64,000 nt of DNA, from positions 592,889-656,888 of the forward strand of contig NW_004457713.1 of the NCBI RefSeq assembly GCF_000203815.1, written 5' to 3'. Position numbers and translations under genes: made by a program. Position 1 is the first letter of the stretch. Every line of letters starts with the position of its first letter. Below, in pieces: positions 1 through 64,000 of this stretch. The notes under the pieces are model-generated. The model was given only the letters and a program-made list of their open reading frames with translations, did not search any database and was not told where the DNA came from. The stretch is from Cavenderia fasciculata (taxonomy: Eukaryota; Evosea; Eumycetozoa; Acytosteliales; Cavenderiaceae).

Positions 1-13
1 CTTTTACTTTTAG

Positions 14-466
14 ACTGAAGATCATAAACAATTGGTACAAATAGAATCACCAGCAGGTATGGGAATTCAAAATTTCAATAATTCACTTGCCATACTTGTA
101 CCACGTGATAGATATCGTCCCATTAAATCAACCAGTCAATTGTTGATTGCACAATCCAATTTGTTCCAATTTGACAAGGGACAAGTCGTGTTGAACCCCG
201 CCAGAGAGACGAGCGACATTCCATTGGTTAAATTGGGAGAAGAGTTTTCAACCGTCTCGGAATACGAAAAGAGATTCAAATCAATTCCCGATCTCTTGGA
301 ACTAGACCATTTGACAGTGTCTGGTGACGTCTTTTTTGGCACAAATACAAAGCTCAAGGGTACTGTCATCATTGTAGCAAACCACGGCGAAAGAGTTGAT
401 ATCCCCGATGGTGTCACATTGGAGAATAAAATTATTTCAGGTACTCTTAGAATTATGGATCATTAA
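14..466 (+). CDS. UTP-glucose-1-phosphate uridylyltransferase, last exon (partial)
   Basis: This is the C-terminal 150 residues of UDP-glucose pyrophosphorylase, the cytosolic enzyme that makes UDP-glucose from UTP and glucose-1-phosphate for glycogen, cellulose and glycoconjugates. The frame opens directly after a pyrimidine-rich tract ending in AG at 12-13, so the exon starts at 14 with Thr-Glu-Asp-His; the rest of the gene lies left of the window. The family is recognised from [14 protein letters not shown], the block [20 protein letters not shown] and the left-handed beta-helix tail ([16 protein letters not shown], then [14 protein letters not shown]), which match the eukaryotic UGP2 C-terminal oligomerisation domain. 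The stop is at 464-466. Catalytic residues are outside the window. D. discoideum has two such genes; which one this matches cannot be told here. Confidence 0.93.
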
Positions 467-1063
467 TGGAATCAAAAGAAGAAGATAAATATAAACAACA
501 AAAACAACAAAAACAAATCTATCTGACTGTTCCTCCTCATCAATAAACCAAAACATAACAAATCAAACAAATGAAACAAAAAATAATAAAACAAAAAAAT
601 TATTTGTAAAATTAAAATATTAATTTAATATAATATACTACGATTTGACCACTGGAAGGTTTAACAGAGAATGCCAAAAAGATCTTTATATATTTTAGTC
701 TTGTTTGAGCCCTGTAGTTTACGCAATGGTATGTTACACAAGTTGGTAATAAAATACGATTGCAATATCCTTGGTCATTGCGAACTTACCTATTGTATCG
801 ATCGGGTACCCTTCTTTTAAAACAAACTTGATCTTTAGTTAAGTTCACAATGACTATGAGAACATCATGCATACAAACATATAAAACAGTAAGATATAGA
901 TATAGTTAAAGGTAGGTACTATAGTTATTATTATTTATTTTTTTTTTTAAGTACGTACAAGAGTATAAAAAAAAAATGGTAATTAATTAACAGATCAGAC
1001 AACTCGTATTCATTTGATATATAATCACCTGATGACTAGCTAGTCGCTTAGTGTCTACTATTC
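467..1063. other. intergenic, A+T-rich
   Basis: No coding frame of note. It holds the 3' flank of the UDP-glucose pyrophosphorylase gene and the probable promoter of the first array gene, with oligo(dA) and oligo(dT) runs at about 940-980 typical of dictyostelid promoters. Confidence 0.6.
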
Positions 1064-2989
1064 ATGACTAATCTATTATCTTTATCTAATCTATTACTAT
1101 TACATATCATATCAGATATTGACAGTAATGTAGATATAATATGTTTGTTGTTAACTTGTAAAAAGTTGTACAATAATAGGAGTGGTTTAAGAAGATCGAT
1201 ACAGTTTAAAAGTATACAAGTTATCGATGAATCTAATAAAGGAGATATATCAGAACAATTTAAAGCAACAGCTACTCGATTCAACCTATTATCATTTAAA
1301 GATATATTGGAGAATAGTATATCTGATCATCAGGTGATAGATCATTTTGAACAAGGTCAACAATATCTTCAAAAGAATAATAATAATAATAATTGTCCAC
1401 AATGGATAAAAGATCGTATCTCTACTTTAAATAGAGTCGATAAAAGTAGTATTACGACAGCGTTGGTTAGTCGATACGATGAATTTGCAAAGTCACTCCA
1501 AGACTTGTCATCATCATCGATCGAGACACTATTCATCAACCAAAGATTTAATAGTATTGTGGATCTTGCCTCCATCTCACAACTCTTGCCGAATCTTCAA
1601 CGACTTGCGGTTCGTTCAAGCGGATTGAAACTAGGTCCTCATCCTCATTTAACACTCAAGTCTCTCAGACTAGATATCGGTGTTGGAAAGCCATACCCTC
1701 TCATCGACTTGGGATTAGATAAATTCGTATCGTTGACAGAGTTGTCGTTCAAGAGTAATTGTGTGGTTGGTATAGCAAAGGGTCTGCTACCAAGCAGTCT
1801 GACATCACTTACACTCAGACTACAAGAGATACCTCCAAGAGATACATTCCTTTCATTGACATTGTTGGTGAAACTAAAGATCTACCTTGAACATGCAAGA
1901 ATAGTAGACAAGACAAAAGAAGCATTCATCAATCTTGAAAGTCTATGTCACCTCAAGACACTCAAGTTTAGAAACTACATCCATGAAAAGAACTACTATA
2001 GTATCGAGATTACAGTCCCTCCTTCAATCAAGATACTTTCTCTCTCTTCAGATTGTGTACGGGTCCCACAAAGATGTGTATTACCACAGTTGGAGAAATT
2101 GGTTGTGTATCAAGGACTATTGATTGATGAAAGAGTCAGTTTGTCGTCATGCCCAAAGATAAAGAAATTATTTATTTATTGGGATAAAGTCATGCCATCC
2201 AATTTCAATATGATCATTCCAGAGACAGTCGAGAGACTTTCAATAGAAAAATTCATTTGTGATCAAGATATACTAGGACAAGTTGTATTACCACCGTCTC
2301 TTACTCATCTGACTATCAATGGAGACTATGAACCTGTCAACCTACCACAATCAGTCATCAAACTAAAACAAATGTTTGATAAAGATGCAATATCTCGTAG
2401 TGCTCAACTAGGTCATTTAAAGAAACTAGTTTGGATACCAGGAACCAATTGCACAAATCTACCATTCACCTCTCCACCCAATCTTGAAACACTCAACCTC
2501 TTTGGTATCGAAGGTGACTATATCATTGACCATGTACCACCTACCATCAAATATCTCTCTATACCATTGACAAAATCATTTGATGACGATTCAATCTTTT
2601 CAATCACCTCTAGGATCCCCATCCCCATCCCCTCACAACAACCCTCACAACAACCACCACAACAACAATTGTGGTTACCATCCAATACAACTCATCTATC
2701 TTGTTTAATCTGTCATGATGAAAATTCAGATGTGGCATTTAGATTGGATGAAGTAATCAATCATACCAATGTTAGATATTTAACTATCACTTATGAGACT
2801 ACATTACAATTTTCAATTCATAGATTGGACAATGAAAATAAGAATGTATTGATATTGGAAACAAATACACTTCAAGGTGGAATAATCACTCAACGTAAAT
2901 CCATTGATAGTCAACAACAACAATATGATCCAATTTATTTATATTTAGAATATCAAAAAAACCACAATCTTCTTCTAAGCCTCCATTAA
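1064..2989 (+). CDS. F-box-like/LRR (FNIP-like) array protein 1
   Basis: Single-exon gene of 641 residues. The first 45 residues (LSNLLLLHIISDIDSNVDII, then LLLTCKKLY) have the spacing of the divergent F-box-like N-termini common in dictyostelid repeat proteins. The body has irregular leucine-rich repeats of the kind GLLPSSLTSLTLR and PPSLTHLTINGDYEPVNLP (about residues 180-480). A Pro/Gln stretch follows (about 525-540), then the conserved C-terminal block of the array: LPSNTTHLSC, FRLDEVINHTNVRYLTI, NVLILETNTLQGGIITQRK, then YDPIYLYL. By family logic it may be a ubiquitin-ligase adaptor with an LRR substrate surface, but this is inference. The start is the ATG at 1064 because all paralogues begin at the same distance from the F-box-like motif. 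Confidence 0.85.
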   Translation: MTNLLSLSNLLLLHIISDIDSNVDIICLLLTCKKLYNNRSGLRRSIQFKSIQVIDESNKGDISEQFKATATRFNLLSFKDILENSISDHQVIDHFEQGQQYLQKNNNNNNCPQWIKDRISTLNRVDKSSITTALVSRYDEFAKSLQDLSSSSIETLFINQRFNSIVDLASISQLLPNLQRLAVRSSGLKLGPHPHLTLKSLRLDIGVGKPYPLIDLGLDKFVSLTELSFKSNCVVGIAKGLLPSSLTSLTLRLQEIPPRDTFLSLTLLVKLKIYLEHARIVDKTKEAFINLESLCHLKTLKFRNYIHEKNYYSIEITVPPSIKILSLSSDCVRVPQRCVLPQLEKLVVYQGLLIDERVSLSSCPKIKKLFIYWDKVMPSNFNMIIPETVERLSIEKFICDQDILGQVVLPPSLTHLTINGDYEPVNLPQSVIKLKQMFDKDAISRSAQLGHLKKLVWIPGTNCTNLPFTSPPNLETLNLFGIEGDYIIDHVPPTIKYLSIPLTKSFDDDSIFSITSRIPIPIPSQQPSQQPPQQQLWLPSNTTHLSCLICHDENSDVAFRLDEVINHTNVRYLTITYETTLQFSIHRLDNENKNVLILETNTLQGGIITQRKSIDSQQQQYDPIYLYLEYQKNHNLLLSLH

Positions 2990-3114
2990 GGTTGTATTGG
3001 ATGTATGGCTGATTAACAATAAAATAAATTAAAGATTTTTGAAAAAAACTATTACTTTGCTTGAAAGATCTTTCTTTCTTTTGTTCATTTTTATATTCAA
3101 GCATATAAAATCAC

Positions 3115-4977
3115 ATGACTAGTAGTAGTAGTATATTATCTTTATCAAATCTAATTTTATTACATATCATAACAGATATTGAAGATAATGTAGATATAAT
3201 ATGTTTATTGTTAACTTGTAAAAAGTTGTATCATTATAATAGTTTAAAGAAATTGATTCAGTTTAAAGGTATAGGAACACCTATTGATTTGATCGATGGG
3301 TACTTGTCAACAAGGTTAGAAACAACCTTTAATCAATTCAAACTATTATCATTTAAAGATATATTAGTGAATAGTATATCTGATCAGTGTGTCATAGTGC
3401 CTTGGAGTGGTACTTTTGATTACTTTTCCCAATGGTTACAACAACGCATTTCTGCAGAGAACATACCCGATAAGAGCCGCATTACAACCATTTTGGTGCA
3501 TAATTATCAAAAATCATCACTCAAGCCTATCGCTGACATGCCATCATCAATCGAGACACTATTCATTCGCCACCCGTACGACCCCGATCAGGAAGTGGTT
3601 GATCTAGGCTCCATCTCTTTCTTGTCCAATCTTCAACGACTTGAAGTTTGGGCAGACATAGTGACCACATACGCTGTTGGCGAGTTGGGGTTGTACAAAT
3701 TCGTATCATTGACAGAGTTGGCGTTCAAGAACCATTGGGTGTCTGGAGTCGGTCCAGGTCTATTACCAAGCAGTTTGACATCACTCTCTCTGAGAACAAA
3801 AGAGGTACCTCCACCAAATACATTCCTTTCATTGACTTCACTCTTCAACCTAGAGATATTTGTTAGTAGGACACTGGCCGAGAGGAATGGGCAATATCCA
3901 TTGGTTATCAATCTGGAAAGCTTATGCACCCTCAAGAAACTCAAGATTGAACATGGTGCAATGACAGACAGCCAGTACAAAGTCGAGGTGACTGTCCCTC
4001 CTTCAATCGAGATACTTACGCTCTTTTCTGATTACGTACAAATTCCACATCGATGTACTATGCCACTGTTGGAGAGATTGTATGTTCGGTATGTTTCACT
4101 GGTTGAAGGAGATATCAGTCTACTTTTATGTCCATCGATAAAGAAACTGGCTATTTTACGTTCATTTGAGACCATTCCAAAATGGTTGGCCAGCACCATC
4201 CCATCGACTCTCGAAAAGCTTGCTATAATCGAATGTAAGCTAGGAAAAGATATACTTGGAGAACAATTTGTATTCCCACCATCACTCACTCATCTATCCA
4301 TGGATGGAGACTACGAACCAGTACAACTACCTCCATCACTCGTCAAACTAGAGCAGACATTCAACAAAGATGCAGCTGCGTCATTTGACAAACTAAGACA
4401 TTTGAAAAAACTAGTTTGGTTAGAGAAAGATTCAAATCCAGTGCCTCCATACTCCTACCCACCCAATCTTGAAACAATCAACCTATATTTGTCTAAATCC
4501 TTCGCAATAGACGATATACCGCCAACCATCAAATATCTGTTCATGATTTTGGTACCCGATGAAAAGCCAGTCAAACTATTCAAAAGATTTACAATTTTTT
4601 CAATCAGTTTTATAATCCCAAAAAACATTCAACAACAACAACTATGGTTACCACAAAATACAACACATCTAACTTTACAAATATGTAATCAACCACAAGT
4701 AGCATTTAGATTAGATGAAATAATTAATCACACCAATGTTAGATATTTAACTCTTCAAATGAAGGCTTTCCAAATATCAAATGTTTTGAAATTTACAATT
4801 CAAAGATTGGACCCTGATAATAAGAATGTATTGGTATTGGAAACACAGTCACTTTTAGGTGGAATAATTACTCAACAAAGAAAATCAATCAACACTCAAC
4901 AACAATATGATCCAATTTATTTGTATTTCCACTCTTCCATGCCTTTTCTATTTCATTTGAATACAACTACAGAGTAA
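3115..4977 (+). CDS. F-box-like/LRR (FNIP-like) array protein 2
   Basis: Single-exon gene of 620 residues, 125 bases after member 1. The N-terminus is a serine run and then LSNLILLHIITDIEDNVDII, the array's F-box-like motif. Repeats include GLLPSSLTSLSLRTKEVPPP, SIEILTLFSDYVQIPHRC and PPSLTHLSMDGDYEPVQLPP. The glutamine spacer before the terminal block is short (IQQQQLWLPQNTTHLTL). The C-terminal block is complete (FRLDEIINHTNVRYLTL, NVLVLETQSLLGGII, YDPIYLYF) and then diverges into a short tail. There is no signal peptide or membrane segment, so it is probably cytosolic or nuclear. The substrate is unknown; an adaptor role in a ubiquitin ligase is inference. Confidence 0.85.
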   Translation: MTSSSSILSLSNLILLHIITDIEDNVDIICLLLTCKKLYHYNSLKKLIQFKGIGTPIDLIDGYLSTRLETTFNQFKLLSFKDILVNSISDQCVIVPWSGTFDYFSQWLQQRISAENIPDKSRITTILVHNYQKSSLKPIADMPSSIETLFIRHPYDPDQEVVDLGSISFLSNLQRLEVWADIVTTYAVGELGLYKFVSLTELAFKNHWVSGVGPGLLPSSLTSLSLRTKEVPPPNTFLSLTSLFNLEIFVSRTLAERNGQYPLVINLESLCTLKKLKIEHGAMTDSQYKVEVTVPPSIEILTLFSDYVQIPHRCTMPLLERLYVRYVSLVEGDISLLLCPSIKKLAILRSFETIPKWLASTIPSTLEKLAIIECKLGKDILGEQFVFPPSLTHLSMDGDYEPVQLPPSLVKLEQTFNKDAAASFDKLRHLKKLVWLEKDSNPVPPYSYPPNLETINLYLSKSFAIDDIPPTIKYLFMILVPDEKPVKLFKRFTIFSISFIIPKNIQQQQLWLPQNTTHLTLQICNQPQVAFRLDEIINHTNVRYLTLQMKAFQISNVLKFTIQRLDPDNKNVLVLETQSLLGGIITQQRKSINTQQQYDPIYLYFHSSMPFLFHLNTTTE

Positions 4978-5013
4978 GTTTTTTAGCCGAAAGATTAAGA
5001 AATCAAATAAAGA

Positions 5014-5088
5014 ACAGATATTGAAGATTGATAATGTAGATACAGTATGTTTATTGTTAACTTGTAAAGTTGTACAGTCAAAATAGTG
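5014..5088 (+). pseudogene. 5' stub of a broken array paralogue
   Basis: The bases read as the F-box-like start of the array family (about 70 bases matching the segment coding TDIEDNVDIICLLLTCKKLY), with a 4-base insertion near 5030 and a 3-base loss in the Lys-Lys codons, so the frame is lost. It ends near 5088, just before the opposite-strand gene at 5112. Its missing 3' half is probably the relic at 6335-6600. Confidence 0.7.
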
Positions 5089-5111
5089 CACCATGGTAGT
5101 TAATTCCATTT

Positions 5112-5816
5112 TTAATCCGAATAATAACAATCATCGAAATCATCAGATCCATAGTATTCATCAGAGTCGGATTCTTTTGAATAATCACTGTCTTCATCTG
5201 GTCGATCATTTCTTGGTTTCCATTTTGATAGAGCTGCTTGTTGTTTCACAGAGATCTTTGACCACAGGTTCTTTTGAATGCTTATCCAGGTATGTTCACG
5301 GATTCTTGGTCCAAAGGCCTTGGGGTGTGACAAAACATACAATAAAAGATTGTAGGCCACAGATTTGGTTTTGAAATTGTTCCAATCAATTGCGCCAGTC
5401 TCCAACTTGAGATACAAAACAGTTGCTGCATCCATGGCACCAGGTGCATTTCCTTTTACAGTTGTAAAGCAATGTCGGGCTATCTTTTCAACATAGTCTT
5501 GGTTGTCCTTTAGCTTTCCGTTTATCGTCTCTAGTGGCCAATCATCAATATCTAGTTTTAACAATAGATAGTCCATCATGTTAAAGACCTCCCTAATACT
5601 ACGGTCCTTGGGTAGACATCTTAAAAGTGATGATAATCTTTTTGTAGCCTTTAGTACGACATTGAAAATGGTAGGGTCAATGTTCAACAAAATTGCTCCT
5701 TCTTCATCCTTTTTCGTTGGGAATGTCCCTTTGATAATTGGTACAAAAAAGGGGATAACTTGAAGTGTTTCTTTGCTCTCTTCAAAAACCTTATCTCTAC
5801 ACTTAATTTTGAACAT
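5112..5816 (-). CDS. BTB/POZ-like protein with acidic tail
   Basis: Single-exon gene of 234 residues, opposite in strand to the surrounding array. The N-terminal region (FKIKCRDKVFEESKETLQVI, then LNIDPTIFNVVLKATKRLSS) has the order of a BTB/T1 fold: a strand, a D/K-x-F element, a buried helix, then a strand containing the 'ID...F..VL' signature seen in BTB domains. Residues 80-190 are mostly helical with no family I recognise. The last 30 residues are Asp/Ser/Glu/Tyr-rich and probably disordered. BTB proteins commonly act as Cullin-3 adaptors or oligomerisation modules; the role here is inference. It lies between two stubs of one array paralogue, so it may have been inserted there. A (TATC)n run follows its 5' end at about 5820-5850. 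Confidence 0.6.
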   Translation of the reverse strand: MFKIKCRDKVFEESKETLQVIPFFVPIIKGTFPTKKDEEGAILLNIDPTIFNVVLKATKRLSSLLRCLPKDRSIREVFNMMDYLLLKLDIDDWPLETINGKLKDNQDYVEKIARHCFTTVKGNAPGAMDAATVLYLKLETGAIDWNNFKTKSVAYNLLLYVLSHPKAFGPRIREHTWISIQKNLWSKISVKQQAALSKWKPRNDRPDEDSDYSKESDSDEYYGSDDFDDCYYSD

Positions 5817-5818
5817 TT

Positions 5819-5849
<31 letters not shown>

Positions 5850-6334
5850 TGTCTGTTCTCCTCATATAAGTTTGAGAAGCACTTTGTACCTTTTAAAAAA
5901 GGTTTCATTTCTTTTTGGAAAAAAGAAAATCCCACTTTTACCCCAACAAAAAGGGGGAAACCCCAATCGCCATGAAGCAAGTATCCGATGAGATGTACGT
6001 CTCCCCTCTCACTCCATCATTGTTGCCATTGGATCAGAGATAGAGATAGAGAAAGAGAGCATGGTCGAACCGGGTTTCTTGCCAGCCCCCACAAACTATT
6101 GTCGGTTAGTCGTCTCGAACAACAAACTATAAAAGACCATTGGGGGTGGTTTTGAAATCAAAAACATTAATTCATCTTTTATTATTATAAATATTATATC
6201 ATTACAATCTAATCTAAAGTATTATTATTTATATTCTCATTATTTATATATATATATATATATATACCATATTATATTTTATACCTCTCGACTAATTATA
6301 TATATACGAAGTATCTATATAGTTATTACACTCT
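5817..6334. other. intergenic with simple repeats
   Basis: Contains (TCTA)n near 5820-5850, a moderately G+C-rich patch at 5980-6130 and (TA)n at 6246-6268. It is the probable promoter of the BTB-like gene. I see no RNA gene in it. Confidence 0.55.
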
Positions 6335-6600
6335 TCCACTTCTATACAAATCCCACAAAGATGTGTAATGTCAAAGTTGGATAAATTTTATATTGATCAA
6401 AAAATATTGATTGATGGAAGAATCAGTCTGTTGTCATCTTTAAAGAAAATATCTATTTTCAGATGTAGTGATTTAAAGAAACTAGTTTGGAAAGAAGCAG
6501 AAGATTATTATTTCGCCTTCCCATTCACCTATCCACCAAATATTGAAACTCAGAACAATCTCTGAAGGAAAGTATAAGATTACCTATTTTCACCAACTAT
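6335..6600 (+). pseudogene. 3'-half relic of an array paralogue
   Basis: Reads as QIPQRCVMSKLDKFYIDQ, then LIDGRISLLSSLKK, then a jump to LKKLVWKEAEDYY and FTYPPNIET, which are collinear with residues about 340-480 of intact members but with a large internal deletion (the PPSLTHL...DYEPV repeat is gone). The frame stops at 6565, but family-like sequence (GKYKIT, compare GNYKITSLPP) continues briefly to about 6600. There is no start codon or 5' half nearby; the matching 5' stub is at 5014-5088. Confidence 0.75.
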
Positions 6601-6910
6601 CCACTACAAATGGGGACGTTATGGGTACTGAGTTATTATGATCATAGCACAAACGAGTGAGAGATCGGCAGATCGTCAGATCAACAAAAATTAAAAACAA
6701 ATAAAATTAAATTCAACCCATAGTGACGGTGGGTACCTTTCAACACTCTATTTATTTAATAATTAAATATTATTTTAAAAATACAAGAAAGATAGAATTT
6801 AAAAAAATATCCTTTTTTAGATTTTTTCTTGCACACTCCAACTCTTGTTCAGACATGTATCTTTCTTTTTTCTGAATGTAATAATATATAAATATTTGTA
6901 TCACATATAT
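6601..6910. other. intergenic
   Basis: A/T-rich spacer before array member 3. An in-frame ATG exists upstream of 6911, but the preferred start is 6911 by family alignment. Nothing else recognised. Confidence 0.5.
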
Positions 6911-8980
6911 ATGACTAGTCTATTATCAAAGTTATCTAATCTATTTCTATCATATATCATAACAGATACTGATGATAAACTGCAGTGTCACATCGATGCC
7001 CAAACGAATAGTCCATTATTACAGTTATCTAATCTATTATTATCACATATCATATCATATATTGAAGATAATGCAGATATAATATGTTTATTGTTAACTT
7101 GTAAACGGTTGTACAGTCAAAATAGAAGTAGTTTAAGAAGATCTATTCAATTTAAAGGTGCACCTACCGAGTTGATCAATGGGTACTTGTCAAATAGGTT
7201 GAAAACAACAATCAATCAATTCAATCTATCATCATTTAAAGATATATTAGAGAATAGTATATCTGATCAATGTGTCATAGTGTCTGATAAAATACAAGAT
7301 AGCTATCCTCAATGGATACAACAAGACAGAGTCATTGCACCGGGTAGTATAGTAGACTCTGATAAAACGAGTCACATCACAACAGCTTTGGTGCATTATT
7401 ATAAAGAAGAAACATTAAAGTCTATCTACGAGATACCATCAATCGAGACACTCATCATTCACTTTCAATGTGATGATACAATAATTAATCTTGCATCCAT
7501 TTCGCGTTTACCAAATCTCCAAAAGTTATCAATTCTTTCATACAATTTTAATCTTGGTACTCATACATCACTCAAGTCTCTAACACTGGATGTCAGCGAT
7601 ACATACCCGTTAAGTGACTTGGGATTAGATAAATTCGTATCACTGACAGAGCTGACGTTCAAGTGTCGTTTTGTTACTGGTTTTGGACCGGGTCTGTTGC
7701 CAAGCAGTCTGACATCACTCAAGATCTATCCTAGAGGAGAACTACCTCCAAGAGATACATTCCTTTCATTGACATTGCTGGAGAAACTAGAGATCGATGT
7801 GGGAAGGATTACAATGACCGTGAAAAAGGAAGAAGAACGACCATTAATCAATCTCGAAAGTCTACTCAACCTCAAGACACTAAAGTTTGATGGATACATC
7901 GATCCAACATTGGGACATGACACACTCGTCGTGAGTGTCCCTCCATCAATCAAGATACTTAATCTTCAATCGTCGAGTGTAAGAATCCCACAAAGATGTG
8001 TAGTACCATTGTTGGAGAGATTGTATGTTCACGAATCAACATTGATCGATGAACAGAACAGTCTATTATCGTCATCACCATTGATTACAAAACTATGTAT
8101 TCATGGATGCTCGGAACCCATTCCAGCCAATTTGATACCACCAACGATCAAAAAACTTACAATCTTAAAGGTACACTCTGATAAAGATATAATGGGACGA
8201 GTTGCGTTCACCTCATTAGTCAATCTTGCACATCTAACCATTTATGGAGACTATGAGCCTGTCAAACCTAATCTACCACAATCACTCGTCAAACTAAAAC
8301 AGACACACAACAAAGCTGCAGTCTCTCGTACCAATATTCATTTGAAAAAAATAGTTTGGAAAACTAGAAATCCAAACTTGGTATTACTTTCATCGTCATC
8401 CTATCCACCCAATCTTGAAACACTCGATCTCCTTGGGATCTATGGAAACTATAAGATTACCTCTTTACCACCAACCTTAAAATATCTGTCTATGCGTTTG
8501 GCTCTACCCCCTAATCCATCGGTAAAAGGTTATCTAATCTATTCAATTAGTTCTCGATTCAGACCTAAAAAACAATCTAAACAACAACAACAATCTAAAC
8601 AACAATCTAAAAAACAATCTAAAAAACAATCTAAAAAACAATCACAACAATCGTTGTTGTTACCATCCAGTACAACACATCTAACTTGTGCATTTTGGAA
8701 TGAATCAAAGGTAGCATTTAGATTAGATGAAATAATCAATCAAACCAATGTTAAATATTTAACTATGACTACTTACAAGGGATCATTTCAATTTACAATT
8801 AAAAGATTGGACACTGATAAAAAGAATGTCTTGGTATTGGAAAAGGATACACTTCAAGGTGGAATAATCACTCAAAGAAAATCAATCAACTCCCAACAAC
8901 AACAATATGACCCAATTTATTTGTATTTAGAGACAAACTCTTCCAACAATCCATATGTATTGAACTGGGGATTTGATTAA
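6911..8980 (+). CDS. F-box-like/LRR array protein 3 with duplicated N-terminus
   Basis: Single-exon gene of 689 residues from the ATG at 6911 (MTSLLSKLSNLFLSYIITDT). The frame is open further upstream, but homology to the paralogues starts here. The F-box-like motif occurs twice: LSKLSNLFLSYIITDTDD at residues 4-21 and LLQLSNLLLSHIISYIEDN about 35 residues later. Only the second runs on into the conserved LLLTCKRLYSQNRSSLRRSI. LRR/FNIP-like repeats follow (GLLPSSLTSLKIYPRGELPP, SIKILNLQSSSVRIPQRC). A Lys/Gln/Ser tandem repeat (units of KKQS and QQQS, about residues 555-580) fills the site that is glutamine-rich in other members. The C-terminal block is intact (FRLDEIINQTNVKYLTM through YDPIYLYL). 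Confidence 0.83.
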   Translation: MTSLLSKLSNLFLSYIITDTDDKLQCHIDAQTNSPLLQLSNLLLSHIISYIEDNADIICLLLTCKRLYSQNRSSLRRSIQFKGAPTELINGYLSNRLKTTINQFNLSSFKDILENSISDQCVIVSDKIQDSYPQWIQQDRVIAPGSIVDSDKTSHITTALVHYYKEETLKSIYEIPSIETLIIHFQCDDTIINLASISRLPNLQKLSILSYNFNLGTHTSLKSLTLDVSDTYPLSDLGLDKFVSLTELTFKCRFVTGFGPGLLPSSLTSLKIYPRGELPPRDTFLSLTLLEKLEIDVGRITMTVKKEEERPLINLESLLNLKTLKFDGYIDPTLGHDTLVVSVPPSIKILNLQSSSVRIPQRCVVPLLERLYVHESTLIDEQNSLLSSSPLITKLCIHGCSEPIPANLIPPTIKKLTILKVHSDKDIMGRVAFTSLVNLAHLTIYGDYEPVKPNLPQSLVKLKQTHNKAAVSRTNIHLKKIVWKTRNPNLVLLSSSSYPPNLETLDLLGIYGNYKITSLPPTLKYLSMRLALPPNPSVKGYLIYSISSRFRPKKQSKQQQQSKQQSKKQSKKQSKKQSQQSLLLPSSTTHLTCAFWNESKVAFRLDEIINQTNVKYLTMTTYKGSFQFTIKRLDTDKKNVLVLEKDTLQGGIITQRKSINSQQQQYDPIYLYLETNSSNNPYVLNWGFD

Positions 8981-9120
8981 ACTCAAACAATACCTTTTAT
9001 TAAATAAAAAGACTACAAAGAATAACATTTTCCTTTTTTAGACGTTACTTGCTTTGACTTGTTTCTTTTTCGAGCTCATCACATTTTTTGAAAAGTAATA
9101 CATAAATATACATACACAAG

Positions 9121-11038
9121 ATGACTAGTAGTCTATTATTAAAGTTATCCAATCTATTACTATTACATATCATAAAAGAGATTGACAGTAATGTAGATAT
9201 AATATGTTTATTGTTTACTTGTAAAAAGTTATATCATAATAGTAGTAGTTTAAGAAGATCGATTCAGTTTAAAGGTATAGGAGCACCTATCACTGACAAG
9301 GGAAAGATATCGGAACAGTTTAAAATAACAGTCAATCAATATAACATCTTTTCATTTAAAGATATATTGGAGAATAGTGTATCTGATCAATGTGTCATAG
9401 TGTCTGACACGTTCTTCCATGTCGAAAAGTATCCCAAATGGATACGAGACCTTATCTCTTCAGCGAAAAGAGTTGACAAGAGTAACATTACGACTGCTTT
9501 GGTACATTATTTCTATCAACCAACATCAACACCGACTACCAGTATCTATGACATGGTATCTCTAGAGACACTATTCATTCAACATGAAAGAAACTCTCTA
9601 GATCTTGACCTTATCTCACAGTTACCCAATCTTGAAAGACTTGCGGTTTCTGCAATCGAGTTGAATAAGCTCAGTCCTCACACAACACTAAAGTCTCTAA
9701 AACTAGATTGAATGACTTTGTCAGAGATTTGAATTTAGATTAACAAAGTTTTCATCTCATAGATATTGTGTGACTGGGATACGGTCGGGTTTATTACCAA
9801 GCAGTCTGACATCACTCTCTCTAAGACTACAAGAGATACCACCAATAGATACATTCATTTCATTGACATTGTTGGTGAAATTAAAGATCGATATGGAAAA
9901 GATTTCAATGGTAGAGAGGAGTATATATAATAAGGATGGTTATAAACCATTCATCAATCTTGAAAGTATAACAACCCTAAAGACATTCAAATTTTGTGGG
10001 TATGGTGACAGAATGAATTATTACAAGTGTATAGAGATTAGTATTCCTTCTTCAATCAAGATACTTTTGCTCTCATCTGATATTATACAAATCTCATCAC
10101 AATGTATAATGCCACAATTGGAGAAATTGTATGTGGTACAAAAGACATTAATTGATGGAAAAGTTAGTCTAGTGTCATCATCACAGTCTCTCAAGAAACT
10201 AGTTATATATGATTGTTTTTATAAGATCCCAGTCAATATCATCATTCCATCGACTCTTGAAAGACTTACCATAAGAAAATTAATAGATTGTCAAGATATA
10301 CTTGGACGAGTTGTATTCCCACCATCACTCACTCATCTAACCGTCTTTGGAGACTATGAACCTGTCAAACTACCAGAATCACTCATCAAACTAAAACAAG
10401 AATTCAACAAACATGCAATGTCATATTCTCATCCAAACTTGAAAAAATTGGTTTGGATGACAAGAATAACTAGTCTTACTTTTAGAGGTCCAAAAATAGT
10501 TTTACCTTGTCCCATTATACCAAATATTGAAACACTCGATTTCGTTGATATCTTTTGGAGCCATACGATTGACTATATCCCACCAACCATCAAACATCTA
10601 TCTATGCGATTGGAAGTACCCCCTCAACCATGGTTAAGAGGTTATCCAATCTTTTCAATCACCTCTAGAATCACCGTACCTCAACAACAACCATCGCAAC
10701 CATGGTTACCATCCAATACAACTAATCTATCTTGCTTTTTGAGGGCAGAAAATTTTAAAGTGGCATTTAGATTGGATGAAATAATCAATCATACCAATGT
10801 TAGATATTTATCTATCACTACTTTTGACCGTACAACCAAACATTTTACAATTCAAAGATTGGACAGTGATAATAAGAATGTATTGGTATTGGAAACACAG
10901 ACACTTTTAGGTGGAATAATTACTCAACAAAGAAAATCAATCAACTGTCAACAACAACAACAACAATATGATCCAATTTATTTGTATTTTGATACTTACA
11001 ATAACAATCCATTTGAATTTAATTGGAGATATGCTTGA
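9121..11038 (+). pseudogene. F-box-like/LRR array member 4, disrupted in the middle
   Basis: The two halves match intact members: 9121-9711 codes the F-box-like start and first LRRs (ending TTLKSLKLD), and 9770-11038 resumes at TGIRSGLLPSSLTSLSLR and runs to the complete C-terminal block (FRLDEIINHTNVRYLSI, YDPIYLYF). Between them, where paralogues code DLGLDKFVSLTELTFK, the bases show several in-frame stops and an apparent deletion and frameshift (DLNLD can still be read in another frame). No convincing GT-AG intron restores the reading. It is a recent pseudogene or, less likely, a pair of truncated proteins; a sequencing error cannot be excluded, but more than one change is needed. Confidence 0.72.
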
Positions 11039-11160
11039 AAATACTATTCAAATATCCTCATGCACATACCAAAATAAAAAGAAACCAGTGCTTGCTTGCT
11101 TCAGTCTCACCCTAGTTTTTTTTTTGATTCATTGTGATAAGTTAATCATTTTAATTATTT

Positions 11161-13095
11161 ATGACCCAACTATTATCTTTATCTAATTTATTATTATTAC
11201 ATATCATAACAGATATTGAAGATAATGTAGATATAATATGTTTGCTGTTAACTTGTAAAAAGTTGTACAGTCAAAATAGTAATAGTTTAAGAGGATTGAT
11301 TAGATTTAAAGGATTAGAAGCAATCGATACTTACAAGAGAGAGATATCAGAACGGTTTAAAGCAACAATCAATCAATTCAATCTATCATCATTTAAAGAT
11401 ATATTAGAGAATAGTATATCAGATCAATGTGTCATTTTAAAAGACATTGGTAATCTCGATGACTATCCAAAATGGGTACAACAACGCATCACTACAAATA
11501 ACAGAGTTGACAAGAGTAACATTAAAACAGTTTTGGTTAGAGATTATAAAACTACGTCACTTCCGTCTATCTATGAAGAGATACCATCAATCGAGACATT
11601 AATCATTGACGGCCCTACTGATTATGCAGTTGTTGATCTTACCTCTATTTCACTCTTGCACCATCTCCAACATCTTTTAGTTTGTGCGCACCAGCTAGAA
11701 TTAGGTCCACACACAACACTCAAGTCTCTAACACTAGAAAACGGCAATACGTACCTTCTTGACTTGGGATTAGATACATTCGTATCGCTGACAGAGCTGA
11801 CGCTCAAGGATCATTGGGCGTCTGGACTGGAACAAGGTCTCTTACCAAGCAGTCTTACATCACTCACTCTAAGAATGATGGATATACCTCCACTGGATAC
11901 ATTCCTTTCATTGACATCACTAGTTAAACTAGATATAGATATGAAAAGGGTGACAACAAACAATGAAGACAAGGAAGATCTGTCATCCATCAATCTCGAA
12001 AGTTTGACCAACCTCAAGACACTTACAATCAGAGACCAAAGGGGAGATAGAGACATCAACTACGAGATTATTACACCCCCGTCAATCAAGATACTCACTC
12101 TCTCGTCTAATTGCCTACAAATCCCACTGAGATGTGTCATACCACATTTGGAGGAATTCAATGTCCGTCAAAACCTATTGATCGATGGAAAAGTTAATAT
12201 GTATCCATCGATAAAGAAACTCGTTATATACAATTTCTATGAACCCTTGCCATCTAATATCGTCATCCCATCGACTGTCGAAAAGCTAAACATATATAAA
12301 ATCAAAACTCGAGATAATCGAAACGTCAATATACTTGGACAGGTTGTATTCCCACCAACACTCACTCATCTAAGAATCTCTGGAGACTGGGAGCATGTTA
12401 TCCTACCAGAATCACTCATCAAACTAAATCTGACATTTGACCAAGCTACTTCAATCTCAATTGGCCACCTCGTCCATTTGAAACATTTGGTTTGGAGATC
12501 ATGTGATTCAACATCTCTAGTGTTGCCATCCTCCTATCCACCCAATCTTGAAACACTCGATATCATCGATATTGCTGATGCTGATATTATTAATACGATT
12601 GACTACATACCACCAACCATCAAAAATTTGTCTATACGTTTGACAAAACCAACAGACAAACAGATTTTAGAGACACATGGTTATCCTATCTTTTCAATTA
12701 GTTCAAGAGTCAAAACAACCAATAATCAATCACAACCACAGCAACAACAACTGTGGTTACCATCCAATATAACTCATCTAACTTGTTTAATATTGATTGA
12801 ATCAAGGGCAGCATTTAGATTGGATGAAATAATCAATCATACCAATGTTAGATATTTATCTTTAGATACATACACTACATCTTTACATTTTACAATTCAA
12901 AGATTGGACAATAACAACAACAATGTATTGATATTGGAAAAAGATACTCTTCAAGGTGGAATAATCACTCAAAGAATATCAATCAACTCCCAACAACAAC
13001 AACAACAATATGATCCAATTTATTTATATATAAATAAATCCATTTTCTCTCCATTATTATTTCATTGGAGATATGAATCGATGAATGACAATTAA
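11161..13095 (+). CDS. F-box-like/LRR array protein 5
   Basis: Single-exon gene of 644 residues, 122 bases after the disrupted member. It starts MTQLLSLSNLLLLHIITDIE, the most typical F-box-like N-terminus in the array. Repeats include GLLPSSLTSLTLRMMDIPPL, SIKILTLSSNCLQIPLRC and PPTLTHLRISGDWEHVILPE. The Gln spacer (SQPQQQQLWLPSNITHLTC) precedes the C-terminal block FRLDEIINHTNVRYLSL, NVLILEKDTLQGGIITQR and YDPIYLYI. There is no membrane segment. The 'AFRLDEIINHTNVRYL' element is nearly invariant across the array while the LRR faces vary, as expected if the repeats bind different partners; that interpretation is inference. Confidence 0.85.
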   Translation: MTQLLSLSNLLLLHIITDIEDNVDIICLLLTCKKLYSQNSNSLRGLIRFKGLEAIDTYKREISERFKATINQFNLSSFKDILENSISDQCVILKDIGNLDDYPKWVQQRITTNNRVDKSNIKTVLVRDYKTTSLPSIYEEIPSIETLIIDGPTDYAVVDLTSISLLHHLQHLLVCAHQLELGPHTTLKSLTLENGNTYLLDLGLDTFVSLTELTLKDHWASGLEQGLLPSSLTSLTLRMMDIPPLDTFLSLTSLVKLDIDMKRVTTNNEDKEDLSSINLESLTNLKTLTIRDQRGDRDINYEIITPPSIKILTLSSNCLQIPLRCVIPHLEEFNVRQNLLIDGKVNMYPSIKKLVIYNFYEPLPSNIVIPSTVEKLNIYKIKTRDNRNVNILGQVVFPPTLTHLRISGDWEHVILPESLIKLNLTFDQATSISIGHLVHLKHLVWRSCDSTSLVLPSSYPPNLETLDIIDIADADIINTIDYIPPTIKNLSIRLTKPTDKQILETHGYPIFSISSRVKTTNNQSQPQQQQLWLPSNITHLTCLILIESRAAFRLDEIINHTNVRYLSLDTYTTSLHFTIQRLDNNNNNVLILEKDTLQGGIITQRISINSQQQQQQYDPIYLYINKSIFSPLLFHWRYESMNDN

Positions 13096-13194
13096 ATAAT
13101 AATATTAATCATAAGCAGAGAGTATTTAAATTATATTATAGTATAGTATCCTCTTCCCTCTAAATACCTCTCCAAGTTCCCTTTTCTGCAGATG

Positions 13195-14215
13195 ACAGTT
13201 TAAAGGTATAGAAGCAATCAATTTCGAGTGGCACTTGTCACATCAGTTTAAGGCAACAGTCAATCGTTTCAAACTATCATCATTATAGATATATTGGAGA
13301 ATAGTATTTCGAATCAACGTGTCATAGTGTCAGATATCATAAACCGCTGTCTCTATGACTATCCCCAATGGATACAAGACCGCATCACTTCAAATAACAG
13401 AGTTGACAAAAGTAACATACCAATTAGTATTGGACTGGGTATCTTACCAATTAGTCTGACATCACTCACAATGAAAATGCAACAGGTACCTCCACCAGAT
13501 AAATTCCTTTCATTGACATCACTAGGCTAGTCCGTCAATGCCAATTGATCGATGAAAAAGTCCGTCTGTACCCATCGATAAAGAACCTAGATATTTACCA
13601 ATTCCGTACAACCTGGCCATCCAATCTCATCATCCCAGCCACTGTCGAAAAGCTAAGCATCAGAATTCTTTATGATCATGGAAATAAACAAGTCATGTTC
13701 CCGCCATCACTCAATCATCTAACCATCTGGGAATACAATTGTACCATTGATCGAAACTACCATTCTATCGAAACTACCAGAATCACTCATCAAACTACAT
13801 ATGACATTTGACAAAGCTACTTCACTGGCTCACCTAGTTCATTTGAAAGAACTGGTTTGGAAACCAACTAACCCAACAAATCCAGTGTTTCCATCCTCCT
13901 ATCCACCCAATCTTGAAACACTCAACCTCAGCGAGATCTATGGGTGGGCTGATATTAGTCCCATCATTGACTACCAGAAACCATTAAATGTCTATCTATT
14001 AGATTGGAAAAACAGGCCAATGTACAACCGGTTTTAAATACATATATCTTTGGTCAAAAGAGACCTCAAACCTTTTCAATTCGTTCTAGAATCAAGCTAA
14101 TGATCTACCCCAATCAAAATGGTTACCTTCCAACACTACAATCACTCAAAGAAAATCAAATAATAGTCAACAACAACAACAATATGATCCGATTTATTTA
14201 TATTATAAAAATTGC
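13195..14215 (+). pseudogene. decayed F-box-like/LRR array member 6
   Basis: A chain of short collinear matches to intact members in shifting frames: FKGIEAI near 13200, LENSISNQRVIVSD at about 13294, GILPISLTSLTMKMQQVPPP to 13530, LIIPATVEKLSIR and FPPSLNHLTI at 13620-13730, LPESLIKLHMTFDKATS at about 13780, SYPPNLETLNL near 13900 and a last Gln-Gln-Tyr-Asp-Pro trace at about 14170-14200. The F-box-like start is absent and there are several deletions and stops. It is clearly non-functional as a family member. Confidence 0.8.
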
Positions 14216-14391
14216 GATTCGGGATATGATTACAACTAAAAAAAAAAATAAACCAAACAAATATACTTACAAGTATATTTTCTTTCTTTTTATTTTTTTG
14301 AATTTTTCTTTTCCCAAATCCATGAGAAAATAGATAAATTCAAAACACATTATCATGGCTGTGGAGTGAACGAAGATTAATTTTAATTATA

Positions 14392-16356
14392 ATGTCTCTA
14401 TTACAGTTATCTAATTTATTATTATTACATATCATAACAAAGATTGAAGATAATGTAGATATAATATGTTTATTGTTAACTTGTAAAAAGTTATTTAAAA
14501 ATAGTAGTGGTTTAAAGAGATCGATTCAGTTTAAAGGTATAGGAGGAACACCTATCGAGTTGATGAATGGGTACTTGCTAGGACTGCTAAAAGCAACAGT
14601 CAATCAATTCAACTTATTATCATTTAAAGATATCTTGGAGAATAGTATCTCTGATCAGTGCGTCATAATATACAATCTAAGTGACTATCCCAAATCGATA
14701 CAACAACGACTCTCATTAAAGAACAGAGTCGACAAGAGTAAAATTACAACAGCTTTGGTAGATTATAAATCGACATCACTACAGTCTATCTATGATGATA
14801 TACCATCATCAATCGAGACACTATTCATTAACAGAGATTGCGACCCTGATCGTGATTTCACAGCACAAATCGTTTACTCTGGTTACGACACCAAAGATGT
14901 CGATCTTGGTAGTATCTCACTGTTACCGAATCTTCAAAGACTTGATGTTTCTGCACGCAATGTGAAGCTCAGTCCTCACACATCACTCAAGTCTCTAACA
15001 CTATGCTACTATGGTATAATTCCTCTCCAAGACTTGTCGTTACACAAATTCGTATCACTGACACAGCTGACGTTTGAAGAATGTTTTGTGTCTGGCCCGA
15101 TCGGACCGGGTCTCTTGCCAAACAGTCTGACGTCACTCACTCTGCACCTGACAGAGGTACCTCTTCGAGACACATTCATTTCGTTGTCATCGTTGGTTAA
15201 ACTAACACTAGAGATTGAAACTGAAAAGATTCCAAAAGCAGAGAGGAGTTTGTCGAGAAAAGAGGAAGATCACCCAGCCATCAATCTCGAAGGTTTATGT
15301 AACCTCAAGACACTTTTACTTCATGGATATATCAAGTTGTTGGAAAGACATGACAGTAACAAAAGAGTCGAGATTACAGTCCCTCCTTCACTCGAGATAC
15401 TCTCTCTTCAATTCGATTGTGTAGAAATCCCACATCGATGTGTAATGCCACATTTAGAGAAACTATATATTCTACAAAGAATATTGATTGATGGAAGAAT
15501 TAGTCTGTCAACATGCAAGTCTCTCAAGAAACTTGTTCTTTGTAATAGTTTTCAAAAAATGCCGGCGGATCTTACCATCCCATCGACTGTCGAAAGGCTG
15601 ACCATCCGTAAAATAAATACAAGTCCTAGAAATATGCTTTCACAAATGGTATTACCACCATCACTCACTCATCTCTCTGTCTGGGGAGACTACGAACCAA
15701 TCAAACTACCAGACTCTCTAGTCAAACTAAAACAAGAATTCCATAATGATACAGTCTCTCAAGTCATTCAACTAGGTCATTTGAAGAAACTGGTTTGGGT
15801 ATCAGCAGTCAAAGATTTATGGGTGTTGATCAAAGATAGACGCGATCTAAAGTTACCACCATCCTATCCACCCAATCTTGAAACACTCAATCTGTTTCGT
15901 GTCTCTGAAGACTATACGATTCAAGTACCACCAACCATCAAAAATTTGGGTCTTCGGTTGACACTACAACCTGGCGTGGCAAGGTCACATACATATGGGT
16001 ATCCAATCTTTTCAATCAGTTTTAGGGTACCCAAAGATCAACCACAATGGTTACCACCCACTACAACAGAGTTAACTTGCATACTTTGGAATGAACAAAG
16101 AGCAGCATTTAGATTAGACGAAGTAATCAACCATACCAATGTTAGAGATTTAACAATCTCTTTTGCCTCTCAAACCTTACAATTTACAATTCAAAGATTG
16201 GACGCTGAAAATAAGAATGTATTGGTATTGGAAAAAGAGACACTTCAAGGTGGAATCATCAGAAGAGACAAGACTGTCAATCAACACTATGATCCAATTT
16301 ATTTATATTTAGGTCAATCCTCCTACTCTCCATTTGATATAAGTTGGAGATATTAA
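14392..16356 (+). CDS. F-box-like/LRR array protein 7
   Basis: Single-exon gene of 654 residues starting MSLLQLSNLLLLHIITKIED. It carries the whole family plan: F-box-like region (1-45), DILENSISDQCVI linker (about 80), repeats such as GLLPNSLTSLTLHLTEVPLR and PPSLTHLSVWGDYEPIKLPD, and the C-terminal block FRLDEVINHTNVRDLTI, NVLVLEKETLQGGIIRR and YDPIYLYL. It differs from its siblings in lacking the glutamine spacer: FRVPKDQPQWLPPTTTEL is short, and the late QRKSINSQQQQ segment is replaced by RRDKTVNQH. This shows the CAA tracts are dispensable. Probably cytosolic; function otherwise unknown. Confidence 0.85.
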   Translation: MSLLQLSNLLLLHIITKIEDNVDIICLLLTCKKLFKNSSGLKRSIQFKGIGGTPIELMNGYLLGLLKATVNQFNLLSFKDILENSISDQCVIIYNLSDYPKSIQQRLSLKNRVDKSKITTALVDYKSTSLQSIYDDIPSSIETLFINRDCDPDRDFTAQIVYSGYDTKDVDLGSISLLPNLQRLDVSARNVKLSPHTSLKSLTLCYYGIIPLQDLSLHKFVSLTQLTFEECFVSGPIGPGLLPNSLTSLTLHLTEVPLRDTFISLSSLVKLTLEIETEKIPKAERSLSRKEEDHPAINLEGLCNLKTLLLHGYIKLLERHDSNKRVEITVPPSLEILSLQFDCVEIPHRCVMPHLEKLYILQRILIDGRISLSTCKSLKKLVLCNSFQKMPADLTIPSTVERLTIRKINTSPRNMLSQMVLPPSLTHLSVWGDYEPIKLPDSLVKLKQEFHNDTVSQVIQLGHLKKLVWVSAVKDLWVLIKDRRDLKLPPSYPPNLETLNLFRVSEDYTIQVPPTIKNLGLRLTLQPGVARSHTYGYPIFSISFRVPKDQPQWLPPTTTELTCILWNEQRAAFRLDEVINHTNVRDLTISFASQTLQFTIQRLDAENKNVLVLEKETLQGGIIRRDKTVNQHYDPIYLYLGQSSYSPFDISWRY

Positions 16357-16488
16357 ATACAAAATAAAATAAAATACTCATTTACAACTATATATTATAT
16401 CTTGTGCTTTTTGATCTTTAATTTTTTTTAGTACCTTTTCAACCATCTTTTTTTCTCTTTTGATTTCATTTTAATATTATCTCTCTCA

Positions 16489-18375
16489 ATGTCTATTTTT
16501 AAGCTATCTAATTTATTATTATCAAAAATCATTTTATCTATTGATGATAATGGAGATATAATATGTTTATTGTTAACTTGTAAACGGTTGTACAGTCAAA
16601 ATAATAGTAGTGTTAGAAGATCGATTCAATTTAAAGGTATCAAACCGATCAAAGACAATGGGCAGCAATCACTACGGTTTAGAGTAACATTCAATCAATT
16701 CAAACTACTGTCATTTAATGATATATTGGAGAATAGTGTATCAGATCAATATGTTATATTACCTGATGTATACTATCTCAGCGAGTATCCAAAATGTATA
16801 CAAGACCGTATCTCTGCAAACAGAGACAATATAAAAGGGATTTCAACTGCTTTGGTTAATCATGACAGATCAATTGTATCAGCAAAGAAACTTTGTGACA
16901 AGACATGGGCGACTCTCTACAAAATGTCATCTATAGAGACACTATTCATCAATCACCAAGACGTGCTGGATCTTGGTTCAATCTCGCTCTTGCCCAATCT
17001 ACAAAGACTTTCAATGAATGCAACAAAGTTGAATCTCGGTCCTCACCCTTTTCTCAAGTATCTGACATTAGACATCGCCACTCTATGCCCTCTTGGTGAC
17101 TTGGGATTGGATAAATTCGTATCGCTGACTGATCTATCCTTTAAGAATTATTTTGTGACGGATGTATCGGGTCTATTATTACCAAGCAATCTGACATCAC
17201 TCACACTCAGACTACAAGAGATACCTCCACCAAATGCATTCCTTTCATTGACATCACTCGTAAAACTAAAGATCTACCTCAGATGGCAGCCAACAATAGA
17301 ACAACGATGTTGCATTGATCTCCAAAGTTTATGCAACCTAAGGTCATTCATGTTTTGTGAAGTTTCCAACCCAACAGAGTACAATGAAAACTTTCCCGAG
17401 ATTATAGTCTCTCCTTCAATCAAGATACTTCATCTCTCGTCCGATTACGTACAAATCCCATCTCAGTGCAGATTACCACTGTTGGAGAAATTAAATGTAA
17501 ATCACAGGCTGTTGGCCGATGAAAAAGTCAGTACTATACTATTGTCATCACCTAAGATAAAGGAACTAGTTATTAGTAGCCATTGTTTAGAACCTATTCA
17601 AGCCAATATCATCCCACCCACCATCGAAAAGCTAACAATACTTAAATACACAAAGAGAATTATTCTTGACCAAGTTGTATTACCACCATCTCTTACTGAT
17701 CTAACCATATTGGGACCCTACGAACCAATCAAACTACCCAAATCACTCATCAAACTAAGACAGGAACTACAGCAAACATTCGACCAAGATGCTTTGGTCT
17801 CACTTTCTCAACATGTTGATTTGAAAGAACTGGTTTTGATATCAGAAAAAGATAAAATAGTTGTTCTACCATCACCCTATCCACCCAATCTTGAAACACT
17901 CAACCTTGTTGAAATCTTTGGCGACCATACTATTCAAGTACCACTAACCATCAAGTATCTTTCTATACGTTTAAAACGAACCCCAAACACTTTTATCTAT
18001 TCAATCAGTTCTCGGATCACTGACCCCATCATCTCGCAGCAATGGCTACCAATGAATACTACTCATTTAACATGCACATTCACCCATCACTTGAGGATTT
18101 CATTTAGATTGGATCAAGTAATCAATCATACCAGCGTTACAAATTTATATCTAATTCCTTCTGATCAATATATAACTTTTCATTTTACAATTCAAAGATT
18201 GGACAGTGATAATAAGAATGTATTGGTATTTGAAAAACATACACTACAAGGTGGAATAATCACTCAAAGAAAATCAAATAATAGTCAACAACAACAACAA
18301 TATGATCCAATTCTTTTAAATTTTGAAAACCATTCTAACAATCCATTTCAATTAAAATGGAATTTTAGTCAGTAA
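16489..18375 (+). CDS. F-box-like/LRR array protein 8
   Basis: Single-exon gene of 628 residues and the last of the array, 132 bases after member 7. It begins MSIFKLSNLLLSKIILSIDD, which is closest to the LSNLLLSKII form widespread in dictyostelid F-box-like repeat proteins. Repeats include LLLPSNLTSLTLRLQEIPPP and PPSLTDLTILGPYEPIKLPK. The C-terminal block is the most divergent of the array (FRLDQVINHTSVTNLYL) but keeps FTIQRLDSDNKNVLVFEK and LQGGIITQRK. The Gln spacer is nearly absent. The next gene is on the other strand and converges with only 46 bases between stop codons. Confidence 0.85.
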   Translation: MSIFKLSNLLLSKIILSIDDNGDIICLLLTCKRLYSQNNSSVRRSIQFKGIKPIKDNGQQSLRFRVTFNQFKLLSFNDILENSVSDQYVILPDVYYLSEYPKCIQDRISANRDNIKGISTALVNHDRSIVSAKKLCDKTWATLYKMSSIETLFINHQDVLDLGSISLLPNLQRLSMNATKLNLGPHPFLKYLTLDIATLCPLGDLGLDKFVSLTDLSFKNYFVTDVSGLLLPSNLTSLTLRLQEIPPPNAFLSLTSLVKLKIYLRWQPTIEQRCCIDLQSLCNLRSFMFCEVSNPTEYNENFPEIIVSPSIKILHLSSDYVQIPSQCRLPLLEKLNVNHRLLADEKVSTILLSSPKIKELVISSHCLEPIQANIIPPTIEKLTILKYTKRIILDQVVLPPSLTDLTILGPYEPIKLPKSLIKLRQELQQTFDQDALVSLSQHVDLKELVLISEKDKIVVLPSPYPPNLETLNLVEIFGDHTIQVPLTIKYLSIRLKRTPNTFIYSISSRITDPIISQQWLPMNTTHLTCTFTHHLRISFRLDQVINHTSVTNLYLIPSDQYITFHFTIQRLDSDNKNVLVFEKHTLQGGIITQRKSNNSQQQQQYDPILLNFENHSNNPFQLKWNFSQ

Positions 18376-18421
18376 TAAATAAATTAATTTATTATATTTA
18401 ATTTATTATATTTAATTTAAT

Positions 18422-19987
18422 TTACAAAGCCTTTTGATAAATGAATCGATTTGAATGATATCGATAGGGCCAATTAAAAGAAGGATAGATATTATATAGA
18501 TTGTGTGTTGATGATATACATTGGATTGATTGATTATTGGTTTGAATGGAATGTAAAAAGGCAGATGGTGTAAACTCTAAATCGTCAGAGTTGTTGTTGT
18601 CTGATCCACCAATATATTGAGGTAAAGTGGAGGGGGATGATGATCGTCTAGAACGTCTTGTATGTAACCTAATAACAAGGTTGAGAAGTTTACTATTCTC
18701 CTCAATGTAGTCTTGGTATTCCTCGGCCATGGTCGATATGATAAGAGTGGTGATATTGGATTTGGCGGCATCCAATCGAATGAGAGCCGATTCGTCACAC
18801 TTTAAGACGGGCACGTTGATGGCCAGTTTAAAATCATTTGGCATAAGAGTCATATCGTACATCCAATGCACCTTGACCAACGACCGATTAAAAGCAATCA
18901 GTGACTGCAAGTTGATTAGGTCGACGCGTGCCTGGTCGTAGGTCGAGCCCTGTGTAAACAGTGGTGTGGTAATGTGGGTGAGGCTGGTACACGAGGTGAG
19001 GAAAAGTGTGTAAAAGAGATGGCTAGACATGGGAGACACGCGTATCCAGTCTTTGAGAGGTGGGACGGCAGACCCTCCACTCACTTGACCTAGACTATTC
19101 ACATGTTGACCAATCGGGAATAAATGTGGGGGTAGACGAACAACACCTATACGAACACGACGCAATGCTTTAAACTGACCAAGCAACGAATAGAGATCCG
19201 ATGTGATGGCATAGTCTGTACCGCCAACCGTAATGTCAAGCCTCTTTAAATTGGCACGGAATGGAGCAAGTGACAATGTGTTTTTGAGTTGCTGCAAAAA
19301 GACGTGGCTCACCGAATTGATACGTGACGATGTCTCGGGTACCGCAGCGTTCAACTTGATGGTTGTCAATGTGTTTTGATTGGTTTGCAACAACAACATG
19401 AGCATTGACGTGTCATATCCACTCTGTGAAATACACAAACTCGTCAATTGAATGGTTGGATTACGAATCATACTGTCCATGTCAACCGGCAACACTGGTA
19501 CACTCCATTTCGTAGTATCGATTGACAAGCGAGTCAAATTGATATTCTTCATTGTCAACATTCTTCCCATACTCGATATTTGATTTGCCTTTAATGTTTG
19601 ATCGTATTGACTTGCTATTACATTTAATGTATGTATCTTTTCTAGTATTCCACTTGTTGTATTCTTGTTGTTGTTGTTGTTGTTTTGATCAATATCCAAA
19701 CTTGATAGATATAATATTCTAAGGGTATAAAATGATGTAGTCAATGTTGATATACGTTTATAGGGACAGTATTTGTTGGTCAAGTGTCTTTCAATGTCTA
19801 AATAGAGGTCAACTGCTTGTCTACAGTTAATCTCGTTTCTACCCAACACCATTTCACTCAACAATGACTGAACGATCAACAAATGACTAGATGATACCAA
19901 TGCCAAAGATAATCTCCATTTCCTACTACCCAATTTATAATCAACCACCAATTGTAATATCTCTTTTTGAATTGCAAAACTGTTCAT
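18422..19987 (-). CDS. LRR-like protein of unknown function
   Basis: Single-exon gene of 521 residues with different base composition and no sequence similarity to the neighbouring array. Its start (FAIQKEILQLVVDYKLGS, then LSLALVSSSHLLIVQSLLS) resembles a divergent F-box helix pair as in other dictyostelid 'lost F-box' proteins. Residues about 110-330 have leucine-rich segments such as ILYLSSLDIDQ, LTRLSIDTTKW, LTSLCISQSGYDTSMLMLLL and LKRLDITVGG. A short Asn run (about 103-108) and a Ser/Arg-rich patch (RRSRRSSSPS, about 445) are low-complexity inserts. No signal peptide or membrane segment is seen. The function is not known; I give only the LRR-like fold, with moderate confidence. Confidence 0.7.
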   Translation of the reverse strand: MNSFAIQKEILQLVVDYKLGSRKWRLSLALVSSSHLLIVQSLLSEMVLGRNEINCRQAVDLYLDIERHLTNKYCPYKRISTLTTSFYTLRILYLSSLDIDQNNNNNNKNTTSGILEKIHTLNVIASQYDQTLKANQISSMGRMLTMKNINLTRLSIDTTKWSVPVLPVDMDSMIRNPTIQLTSLCISQSGYDTSMLMLLLQTNQNTLTTIKLNAAVPETSSRINSVSHVFLQQLKNTLSLAPFRANLKRLDITVGGTDYAITSDLYSLLGQFKALRRVRIGVVRLPPHLFPIGQHVNSLGQVSGGSAVPPLKDWIRVSPMSSHLFYTLFLTSCTSLTHITTPLFTQGSTYDQARVDLINLQSLIAFNRSLVKVHWMYDMTLMPNDFKLAINVPVLKCDESALIRLDAAKSNITTLIISTMAEEYQDYIEENSKLLNLVIRLHTRRSRRSSSPSTLPQYIGGSDNNNSDDLEFTPSAFLHSIQTNNQSIQCISSTHNLYNIYPSFNWPYRYHSNRFIYQKAL

Positions 19988-20608
19988 CCTAGCCTCGATC
20001 TCTCTAATAACTAATTACAAATACAAATATATTTTATATATATACAAATAATAATAATAATAATACAATGAATGAGTGTGAGTTATATTATAATACAAAT
20101 ACAGATAAAGAATACAGATATAGATAGAGATGATGAAGATGCCTTTAACCACTTCCACAAGTACTTAACAGGGTGGGTGGGTGATGATGCAAGCTCCTAA
20201 AAGAAGAAGTGATGAGGGTAGTACTGGGATGGGAGGATAAGAATGATAAACTAAAGGTGGTCGAAGCTAGAAACACGAGAACTTTTCTGTGAAACCGCTT
20301 GATCACCCGACGCCCTGGGTCTGGGTGGGTTTGCAGATGAACTTTTTTTTTTTTTTTGATGGGTTTGCGATTGCAGATGAACATGCTTTTGCTTACTTTG
20401 ATTTAATCCTCTATTATCTGACGCATTTCAGCTATAAAACAGAGGTGGGATGGAACAAATATAATAAAAGTTAATGAAAAAAAGGTTGTTGTCGATTTAT
20501 TATAATTAATGTATTATTGTTAGTAAAAAAAAATATTTAATTAAATATATAGGATTGTGATTTGTTGTGTGAATAATGTTGTGATGATTATTATTATTAT
20601 TAATTTGT
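19988..20608. other. intergenic
   Basis: Region between the 5' end of the LRR-like gene and the 3' end of the giant surface-protein gene, both on the minus strand. It contains (AAT)n near 20048-20066, a T15 tract at 20344-20358 and a somewhat GC-richer patch at 20150-20350. An open frame on the minus strand (20145-20384) has no supporting features. Confidence 0.5.
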
Positions 20609-23600
20609 TTATCTATGTCTTGACCATTCTTTTAAAGAAACTGAACGACTAAATCTAGATTTAAATGATTTGACTTGGTATTTATGTTTCTTGAGATAGT
20701 AGATGACACCGGCTGCGATAATGGCTGCACATACTACACCAACAGTGACACCGACAATGACAGCGGTCCAACTCTTCTTATCGATGGGGTCTTCGGTAGT
20801 TTCTTTTCTGTCGTATACGAGAACTGAAATATCGGGGTCATAGACAAATGATTCGATAAACGATGGGATGACGGTAGTGACGAGTGTACCATTGGTAGCT
20901 GGTGTGATGTAATGAGAGACACGCATTGGGAAGTTGTCTACGAGTACTCTGTTGATTAAACGACTGTATACTTGGTTACCGAGGTTATCGACCATAACTA
21001 AAGATGACATGACGGCACCATCATTAAATGTGACTTGGGTATCATTGCCAATATCTCCAACAAACGATGCTACGTGAAGAGTATTTTCGGTAGAGTTAAA
21101 CTCCCAACCTTGTACACGGAAACTGTACTTTAACGATCCAAGTTTGACATTGAATGTTTCACCTGCAAATGTTACTGGATAAGAGTCGACAGTGAGAGCA
21201 GCGTTTGAATTGGCCGATGGAATGTATTGAGAAAAGTTGACAGAAAGTAATCCGTCATCTGAAACATATCCAAAGAGTAGTTCGGTGAGTTCTTCTTGGG
21301 TGGTTGGGTGAATGACGGTAGACTCATTGTTGAGGATGAGTTTCCAGAGTGTTGTGCTTAGATCGACTTGCTCGACGACTGTGCCGTTCACGTCAACCTC
21401 TGTGATGGATTGCATAGAGAATGAGAGTGTGACGTACTTGTTTTCAATCGATACTTCAGTGTTGTTGGGGTTGACTGCAAGCTTGCTAAATTCGGGTGGG
21501 CTGCCACCAGTGGTAGAGTTGCCTCCCATGTTAAACTCGCATTGTGGACCATCGTAACCCTTGATACAGACACAATATCCAGACTGACACGTACCATTGT
21601 TGAGACAGGTGAGTGCGCAGGTAACAGGTCCGGACGAATTGGTCACGAGCACGATTTGAGGTGAGATGATGGGGTCGAAACGACGGTTACGCACGGCAAT
21701 ACGGACATTGTAGCCGGTACTGTCGACAAGCTTGTTAACGGTACACGAGGTGGTGGTAGAGACACAGGCAGAGCCCCAAGTCTTGTTGTCGTAGGAGAGT
21801 TGAGCTTCGTAGTAGGTGGCACCGGGGACACCACCAGTCGAGCTGGTTGACCAGGTAAAAGCGATACTTTGTTGGGTGGTGTTGGTCTGACTGGCAATAA
21901 TAACGCCTTCAGGAATTGGATAGGTTTGGAAGTTGACGACTCTGTTCAAAGATGTGCCGTCGTTGGCGAGATCGAGACGATAGGTGAATGCGTCGAGACT
22001 AGAGATGGGTTTGTAGCAGTTGGCAGGTGTCAAATGGTCGCAGAGCACCGCGTCGTTGACCGAGACGGTCCAGACTGTTTGACCTGGCACACCACCAGCC
22101 GTGACAATATCAACATAGATACCAGTTTCATTGCGTTGGTATGGTTCAAAGTTGGTGAGTGAGATGATGGGGTAGGTGGTAATCGGGAGGATGGTCTCTC
22201 TGGTCACTCCATCATTTGAAGTGACTGCACGGAATACAAAAGTGGTTGCAGGGGCAAGACCTGAAAACACGCACAAATTATTGAGACATTGTGTGTTGAC
22301 ACCGTTGACAAAGAGTTGAGTGACAGTGTCTACGGTTGGTGCACCGCCCGTTACAGTCAAATTGACAACAATAGTGGTAGTGGTGAGTTGGACAATATTG
22401 ATCTTGGGAGAGTTGATTGAGGGATAGGTAGTGAATGCGACTTGAGTAGTGATGGTCTTGTCGACGAGATAGGTGGCTGTGACGACAAAGTTGTACGTCT
22501 TGTTGGGTTGTAGTTGGGTGAGTTGGCAGGCAGACTCGAGTACGTCGCACTTGGTAGCTGCACCATCCAACGTGGTGAGGTAGGTGATGGGAGTGTCTGA
22601 CAAGACTGCTCTGAGTGGATAAGACAAGACGGCAGAGGTGGTCATGACTTGAGCAGTGTTGATAGCGATAGCTGCACCGTTTGGAAGGGTGAATTGACGA
22701 ACAAATGATGCAGACAATGAACCACGGGTAGCTGTAACACCAAGGTTGTAAGTGACTTGTGGAACCAATTCAGTAATGTTGCATGTGCTTAGAGTGGGTG
22801 GACAATCGACTCTTGCAGCACCATCAAGTGTAACAGCGTAGGATACAGCGGTATTTGCATCACCTCCAGTTGCAGCATAAGACACTTGTATCCAAGTGGC
22901 CGAATAATCAGTCACAACAACCGAGGGGATCTTGAATGCATCCAATGTCTTGAAGGTAGTGGTTCTAGACACCTTTCCAAGTGTTTGGGAAGCAGTCACT
23001 GTCAACAAATAGTCGGTCAATGGGACAAGAGTATCAATCACACAAGTAGACAATACACATCCAACCACTTGTTGACCATTCAATTCGTAGGACAATGTCC
23101 AAATATTTGGATCCAAATTGTAAGTTGGGTTGGCCGAGATTTGAGCAATATTCGATGTAACACCTGAAACTACAATGTTGAATGACAATGCAACATAATT
23201 AAATACTGGTGAAGAAGCCGAGGAAGTAGAATAGTTGGCAATGGCACGCAACTGATACCATGGATATGATTTGATCAATGGGACAGCAATAGAATTGGGA
23301 CTGGTCGATGTAACGAGTTTGTTTAAACCGTTATAAATCGAGTACTCGGTGTTGGCAAAATCACCACCAACCGAAGTTACAGTCACATACAATTTGTTGG
23401 CACTGCTATCAGTAGTGGCACTATTGATAACAACCGATTTGACCTTGCTGTATGTTGTAAATGTCGTGACTTTGGTTGGAGCCCATTCATTATTATTGTA
23501 ATTTCCAGTCACTGTAATAGTATTTACACTCTGTTCTTTTAATCCAGTTGCACTACATGATTGTCCAATTTGACAATTCAAAGTCATAGCATTATTCAAT

Positions 23601-26600
23601 AATAGAGAGTATTGAACATTCTTTAATGGTACCAAAGTTGTAAATACAAAATTTACATAATTAATATCAATCTTGTTTGTATTAATTTGAATTCCATCAA
23701 TTACTAAAATTAAAAAGAAAAGAAGATTAATTTAATTGCTATGTTTTTTTCTTTCTTTTCATTTCTTTTCTATCATCTTGTTTACATACCACTATCTGAA
23801 TGAACAGCGATTTCAGATTGAGCATTATCTTCATAATAATGTCCAACTACTACAATATCTATATCATTTCCACCAGTTTGGACGGTAGCAGTGTAACCGG
23901 TAGTATTAAAGACAAAGTCACCATCGACATGGACAGAGTAGACAATTGGTAATGAACCACCATCAATTAGACCATAGGCAACGGTTGCAGTGGTGGGAGT
24001 ATTACTAATCAAATAGAGACGAGTCAATGAGAATGGATAACTGGTGGTAACATCTGTTTGAGGAGTAGGGAACATATTTCCAGTGACATCAATACCTTGG
24101 AATCTAACGGCATAGGTGGTATTTAAAGTGAGACCAGTTACAACTACAGTTCCAACCAATTCATTTACTTGGAATGTTTTATAAAATGTACTAGTATACC
24201 AAACTCTATAACTATTAAATATATAATTTGATACAAAACTAACTTGGAAACTTGATGATGTTATATATGTTATTGATGATGTTACTAGAAAAATTAAATT
24301 AAAAAAATATTAATATTATTATTATTATTATTTCTTTTTTCTCTTACATTGAATATTATTAAATGGTAAATTTGGATTACCATATTCAATATCAATTTCA
24401 TTTTCTGCATGGACGAAAATGACAAAATAACCAATTGAAACTTCCATTGTACATTGGGTGGCTGGGGTTTGTTGACATTGTGGTACACTTACTCCATTGA
24501 GTTTAATAGAGTATAGGGTGGTAGTGGTTGGTGCACCGTATTGAGCAGCGTATTTTACACTGAGATGTGTATCATTGAGAGAGACGAGGGTGACCATTTG
24601 ACCAGCTGGGAAGTTGATGGATGGATAAGAAGTGACGACGATTTGAGAAGAGATGAGGTTGATTTGATTGTATGTTCCTTGGAAGAGGTATTGCGCAGAT
24701 ACTGTATAAGTGGTGCTTTCACTAACCAATGCCATCATTGAATAATCTGGATTGTCTGAATTCTCCAAATCAGAGACACCTGTAACTTGATAGTCGAATA
24801 GAGGGAATCTAGCTGGAACAATTTGAGATGGCACGGCTGAGAAATAGATGGTTCTTGAAAGTGCCAAATATTCAATGGTTTGGGTCAAGACATAGGTAGA
24901 GACGGAGAATCCAAACTCAAAGGAATCGATTTGGTTTTGGATGGTGATCATGACATCAATGATTTCCGATTGATTGGCTGTGATTGCACAGATACCCGAT
25001 ACTCCGTTACATTGGACAGCGTCTTGATACTTGAAAGTGTATGTTTTGGCGGCGGTTGGATTACTTCCAGTCAACGAGGCAAGGGTGACTTGGACCGATC
25101 CCAAAGCTGGATTGTAAACGGCAGCTGAAAAGGTGGCGTCCATGATACCGCGAGTAGTGGCGGGGGTAGTGGTAGTTTGATAGGTGTTGTCGGCGACAGA
25201 GTACATGACCACCTGGACAGAGTATTGTGTTTGTGGACTGAGATTTCTAATTTCACATGGTAGAGAAGTACATTTGTCTTGACCATCGACCAAAACAAAT
25301 GTTTGAATTGATCCAACCAACACTGGACTAGTAACAGCTTCAACGACGAAACCAGTTGCAAATGTAGTTATAGTTGGTACAACGGTAAATGGTTTTGGTA
25401 GAGTTTTGAATGTTGAGATGGCACCATCTTTTTGTTGATCATTATTCACGACAGAGACCGAGTATTCATAGGTTGTGTTGGCAGTAAGAGTACCGATGGC
25501 ACAAGTAGCACCACCTACACCCCAACAACCGATCGACTGTTGTCCATTCAAAGAGATATAGTATTTGCTACCTGCTCCTGAATTTCCAATTGGACAACCA
25601 CCAGTAGAACCATAGGACACCGATACAGAGTTGACCGATGGAGTAGTGGAAAACGCTGACAATTGAAGAATCAATGTATTGAATGTATTGGTAGACTGTA
25701 AAAATACGGTCGGTGGAACATTGACTTGGGAAATCTTGGCAAAGTAGGTGTATGGTGTACCCAATGTTGTAGTAATATTGACCACATTACCATTTTGAAG
25801 GGTTGTTGGATACCCTGTAAGTGAAAGACCATGTAATAATCCAAATGCATTTTGACTTGGTGAAATTGTAAATAATGTATATTCAGTAAACCAATTTATA
25901 CTTACAGTTGCTATAAAACAAATAAATTAGTATATTTGTATTTGTATTTTTTTTTTTTTTCTTACATACGTTGAGCAAAATTTGGTAAATAACGATCTAG
26001 AGTGAATACACTAAAGGTGTTTGATTGAGAGTTGACAACAACTTTATGGAAACCAAGGTAGGAGACTGGAATATTACATGATGCACTATTGCCAGGATTG
26101 TTCATGTTTTTACATGCAGTGAGAATGGCATCGTTGTAAACAACAGTGAAATTGAGTGGAAGAATGGATGGAGTGTTGAAAGTGACGGAAAGAGCAGTAC
26201 CAGAGTATGATCCTGGTGTGAGGACTGTATCTGTCCATTGTTGAGTCTTGAGTGTTGCAGTTGGACTGGTTTGAAGAGTAACTGACTGTGCATTGAAAAA
26301 TTCCATATCAAGAGAATAAGCTGAAGCAATATTCAAACCAGACATGGTACATGGACTTCCATAAACAACTGATTGACAAACAATACCTCCATTCAATTTA
26401 TAGGTTACAGTTGTTGGTACACCTGTTTGTAATGTGTATTGACCTGTAACTACCAAATCAGTTGGTGAAATTGAATTTATCTTTACATTTGTATATGCAT
26501 CTAAAAAGAAAGAAATAAAAAGAAAAAAGAAACGAAAAAATTAATATTATTATTATTAATAATTTTTTTGTTTTTTTTACATACGTTGAGTTAAGAATAA

Positions 26601-28079
26601 TTTTCTTTGAGTACTTTGACTAAACCCATCATCCATTACCATTCGGACACGATAATAACTGTATTGGTCAAGAACGTAGGTTGGGGTGGTCAAGTCACAT
26701 ACATAGGGGACCAAACCAGTTGGTTGGACGCATCCGGAAGCTTCAACTTGAAGAAGTGAGCTTTGATAGAATACCTTCATACCAAGAGTATCGACGCTGC
26801 CACCAGTGTAAACGGGCTTGACGGGAATGGAATTATAGGTGATGATACCGGCGGTATCAATATCGGTCAATTTAACCGATGCGGGGAGTGGAGTGGTGTA
26901 GACAAATTGTTTGGACAATATGTTATTCTTGACGGCATAGATGGTGAGGTTGACTGGTGCACCGGAAGCAGTGACCGATTGATTGGGGATCTTGCAAGCT
27001 GTCACCACTGATGCACAAGTAAACTCATTGTTGTTCATGAAATATTTGGCAGAGACACCAGTATCAACGGTAATGAGAAAGTAAAAGTTGGATGTTGTAA
27101 TGGTAGAGGTTTGGATCGATGCAGCGAGTGTTGGAATATCGATAAATGATGAAAGGGTGGAGACGGTGGCCGTAGAGCTACCATACGCCTCTACCTTGAA
27201 TTGAATGGGATAGGTTGAATAGGTAGCTGTACACGTCATGACAGCTGGCACGTTGGTCAACCCACATGCACCGACCGACACACCACCGGCATCAACCATA
27301 TTAAGATTGAAACGTGGTATGATCGATGTGTAGGGTGTAGCTCCCAATACCAATTTCAATCCACTCGGTCCGTTGTAGGTGTTGGTGACAGTTGGCACAA
27401 AGGCGGGCACAGGAACATACAACTTGAATGAAAAGTGTGTCTTGGTGCAAGTATCCATCGATGTGGCTGGTTTCGAGTAGGTGGCACAGTTTGGACCAGA
27501 CTGAATGTTGGGTGTCGAATTTGTATCGATTGAGAAACTTTTCTTGATCATCAAGTCGGAACGTGCACATGTCGAGGGCAAGAGGATGACTTGGATGTTG
27601 TTGGGTGCGTACTTGGCGCACGATGTATCCATACTAATCTCGTAAAAGTAGTAGCCGGCCACTGGAAGGAGCACCTCTTCGTCTCCGAGCGTTGTGACGG
27701 TCACACCGTCACTGCATTCGCCTACGGTGGCGGCAAAGAGTGTGCTTTCTACGAGCACACCATTATTGTTGAAAAAGGTGTCTGGTATGACCGATGGAGT
27801 GGTACAAGTCGAGTCATTGTAAGATGTCTGTGCCATAACACCGCCGATCAACTGATAGTTGTAGTAATAGTCGATAGCCGATCCATTCAGATTCAATGCT
27901 TTAAAGCATACACCTACTTTTGCGTGTGTTACTCTGACAACTGTAGCCGAACTTGCACATGTCGATTTCTCCTCTATACGTACAATAGTAGATTCTACTA
28001 CATTATTAATAAACAAAGACAACAAACATAATAATGATAAAAATACAAATACTAAAGTATTATTATTGTATATTTTCAT
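20609..28079 (-). CDS. giant ComC-like cell-surface protein (FN3/TIG-like repeats, EGF, TM)
   Basis: Five exons on the minus strand: 28079-26585, 26500-25970, 25910-24348, 24284-23790 and 23703-20609, joined by four GT-AG introns of 59-86 bases, all phase 1. The total is 7179 bases, giving 2392 residues in one open frame. Order: signal peptide (residues 1-29, hydrophobic core VFVFLSLLCLLSLFI); many beta-sandwich repeats of about 80-100 residues with recurring 'G.P....Y...L(N/D)G....C.....C.I..L.....Y...V.A' (FN3/TIG-like, one disulphide each); one EGF module (CLNNGTCQSGYCVCIKGYDG, about 2058-2085); a ComC-like juxtamembrane domain; a TM helix at about 2332-2355; and a short basic Ser/Arg tail (KSFKSRFSRSVSLKEW). 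It is a type I surface protein, probably in adhesion or recognition; the ligand is unknown. The exon joins were read from frame continuity, which works at all four. Confidence 0.88.
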
Positions 28080-30511
28080 TTTTTGAGTGTGTGAAAGGGG
28101 AGTGTACTATAGTGATTATAAAAAAAAAATAATAATAGTATTCTAGTCACTGCTAACCCCAACAAATACTATGTTATGTATGTATGTATATATGTATGTA
28201 TGATACGCTGTTTCTACTATGTTTTATAAAATATAGAATTATATAAATAAGTAATAAATGTGTATGTGTATATGTATTTAGAGATAAGAAGAAGAAGAAG
28301 AAGAAGATATAATTATAGAATGTTTGTTCGAAACGGCTGTTGTGTTGTGATGTTTGGTTTGGTTAGGATTGTCTGTTAACTTTTAGTAGCGTGTGACCCT
28401 TTGTTCAACGACGATCAAGATTAACAAGATGTAGCACCGATGACCATACGAGAATGTGTGTGTTTCAAAAAAATATCATCTGCAGCTGGGCTTGCACGAC
28501 ATAGGCTAACGGCAACACCACCCATCACGTGCATCGATTGTTTTTTTATGTTGTATTTTCTCACGATTTTATGGCAATCAACGATTAGGGTTTGATTCGA
28601 CGAATGTCCCATTCTGAGCTGTATTGTAGGGTTGTGCAAAAATAAAAAGGGAGGGAATCCTTCAAAGATATGTCCTGATATGGTGATTGAAACCATCGAT
28701 GGATGGATTGGAGCCTTATTAATTGAGTTGCAAAGATAGAAACACTCAACACAATTACAACACGACAACAACAACAACAATAGACAATAGACAATTACCA
28801 GATTCACTCAAAAAGAACAAATATAATTCAAAGATCATGTGTGTGATGAGTGAGTAGTATAGTTACTATGTGACTATCTATTCTCTCTCTTGATGTTTGA
28901 TGGAGGACATTGTGTTTTACTATAATAGGTTATATCTATCTATCTGTAACAACAACAGACAACAAGAACGACGACAGACACTCCACAAACAACACATCAT
29001 ACCACCGCTGCAATAAACAAAAAGAGTAGTAACAAAAGAGAGAGAGAGAGAAAACAATAGAACACCAGGTGGATGATAGACTGTTTAGGATGGATGGTAG
29101 GATAGTCAGTCGGTCGAGTAAACCAACACTATCACACACACCCCCCCCCCCCCCCCCCCACTGTTTGACTTGTCCAATGCGTGGATGGATTGGATGGATC
29201 ATGTGGTGTGGGTGATCAAATACAACATACATTATATGTGTATAAATATGTATATAGAGATCATAGAGATACACTCATTATGGTATAGATTCACTGTAAG
29301 TACTGATACATCCCAAAACAACAACAACAACATGATCACAACAACCACCATACCATACACATTCAAACATTCTATCTATTCATGTGAAAATGTGGAGGAT
29401 GGAATAGAGAGGATGGGATGAATAGAGACTGAATGGATGGATGGATGGAGATAATGAATACAACATCAAGGAACAAAAAGACAGATTCAAACAAAAACAA
29501 CAATAACAACCAAAAGTGGATATTATTTTAAAATCATTTTATTTGGTTGCCATTTATCATTCCACATCCATCCATTCACATTCACATTCATATTCATATT
29601 CACATCATTCATTCTTTTTATTAATAATAGTACAATCAACAATCACGAATCATTATCATTAATATTTAATATTCACTCAAACTCAAAAATTTAAAACCTT
29701 GGTTTACAAATATATAGTTACATCAAAGACAATAGCAGAGCAAAGAGAGAGAGAGTAAGAATAAGTAATACAAGACTGAAGAAGAAATTCATTTTTGTAG
29801 AATATCATTTTTCCAACACTACTGTGTTTGTGTGTGTGTATGTATTATTATTTTTTTAATCACTTGTTTTATTGTATATATACTACTCACCCTACATATA
29901 TGCACATACGCACCTGACTTTTTTTTTTTTTTTCCACACACACATACACTATTTATTTTTATATCCACGATGAATCAATTTACAACCTAATTAATATTAA
30001 TATATTAATATTACTATTATTATTATCAAATTACAAATATTCTTGGTTAATTTTTGATATTGATTTACAAATTTATTTTTTTGATTTGATAGTTTGTAAT
30101 AATAATAATAATAATAATAATAATTATCCATCATATTTTTTTTTTGTTGTTGCAAAGTCGATTTGTCATTCTACATAATTCTATAACAACCACCACATTG
30201 TTCCTTTACCTCCTCCTCCTCTTCGATCATTATTCTCATACACACTTTTTCTTTTATTCATTTCCCTACCTTTTTTGTTTATAATTTTTTTTTGATCCCA
30301 TTGTCGTTTATTATTCCTAACTTTTCTATAGCTAATCAATCAATCAATCAATCAAATAATCAATCAAATATTAATATTAAATTTTTAGAATTTACAATTA
30401 TAAAGAGATAGACAGATAGATAGATAGATTCAATCAAACTTCCAGTTCAATCAATCACAAGAACAAAAACAAAACTCCCTTTCTCCTTTCAAGTTTTTAT
30501 AAATTTGATTT
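28080..30511. promoter_or_regulatory. 2.4-kb divergent intergenic region upstream of cudA and the giant surface gene
   Basis: No convincing gene. It contains (GTAT)n at about 28176-28203, (AGA)n at about 28285-28303, a run of 19 C at 29141-29159, ATGG/ATCC tandem runs at about 29430-29450 and 29565-29575, (AAT)n at 30098-30124 and the TCAA cluster listed separately. Its length and position between two divergently transcribed genes, one of them a cell-type regulator, suggest a complex regulatory region; this is inference. Confidence 0.5.
30336..30367 (+). promoter_or_regulatory. TTGA/TCAA tandem cluster, candidate STATa site
   Basis: Seven TCAA units (TTGA on the other strand): five head-to-tail at 30336-30355 and two more at 30360-30367, about 270 bases upstream of the cudA start codon. 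Established knowledge: Dictyostelium STATa binds repeated TTGA elements and the D. discoideum cudA promoter responds to STATa in the tip. That this cluster is such a site is inference; it may also be a simple repeat. Confidence 0.35.
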
Positions 30512-30600
30512 GTAAGTACTATACCAAAAATAATAAATAATAATAATAATAAACTATGTGTATTAATTTTTAATTTATTTATTTATTATTTTGATTATAG
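30512..30600 (+). other. probable 5'-UTR intron of cudA
   Basis: A GTAAGT donor at 30512 and a TTGATTATAG acceptor ending at 30600 bound an 89-base A/T-rich segment just before the leader AAAC(T)n and the ATG at 30631. The signals match the coding introns in this window. Transcript data would be needed to prove it. Confidence 0.55.
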
Positions 30601-30630
30601 AAACTTTTTTTTTTTTTTTTCAAAAGAGAG

Positions 30631-32257
30631 ATGAGTTTAATGGTAAATAATCATCCATACCAAACTATGGATGTATATGGAAATGGAATGATTCAACAAA
30701 TGCATCCCAATACATATGTTGGCATGCATCCATCTCAAATGGCTGGTGTTGTTCCACATCTCCAACACCTTCAAGCACAAGGAATGCAGGGTTCATCATC
30801 TGCCATGAACTCACCCGTTGTCATTACCGGTGCCAATAATATTAATAATAATAATAATAATAATAATGGAGTTGTGGGAACACCAGTATCTCAACCTACA
30901 CCTGCTATCATATCATCGGGTTCGCCATCCGCCAACTCACAATCAACCTCACCAAGTACACTCAATCAATCGAGTAACAAGAGAATGGCAATTACTCAAC
31001 AGACATGTTTGGTTGAGGAAAAGTTCTCAAAAAATGGTGTACAAAAGAATGTACATGTTGTCGTCAAGAATAATCCATTCCTACTCACACTTACTCTTTA
31101 TGACAAGTCACTCAACTTTCACCATTTGTCACCTGAAGTGCAGCTAGTGTACGACAGTGAGAATCTTAAAGAGGTTGACTCGGCCACTATGAAACCCTTA
31201 GAGTACAAGACACGTGCCAACGAGGATGGTGACCAGCTGACCGTTGAACTGCGTATCAAAGTATTGTCCAGCCAGCTTGAAGACATGTTGTTCCGTGCCC
31301 GTGTCAAAATCATCGACCCTCGCACCCGAAAGGAGATCACCGGGCTCGCAGTCATCACTCACCCCATCAGAGTCGTCTCCAAGCCCGACCAAGTCAAGAA
31401 AAAGGCCAAAAAGAGAAAGAGAGCTCCAACAGACTCACTCATGGATACTCTTAACCGTTTGGAACATCAACAAAAAGAACAACAACGTTTATTAAAGAAA
31501 TTATGTAATTTTGATAAAGAGAATAATGTTGGTCCTCAAACAAATAATAATAATCAAGATAATAATAATAATAGTGATAATAATACAACCGAATCAATAT
31601 CAACTACATCAACAGCATTGGCAACGACTGAACAACAACAACAACAAGTAGTAACAGTAGATGAAGATGAAAAAGAATCAACTAATAATAACAAGTTGGA
31701 AAAGGATGATTTCCAAAGAGCATTTAAAGATTTTATTGGTGCTTTTAAACAATTACAATGTATGGATCCAGATGGAGCAGACAGTGCATTCAAAATCAAT
31801 ACTTGTGCAACCGATGCACAAACCATGTGTGAAATATTGGAGCTTGTCAAAGCAGAGTTGAAAAAAGAAGAACAAATCAAAGATTCTCAACAATGCCCCA
31901 ATGGAAATGATTATAGTAATGTAGATTCACCTCAAAAGCCCGCTAATACAACAACACAATCAACTTCAGAATCACTCCAACAACAACAAAATAATTATGA
32001 TTCATATTTTAATATGTTTACAAATGCAAATGCTGTAGTCCCACAAGTTGATATTTCTCAACCTCAACAACAACAATCAAATAATAATACAAATAGTAAT
32101 AATAATAATAATAATAATACAACTACTACACCAGTTGTTAATATTAATAATGTAACAAATACAGTAGTTCCATCTCCATCATTAAAATCAAATAATAATA
32201 CAAACAACACAAATAATTCAAACAATTCAAATGAATTACAACAACAACAACAACAGC

Positions 32258-32307
<50 letters not shown>

Positions 32308-32817
32308 ATGTTACAACAACAATTATTACAACAACAACAACAGCAACAACAACAACAACAAGCAGCCGCAGCAGCTGCAATGTACCAACAACAAATCCAA
32401 CAATACCAAATGCAACAATTACAATACCATCAACAAATTCAACAACAATTGGCAGCTGCATCACAAGTCCAACAACAACAGCAACAACAACCAACCACAG
32501 CAACAACAGTTGAACAACAACTCTATTTCCAACATTTACATCAACAACAACTTATGCAACAACAACTCCATCAACAACGTCTAATTCAACAACAAATCCA
32601 ACAACAGCAACAACAACAACATATGATTCTATCACAACAAGTCCCATCTGTACCAATACCATCCAACAACAATAATAACAATACGACTCTTAATAATAAT
32701 AATATGAATGCACCATCAACAACAGCCGATCAACAATTAAATAGTACTTTTATTGATTTGAATTCCGGATCATTTTTAAATTTCCCTTTCGCTGATCTAG
32801 GTTTCCAATCTGTTTAA
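30631..32817 (+). CDS. cudA: CudA transcription factor
   Basis: Single coding exon, 728 residues. Residues about 118-272 are the conserved CudA core: ITQQTCLVEEKFSKNGVQKN, VVVKNNPFLLTLTLYDKSLN, VQLVYDSENLKEVDSATMKP, LEDMLFRARVKIIDPRTRKE and HPIRVVSKPDQ, then the basic segment KKKAKKRKRAP (nuclear localisation) and a coiled stretch MDTLNRLEHQQKEQQRLLKK. In D. discoideum CudA is a nuclear, sequence-specific DNA-binding protein with an SH2/STAT-like core needed for prespore gene expression and culmination. The N-terminal 100 residues and everything after 300 are low-complexity Asn, Gln, Ser and Thr, with a Gln run at about 536-559 and a second near 564-577, followed by five alanines. The start is the first ATG after the probable leader intron; upstream is the largest intergenic region of the window. 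Confidence 0.93.
32237..32307 (+). repeat. CAA/CAG trinucleotide run in cudA
   Basis: About 24 consecutive glutamine codons, nearly all CAA with a single CAG, followed after ATG TTA by further CAA blocks to about 32361. It codes the longest poly-Gln in the window and is likely length-variable between strains. Confidence 0.9.
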
Positions 32818-32925
32818 AAAAAAGAACAAAAAAATATTAAAAAATAAATCTAATCATATTAATTAAATACATAACGTTTCTTTTAATTTATTCTCTCAAA
32901 GAATATAAATATAAACTTAATTTAT

Positions 32926-35900
32926 TTATTTCTTTTTGTTGTTTGCTAATGGTTTTACTTGTGGTGGTTTTGAATTTGATTTTAATGGTGGGGCTTTCTT
33001 TTTTGGTTTCTCTTCCTCCTCTTCACTATTACTAAAATCTTGAGATGAGTCTGAATCCGAGTCTTCTTCACTACTTGAATTATCATCTTGAGATGAATCT
33101 TCATCCTCTTCATCGTCATCACTAATATCCATTTTGTTATTCTTTTTCGCTGGTGCTCTTTTAGCAGATGGTTTAGATTTTGGAGGTGGTGCTTTCTTTG
33201 TAGATGAGGATTTGGTATTTTTCTTTTGTTTGGACTTTGTTTCTTCTTCTTCTTCACTACTACTACTATTAATACTATTATTTTTATCATCTATTGATTC
33301 TTTTGATTGTGAATTGTTGTTATTATTATTATTATTTTGAATTAAAGATGATATTGATTGATTATCATCATCATGATGTGAATTATTATTATTATTATTA
33401 TCTTCATTATTATTATTATTAATACCATTGGGAACTTTAATTTTAAAATTAGAATCCATTTTATCATTTTGATCTAAAACCAAATTATGTTCATTTGCCA
33501 AATGTAAAACGAAAATAAATGCCATTGAAATGGGGACATCTTGTCTGACACCTCTAAGATCATCAACCAAATTTGAGAAATTATTTGTAAATTTACATGT
33601 ATCCGTTGTTGTTGTTGTTGATGTTGTTGACTCTGTTTCTTGATTTGTTTGACTAGATTCTATATCATTATCTTCAAGTTGATTATTTTCAAGGATTTCT
33701 TGTTCTTGTTCTTGTTGGGCGGTAGCTTCTTTTTTTTTATTCTTTTCAATTAAATTCCAAAGCGTTTGTTTGAGGAATTTAACATTGATGGATTTGGGAC
33801 CTCTGGCATAAGTGATACCACTTGCAAGTCTAGTATTGTTGTTGTTGTTTGGATCTAAACTATATTGACCACCAAATGCACCGATTGACATACCAGTTGC
33901 TGATACACCATTGTTGGCAATCATGTCACTGACACTACCTCCAATTCCATTTCCAACGCCACTAGAGTCACCCCAGTCTCCCAAATCATCATACACTCCA
34001 CCAACATTGTCAGCGGACCCATTGATAGTATTGTCATTGAGCATTTGCGAGCTGAGGAAATCACTCTCTCCTCCAAACCCACCTCCCATCTGGTCATTGT
34101 CAAAGTCATCTTCATCACCGTCATCTACACCACCAACATTGTCTTGTCCATCCTCTCCATCCTCGTTGTGATGTTCTCTATCTCTTTCTCTTTCTTTTTC
34201 TTTTTGGTTTGGAGGGTAAAGTGAAGCTAAAAACTCGTCACGTCGACTAAGTGGTGGGATGATCCACTTTGGTTTGTTGAATAGTCTACATAGTTGCTTA
34301 ATGTCGTATTGAATGTCGGGTGCCATGGTGGTGGTGGACCCACCAGCCTTTCTGAGCATGGCGTCAGTCAACACGGTCGAATTCTTTCCTTTGGGTGGTT
34401 CAAACATTGAGTTTGGTGGAGGTGGAGCATCAAAATCGATAAATGTATTTGATTTTTTCTTTTTGGTTGTTTTTTTCTTTTTATCTCCCGTACCACCACT
34501 CTCCAAACCACCATCATCTATTGCGTTGTTGTTTGTATTGTTATTATTTCCACCAATACTTGGTCGAGAACGTAACCTCCAACTCTTGGTAGCATTTAGA
34601 TTTCTCATGGGACCTTCGAGTACATCGTCCCAGTCATCTTGATCATCTACAATACCAACACCCATCTCTCCATACTCGGTACCATTTTTCTTTTCATCGT
34701 CGTCATCCATACCCATCTTGTTGATTGAATCTTGATTGAGATTTGAAAATATTGGATCATTTGGTACAAAGTCATCGCCACCAATACCACCACCACCAAT
34801 TTGATCATTTATATCATCATCATCAAGATGATCAAAATGATCATCAAAATGACCATCTTGAGCGGCTGCAGCAACAGCAAACTTTTCTTCTGCATCCAAA
34901 TCAATTTCACCACCTGCCATTTCATTATCCAACATTGCTGCCAATTCTTCTTCTTCTGTCATCTTTGTTTCAATCTTTTTTATACCATTATTTTGATTTT
35001 GATTCTGATTATTATTATTATTAATATCTTGATCAAAATGTTTAAATTGAATAAAACTATTAAATTGTGGACAGAGAGCAGGTGTATTCAATTTCTTGAT
35101 AATTGAAAATATATTGTTGAATGGTTGTAAATTGACTATTTTGGTATTAGGCATTTCTTCTACTTCCTGTTCTTCTTCTTTTAATGATCCATTATCTTGT
35201 GGTTGATTATGACTATCTGAACTATCAAAAATGATTTTATAATGACTATTGACTGACAATTTGTTCATGAGTAAACCGGCAACACCACCAGCATCAAATG
35301 CAGCCGATGTTTTGTGAAACAATGGATCAGTCATAAAAGTAACATCAAACTTTTTACAATTGATATTGTTGATGTTTGATTCGAGGGTACTTGCACCACT
35401 TTTCTTTTTCTTCTTGTCTTTTGTTTTGGCGATTGGGTTACCTTCTTCATCGAGTTCTTCTTCCTGATCATCTTTGCTCTGTCCCTCTCCATCTTCTCCA
35501 TCTTCGTTTGGTGGCATGTCCTTTCTCGATCTCGTCATCTCACCCCACATCCTGTAGGTATCAGTCATGACAGAATCGACACGCGACGAATAAATCTTTA
35601 TCGTAGCATCCAACATACCCGAAACTTTTTGGAAATTAGTTTCTCCTTCTTCTCCATCTCTATTATTGATTGTTTGATTTTGTATTACATCATCAATGTG
35701 ATCAATCAATTTTAATCCCCATGTATTCTTTTGATTAATTTTCTAGAATGAAAAATAAATAAATAAAAAGTAAATAAATAGAAATAGAAATAGAATAATA
35801 ATCATCAATTATTATTATTTACTTCTAATACTTACATTCTCTGTTGATAATTTAATACAATTGGAATAGATTTCAGAGATTTGTTGATTTGATAATAATG

Positions 35901-36354
35901 ATTTGGTTGTTGAAGGTGTACTTGGAATTTGAGGTCCATTTAAACTAATATTATTATTATTATTATTATTATTATTGTTTGTTAAAGATGAACTAGTTCT
36001 AGGAGGAAGGATTGATTTTCTTTTTGATTTTGGTATTGCTGATAGTTGTTGTTTAACATTTCTAATGTTATTGTTATTGTTGGATGATTCAATGTTGTCT
36101 TCTTCTTCATCTGTATTATTACCATCATCTTCTTCCTCCTCTGATGAATAATCTTTCTTTTTAGTAGCAGTTGTTGATGATGATGATGATTGTTTCTTTT
36201 TGTTGTTGTTGTTGTTGTTAACAACTACTTTATCAGTATCTTCATCTTCAAAATCTTCATTATCTAATTCTATATTGTTTGCACCACTCTTTGTATTATT
36301 ATTATTACTATCTTTTAGTGCAAATCCAACAGATAATCTTCTTTTGGTGATCAT
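32926..36354 (-). CDS. ncaph: condensin complex subunit 2 (kleisin NCAPH/Barren)
   Basis: Two exons, 36354-35836 and 35742-32926, with a 93-base phase-0 intron; 1111 residues. The N-terminal region has the Barren family start (RKSILPPR, QQISEIYSNCIKLSTEN). Across the splice it continues with the kleisin helix region INQKNTWGLKLIDHIDDV and NFQKVSGMLDATIKIYSSRV (about 174-240). The middle contains Barren segments such as FDVTFMTDPLFHKTSAAFDA, LCPQFNSFIQFKHFD and KNSTVLTDAMLRKAGG, broken by acidic and Asn-rich inserts. The C-terminal winged-helix element DVPISMAFIFVLHLANEHNL lies at about 908-928. Kleisin bridges the SMC2/SMC4 heads in condensin, which compacts mitotic chromosomes. Unusual is a further ~175-residue C-terminal tail of Asn, Ser, Glu and Lys stretches (ending KPKKKAPPLKSN...). 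Length is well above the usual 700-800 residues because of these insertions. Confidence 0.9.
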
Positions 36355-36770
36355 TCTTCTTTAAATTAAAGATATCTATATTGTCTTTTTGTGTCTATCT
36401 ATCTTGTGTCTTGTATCGTTGTTTAATTTTAATAATATATGCTCTGAGGGATGATACTGTATGGATCTTGAAAAATGGGAGGGACAATTTTTTGTTTTCT
36501 AGTAAAACTTTTTAATAAATTTTATTTATTTAATAATAGTATTAATATTTTGATACCAAAGCTTGATTTCTATCCAACGAATGAAGGATACTACTTATTA
36601 TATTTTTTAAAAATATTTTCTAATGATTCAATATTGAGAAGCTAAATTAATTTTAAATTAAAGTTTTATTTGTCTTTCTCTATGCAAATTAAAATATGCA
36701 TATGATGATCTGAAGATGCTTTCATTCATTCGATTCAAACAAATATCATAAGATCGAATCATAGATAGAT
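36355..36770. other. divergent intergenic region
   Basis: 416 A/T-rich bases between the divergent starts of ncaph and the NDUFAF3-like gene. No RNA gene or repeat recognised; presumably both promoters. Confidence 0.55.
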
Positions 36771-37859
36771 ATGTTAAAGAGTACTACGAAATCGATTAGT
36801 AATGTGTTATCATTACATTTAGTAAGCAAGACGATTTGCATATCATTGTCATCATATACAACAACATCATCATCAATCAAATACAAATATAATAATAATA
36901 ATAGCAATCATACATCATCATCGACTTCACAAATACTATCATCATCATTTTCATATCCCTCTTCTTACTGTAAAAGCAATAATAATAATATAATAACAAA
37001 GAGATACTATGCGAGTACAAAAGGATTAGATAAAGCAAATCTCTTCGAGTCGGGACAAGGAGAACAAGCAGAGAATATAACAATTGATGGATACGCAGAA
37101 CAAGGGTTCTCAGTCAACAAAGTACTTGTACCAGGATCAATCGTAGCTACACCCACTCTACTATTACTCTGGGATATTCACAGTGCTCAAGATATTACAT
37201 TGGAAAGTTTATCAATATTAAATATCATCGATCCTCAATTAGGTATGTAAAACATAACATACATACATTATGATAATGCTTATATATATTTAATGATCCT
37301 TACTTATATTTCTTTTGTTTTATTTTTAGAATTTGTAATTATTGGTACAGGTAAAGAAAGAAAAGCATTGGATGAACAATTGATAAAAGATGTACAGAAA
37401 CGATTTGGTGTAAACATTGAGACGATGGCAACGATCAATGCAATTGGAACATACAATATTTTGGTGGAAGAGGGTCGACAAGTAGGTGCTTTTCTCATCC
37501 CACTCGAACCTTGCCGTGATGCAAGACAAGACTACTTGGTCACCAAACGAGAGTACCAAGAACTCAATGAATCAGTCACTTATTCAAAACATCAAAAACA
37601 AGTAATCAGTGATCGTGCCAAACGTGATCAACCTCTCTTTTTAGTTGATATTGATGATGATGAAAATAATAGTAATGATCACTCTTCTTCTTCTTCTTCT
37701 TCTTCTTCTAAGCCATCTCACTCTAATCCGGAAAAACAATTCAAAGCAACTAAAAATATACAAGAAAAGGCTCCATCTACTAAATTAAATATGCTTGGTA
37801 AATTTATGGTATGGACTGCTGAAACTTTTGGTGGAAGAGGAGGAGATAAAAAGAAATAA
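36771..37859 (+). CDS. ndufaf3: NDUFAF3-like mitochondrial complex I assembly factor
   Basis: Two exons, 36771-37242 and 37330-37859, separated by an 87-base intron (GTATGT...TTTTTAG, phase 1); 333 residues. The first 85 residues are Ser/Thr/Asn/Lys-rich with few acidic residues, as in a mitochondrial presequence. Residues about 100-245 are the Mth938/NDUFAF3 fold: ITIDGYAEQGFSVNKVLVPG, a WDIHSAQDITLESL strand-helix, FVIIGTGKERKALDEQLIKD, FGVNIETMATINAIGTYNIL and EEGRQVGAFLIPLEP. In animals NDUFAF3 acts with NDUFAF4 in early assembly of the complex I Q-module in the mitochondrial matrix. The last 90 residues (Ser run, then Lys-rich end) are an amoeba-specific extension. The splice falls in the conserved strand and the frame is restored exactly. 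Confidence 0.85.
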
Positions 37860-38095
37860 ACCAACAACATGCAAAAAATACAACACATATTTGTATACTA
37901 CAAAACAAATACACTGCAATGGGTGTGGTAGTGGGGGTTAGGGTTAGTTCATTGAAGTCAGTCACATGTTCAAAGAGTAACATATTACACTCCGAGTTAC
38001 TAATACTCGCAACGAACAAATGGTGATGGTATAAATATCCATCGATTGATGAACAAACATTTAATCTTTTAATTATACAATTGTTATATATCAAG

Positions 38096-38481
38096 ATGAA
38101 ACTATTTAAACTATCAATAATATTATTTGTATTTTTATTCTTTTGTATCCAATTATCTGTTCAATATGATAAGGACTGTGGTATCCATGTTGGCAGTCTA
38201 TGTCCAATTAGAGAACCTGGAGATGTTGGTCCATGTATAGAAACATGTGACTTTGGTTATGGTGATAAATATAGTCAATGTGGTCAAGGAAAAGGTATGA
38301 ATTGGATATTAAATAATAATCAAAATAATAAATACAAATACAAATACAAATATTTATTTAATTAATTAATTTATTATTCATTTATTAATTAGTTTGTTGT
38401 AATACTGGATGTGGAAGAACATGTGTACAACGTAGAGAATGTGCATGGTCACCACCATTAGGTGGAAGAAGACCAAATTAA
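38096..38481 (+). CDS. small secreted WAP-like cysteine-rich protein
   Basis: Two exons, 38096-38294 and 38393-38481, with a 98-base intron (GTATGA...ATTAG, phase 1); 95 residues. Residues 1-22 form a signal peptide (KLFKLSIILFVFLFFCIQL), cleaved near SVQ. The mature part has ten cysteines. From CGIHVGSLCP through CIETCDFGYGDKYSQC to VCCNTGCGRTCV it matches the spacing of a WAP four-disulphide core, including the CC pair, which lies just after the splice. WAP proteins are often protease inhibitors or antimicrobial; which applies here is unknown. Exon 2 is only 89 bases and would be missed by a simple ORF search, which would give a protein without the CC-C-C half. There is no membrane segment. 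Confidence 0.75.
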
Positions 38482-38592
38482 GTTAATTTAAAATAAATAA
38501 ATAAATAATGTTTCTTTTTTATTAATATTTTTGATAGTCTTGCTTGGATTATAGATAATTGTTATGTTTAATTTTCATTTTATGTTACAATG

Positions 38593-40718
38593 TTACAGTG
38601 CAGCATCTGGGGATGTGAATAATGGATTTTCACCGGCACCTCTGGTATTCATTTCATAGAGTGGGTTGGCATTGACAGATGACATCTTGGTCTCCTTGTG
38701 TTCCTTCCAGTAGTCGTAACCCTTCTTGCCGGCAAAGGCAAAGAGGGCGGCGGCGGCAGCACCACCGATGGCGATACCGGCGATGGCTGCAGACGAGATG
38801 ATACCACCCTTGGCAGCATCAGAGAGACAGTTGAAGGGAGTGGGACTTCGGTTCTTGGTGATACACTCGCCAGTCTCGGCATTACAGTATGCACGCTGAC
38901 ATTCGTCGTCTTCGGCGACACAAGTCTTGGGTGTGACGAGACATCCGATAGTCTTGTTGCAGGATGGGATGTTGCAGAGATCATCGCCGATTGGACAGAC
39001 GACGGGGGTGGCAATACATCCTTTTACCTTGTCACAGGCATAGACGGTGCAGAGGTCTTCTGGATCTTGCTCGCATACTACATCGGTTGTGAAACAACCG
39101 TTGACAACGCCGTCACCGGTCAAGGTCGAGTTACAAGAGTCGATTGTACAGACATTGTCGTCGTTACAGTCGACTGCTTCGTGGAGACATCCAGTCTTGT
39201 CGGCCTTGCACGAGTCTGTGGTACAGGCATTCTCATCGTCGCAGAGGAAGGTTGGAACGCAGGTCTTGACATCGTTGACAGGTTGGCAGGTAAAAGTGTT
39301 GCATGGGGTGGATTGAGCTGCACACTTGTCGACGACGACAAGGCTACCCGACTGCGAGCAGGTCGAGCTGATACAATTGTTGTTTTCCAAGTCCTTTGGA
39401 CAACACTGGTACTCGCATTCACCGGTATTTCCATTACATGTGCCGGTCGAACCACACAATGTGGCATTGGGTGGGGTGGTACAGGTCTTGGTGATAGTCT
39501 TGCAGTCGCCAGTCGATGCGTCGCAAGTAGCCGATTGACACTTGTTGGCTGGGTTGGTTGGTGTGCATGTCTTGGCAGTGTAGGAGCATCCAGTTAAAGT
39601 GTTGCATGGTTGAGCTACATGACACTTGGATGGTGGGTTATTACATTGTACTGGGATTGGTTTGCATTGTCCTCCAACATTACCCATGTTGAAACAGAGG
39701 TCGGCAGCATCAGCAGTAGCATTGATACGTTGATGAGTACAAGCCTCCTTCCAATTGTTTGGGTTGAGACCTGGAGCATTGGCAGGTGGACATGTATCAA
39801 TAGTACAAACATCATTATCATCACAGCCATTGTTATTGAAACAACATTCACCCTTTCCATTACAAGCACCACAATAATCTGTCGATGCACAGTATGGTTC
39901 AAAATCTGTTGTAAATTTCAATGCTGATGATGATGTATGTCTTTCACAAAAATAGAAATCAAAGTCATAAATGTTTCCCTTTAAAAAAGTGAAATATAAA
40001 GTGTAAAGTAAAAAAAAAGTGTGTATTAGTATTTGTTTGTTTGTTTTTTTTTTTGGGAGTCCATTCTTTGGACTTGGTTTTTTTTTTTTTTAATATTTAC
40101 AGCAACTAAACCTAAACCATTAACATTGATTGAACCATCAACACTACCATGTACACCACCTAAATCCATTACCAACTTGTTGTTGATAAAGAGGTAGACA
40201 TCATCATCACCGAAAAAGTCGAATTTACCTTGATTCTTGTACTTGAATTGAGCATTGAATTTGAGACAGAAATGGAAGTTTTCTCTGATACCTCGTGTAT
40301 CCTTGTCGTCACGTTTGAGTTCTGGATAGACGTCCCAACCGAGATTGTTGATGGGGAAGAAAAAAGAGTTGGCATAGACGTAACCTCTGGCAGTGTCGTC
40401 GTAGACGGCTTCGAGGTCTTGGACGATTTGGATGTTGACGTCATTGGTGGCTTGGAAGAATTGTGGGAATGTTGTTGTATTGTCGTAACATTTCTTTAGA
40501 TCCGATGATTGAGAGTTGAGTACTGGAATCTTGGTGGATGGGTTAAGATTACTTTGAATCAAGCCCTTGGTCACTCCACAGTTTGGCTTCTGGAAGTTGG
40601 TGTTCTTTAGTGGATGATGATCATAAATCGTAACAGTCACTTTTATACTATCTCTTTGTGCATTGGTCAATGCAATCAATAAAATGAAAGCTGATAAAAT
40701 TGTAAATAACAATTTCAT
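38593..40718 (-). CDS. Psi-family PA14/cysteine-repeat membrane protein A
   Basis: Two exons, 40718-40101 and 39978-38593, with a 122-base phase-0 intron; 667 residues. Signal peptide 1-20. Residues about 25-225 are a PA14/fibro-slime domain (VTVTIYDHHPLKNTNFQKPN, SQSSDLKKCYDNTTTFPQFF, FFGDDDVYLFINNKLVMDLG), which continues over the splice into NIYDFDFYFCERH. Then come many slime-mould cysteine repeats (CNDDNVCTIDSCNS, CNIPSCNKTIGCLVTPKTC), a TM helix at about 597-622 (IISSAAIAGIAIGGAAAAAL) and a 44-residue tail with NPLYE and NPLFT. In D. discoideum the secreted factor PSI-1 (PsiA family) induces prespore differentiation; the family also includes type I membrane proteins like this one. A ligand-binding surface role is inferred. 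It is followed by its close paralogue in the same orientation. Confidence 0.9.
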
Positions 40719-41659
40719 CTTTGTTTTTTTTCTCTCTCTTTTAAAAAAAATAACAATAATAATATATTACAAATAAATAAATAAAGATAATAATAATAAT
40801 ATGATACAGATAGATAAAAATAAATATTTATAAATAGAGAAGAGACAGAGATAGAAATAGAAAGAAAAAATTATAGATTAAAATTAGAACAACAAAAAAT
40901 AGAGAAACAAGAAGGGTCCTCCTGAAAAAAGAAAAGGAGAGTTTTCTTCTCTTCTCTTCAATGGAGTGACAAAGAAAGGAGGATGGGTTCGTATTTCTTG
41001 CTCAGTAGCTTTCTGGCTGGCCACCCCAACATCACTATCAAGTGAAAACCAACGAGGCCTCAACCCAAAAAACTCGAGAATCGAGCCCAACGACGAGTTT
41101 CATAAAATATCTGCCATCGAGGGAGTATACTTTTTTAAAACCATGTTCGACCAACCTTTTTTTTCAATTTTTTCGTGCCATGGACGCAGTGCTGCCCTGT
41201 CTCCTGGTGGCGATACACAAACGAAGCCTAAACCAAATTTGTTTATAACTACCCTTTCAGAGAACAATCTTGGTTTCAGTTATACCTTCCTTTTCACTCT
41301 GTCTCTATTTCCCCCATCACATTTGTTTATTTTTAGTAATTAAAATAAATTTGCTCTAGTATCTAGATTGATAAGGTCTGAAATTCGTAAACTTTTACGG
41401 GTATCTTGATGAACAACAAGCAAAAAATCCTTTATTCACTGGAAAGAGAGAATCGATCAACAGATAAACAAAGATTAGATATAAATAAATATGTATATTA
41501 TATTATTATTTTTACAAGAGAGTAGTATATATAGATATAAATGATCAATTATTACTATTATTATTAATTATTTTGATTATTATTTACATTTTGATTTGAT
41601 TTAATATTTTTTTTGTACAAAAAAGAGTTGATTGGTTGTGATTTATGATTAAACTATAG
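40719..41659. other. intergenic between the Psi paralogues
   Basis: The left part is A/T-rich promoter of Psi A. Bases about 40915-41260 are clearly less A/T-rich and hold overlapping short open frames with no protein features. A 22-base inverted copy of the Psi B 3' end is at 41424-41445. The rest is A/T-rich. Confidence 0.5.
41424..41445 (+). repeat. inverted copy of the Psi B coding end
   Basis: 22 bases identical to the reverse complement of 41667-41688, the end of the Psi B coding region. In frame it codes NPLFTGK. It is likely the relic of a third Psi gene on the + strand or of an inversion breakpoint. The loop between the two arms is about 220 bases. Confidence 0.7.
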
Positions 41660-43695
41660 CTATTCTTTTCCAGTGAATAAAGGATTTTCACCAGCACCTC
41701 TAACATTATTTTCATAGAGTGGGTTGGCATTGACTGAAGTCATTTTAGAGTCTTTATGATCCTTCCAATAGTCGTAACCTTTTTTACCGGCAAATGCAGC
41801 GAGACCAAGGGCAACGGCACCTCCAATGGCGATACCGGCGATGGCTGCAGACGAGATGATACCACCCTTGGCAGCATCAGAGAGACAGTTGAATGGAGTG
41901 GGACTACGGTTCTTGGTGACACAGTCGCCAGTATCGGCATCACAGTATGCACGTTGACATTCGTCGTCTTCGGCGACACAAGTCTTGGGTGTGACGAGAC
42001 ATCCGATAGTCTTGTTGCATGATGGGATGTTGCAGAGATCATCACCGATTGGACAGACGATAGGAACAGCCACACAACTACCTACAGTTGCATCACATGT
42101 CTGGTTGGAGCACAAGTCATTTGGATCTTGTTCACAGATGATTGGAGTATGTGTGCAACCATTTGTCAACGAGTCACAAGTGTCAAGAGTACAAGCGTTA
42201 TTATCATCACATGAAATGGGTGTGTAGAGACATGTATTGTTTGGTTGACAAGTGTCGACTGTACACTTGTTACCATCGTTGCAAAGAAAAGTATCGGTAC
42301 ATGTATTGGTGACATTGTTACAGGTATACAAGTGACACTCGTTTGATTTGGCGGCACACTCGTCCACAACTGTATACTTTCCATTGGTACAGGTCGAGGT
42401 GATACAATCATTGTTGACTAGATCTGTAGGGCAGCATTGGTAGCCGCACTGACCAGTATTGGTATCACAAACACCACTTGAAGCACAGTTACTTGGACCA
42501 TCCAAACACTTTTTAATGTTTGATTCACAATTACCATTGCTAGGGTTACAAGTAAAGGTTTCACACTTGTTGTTGCTTTGTTGACATGCCCTGGGAATGT
42601 ATGAACATCCAGAATCTGGTTTACAATCTTGAGCTATATGACACTTGGATGGTGGATTATTACATTGTACTGGGATTGGTTTGCATTGTCCTCCAACATT
42701 ACCCATATTGAAACAGAGGTCGGCAGCATCAGCAGTAGCATTGATACGTTGATGAGTACAAGCCTCCTTCCAATTGTTTGGATCGAGACCTGGAGCATTG
42801 GCAGGTGGACATGTATCAATAGTACAAACATCATTATCATCACAGCCATTGTTATTGAAACAACATTCACCCTTTCCATTACAAGCACCACAATAATCGG
42901 TCGATGCACAATATGGTTTAAAATCTGTTGTAAATTTCAATGCCGATGATTTTGTGTGTCTTTCACAAAAATAGAAATCAAAATCATAAGTTTTTTTCTA
43001 AGTTGTTCAAAAAAAAAAATACATAATTATTAATTATTATTATTATTTTTCTATTTTCTATTTTTACTTTTACATACATTAATTAAACCTAAACCATTAA
43101 CATTGATTGAACCATCAACACTACTATGTACACCACCTAAATCCATTACCAACTTGTTGTCGATAAAGAGGTAGACATCATCATCACCGAAAAAGTTGAA
43201 TCTACCTTGGTCATTGTACTCGAATTGAGCATTGAATTTGAGACAGAAATGGAAGTTTTCTCTGATATCTCGTTTATCTCTGTCGTCACGTTTGAGGCCT
43301 TCGGTTAAATCCCATCCCTCATTGTTGATGGGGAAGAAATAAGAGTTTTCATAGACGTAACCCTTGATCTGGTCATCATAGGTGGCCTCGAGTGTCTTTT
43401 GGATTGGGATGTTGATGTTGGTGACGGATTGGAAGAATTGAGGGAATGTTGATGTGTTTTTGAAACAAGCCGCCAGATCTGATGATTGAGAGTTGAGTAC
43501 TGGAATCTTGGTGGATGGGTTAAGATTACTTTGAATCATGCCTGGCTTCAATCCGCAATTAGGATCTTCAAAGTTTGCATTCTTGTCTGGATGATGATCA
43601 TAAATAGTAACAATAACAGGTAATTTATCTCTTTGTCCATATGTAAATGATATTAATAATAATAATATAAAAATAAATCCAATTTTGGTATCCAT
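41660..43695 (-). CDS. Psi-family PA14/cysteine-repeat membrane protein B
   Basis: Two exons, 43695-43078 and 42997-41660, with an 80-base phase-0 intron at the same codon as in its neighbour; 651 residues. Signal peptide 1-20, PA14/fibro-slime domain about 25-225 (VIVTIYDHHPDKNANFEDPN, FFGDDDVYLFIDNKLVMDLG, then TYDFDFYFCERH), slime-mould Cys repeats to about 570, TM helix about 585-608 and a cytoplasmic tail with NPLYE and NPLFT. Exon 1 is 618 bases in both paralogues. The first ~115 residues of exon 2 and the juxtamembrane part are almost identical to Psi A, while the central Cys repeats differ strongly. Probably a surface receptor or shed factor affecting cell-type choice; inference from the family. 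Confidence 0.9.
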
Positions 43696-44476
43696 TTTTT
43701 TTTAGAAAAAAAAAAAGAAATTTAAATAAATAAATAAATAAATAAATAAAAGGTATTGATCGAATTGAATTGAACAAATAGAATAAAGTATGAATGTTGA
43801 CTATTGATTTAAAAAAAAAAAAAGGAATAACAAAAGAAATAAATAAATAAAAAAAAAAAACAAGTTGGATGGATGTGGATGGATGGGTACCGAGAGAGGT
43901 AGGAGGACACAGACACAATCACGAAACCAATACCTTAAAAATACAAAGTTCTAATAATAAATTGGTAAAGGAGGTAAAAAGTATTGTGATCCTCATTGAA
44001 TCTCGTGGGCATGCCCTTACCCCCCACGTACCGTGAGTTATTTTGCGACAATACCTCTTTACCACTCACCAAACCTTGTGTTTCGATCTCATATTACCAG
44101 CTACGAGTTTCGTGTTGTTGTTTGTGTGTCTTTTATCTTTTGATTGGTGGGAGCGAGTTATTTTAAACATTGATTGGTGGTTAGTGATTGATTGATTAAA
44201 TGAACAAACACACGATCATTCAAACAATCAAATCAATGATATGATGTTTGTTTATCTCGATCGATATGTACATATGTACAAATATATATCAAAGAGATAT
44301 ACATAATAATATACATAATAATAATAAAAAAAATAAATAAAACTAGGGGTTTGCAAAGATGAAGATGAACTACTCTGAAGTTAACCCACTTGCTCAAAGA
44401 TTTAATTTAATTTTATTTATTTTATTTTTATAATCTTACATTTGTTACCTATACTTACTTAGTCACTTTTTCAAAG
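43696..44476. other. divergent intergenic region
   Basis: Contains (AAAT)n at about 43720-43750, oligo(dA) runs, a less A/T-rich stretch at 43980-44150 and A/T-rich sequence up to the F-box gene. Both flanking genes start here. No RNA gene recognised. Confidence 0.5.
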
Positions 44477-45983
44477 ATGTTATTAGAATTACCATTTGAA
44501 ACATTACAGATAATATTAACATTCTTGAATCGAAAGGAATTGGCAAGGTTAGAGATAACATGTAGTTTGTTTCAAGAGTTGACTCGTAGAGCATGGTATA
44601 ATCTATTAAAGACTGATTATCTCTTAGTCTCTTTTCCCTCTTCCTCTTCCTCCTCCTCATCACCAATGATAGAAGAAGCAAAAAAGGAATACTATCAAAT
44701 CTATCAACGATTTGAAGTATATGATGGTGTGACGATTGGGACGTACCAAACAATCAAGAGAATATGGGATCGTATATTGGACTGGGTCCACGATAACGAT
44801 CAACAGTCTTTGCTGCGATTCAACAACACTCGGTTCAAGAACAATCAACAGGCAAATGGTTTAAACATAAATACAGACTCGTCCATCGAGTTTAGTATAC
44901 CACTGCAACCATCGTCGTTTGTCAATCCTACACACCAACACAAGACTGCTAAAAAGGGAGAGACTGATTCGGCATTGACAGTGGTCCGAAAGATGCAGTT
45001 ACCATCAGACTACCTAGTCAGCGTGATCATGGTCAACGGTCAAGAGGTTATAGGAGACCACGGCTTTTTCGGTACACTCGAATCGTACGGTCAACGCATC
45101 TCTAGTACACTGCTGTCAATCGAAGCGTCACACAAGATTTATGTAGCGCGGTTTGAACGATTCCGTATCAATTCAGACTCGATGTTTAGAAAGTTGTGGC
45201 CCATTACTTTGTGTCGTCAGACTCACCGTACCCATAATATGGTGATGGAGACTATTCAACTGACCGACGACCTAACACTCCAAGTTGGACAAATCGTCAT
45301 CATCCCCTCCAACTCTAGGTACGCACCAATCATCGTTGCCAATTCATTTGCAGAGTTTCTCGATACGATGATCACTCGACTCGAAACACATGTCTATACA
45401 CTCCGTGGCAACACCATTATCAGGTATCCCGAGACATCACCATACATCACCGAGACGGTTACCAATGGAGTACGTGTCAAAGGTAGTGCCGTCTACAACC
45501 CCAGTAGTGACCGAAACACCCGTCTCTTCTTTTACCGTATCACCATCTCAATGGATGCCGACGAGGATCCATCAAGATCATGTATATTAATCTCTCGTCA
45601 TTGGGATATTCGTGATGGTAATGATGAAATTAATCAAGTTAATGGTCATGCTGTTATTGGTCAAAATCCTCTTATTAAACCTGGTACTAAATTGTAAAGA
45701 AATAGAAAAAAGAAAAAAAAGAAAAAGAAAAAAAAAAGAAAAAGAATTAATATATTTATTTATTTTTAATATGTTTAGTGAATATTGTAGTATGTGTGAA
45801 TTAAGAAATGATAATGGTCAAATGAGTGGATATTTTTTAATGTTGCCTACCAATCAGAATGGTACACCTTATTCAGCCGTTCCGGATATTCAAGATGAAG
45901 AATCATGGGAAGATCCAAATCTACAAGATTTATTAGTTCCTGTAATCGTACCTCCATTTATTTTAACAATTAATCAAGTTTAA
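44477..45983 (+). CDS. fbxo3: FBXO3 orthologue: F-box, SMI1/KNR4-like and ApaG protein
   Basis: Two exons, 44477-45693 and 45779-45983, with an 85-base A-rich intron (GTAAAG...TGTTTAG, phase 2); 473 residues. F-box at 1-45 (LPFETLQIILTFLNRKELAR, then EITCSLFQEL). Residues about 80-95 (GTYQTIKRIWDRILDWV) and 165-300 (RKMQLPSDYLVSVIMVNGQE, VANSFAEFLDTMITRL) correspond to the SMI1/KNR4-like part of FBXO3. ApaG covers about 345-473: FFYRITISMDADEDPSRSCI, SRHWDIRDGNDEINQVNGHA, VIGQNPLIKPGTKFEYCS and GQMSGYF, ending VPPFILTINQV. FBXO3 is an SCF ubiquitin-ligase substrate receptor. Without splicing the frame stops inside the donor site, cutting ApaG in half; the splice restores the conserved Gly/Tyr segment exactly. 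The human acidic tail is missing. Confidence 0.92.
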
Positions 45984-46045
45984 TCAAAACTAAAAAAAAA
46001 AAAGGATCATCGATAATTCTTTTATTGTACAAGTAATATTTATTT

Positions 46046-49000
46046 TTAATTCATTTCAATTTTAGTTTCATTATTTCTTCTTAGGAAGAAATAACGATTT
46101 TGTTTTATAAAAATGGCAACAGCAATTAAAATGGCAGCACCAACAGCACCAACTACAACACCAACAATAATCTTCCAATTATTATCTGGACTGTTGGATG
46201 TACAATCTTGACCATAGCTTTGACGGTCAATTAGTAAAGCAGAAAAATCTGGATCTAAAAGACAAGTACGACATTGACCAATATTAATACCAAGAATAGC
46301 TTGTGATTCTTGGTTATCGATTTTGGTGATATTTAAAACTTCAGCCTTGCTATAAGTATTTCTACCATCTGCTACACTATAATCCAAGAATCGACCAAAG
46401 AATTGAGTATTATTTTTTACAACTCTTAAGTATTGAATGGAATCTGAATCTGTAAATTGTTGAAACGATTCAATTTGATTGACAGAATCATCACAACCAA
46501 CAATAGCTTGTTGATTATTAACAATGGTAGAGAATACTACACGCAACCTAGTCAGTACAGATGTAAAAGGCCAATTGGTAACATTTACACTAATTTTGAT
46601 TGATCCACTTGCCAATTGAATGGATTGTCCACCAAACTTTATGGTTCTAGATTGATTTGAAATTTCAAAAATCGAAGTTACATTGGTATTGATCAATTGT
46701 GGTATAAATCCTTCTTGACTATTATTTAAATGATTGGTCAAAAAGTAATTGATCGATGAATAATCAATCTTTTGACTTTCACTAACATTCCATTTGGTTG
46801 TATTCAAATTTCTAACAACATTATTTTCAATATCCAATTCTTGAATTGCTATCATTTTAAATGAAAATGAATAATCTTTAAATGAAAATGATGGTTCTTG
46901 ATTATTTGGTTCAATTTCTATATTTGGATCTAAAAAATAGAAAAAAAAATAATAAGTAAAAATATTTTTTGTTTTTTTTTTGTTTCTATTTTTATATTTA
47001 CCAGTTTTTAATTTACAATTATCAAAATAACCAGGATCACAAACACATTGACCATTTACGCAAGTACCATGATTATTACAATTATTTGTACGATTCATAC
47101 AATCATCATTTGTTGGTTGTGCAAATGGAATTGAAATGGATGTTTGATAAAGACCATTTGGTACATCTACATTTAATACGGTTTGACCTGATGGTGGTTG
47201 ATTTGGAAATTCACATTTTATATAATACAATGTACCATTTAAAATGGTACAACCAAAACTTGGCAATGTTCCATTTCTAATTGAAATGTATCCAAGTGAT
47301 AATCCAGTACCAAAATAACCATTTAAAATTAAATATTTTGGTGGATATATTAAAGGTTCAAGTGAAATTGTTTCAACATAGGTTGCTAAAAAAAAAAAAT
47401 TAAAATAAATAAATATAGAACATTATTATTATTATGTTAACATACCTTTGTTATAAGTAGTAGTAAAATTATAATAATCATTTGTAAAATAAATGGTATT
47501 ATTATTATTATAGGATGAAAAAGTAGCAGCACATTGAATGACTTTTTCTACTGGATAGAATTTAATCAATTCACAAACTGAACCACCAACTGATATTCTT
47601 GGCATCAATTCTGGGTTTACCGTAGCAAATGTAATATTGAGACTTAGATAATTAACAGTTTGTTGAATATTTTTAATATCTTGAACTATAAAATAGGATT
47701 CTTGAACGAAAAATACAAAACTTGGAGAAGTTGGTGAAAATTTGATTGTAATATTTTGATTCATTCCATTTGCAAGATCCATTGTGAATCTTAAAATCTT
47801 ATTTGGTTGGATTGCTAATATCATATTGGGAATATCTTTTCCCCATCCTAGTAGTTGACCTCTGACTTCATATCCACCAATTAATGATATTAAATTGAAA
47901 TTATCAATTATTGGTTCTAAAATAAATAAATTAATTAATTAATTGAATGATTCTTTTTTGTTTTTTTTTTTTTTAGACATACGACAATCAATATTATTTG
48001 GTTTTGTTAAATCTGATAAAAGATTTCCAGTATAACACCAAAAACAATTTGGAACAGTTGTTATACCAGTTTGTGGGATGGATAAAAACCGAGCTGAACA
48101 AAATGATTCTGGAATGGATCCAGTAAGGCCTAAGTTGTTTCCAAATGTAATATAAGTTGATGGGTTATTGTCCATCAAGATGGCAGGAACAGTTGATGTA
48201 AGAAGGTTTGAACTCATATCAAATGATGTTAATGTTTTTGGTAGTGGTACATTTGGTATTGTCATAATTTTAGAGTATGAAAGTTGACTAAAATAATTAA
48301 AATAATTAATAAAAATATTTTGATAATTATCTATTTGTTTTTTACATACAATTGCATTAGACCTAAGGGATATTTGATTGATGAGATATCTGATATTTGA
48401 CTATTTGACATATAACTAAAAGATGAAAAAGGGTCAAGCATTAATAATAATAATTTAAAATTAATAAATTTATCACTTACAAAGAATTTATGTTTGGAAA
48501 AATGGTTAGATCAGGCAATGTAGAATAATAACCTCCAACGCCAAGAGATGTAACATTGAGAGGGTGTTGAATGATCATTTTAATATAACCTGTTGGAGAA
48601 CCAACAGGTTGATTTGAACACTCAATTAATCGTAATGGTGCTGTCACATTTACAATGATTGGTTGATTACATGTTGAACTAGCACTTATTATTCTAAAAG
48701 AAAAAAAAAAAAAAAAACAAATTTTTAGTTTTACTTTTTTTTGTATATTTCTTTTCTATTCTATTCTTACAATGAATATAAAGTTGGAAAAGAAGAAGAT
48801 GAAATTTCCCAATTGGAAGCATAGTCGCATTTAATGTCTAGAATTAGAGTTTTAAGATCTGGCATGTATACTGTAGTGTTGAACCTTACACTGTTAAGAC
48901 TAGTGATTGAAAAGTTGATTTCATTTAGTAGGTTGTGACTAAAAATATTTCCTGCTGAAACTAAATTGACTGAACTTATCCAAAGTTTTCTAAGTAGAGG

Positions 49001-49596
49001 TTTCCCAGCTGTAAAATCAATTGGAATCGATTTTATCGTATTATCACCAATAAGCTTGATTGATTCTACCAATGGTAATCCTTTCATCTTTGACAAGATA
49101 TCAAATGAATTGGAATAAAAAGGTGCACCAGATGTTGAAAGTGTAAAAGTTAATAGATTTGGAAATTCAAATGTATCAATGTTTGGTGGTGCTCCTGAAT
49201 TTACATAAACTGATTGAATATATATATCAACTAAAAAAAGAAGAAAAAGAATAAATATCTTACGATTTGATAGGTGTTTGATGATGATAATTTTTACATT
49301 GATGTAATATGAGTACTACCATCTTGATAATTTGTACATTTAACTTGACCACTACTACAAATAGATGTTTGATCAAGTCCTATCGTTGATTGGTATTGTT
49401 GTATAACCCATTGAATACTTTTTACTAAAAATAGAAATAAATAAAGAAATCAATGCAATGTTAACAACTGTATCTAAATCTCTCTCTCTGTCTCTCTAAT
49501 ACGATCTGTCATACACTCATTTGGTGGTAAAACTTGTGAATTTGTTAAACTATTACAATATAATAATAAAAGAATAAAACTAATAAATCTAAACAT
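46046..49596 (-). CDS. LRR/EGF transmembrane adhesin (ComC-like) A
   Basis: Nine exons on the minus strand, read as 49596-49515, 49424-49320, 49230-48771, 48693-48481, 48415-48350, 48287-47983, 47916-47446, 47385-47002 and 46929-46046; 989 residues. Signal peptide (FISFILLLLYCNSL); LRR region with a Trp-containing cap (SIQWVIQQYQ, CSSGQVKC) to about residue 400; TIG-like segments; EGF CNNHGTCVNGQCVCDPGYFD at about 665-685; ComC-like domain (FSFKMIAIQELDIENNVVRN, FEISNQSRTIKFGGQSIQLA, FFGRFLDYSVADGRNTYSKA); TM near 945-968; tail KQNRYFFLRR. All joins keep the frame. The donor of exon 2 is uncertain: the more natural one at 49297 breaks the frame, the one at 49319 does not. Probably a phagocytic or cell-cell adhesion receptor (inference). 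Confidence 0.8.
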
Positions 49597-49788
49597 TGTG
49601 TCCTTAAGTTCTATCTATGTGTGTGTTGTTGTATGATTGCAAACACCTCGTTTTATCAATTTGCAAGTATTTCGCGGTTTTTTTTTTTTTTTTTCTCGAA
49701 GAAATCTTTATGATTCTTTTTAATATCAAATACTTACACCTGGTAATGCAATTGCAGTCTAAAATTGAATTAGAATAAGTATATTTAA

Positions 49789-52700
49789 TTATTCAATAAA
49801 TAATACTATTCTTTTTCTCTTTCTTTTTCTTTTTCTTTTTCTATTTCTTTTTTTTTTCAATGAAATTGATAATCTACGTTTAGCACGATGAATAAAATAA
49901 TATTTGTTTGATTTAATAAATAATATTGATATGATGATTAGACAAGTACCACCAACAGTACCAACTACAACACCAACAATTAATTTCCAATTATCATTTT
50001 TTGATTCATCGTTGCATTGACCAAAACTTTTATGATCAATTAAAAGTGCACTAAAATCTGGATCCATTAAACAAATCTTACATTGTCCAATATTAATACC
50101 AATAATCACATTTGATTCTTCATCATTGATTCTGGTGATATTTAAAACTTCAGTTTTACTATAGGTTTTTCTACCATCTGATAAACTATAATCCAAGAAT
50201 CTACCAAAGAATTGAACATTGTCTTTTAAAACTCGAAGATATTGAATTGAATCACGATCTGCAAAGTTTTGTAAAGATTCTATTGAATAACTTGAATTAT
50301 CACAACCAACAATCATTTGTTGATTATTGATGGTTGTTGAAAAGACTAATCTCAGTCTTGTCATGACAGACATGTAAGGCCAATTGGTAACATTTACACC
50401 AATTTTAATGGCACCACTTGCCAAAACTATTTCATCTCCACCAAATTCAATGGTTCTTGATTGATTTGAAAATTCTATGGTGGTTGTTAGATTTAGATTT
50501 GAATAATCTGCATCTTTTGTAAATGGTGTCGAACCATTTGTAATATTGTGTAAATGATTTGTCAATTTATATTGAATCATTGTTAGGTCACCACTACTAT
50601 TGTCCTCTACATCCCACGTTTTTGCAACCAATTCTCTTGTAATATTATTATCCAAATCCATTTCTTGAATACCAATAATTGAAAATGAAAATAAATAATC
50701 TCCATATTTTAAATTACTTGTTGGATCTGTATTATTTGATTGAAATTGTCCATTGAAACCATCATTTTCCTTTAATTTGCAATCATCAAAATAACCAACG
50801 TCACACTGACATATTCCATTTATACAAACACCATGACCATTACAATTATTTGTACGATTCATACAATCTGTAAAGGTTGGTAGAGGAAATGGAATAGACA
50901 AGATTGAATCTGATTTGAAATATCCTTGATTGGAGGCAAAATAGAGGGTTTGTGGACCAGGTTCTGGTAATGTATAGAATCTACATTTAATATATTCTTT
51001 ACTTGCAATGGTAATATTACAAAATGTAAATTCCCTCAATTGTAATATAACACTTGCACCAGTTGTATTTCCAAAATAACCATATAAATTTAAAAAAGTT
51101 GGTGGATAATAATTTGGTTCCATTAATAATGATGTTATAATTGGATCTAAATAAAAAAATTAAAAATATATATTAATAAATTATTAAATATATATTATTT
51201 TGTTTATATTTTTTTTTTTTTTACCTCTATTATAAATAAACATAAAAGATTGATTAAAAAATTGATTTTTAAAAATAATTTGTTGTTGTCCGATTATTGG
51301 TAGAGTACGTAAAAGACAATTTAAACTTTTTGTTGAATTGTTGTAATTTATAATATCACAAGGTACATGATCTTGAGATGTATAAATGACGGTTGGTAAA
51401 AAATCTGGATTTATCATTTCAAATGTACAATTTAATTCTAAAATTGCCAAATTTTGATTAATAATTTTTACAGATTCAACATTGAATCCAACTTCTGTCA
51501 CTATAAAATTAAATGAATAAGCAGATGTTGGTGGTGGATTGATTAGATTGATTAATCTTTGTTGTTTTGTTCCAAGGGAGAGATCCATTTGAAATTCAAT
51601 TTTTCGATTTGGTTCAATTAATCGTCTTCCACCAGAATTTATATTCCATCCAATGTTTGAACCTGAAATGGTAAATACACCACCAATACTATTTAAATTT
51701 AATTGATCAATCTTTATCGCCAAACATTCAAATCCAATTGGTTTGGTCAATTGTGTAGATAATTTGGTATTGATAACTTGTTCATAAAAACACCACCAAC
51801 AATCTGGTAATGAATCAATTCCAGTATTATCAATACTAAAACTATTTAAAAAACATGTATCATTTGGTGCTGATCCAACTATTAAAGGAAAAATAAAAAA
51901 TATATAAGTAAAATATATATATATATATAATTAATTTTTTTTGTTTTTTCTTACCAATATTTTGATTACCAATTAAAGAAAGTGATAAACCCAATTGATT
52001 ATTAATTAATAATCCTGATGGGATTGTACCAGACATTTGATTATTTTGATAATTGACATCATTCATACCATTTGGGAATGGAATATTTGGAAATTGTTGT
52101 AATTTTGAATCTGATAATCTAAAACTAGTGATTTTACCAAAACTTGAAATTGGCATACTAGTAAGATTGGTTTGATAGATTTGTAAAGTTTCCAGATTTT
52201 TATAAAGTGTCAAATCATTTGGTTGAAAATCCATCCCTTTACCACCAACCGACAACCCTCTTAGCGATAAAGGATAAGAAATGGTTGGATTAATTGAACC
52301 TGTACCAGAAAATGCATAAGCTCCAATATTCTCCAATGCTACTTTTATAATTATTCTAATATTACTTGTTCCAATAAAATCATTTGATGTCATTTCACTT
52401 AAAAATAAAAAAATAAAAGATTAATCAATCAGTAAATAATCTTTTTTGTTGTTTTATACTACACAATAATTTAAGAGAAGGAAAGGAAATTGGATCAATG
52501 ATTAAAGTCATATTTTTTGAATTTTTTACTTGAATTGAAATGGAAGCTATATTTGGTAGACGTATACTTTTATCAATACCAACCCATTCAATATTATTTT
52601 GATACATTGTAATTGAATTTAATGAAATTGAATTGTTGAAAAAGTTTGGTATTGATGTTAGATTTGATAATAAATAAAATGTTCTAGAAAAAGATGAGTA

Positions 52701-53401
52701 AATAGTACTAATTAGTATTTGTTTAAAATTTAAATTAATTTGAATTATTAATTTACATTGTTTTTAAAGATGGTAGATTATTTGGGAAATTGGTTGGTAC
52801 TATATCAATAGTCTTGTCATTGGATAATGTTAGAAATTCTAGTCTTGGCATATTAGATATCATATCAAGTGTATTGATACTAAAGTTTTGAACAAGACCT
52901 GAAAAAGTGGCTGTGATACTTTGTACAAATGGTAGATTGAGTGATTTCAATGTTGTATCTACTTGTTCACCACTATTTACAAATACTGTCTGTTGTCCAA
53001 TATATCTAAAAAAAAAAAAGAAGATTAGCATACACACATATACTAGTTATATTTTAACATTACATTGAAACTACATGATAAGCATTATCATCATCTGCAA
53101 CTTGACAATTAATACCAGTTGTACTACTGCAAATAGTAGATGTTTGTGAAACATCAATTCCTAAACCAAATTGATTATTTAACCATTTTATACTTGTCAC
53201 TAGAGATATTCAGAAAGATAAGACATGTAAACAAATTAGATTAAATTGTTAACAATGAATCTCTCATGTGTGTTATTTGCTTGTGCAAAAAAAAAAAAAC
53301 AAAAAAAACATACATTCATTATTTGGTAATATCTGTTGTGATTGTATTATCAAAAATAGATTAATAAAAATAAATAGAGAAAAAAAACTAGGTATTCTCA
53401 T
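49789..53401 (-). CDS. LRR/EGF transmembrane adhesin (ComC-like) B
   Basis: Seven exons on the minus strand: 53401-53314, 53199-53064, 53005-52757, 52683-52465, 52397-51955, 51878-51225 and 51146-49789; 1048 residues in one frame. Same plan as its neighbour: signal peptide (SFFSLFIFINLFLIIQS), LRR cap and LRRs, TIG-like part, EGF CNGHGVCINGICQCDVGYFD at about 697-717, ComC-like domain (FSFSIIGIQEMDLDNNITRE, IEFSNQSRTIEFGGDEIVLA, FFGRFLDYSLSDGRKTYSKT) and TM at about 984-1006. It has fewer exons: the LRR and EGF-to-ComC joins that carry introns in A are fused here. The exon 4 donor is the weak GTGTAG. The cytoplasmic tail is extremely basic (RKRKRKRKRKR), coded by a CTTTTT-like repeat. Tandem duplicate of A. 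Confidence 0.82.
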
Positions 53402-53819
53402 TCTATTTGATTTATTATCTCTTCTCTCTCTCTCTTTTTCCTTTTTTTTTTATCTCTATCTATCTCTCACTATTGATTGTTAAGATAGATGAATGTCTCG
53501 TTTTGAACCCAAAGTATGTTCAAGTGAGCTCGTTGCTATTTTTCGATCTATCAGATTTTTTTACAAAAAACTCGAAAAATGCTCGAATCACCAGGATCCT
53601 GTAAGACTTTTATACATTCCATTTTCTCTGATCCAGGTATACATCACTCTCTCTATATATATAAACATTCATAAAAAGAAATGAAATCGGTGTTTTTAAG
53701 ATATGGTTTTGTCCAATTTCAACCAAACCTACCAAAAGATAGCAACGACCAAGTACTATGTGTTCCACATAGTTTCGACAGCAAAAAAAAAGTACTGTCG
53801 ATAAATGTAAAAAGTTATC
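53402..53819. other. intergenic
   Basis: Promoter side of adhesin B and the 3' flank of the tRNA-Glu gene. It has T- and TC-rich runs at 53420-53470. No further gene recognised. Confidence 0.5.
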
Positions 53820-53890
53820 TCCCTTGCCGGGAATCGAACCCGGGGTGTCAGTGTGAAAGACTAAAGTGTTACCGACTACACCACAAAGGA
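53820..53890 (-). tRNA. tRNA-Glu (anticodon UUC)
   Basis: 71 bases on the minus strand. The acceptor TCCTTTG pairs with CAAGGGA (one G-T), the D-arm has the GTGTAGTCGGTAACAC form, the anticodon stem TTAGT/ACTGA frames the loop CTTTCAC with TTC at the anticodon, and the T-arm CCGGG-TTCGATT-CCCGG is perfect. A T-run follows the 3' end (53811-53815 on the + strand as A's), as expected for Pol III termination. CCA is not encoded. Confidence 0.95.
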
Positions 53891-53933
53891 ATTGAGTTGT
53901 TGTGTGTACAGATCACATTTTGGCCTATTTATA

Positions 53934-53947
53934 GGCCGATTGGCCCC
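53934..53947 (+). repeat. 14-base target-site duplication, proximal copy
   Basis: GGCCGATTGGCCCC, repeated exactly at 54707-54720; a shortened 11-base form (GCCGATTGGCC) is at 54971-54981. The proximal copy lies 44-57 bases upstream of the tRNA-Glu 5' end. Both distal copies directly follow A-tails, as expected for target-site duplications of non-LTR retroelements. Confidence 0.8.
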
Positions 53948-54706
53948 CAGTTTGGAATTTTTCTGTATAGAGAGAAAGAGATAGAAACCGAGATTACGTA
54001 TAGAGTACTATAGAACTTCACTCAATCATCAACTATCTTCAACTATCTTTTATCAAACATTACTATTTCTTTTCACACTCACTAAAAGACACAACTAATT
54101 GCCCTAGTGTGCCCCCTGGTTCAATTATTTATATCATTATCATTATTATAAATAAGGGGCGCGAACAAGTCAATACAGTTTGAAAACAGTATTCACATTA
54201 CTATTACAATTGAAATGAACATCATCAACATCTCATCAAAACATCAATCAACAACATAACAATACGAACAACAGAACGATATAAGATAGATAATCATGGT
54301 GTAGACACAACCACCAACCATTACTCGACACACACACATACATATGGATGGTGACACTGGGCACTCTCCCCAACAGTCACGATCTGGTCACTAATCTGAC
54401 AAAAGAACTATGGATCGTAACTCACAGAACCGTTCAGCCCCCCTCGATGCAACAGGTAAAGAAGCTTCCCGTCGTATTGATGAACAAACAGAACTAATAG
54501 CTCCCACCAAGACTTGCCATTTTTGCTTGGATGGAAATAGAACAGACATTTGGCACCCCAAAAAACAGATTGGACTTGCTTCTTCTTTGGAAACTCAGTT
54601 CCCATTGCTGGTCAAACAAAGACTTCAATCAATAAAACTTCGCAATCGAAAGAGTAGTGCTCCACCCTACAGGTGGATGCCACGAAATGAGATGCTTAAA
54701 AAAAAA
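53948..54706 (+). mobile_element. A-tailed non-LTR insertion next to tRNA-Glu
   Basis: 759 bases between the two perfect copies of the 14-base duplication and ending in an A run (54698-54706). It holds an open frame at 54410-54724 whose start codes a Ser/Asn/Arg-rich polypeptide with a CHFCLDGNRTDIWH element. This could be the start of a retroelement ORF1 or the body of a non-autonomous element; I do not recognise the protein. Upstream of it is a leader-like A/T-rich part with a GGGGCGCG patch at about 54157-54164. Bounded duplication and tail make the insertion itself well supported; the family assignment (TRE-like) comes from position. Confidence 0.65.
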
Positions 54707-54720
54707 GGCCGATTGGCCCC

Positions 54721-54970
54721 TTAGAACAAGCAACAATCCAAAACAATCCAACATGCTTGACACTATACAATAAGATACATGATCAACGTCCATAAAACAT
54801 GTATCATAGACATGGACAAACCCCCAGAACAAATTAACTTTAATTTTTCCTGAGATAATCTTTATTTCTTGCTGGTCAATTAAAAAGTATAATTAATAAA
54901 ACTTTGTAACTTCTGAGTACTACTCTTCCCGATAGGAGAGAACAGGAAAAGAATTACTTTAAAAAAAAAA
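54721..54970 (+). mobile_element. A-tailed 250-base element end (R1)
   Basis: Begins TTAGAACAAGCAACAATCC directly after the distal 14-base duplication, ends GAATTACTTT plus about ten A's and is followed by the third copy of the duplication. It is about 95% identical to 55726-55963 (R2). A 5'-truncated element 3' end is the simplest reading. Confidence 0.75.
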
Positions 54971-55963
54971 GCCGATTGGCCAGATCGTCAGGGGACCCAG
55001 TCGCTTCAATCTGTGTATCGTGTGGCAAAGATGAATCTTCCAAGCATTTGTTCTTTCAATACAAAGAGACCACACTACCAGTAAAGATACTGAAAGAGGT
55101 TACTTCTGCCAACAACATTACATCACCAGTTTGGGATATCACCCTCCTCAACCTCAAACAACCTCCAATGACTATAAACTTGATTGCTGCAACACTCAAA
55201 CGAATATGGTTCCGACGTAATGATCTACGTCACCAAAGAGATGAATTACTGAACAATATCTGCGAGCTAGATTGCTAAATGATATGCGACATATTATAAA
55301 AGTAAACTGGGACAAGACGTTAGAATTATGTAATCGATGGCATTTGGCTCTAATGAACCAAACCGACGAATCAGTAATACATACGATTACAGAACGAATA
55401 CAAACTATCATCCTTCGATTCTCCTCCAACTACAACCATCCTACTGTCTACAAGATCGCACTACCTAGTCATTTGGAGAGGTACAAGACTCTGCGTACAC
55501 TACATCTATAATCGATCACCTCAACCTCATTCCTCTCATCCTCCTCAACACCTTCATCATCTTCTTCTCTCTCTTCATCTATCAATAATAATATTAATAA
55601 TATAATAATTTACTAAATAATAATAATAACATAGAATAATTATATAACACAATATTACAGCCTATAGTGCTGAGAAAAAAAAAAAAAAAAAAAAAAAAAA
55701 AGCGATATCTTTAACCAATTTATTTTTAGAACAAGCAACAATCCAAAACAATCCAACATGCTTGATACTATACAATAAGATACATGATCAACGTCCATAA
55801 AACATGTATCATAGACATGGACAAACCCCCAGAACAAATTAACTTTAATTCTTCTCTAGATAATCTTTATTTCTTGCTGGTCAATTAAAATGTATAATTA
55901 ATAAAACTTTGTAACTTCTGAGTACTACTCTCTCCTATCGGAAAAGAATTACTTTAAAAAAAA
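54971..55963 (+). mobile_element. 5'-truncated TRE-like non-LTR retrotransposon with ORF2 end
   Basis: Starts with GCCGATTGGCC and then codes the end of a non-LTR ORF2: the zinc-knuckle-like CVSCGKDESSKHLFFQY (RT-associated CCHC/H form, last Cys replaced by Tyr), then LKQPPMTINLIAATLKRIWF and, after a frameshift near 55250, the last 75 residues through LRTLHL (stop 55511). A 4-base deletion relative to the second copy (61106-61476, minus strand) causes the frameshift, so this copy is dead. After the ORF come A/T-rich 3' UTR, 27 A's (55675-55701), a GCGATATCTTTAACC link and then R2 (55726-55963) ending in another A-run. The same order recurs at the second locus, so the A27 tract appears to be internal to the element. 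Confidence 0.8.
55726..55963 (+). repeat. direct repeat R2
   Basis: Second copy of the 240-base unit at 54721-54970; the first ~45 bases also occur inverted at 60859-60905. It ends in ACTTT plus A's, like R1. Confidence 0.85.
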
Positions 55964-55966
55964 GCC

Positions 55967-56228
55967 AGCACCAAAATCCAACCAAGTTTTGTGGGACACT
56001 AATAGTCATGAAGCAGCACTTGGACAAGTACCACACTCTATGATTTCTCCAAGGCGTTTGATTCAGTCTCTCACCTCGCCATCCAACGAACCTTGACCAA
56101 GATGGGTGCGCCACTGATCGTCAACGCTGTTATGTCCAAGTCCGTGTAAGAGTAGGAGTCTCGCTGTCAGAGCCACGAAGCAAGGCGATCCAATATCACC
56201 GACGCTATTTGCCCTCATCGCCATCTAA
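55967..56228 (+). pseudogene. non-LTR reverse transcriptase fragment
   Basis: Frame segments code LYDFSKAFDSVSHLAIQRTL, TKMGAPLIVNAV and, in another frame, RATKQGDPISPTLFALIAI, the RT palm motif region (D-x-SKAFDSV helix, then the QGDPISP.LF motif). The catalytic YxDD box is missing and the frames are broken. It is an older fragment than the neighbouring ORF2 end and is followed by unrelated sequence. Confidence 0.8.
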
Positions 56229-56834
56229 CTATTATCAATAAAGACTGGGGACTATCCGACCGTGTACCAAATAGCCACGCATGTATGACGACGTGGTACA
56301 AGGCTGAGTATTTAAGAGAACTCGTAGAGAGAGATAGGTTGTTCATTCGTTAGTCACTATTTCCCCACATATTACTATTGTTTTCTATCACTTGTAATCT
56401 CTACCTTTGCTAGTTTTAGTAGTAGTAGTATTTTGTTTGTTCATTGATTGTTCTTGTATCTTTTGTTGTTGTTGTTGTTGTTGTTGTTTAAGTTGTTCAG
56501 AAGTTTGTCTGGATTGAGATACGAAACCTATCATCTAGGATTTATGAGACCAAAACTCGAGCTTTTTTCGTTTTTCAGTTGTTTCCTAATTGGGGTTGGT
56601 GGTTCCTAAAGAGAGATAAAATACCACAACCACCAACTCCAATTATGCTGTGAGATATATTGTTGTAGATCAAGATCATCTTCCATCCAATAAACTAGAC
56701 AGCTACTCTCCCAGATACATCAAATTTAGAGAGAAATCAATTAAAAATAATGCATACAAGAGAGGATTTAAAATAAAAAAAAAATAAAAATTCCAAAAAG
56801 AGGAAAGGAGTACAATTGTTGGTGTCAACATTCG
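56229..56834. other. intergenic with CTG/TTG run
   Basis: Contains (GTT)n at about 56460-56487 and no coding frame I can support. The first 120 bases may be retroelement remnant. Confidence 0.45.
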
Positions 56835-57930
56835 TCATGCACGGTTCAGTCGACAAAAAAAAACGAAAAAACGACTCATATTAAAGCTAGATGATTCAAC
56901 CCCTGTTCCTAGCTTTTGTCGATAGTTTATCTTTGAATTAAATAATTCATCTTTATCATCATCCTCATCTTCCTCTTCACTATCATCATCCTCTTCCTCT
57001 TCTTCGTCTTCTTCAATGGTAGGTTGATCAAACATAGGTTGCATAGATGTATGTATCTTTAGATTGTCAATGGGAGTTGGTGGTATACCAGATGCCTTCT
57101 CCTTTTCCATTTCAATCTCTTCTTGTTCACTTTCATCATTGGTTTGAATGGCGATGAATTTGGTGACTGTGATGCTAGAACAGTGAATCTTTTAACAGTA
57201 CTCTCTTGTGACGATTCAATAGTACTACCAGATGCGCCAGGTGATTTCTGTGATGGCATTTCTGTCAATTTCGAAGAGATGAATTCTTGAGTTGAAAGAC
57301 CATTATTACTCTTGCTATTATTATTATTATTGTTATTATTAATTCCAAATTTTGTTGTTGTTGTTGTTGTCGTTGTTGTTGGTTTCATTTCAACATCTTT
57401 ATCATCTTCATCCTCATCATCTTGATTGTCTTGAGTTGCAGGTGGTATGGTAGTTGATTGATTCGATTGTGTAGAAGAACTTTGGTGTTTCTCTTTTTGA
57501 GAGCCGACTTTTAAAGACGTCAATGTCCATCTCTTGTTCTTCGTCTTGGTCAAAGCGAAACACTTGTGATACTTGGTGTTGTTGTTGTGTGCCGCCGCCA
57601 GTTCCCGATGAATCATCAACAGTCTGAGAGGCAGCGTTTAAAAAGCTGAGTGGTTGGATGGCAAAGCCAGGTGAAAAGAAATCAGGTATCTCTGTCTTGT
57701 TTGCATAATCTGTGAATATGTCAACTTCTTCTAGCTCTTCTTCTTTTTCATTGTCATCGTTGTCATCATCATCATCATCATCATCATCATCTCCACTACT
57801 ACTACTACTAGTATCATCAATCTTTTTCGAGGTAGTATTATAATCAGCCTGCGAGTTTTCAATGATATCGTCTTGATCAGACTCTGTTGACTTTTCAGTT
57901 GTAGTTGTTGGTGTTGTTGTTACAGAACTA
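56835..57930 (-). pseudogene. disrupted gene for an acidic low-complexity protein
   Basis: Three overlapping open frames on the minus strand read as one product if two frameshifts are allowed. From about 57930: TTPTTTTEKSTESDQDDIIE, poly-Asp, then DIFTDYANKTEIPDFFSPGF, AIQPLSFLNAASQ and FRFDQDEEQEMDIDVF. A shift near 57500 leads to SSTQSNQSTTIPPATQD, poly-Thr and poly-Asn, then ISSKLTEMPSQKSPGAS and RFTVLASQSPNSSPFKP. A shift near 57130 leads to MEKEKASGIPPTPIDNLKIH, an acidic run and INYRQKLGTGVESSSFNMSR. No start codon fits well at the 5' end. I do not recognise the family; composition suggests a nuclear protein. It may instead be a spliced gene with introns I cannot see, though no good GT-AG pair bridges the shifts. 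Confidence 0.5.
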
Positions 57931-58434
57931 GTATAGAATATCCATTCTAATAACTATAAACTATTCATATAATCTAATAAATAGAATAGTTAGTAAACTG
58001 CCACCTTTGAGATTGTTTGCGACCCACTAATTAAACAATCTCTCTGTCTAAATATCAGGATAATCTATTGTGTATACATACATATAATATCTATCCCGAT
58101 TGCTATGTCTTTTGGGATCATACTACACTATCAAATACAACAATTGATCTCTCTCTATACCCACTGTGGAATATATTGGTATATACCAAGTGATTGTTAT
58201 AATGTTGAACTATGATAACTGCATCATAGTATTATTATTGTGTCTACCCGCACTGCTATTGTTGAACCTTTCCTTCTATCCTTATAATAATAACTATATA
58301 GTTATTGTTGTGGTTGAAAATCCAAGGTATTTGTCTTTGAATGTTGATTGTCGATTTAAATGTTTACAAAAAGTAAAAGCAAAACGAAAAAAAAAACATT
58401 TTTGAGTGTTTATTTTATTTTAAATTAAACTTAT
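57931..58434. other. intergenic
   Basis: A/T-rich. A short + strand open frame (58166-58405) looks spurious. It presumably holds the promoter of the ankyrin gene. Confidence 0.45.
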
Positions 58435-60501
58435 GTGATGATACAAACAAATATTATAACAATCTTTAGAAATGTATATTTAAAACAATTGATATTTAAT
58501 AAAGTAAAAGAGATATCAAATCAAATAGCAACGAATATACAACACAATAAATGGGTCAACAACAAAAGACTAGTAAATAGATCAAAAAGTGGAAAAGAGA
58601 TTAGTAGTAATAATAGTAGATTACTTTGTATGATCACAAACTATGCAATGTCATGGGACTTTATCAAACATTATCTACCACCAAGAGACAGTGTATTGTT
58701 GGATAGAAGGGTACAAGCAATCACACAATACTGTACACATCCAAATGCATCACTGTCAACACTATTACATCTATTGGAATGGTCACCAGACTATGACCCT
58801 TCTTTTATCACGACCAAGATGAAATGCATCTTTCGTACAAGTCTATCCAATATGATTGCAAGTGTTGGTCATACAGATATACTTGATCACCTTTTAAAAA
58901 GATACCCAAACAAGATTGATTTACAACATGTCATTGATGTGGCAGCTGAAAATGGTCATCTTTCTATTATTGAATTGGTAAACAAGTACTGTACGTGTAA
59001 TAATTTATTTTAGTTTCTTCATTACAATAGAACTGAAGGATGTACAAAATTAGCATTAAAAGGTGCTGCAAGATTTGGTCATTTTGAAATTGTTAAAGTA
59101 AAGTTAAAAAAAAAAAAAAAGAATAATAATAAATTAATTTTATTTATTTATTTATTTTATAGTTTTTACATTTTAATAGAACAGAAGGATGTGATCAAGA
59201 AACAATGGATCAAGCATCATCAAATGGTTATTTTGAAATTGTAAAGGTAAATTAATATTTAAAAATTTTAATATTTCTTTTTTATTTATTTATATTTCTT
59301 TCTTTTCTTTTTATTTATTTAGTTTTTAAATTTAAATAGAACAGAAGGATGTACAACAGATGCAATTGATAAAGCATCAATTAATGGAAATTATAATATA
59401 GTTGAATGGTTATATTTTAATCGTACAGAAGGGTTCTCACAATATGCAATCAATTTTGCAAATAGTTTAGAGATATTATCATTTCTACAACGCAACTCGA
59501 CACACCATAGTAGTAGTACTACAGAAGCAATGGAAATTTCAGCATTAAATGGTAGATTAGATATGGTACAATTTCATCATAAATATTTATCAACAATGGA
59601 AAATATAAACTATAGCAAGGCAATCGATTATGCATCATCAAATGGACATTTGGATATTATAAAAGTAATTTAAAAATCAAAAAAAAAAAAAAAAAAAAAG
59701 TTTATATTAATAATCTATATTATTTATTTAGTATTTATTTAATAATAATAATAGAAATATTTCATGTACAGAGATGGCAATTGATGATGCCATTTTTTAT
59801 AATCATTCATTGGATATTATATCATACCTAGTTGAACAATTAAAGGCAAAATGTTCATCACATGCAGTTGATCGTGCTGCTGAATTGGGTAGACTTGATA
59901 TTATCCAATATCTTGACAAACACTATAAAGAGGAAACATCTATTTGGACATTTGGTGCAATGAATTATGCAGCTCAATTTGGTCATTTTGAAATTGTTAA
60001 AGTAAGTAAAAAAAGTAAAAAAAAAAAAAAAGAATAATCATTCATTTATTTTGTATTTTTTAGTTTTTACATTTTAATCGTACAGAAGGTTGTACTGTTG
60101 ATGCAATGGATCAAGCCTCATCAAATGGTTTTTTAGAAATTGTAAAGGTAATAGAAAAAAAAAAAAAAAAAAAAAAAAAAAAGAAAAATATAACTCTTTC
60201 TAAATTTATTTTATAGTTTTTAAATTTAAATAGAACAGAAGGATGTACAAATTATGCTATTATTAATGCCTCGAGAAATGGAAAGGGTAAAGTGGTTGAG
60301 TATTTATATGAAAATGGCCAATCTGGGGGATGTACCAATCAAGCCTTATTTGTGGTAAAAGGAACACACAAATATTTGAGTGTTGTAAAATACCTATTTG
60401 CAAACAACATTCTAGACAATCAACACATTACAAATGATGTCACCAGTTATTATTCGACCCGTGGCTATTATGAAATTTTGGATTTTGTATTGTCTCTATA
60501 G
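58435..60501 (+). CDS. ankyrin-repeat protein of the dictyostelid NRTEGC family
   Basis: Seven exons: 58435-58977, 59014-59097, 59163-59246, 59323-59664, 59732-60001, 60064-60147 and 60217-60501; 563 residues with every intron in phase 0. Exon 1 has the family's N-terminal region (ITIFRNVYLKQLIFNKVKEI, SWDFIKHYLPPRDSVLLDRR) and the first ankyrin-type helices (VIDVAAENGHLSIIEL). The later exons code repeats of the pattern FLHFNRTEGC..eAMDQASSNGYFEIVK; three exons are exactly 84 bases, one 28-residue repeat each. The first intron would be only 36 bases, shorter than the others, so that join is the least certain. No signal peptide. The family is large in dictyostelids; its function is not established. 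Confidence 0.78.
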
Positions 60502-60858
60502 AAAAAAAACAACAGCAATCAATTGGATTTTAATCATTGTATCAATCAAAATTTGATACAATTCTAGACAGTTAAATGAGTAAAAATTATAAAAAAACAA
60601 CAAACTTGAGCCCGCACAATTCTATCAGGTCTGATGATTTTGACTTTTCACAAATCTTTGTTTATTTTTAAATTAATGTTTTGTTGTTTGATAATGGTTA
60701 GGATTAGTTTGGAAAGAGGGAATGCGGTAGGGCAGCTAGATTACCCAAATGAAAGAGAATTTGCTAAAGTGTGATATCAGTTGGAGATGAGTGGCAGACC
60801 ATCGATCAGATTGACATTTAGATAGCTTGGAAGTTTAAGATATTCTAGATGGAATATG
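60502..60858. other. intergenic
   Basis: Nothing I can assign. It includes an A-run and a less A/T-rich part at 60700-60850 that could be older retroelement sequence. Confidence 0.4.
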
Positions 60859-60905
60859 GTTTTGGATTGTTGCTTGTTCTAAAAATAAATTGGTTAAAGA
60901 TATCG

Positions 60906-60941
<36 letters not shown>

Positions 60942-61476
60942 CTCACTAGCACAATAGGCTATAATACTGGGTTGATATAATTATTATTATTCTTATTATT
61001 TAGTGAATTATTATATTATTAATATTATTATTGATAGTTGTAGAGAGAATAGAAGAGGATGGCGGTGGTGAAGAGGATGAGAGGAATGAAGCTGAGGGTG
61101 AACGGTTATAGATGAAGAGTACGCAGAGTCTTGTACCTCTCTAAATGACTAGGTAGTGCGATCTTGTAGACAGTAGGATGGTTGTAGTTGGAGGAGAATC
61201 GAAGGATGATAGTTTGTATTCGTTCTGTAATCGTATGTATTACTGATTCGTCGGTTTGGTTCATTAGAGCCAAGTGCCATCGGTTACATAATTCTAACGT
61301 CTTGTCCCAGTTTACTTTTATAATATGTCGCATATCACTTATCAATCTAGCTCGCAGGTATTGTTCAGTGAATGGTTCATCTCTTTGGTGACGTAGATCA
61401 TTACGTCGGAACCATATTCGTTCTAGTGTTGCAGCGACCAAGTTTATAGTCATTGGAGTTTGTTTGAGGTTGACGC
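60859..61476 (-). mobile_element. second 5'-truncated TRE-like ORF2 end
   Basis: Minus-strand copy of the element at 54971-55963. It codes the last 115 residues of ORF2 without a frameshift (stop at 61106), from LKQTPMTINLVAATLERIWF to LRTLHL; the final ~75 residues are identical to the other copy. Then come the A/T-rich 3' UTR, a 35-base A-tract (T's at 60907-60941), the GCGATATCTTTAACC link and the first ~45 bases of the R unit, where similarity stops. Homology to the other copy begins abruptly near 61476, marking the 5' truncation. The 5' end points toward the tRNA-Ile, as the other copy's 5' end points to the tRNA-Glu. Confidence 0.8.
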
Positions 61477-61841
61477 AAATATGGCACCAACTCCGAAATT
61501 ACCATACTTGCGGTGAAACCTTAAGCCTTGGGTGCGTCCAAGACCGACTGCCGCTCTCAACTCTCGCGCCGATTTACTCCCCATTGTGGACACTCGTCTT
61601 TACGTGTTGCATATTGTATTTGAGATGTCAGATGGCTTTCTATCGCGACGGCCCAGTAGGTCCTCCACTACCTTCCCGTTACTTGTTGCAGTCTGGCTAC
61701 CCAATCTCCTGCTGAGAAGGGGAAACTAACCCGGTCATCCTTCCGTGGGGGTGTCCTGTCTCTAGATCCCTAGAGTCGGATGGTTTTTCTCCTCAATCCC
61801 CCCAATTGTGTCAAGTTAAACGTTGGCGCCAAAGGTAAAGT
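61477..61841. other. GC-rich island
   Basis: About 365 bases near 50% G+C in a window that is otherwise mostly 25-35%. Open frames are short and cross-strand, and I recognise no protein or rRNA. It lies between a retroelement 5' end and tRNA genes and may be a non-coding RNA, a SINE-like unit or foreign DNA. Confidence 0.45.
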
Positions 61842-61921
61842 TCGAGGGCAGGATTCGAACCTATGACCTTTACGTTCCCGGGGTAGCACACTCCCGACTC
61901 ACTTGCCACGCCATGCCCCGA
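61842..61921 (-). tRNA. tRNA-like sequence (degenerate or unusual)
   Basis: On the minus strand, TCGGGGCA at the 5' end pairs with TGCCCTCGA at the 3' end over 8 pairs with one bulged T, and a perfect B-box GGTTCGAATCC lies at 61851-61861. A D-arm-like GGC...GTC pair can be drawn. The anticodon stem is imperfect and no anticodon can be assigned with confidence. It lies 55 bases from a good tRNA-Ile in divergent orientation. It may be a tRNA pseudogene or a tRNA-derived SINE head. Confidence 0.35.
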
Positions 61922-61976
61922 TGGTGAAAATTGGGGTCAAAACGACCAAATTAGTTAATGAGAACATCTAAAAATT

Positions 61977-62049
61977 GCTCGTTTAGCTCAGTCGGTAGAG
62001 CACGGTGCTAATAACGCCGCGGTCGCAGGTTCGATCCCTGCAATGAGCA
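61977..62049 (+). tRNA. tRNA-Ile (anticodon AAU)
   Basis: 73 bases. The acceptor GCTCGTT pairs with AATGAGC and the discriminator is A. The D-arm is AGCTCAGTCGGTAGAGC, the anticodon arm CGGTG-CTAATAA-CGCCG has AAT at the anticodon, and the T-arm GCAGG-TTCGATC-CCTGC is perfect. No intron. T-runs follow at 62061-62067. Confidence 0.96.
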
Positions 62050-62112
62050 ATAATAATAGTGTTTTTTTCTGTGCCGAGGTTTTCTCGTTGGCCTTTTTTT
62101 TTTGTTCTTTCT

Positions 62113-62939
62113 GCATTCTCTACACCTGGTGCTACATTTATATCCAACTTTGGTCAAATTTCATTAATTAAATTTTGATCACCAAAACATAGTAAATGGT
62201 TGAGAAAAAAAATCCAAAAAAAAAAAATAATAATAAAATTTTTATCACTTTTTTTATATTGAATTCTTTTTCCTTTTCTATTCTATTTGACTCTATATTT
62301 AGTAGACTCTTTCTAACATCTTTTGGTAAATTTAATTTTTGTTTAAAATAAATTTTAAGAAAGTTATTCAACTTTTGTTTTACTCTAAACAATCCAAATT
62401 AAACCAAATATTTTTAACACTTTTTACAATCTTTTCCTTTATTTTTCCATTGACTCTATAATTACTAAACTCTTTATAATATCTTTAAATGAATCTACTT
62501 TTTCTTAAAAAATTTAATTCAATATTGTTGGAAGGATTTACATGAACCAACCAAAAGAGGTTTTGTAAAGAATTCAACATCAAACAAAATAAAAATTTGT
62601 TATTAACCATTTTTATAAAAAAATGAACAGAGATTTTGACAACTGGACTATGGGAACTGCAATTTAGTCGTTGGTTGCATGGAAATGACAGTGGGTGTAA
62701 TTAAGAATTCATTTTTAACACATACTAACCCCACAATGAGAGGGAGGTTAATTTCGTACTAATATACAGGAGTTGGATTTCCTTTTATATTCTGTCATAT
62801 ATAAACTGGAACGACTAGTCACTCTCAGAATTTTTTGCCATTTTAAAAAATTACAATTCATTTGGTAGGTTTGGTGATCAGAATTTATCGGAATTTGACC
62901 AAAGTTGGATAGAAATGTAGCACCAGGTGCAGAGAATGC
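62113..62939. mobile_element. element bounded by ~75-base inverted repeats
   Basis: 62113-62188 and 62869-62939 are inverted copies of each other: GCATTCTCT(A/G)CACCTGG at the outer ends, then TATCCAACTTTGGTCAAATT and, after a short divergent part, GATCACCAAA. Identity is about 85% with one internal length difference. The 680-base interior is A/T-rich with no transposase frame. This fits a non-autonomous DNA transposon (MITE-like) or a hairpin-type repeat. No obvious target-site duplication is seen. Confidence 0.6.
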
Positions 62940-63147
62940 TTTACTAAACTATGCTCTATCTTGTCGAGGGCCCTACGATATAGATAGTAATAGGATAGTA
63001 ATAATCAAGATCTTATATAAACTATGGTTAGTCTTATAGATTGTATAGTGTTATATAAAATGTAATAATAATGAATGATGAGAGCTGTTGCTCGTTTGTA
63101 GGTGCGTGAGAATTGGGATTTTGTAAAAAAGGTCCATTCTCATTACA
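62940..63147 (-). mobile_element. possible 3' LTR start of the Ty3/gypsy element
   Basis: On the minus strand, after the integrase/chromodomain frame, a purine run GGTAGGGAA is followed by TGTAATGAGAATGG at 63147, the form expected for a polypurine tract and LTR start. The other LTR end cannot be fixed without the second LTR. Confidence 0.35.
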
Positions 63148-63200
63148 CATTCCCTACCAAGCTAGAAACAATGTTTCAATTGAATCAACTTGATAGATAC

Positions 63201-64000
63201 TTATTTTTTTTTATGATTTTTGGGGTTGTTCTTCAACTGGTATTCATAGGCTTCCACGAGTGATTTAGTCTTGTTGTAAGCCTTGAGAACGACCTCATGT
63301 ATCCAATTGTTGTGGTCTTCATCTAGTCCATCATACTTTACCAAGTATTCGATTCTAGATCCGCGTCCATACTTTTGGTTTCTTTTCCCAATGATTTCCA
63401 CAATGTCTTGTACGTCAGTGTCGACGCCATCTGCATCCATAATATAAATGTCTGATACATTTACTGTACGGTTTTGACGATCGCCTTTACGGTTGTTGAT
63501 TTTGATTGATACATTGGTTGGGCTGATAATCTTTGTAACTTTGAAAGGACCAGCATACTTTGATCTCAACTTGTAGTCGTTTTCGTTCAGTTCTGTTTTA
63601 TGTGTATCTAGAACAGCCCGCTTGACTTTAACCAGGTCACCAATCTTGTATTCGCATGACTTGGCTCTTCCTTTATCGTATTGTATTTGATTTCTGATCT
63701 GAGCTTCCAGCATGTTTGATTTCGCCATTTGGCGATAGGTTTCCATATTACGACGATAGTCGCTGAATGGCATGCTCAGTGCATTCCATGGCATAATCGG
63801 TTCGCGATTTGATTGGGTGTATAGCCGGTGCTTGTGTTGATATTATTGTTAATAATCGCTTCGATTATTTGGTAGTCCCTTGCCCATTGGTTTTTTTCAT
63901 TAGACATTTTTCGGATTGCACTCAAGATTTGCTTGTTGATAATCTCGGTCTGTCCATCAGCCTGGGGCCGATGGGGTTGAGTCATTTTTAGTTGAGTACC
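63201..64000 (-). pseudogene. Ty3/gypsy integrase C-terminus with chromodomain, frameshifted and partial
   Basis: The frame entering from the right edge codes TQPHRPQADGQTEIINKQIL, the conserved 'HPQ.DGQTE..N' part of the gypsy integrase core, up to GYTPNQIANR at about 63805. There the frame shifts by one base and continues as MPFSDYRRNMETYRQMAKSN, the GPY/F-type segment KLRSKYAGPFKVTKIISPTN and a chromodomain (EYLVKYDGLDEDHNNWIHEV). Stop at 63201. Chromodomain-bearing Ty3 elements (skipper type) are known in Dictyostelium, where one lineage targets tRNA surroundings. The frameshift makes this copy probably inactive; the rest of pol is outside the window. The chromodomain is assumed to guide integration by binding methylated histone. 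Confidence 0.88.

Follow-up and report, generated by a model that had tools for sequence, protein, structure and literature searches.

Stacked TRE5-type insertions upstream of a tRNA-Glu gene in Cavenderia fasciculata and their probable origin by serial integration at a fixed distance from the gene

In the present study, we asked how several retroelement inserts came to lie one behind another upstream of a single tRNA-Glu gene in the genome of Cavenderia fasciculata, with almost the same short target sequence repeated between them. Within the window, i.e. the whole stretch of 64,000 nucleotides that was analysed, this locus very probably represents at least three TRE5-type non-LTR insertions upstream of one tRNA gene (Table 1), and, with the same high confidence, serial re-insertion at a fixed distance from the tRNA explains the stack. 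Inserts 1 to 3 adjoin one another and point, in identical orientation, away from tRNA-Glu. The initial annotation had described two copies of the target motif, a trimmed third copy, an A-tail before each distal copy and stretches of 759 and 250 bases between the copies; the coordinates and lengths were borne out, and A-runs of 9 and 10 were found. The location given for the proximal copy is also correct, although its distance of 44-57 bases upstream is actually -43 to -56, a one-base counting difference. The left edge of the third target copy marks the nick of insert 2, 1 bp off that of insert 1, and its right edge marks the second-strand joint of insert 3, 2 bp off; across the stack, the readable first-strand nicks (inserts 1 and 2) are 1 bp apart and the second-strand joints of inserts 1-3 are 0-2 bp apart. 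The claim of one shared duplication therefore holds in that the same slice of flank was used, but its reuse was near and not exact. In an exact search of the 31.0-Mb, 21-contig genome, GGCCGATTGGCCCC had two matches, both at this stack, whereas GCCGATTGGCC, with one mismatch or fewer, had four matches in the window versus 0.07 expected (four were reached in 0 of 100 shuffles), three of them exact and all in the stack and one inexact at 38986.

Table 1. Features of the tRNA-Glu stack and of the neighbouring tRNA-Ile array (positions in the window)
Feature	Position	Strand	Remark
tRNA-Glu (anticodon ttc), target gene	53818..53891	-	5' end at 53891; ARAGORN
TATTTATA motif	53926..53933		between tRNA-Glu and nick site
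Proximal target copy, GGCCGATTGGCCCC	53934..53947	+	-43 to -56 from tRNA-Glu 5' end
Insert 1 (innermost), N-family element	53948..54706	+	9-A tail
N-family open frame	54410..54706	+	99 codons, enters A-tail without stop
Second target copy, GGCCGATTGGCCCC	54707..54720	+	left edge, insert 1 nick; right edge, insert 2 second-strand joint
Insert 2, 5'-truncated TRE5 3' end	54721..54970	+	10-A tail
Third target copy, GCCGATTGGCC	54971..54981	+	
Insert 3	54982..55963	+	C-terminal ORF2 part, 3' region and A-tail
GCC, then older degenerate fragment	55964..56330	+	
Second array, upstream of tRNA-Ile	60856..61918	-	S head, TRE5 ORF2 end/3' region and cut-short 3' end
TRE5 ORF2 end/3' region	60949-61473	-	joined to S head
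S head	61476-61918	-	443 nt; part of tRNA-Ile composite
tRNA-Ile	61976-62050	+	

The inserts differ in kind. Insert 1 is an internally deleted copy of a family, herein called N, of ~920 bp, whose members share their 5' start and, ahead of the A-tail, their 3' end; the 759 bases of insert 1 consist of N positions 2-218 joined to positions 388-920, with the deletion of ~170-185 nt located at 54164. A spliced intron was ruled out for this gap because GT/AG ends are absent. N is a non-autonomous family, separate from that of the 250-base unit, and its copies at other loci carry different flanks. The 99-codon frame of N gave no Pfam match at E up to 1, and when an autonomous parent was sought by protein, the 30 genome matches listed looked like N copies or fragments. 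The family follows the TRE5 target rule, with a nick at 43.7 +/- 0.9 bp from the tRNA (n=11) and no reverse transcriptase of its own seen, and the piece annotation places no TRE5 3' segment in N, one chimera excepted; N was presumably moved in trans by TRE5 enzymes. In the second layer of locus L026 (C18_72989), this chimera joins bases 1-32 of N to a portion of the TRE5 3' end. It hints either at a 3' end formerly common to N and TRE5 or at an origin of N by template switching.

Insert 2 (the 250-base unit) derives from a TRE5-like element, of which it forms the 3' end; 50 genome matches to it were listed. About 40 genome matches begin at its first base, and the unit was considered as a SINE; this start is only the edge of the query, and the SINE reading was dropped because 27 of the 30 copies that were read reach further upstream, past an internal A-run. 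The description of the two stretches as different inserts is right as to their distinct sequences, but both appear to belong to a single TRE5 system. Insert 3, which extends to ~55963, beyond the inserts described at first, comprises a CxxC-containing C-terminal part of ORF2 (without a relevant Pfam match), a 3' region with an internal A-run, the TRE5 3' end at 55709-55955 and an A-tail; the A-run near 55676 was rejected as an A-tail, since it lies within the TRE5 3' region. Only GCC is kept on the distal side, indicating that the duplication of insert 3 has been eroded or deleted, and the GCC at 55964 is possibly an eroded target copy. In the older outer fragment, positions 56030-56222 are 76-79% identical to seven other places, and a reverse transcriptase-like match (RVT_1, E=0.015) falls below the curated cut-off. 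This match and the CxxC-containing part are the only ORF2 evidence in the stack, all of it in fragments. Among the other loci, extreme 5' truncation is seen at L014 and L032, whose first spacers carry, behind the first target copy, very short extra inserts of TRE5 3' end (roughly 10-14 and 25 bases) plus A-tail. A search for the 5' ends of long TRE5 copies yielded L083, which appears 5'-truncated beside tRNA-Lys, with no obvious duplication, and L085, which has several open frames near tRNA-Leu and no match to the four reference pieces.

A composite of a further kind lies upstream of tRNA-Ile in the same window. Its S head, with 31 genome matches listed, carries near its start GGTTCGAATCC, which we take to be a pol III B-box-like motif and which is perfect in 20 of 22 copies, the other two being without the start. 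A search of Rfam for a tRNA match to the S head gave none at E up to 10, the reference S head contains no run of four T, and a T5 run is located ~230 nt before the 3' end of the S reference copy. The composite may be a tRNA-gene-targeted SINE or the published Df_TRE5-A.2. In Spaller et al. 2016 (PMC5006619), Df_TRE5-A.2 is given as 1275 bp long, in 20 copies, 31-98 bp upstream of tRNA genes; in the longest form of the composite, S, O167 and the 3' end together make ~1270 bp (estimated from coordinates), and by this agreement in length the two are probably the same. Two other frames of the window were also seen. First, a frame at 63204-63842 (minus strand), situated ~1.2 kb downstream of tRNA-Ile, carries a chromo domain (Pfam Chromo E=1.7e-5, at cut-off). 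It resembles the integrase end of a Skipper-type LTR element, and retroelements may thus flank tRNA-Ile on both sides. Second, in a large frame at 20612-23731 (minus strand), a fibronectin type III domain was recognised, together with a sub-threshold match to ComC supersandwich.

To place the stack among other loci, 82 loci (many overlapping) and the window were merged into 45 regions, in which the four pieces and the tRNAs were annotated; the loci are the best matches to three queries, not an unbiased sample, and 46 matches of a further listing lie outside it. Piece-O matches that started beyond position 590 with <90% identity were dropped before the counts. This gave 54 arrays, 40 of which begin within 130 bp of a tRNA; four of the 40 were dropped because an A-run was absent, leaving 36 first-tier insertions for testing. 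In the 30 that were readable, the first-strand nick was 44.2 +/- 1.4 bp from the tRNA (range 40-47), and the duplications were 10-19 bp long (mean 13.4); a readable duplication was absent in the other 6 of the 36. By family, alongside the value for N, the nick was at 44.2 +/- 1.6 bp for S (n=15), 45 for T (n=2) and 46.5 for O (n=2). The score used for calling duplications was reached in 50 of 1440 comparisons against all 40 flanks, true pairs included. All 41 element segments within 130 bp of a tRNA, counted without a layout filter, lie upstream and in opposite orientation. Three features of TRE5 were thus found, namely insertion ~50 bp upstream, opposite orientation, and an A-tail with a duplication of ~10-16 bp. 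Copies of the elements behind the 759- and 250-base units, for which the initial annotation had suggested a search near other tRNA genes, have other flanks elsewhere in the genome. The sequence at the nick varies from locus to locus. In 12 of 38 flanks, the motif TATWWA begins in the bin at distance 33-40, versus 0-3 of 38 in each of five other eight-base bins; such a placement would be in line with TBP, as part of TFIIIB, being bound immediately inside the nick.

The stacks were then compared. Twenty arrays had two or more inserts as called by script, and 16 of them, with usable flank, provided 22 internal junctions, a count that leaves aside five further junctions in 4 arrays without usable flank. 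The spacer matched the flank of its own tRNA at 19 of the 22 junctions, versus 19 of 708 control comparisons with other isotypes. The spacer sequences of the other stacks differ, each drawn from the tRNA flank of its own locus; the three junctions that did not match (two at C1_2104261 and one at C4_761880) have gaps of >100 bases. One more shared spacer was seen at L084 (tRNA-Val), where the outer spacer is more eroded. Layer order was followed by divergence, pieces of 50 or fewer compared columns being dropped. In 19 of 24 adjacent pairs, divergence from the family was greater for the outer insert (one-sided binomial p=0.003), and in the other 5 it was greater for the inner copy; without the pairs at C1_1265755 and C1_2104261, whose weak outer matches may not be true layers, the count is 17 of 22 (p=0.008). 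The median divergence was 1.17% in tier 1 (n=46) and 2.1% in the outer tiers (n=23; Mann-Whitney p=0.0004), although the T yardstick mixes subfamilies and some tier-1 values reflect subfamily, not age. From insert 1 to insert 3 of the tRNA-Glu stack, the values are 1.13, 1.25 and 3.64%.

Herein, we propose that pol III factors on the tRNA gene (TFIIIB, according to published TRE5-A work) would hold the element endonuclease at a fixed distance, so that it would nick ~43-44 bp from the tRNA 5' end. The A-tailed RNA would be copied from this nick, and second-strand joining 10-19 bp further out would duplicate the target. Since the tRNA and the proximal target copy would survive every event, the next element would land between the tRNA and the previous insert, and older inserts would be pushed outward. 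Such an insertion leaves a slice of the same flank between the units, and the sharing of the target sequence is thus partly forced by geometry. What was observed directly comprises the positions, the A-tails and duplications, the orientation, a nick distance that hardly varies and a divergence that rises outward on the whole. The two parts of the model first suggested for this locus agree with these observations: repeated targeting of one tRNA site fits a nick distance constant to 1-2 bp and spacers that match the flank, and the outward displacement of older inserts fits the greater divergence of most outer layers.

Several other explanations have to be weighed against serial re-insertion. First, the site cut first might be remembered, through sequence preference or a persisting nick, so that later insertions reuse the same bases. 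Within stacks, all 11 readable adjacent pairs had nick offsets (an interval measure) of 0-1 bp, with a mean of 0.73; however, this comparison excluded layers whose spacer no longer matched, offsets between loci were nearly as small (mean 1.12; resampling 0.18), exact reuse was not commoner within stacks (27% vs 39% between loci), and the nick sequence itself differs between loci. A ruler therefore suffices, and a memory of the cut site is unlikely as well as unneeded. Second, the inserts are adjacent and in the same orientation, as would be expected if several RNAs had been copied in a row during one integration to give a multi-part insert. Such template jumping, named at the outset as the alternative, leaves no flank between units, whereas each of the 14 testable junctions with gaps of <100 bases contains flank; the layers, moreover, differ in divergence, mostly in the order expected from age, and we regard this course of events as very improbable. 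Third, tandem duplication or repeat recombination might have copied one insertion together with its target. A longer tRNA flank does recur inside the arrays at C12_1151153 (tRNA-Leu; L060/L067) and C4_809828 (tRNA-Met; L030/L048), so that locus duplication probably occurs in this genome, and these may be duplicated tRNA loci that were hit separately. In the tRNA-Glu stack, however, the recurring flank spans just 11-14 bp, the three inserts differ in sequence or in truncation, and each unit has a distinct truncation point and A-tail, which leaves duplication with hardly any likelihood there. Finally, the target motif adjoins element copies three times in the stack and could on this ground be taken for an internal part of one repeat family, the outcome that would have told against the initial annotation, but the 14-mer is locus-specific, with no further exact copy genome-wide, and the same elements show other sequences at that joint elsewhere, so that this explanation may practically be set aside.

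Serial re-insertion at a fixed distance from the tRNA is consistent with what has been reported for related elements. In the D. discoideum literature (PMC5391098, PMC5911963, PMC9012585), TRE5 elements are placed 47 +/- 3 bp upstream of tRNA genes in opposite orientation, TRE5-A has an A-tail and duplications of 10-16 bp, TRE5-A.2 is described beside TRE5-A.1 as a non-autonomous partner moved in trans, and the C-module of TRE5-A is reported to be essential for retrotransposition. TRE-TRE tandems at one tRNA, without integration into each other, have also been described in that species. The elements studied here resemble TRE5-A.1 and TRE5-A.2 in upstream position, opposite orientation, A-tails, duplications and tandems, and pile-ups of TREs at tRNA genes are already known in kind. 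In Dictyostelium (Cavenderia) fasciculatum, Spaller et al. 2016 (PMC5006619) describe Df_TRE5-A and Df_TRE5-B upstream of tRNA genes as mostly partial elements, with 7-56 copies per family. Going by these descriptions, the families found here presumably correspond to the published ones, although the tabulated distances of 31-98 bp across the Df TRE5 rows are wider than our nick spread and may measure another edge of the insert. An N-like family was not recognised in that table. Likewise, among the titles retrieved on SINEs and on stacked non-LTR inserts at tRNA genes, which included few subscription papers, none was recognised as pointing to a dictyostelid element like N or S. What is less familiar is the N family, the order of the layers and the neighbouring composite with pol III-box-like motifs.

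N differs from D. discoideum TRE5-A in one further respect: the C-module of TRE5-A is reportedly essential, whereas N shows no TRE5 3' segment (the one chimera excepted), a possible counterpart of the C-module, and yet inserts at the same distance. If N is moved by TRE5 enzymes, it would question the need of the TRE5 3' end for targeting. As a tentative proposal, somewhat short of likely, the TRE5 machinery might be a near base-pair ruler that accepts both N RNAs, which have no TRE5 3' end, and an S composite headed by pol III-box-like motifs, in effect a tRNA-gene-targeted SINE, and the piles might be archives, ordered so that relative age can be read from the distance to the tRNA. Stacked inserts at a fixed site would then provide relative dates without a molecular clock, and the duplications within them record the position of the first-strand cut. 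A static genome could thereby test the TFIIIB-ruler model for TRE5 and be used to read the order of element waves.
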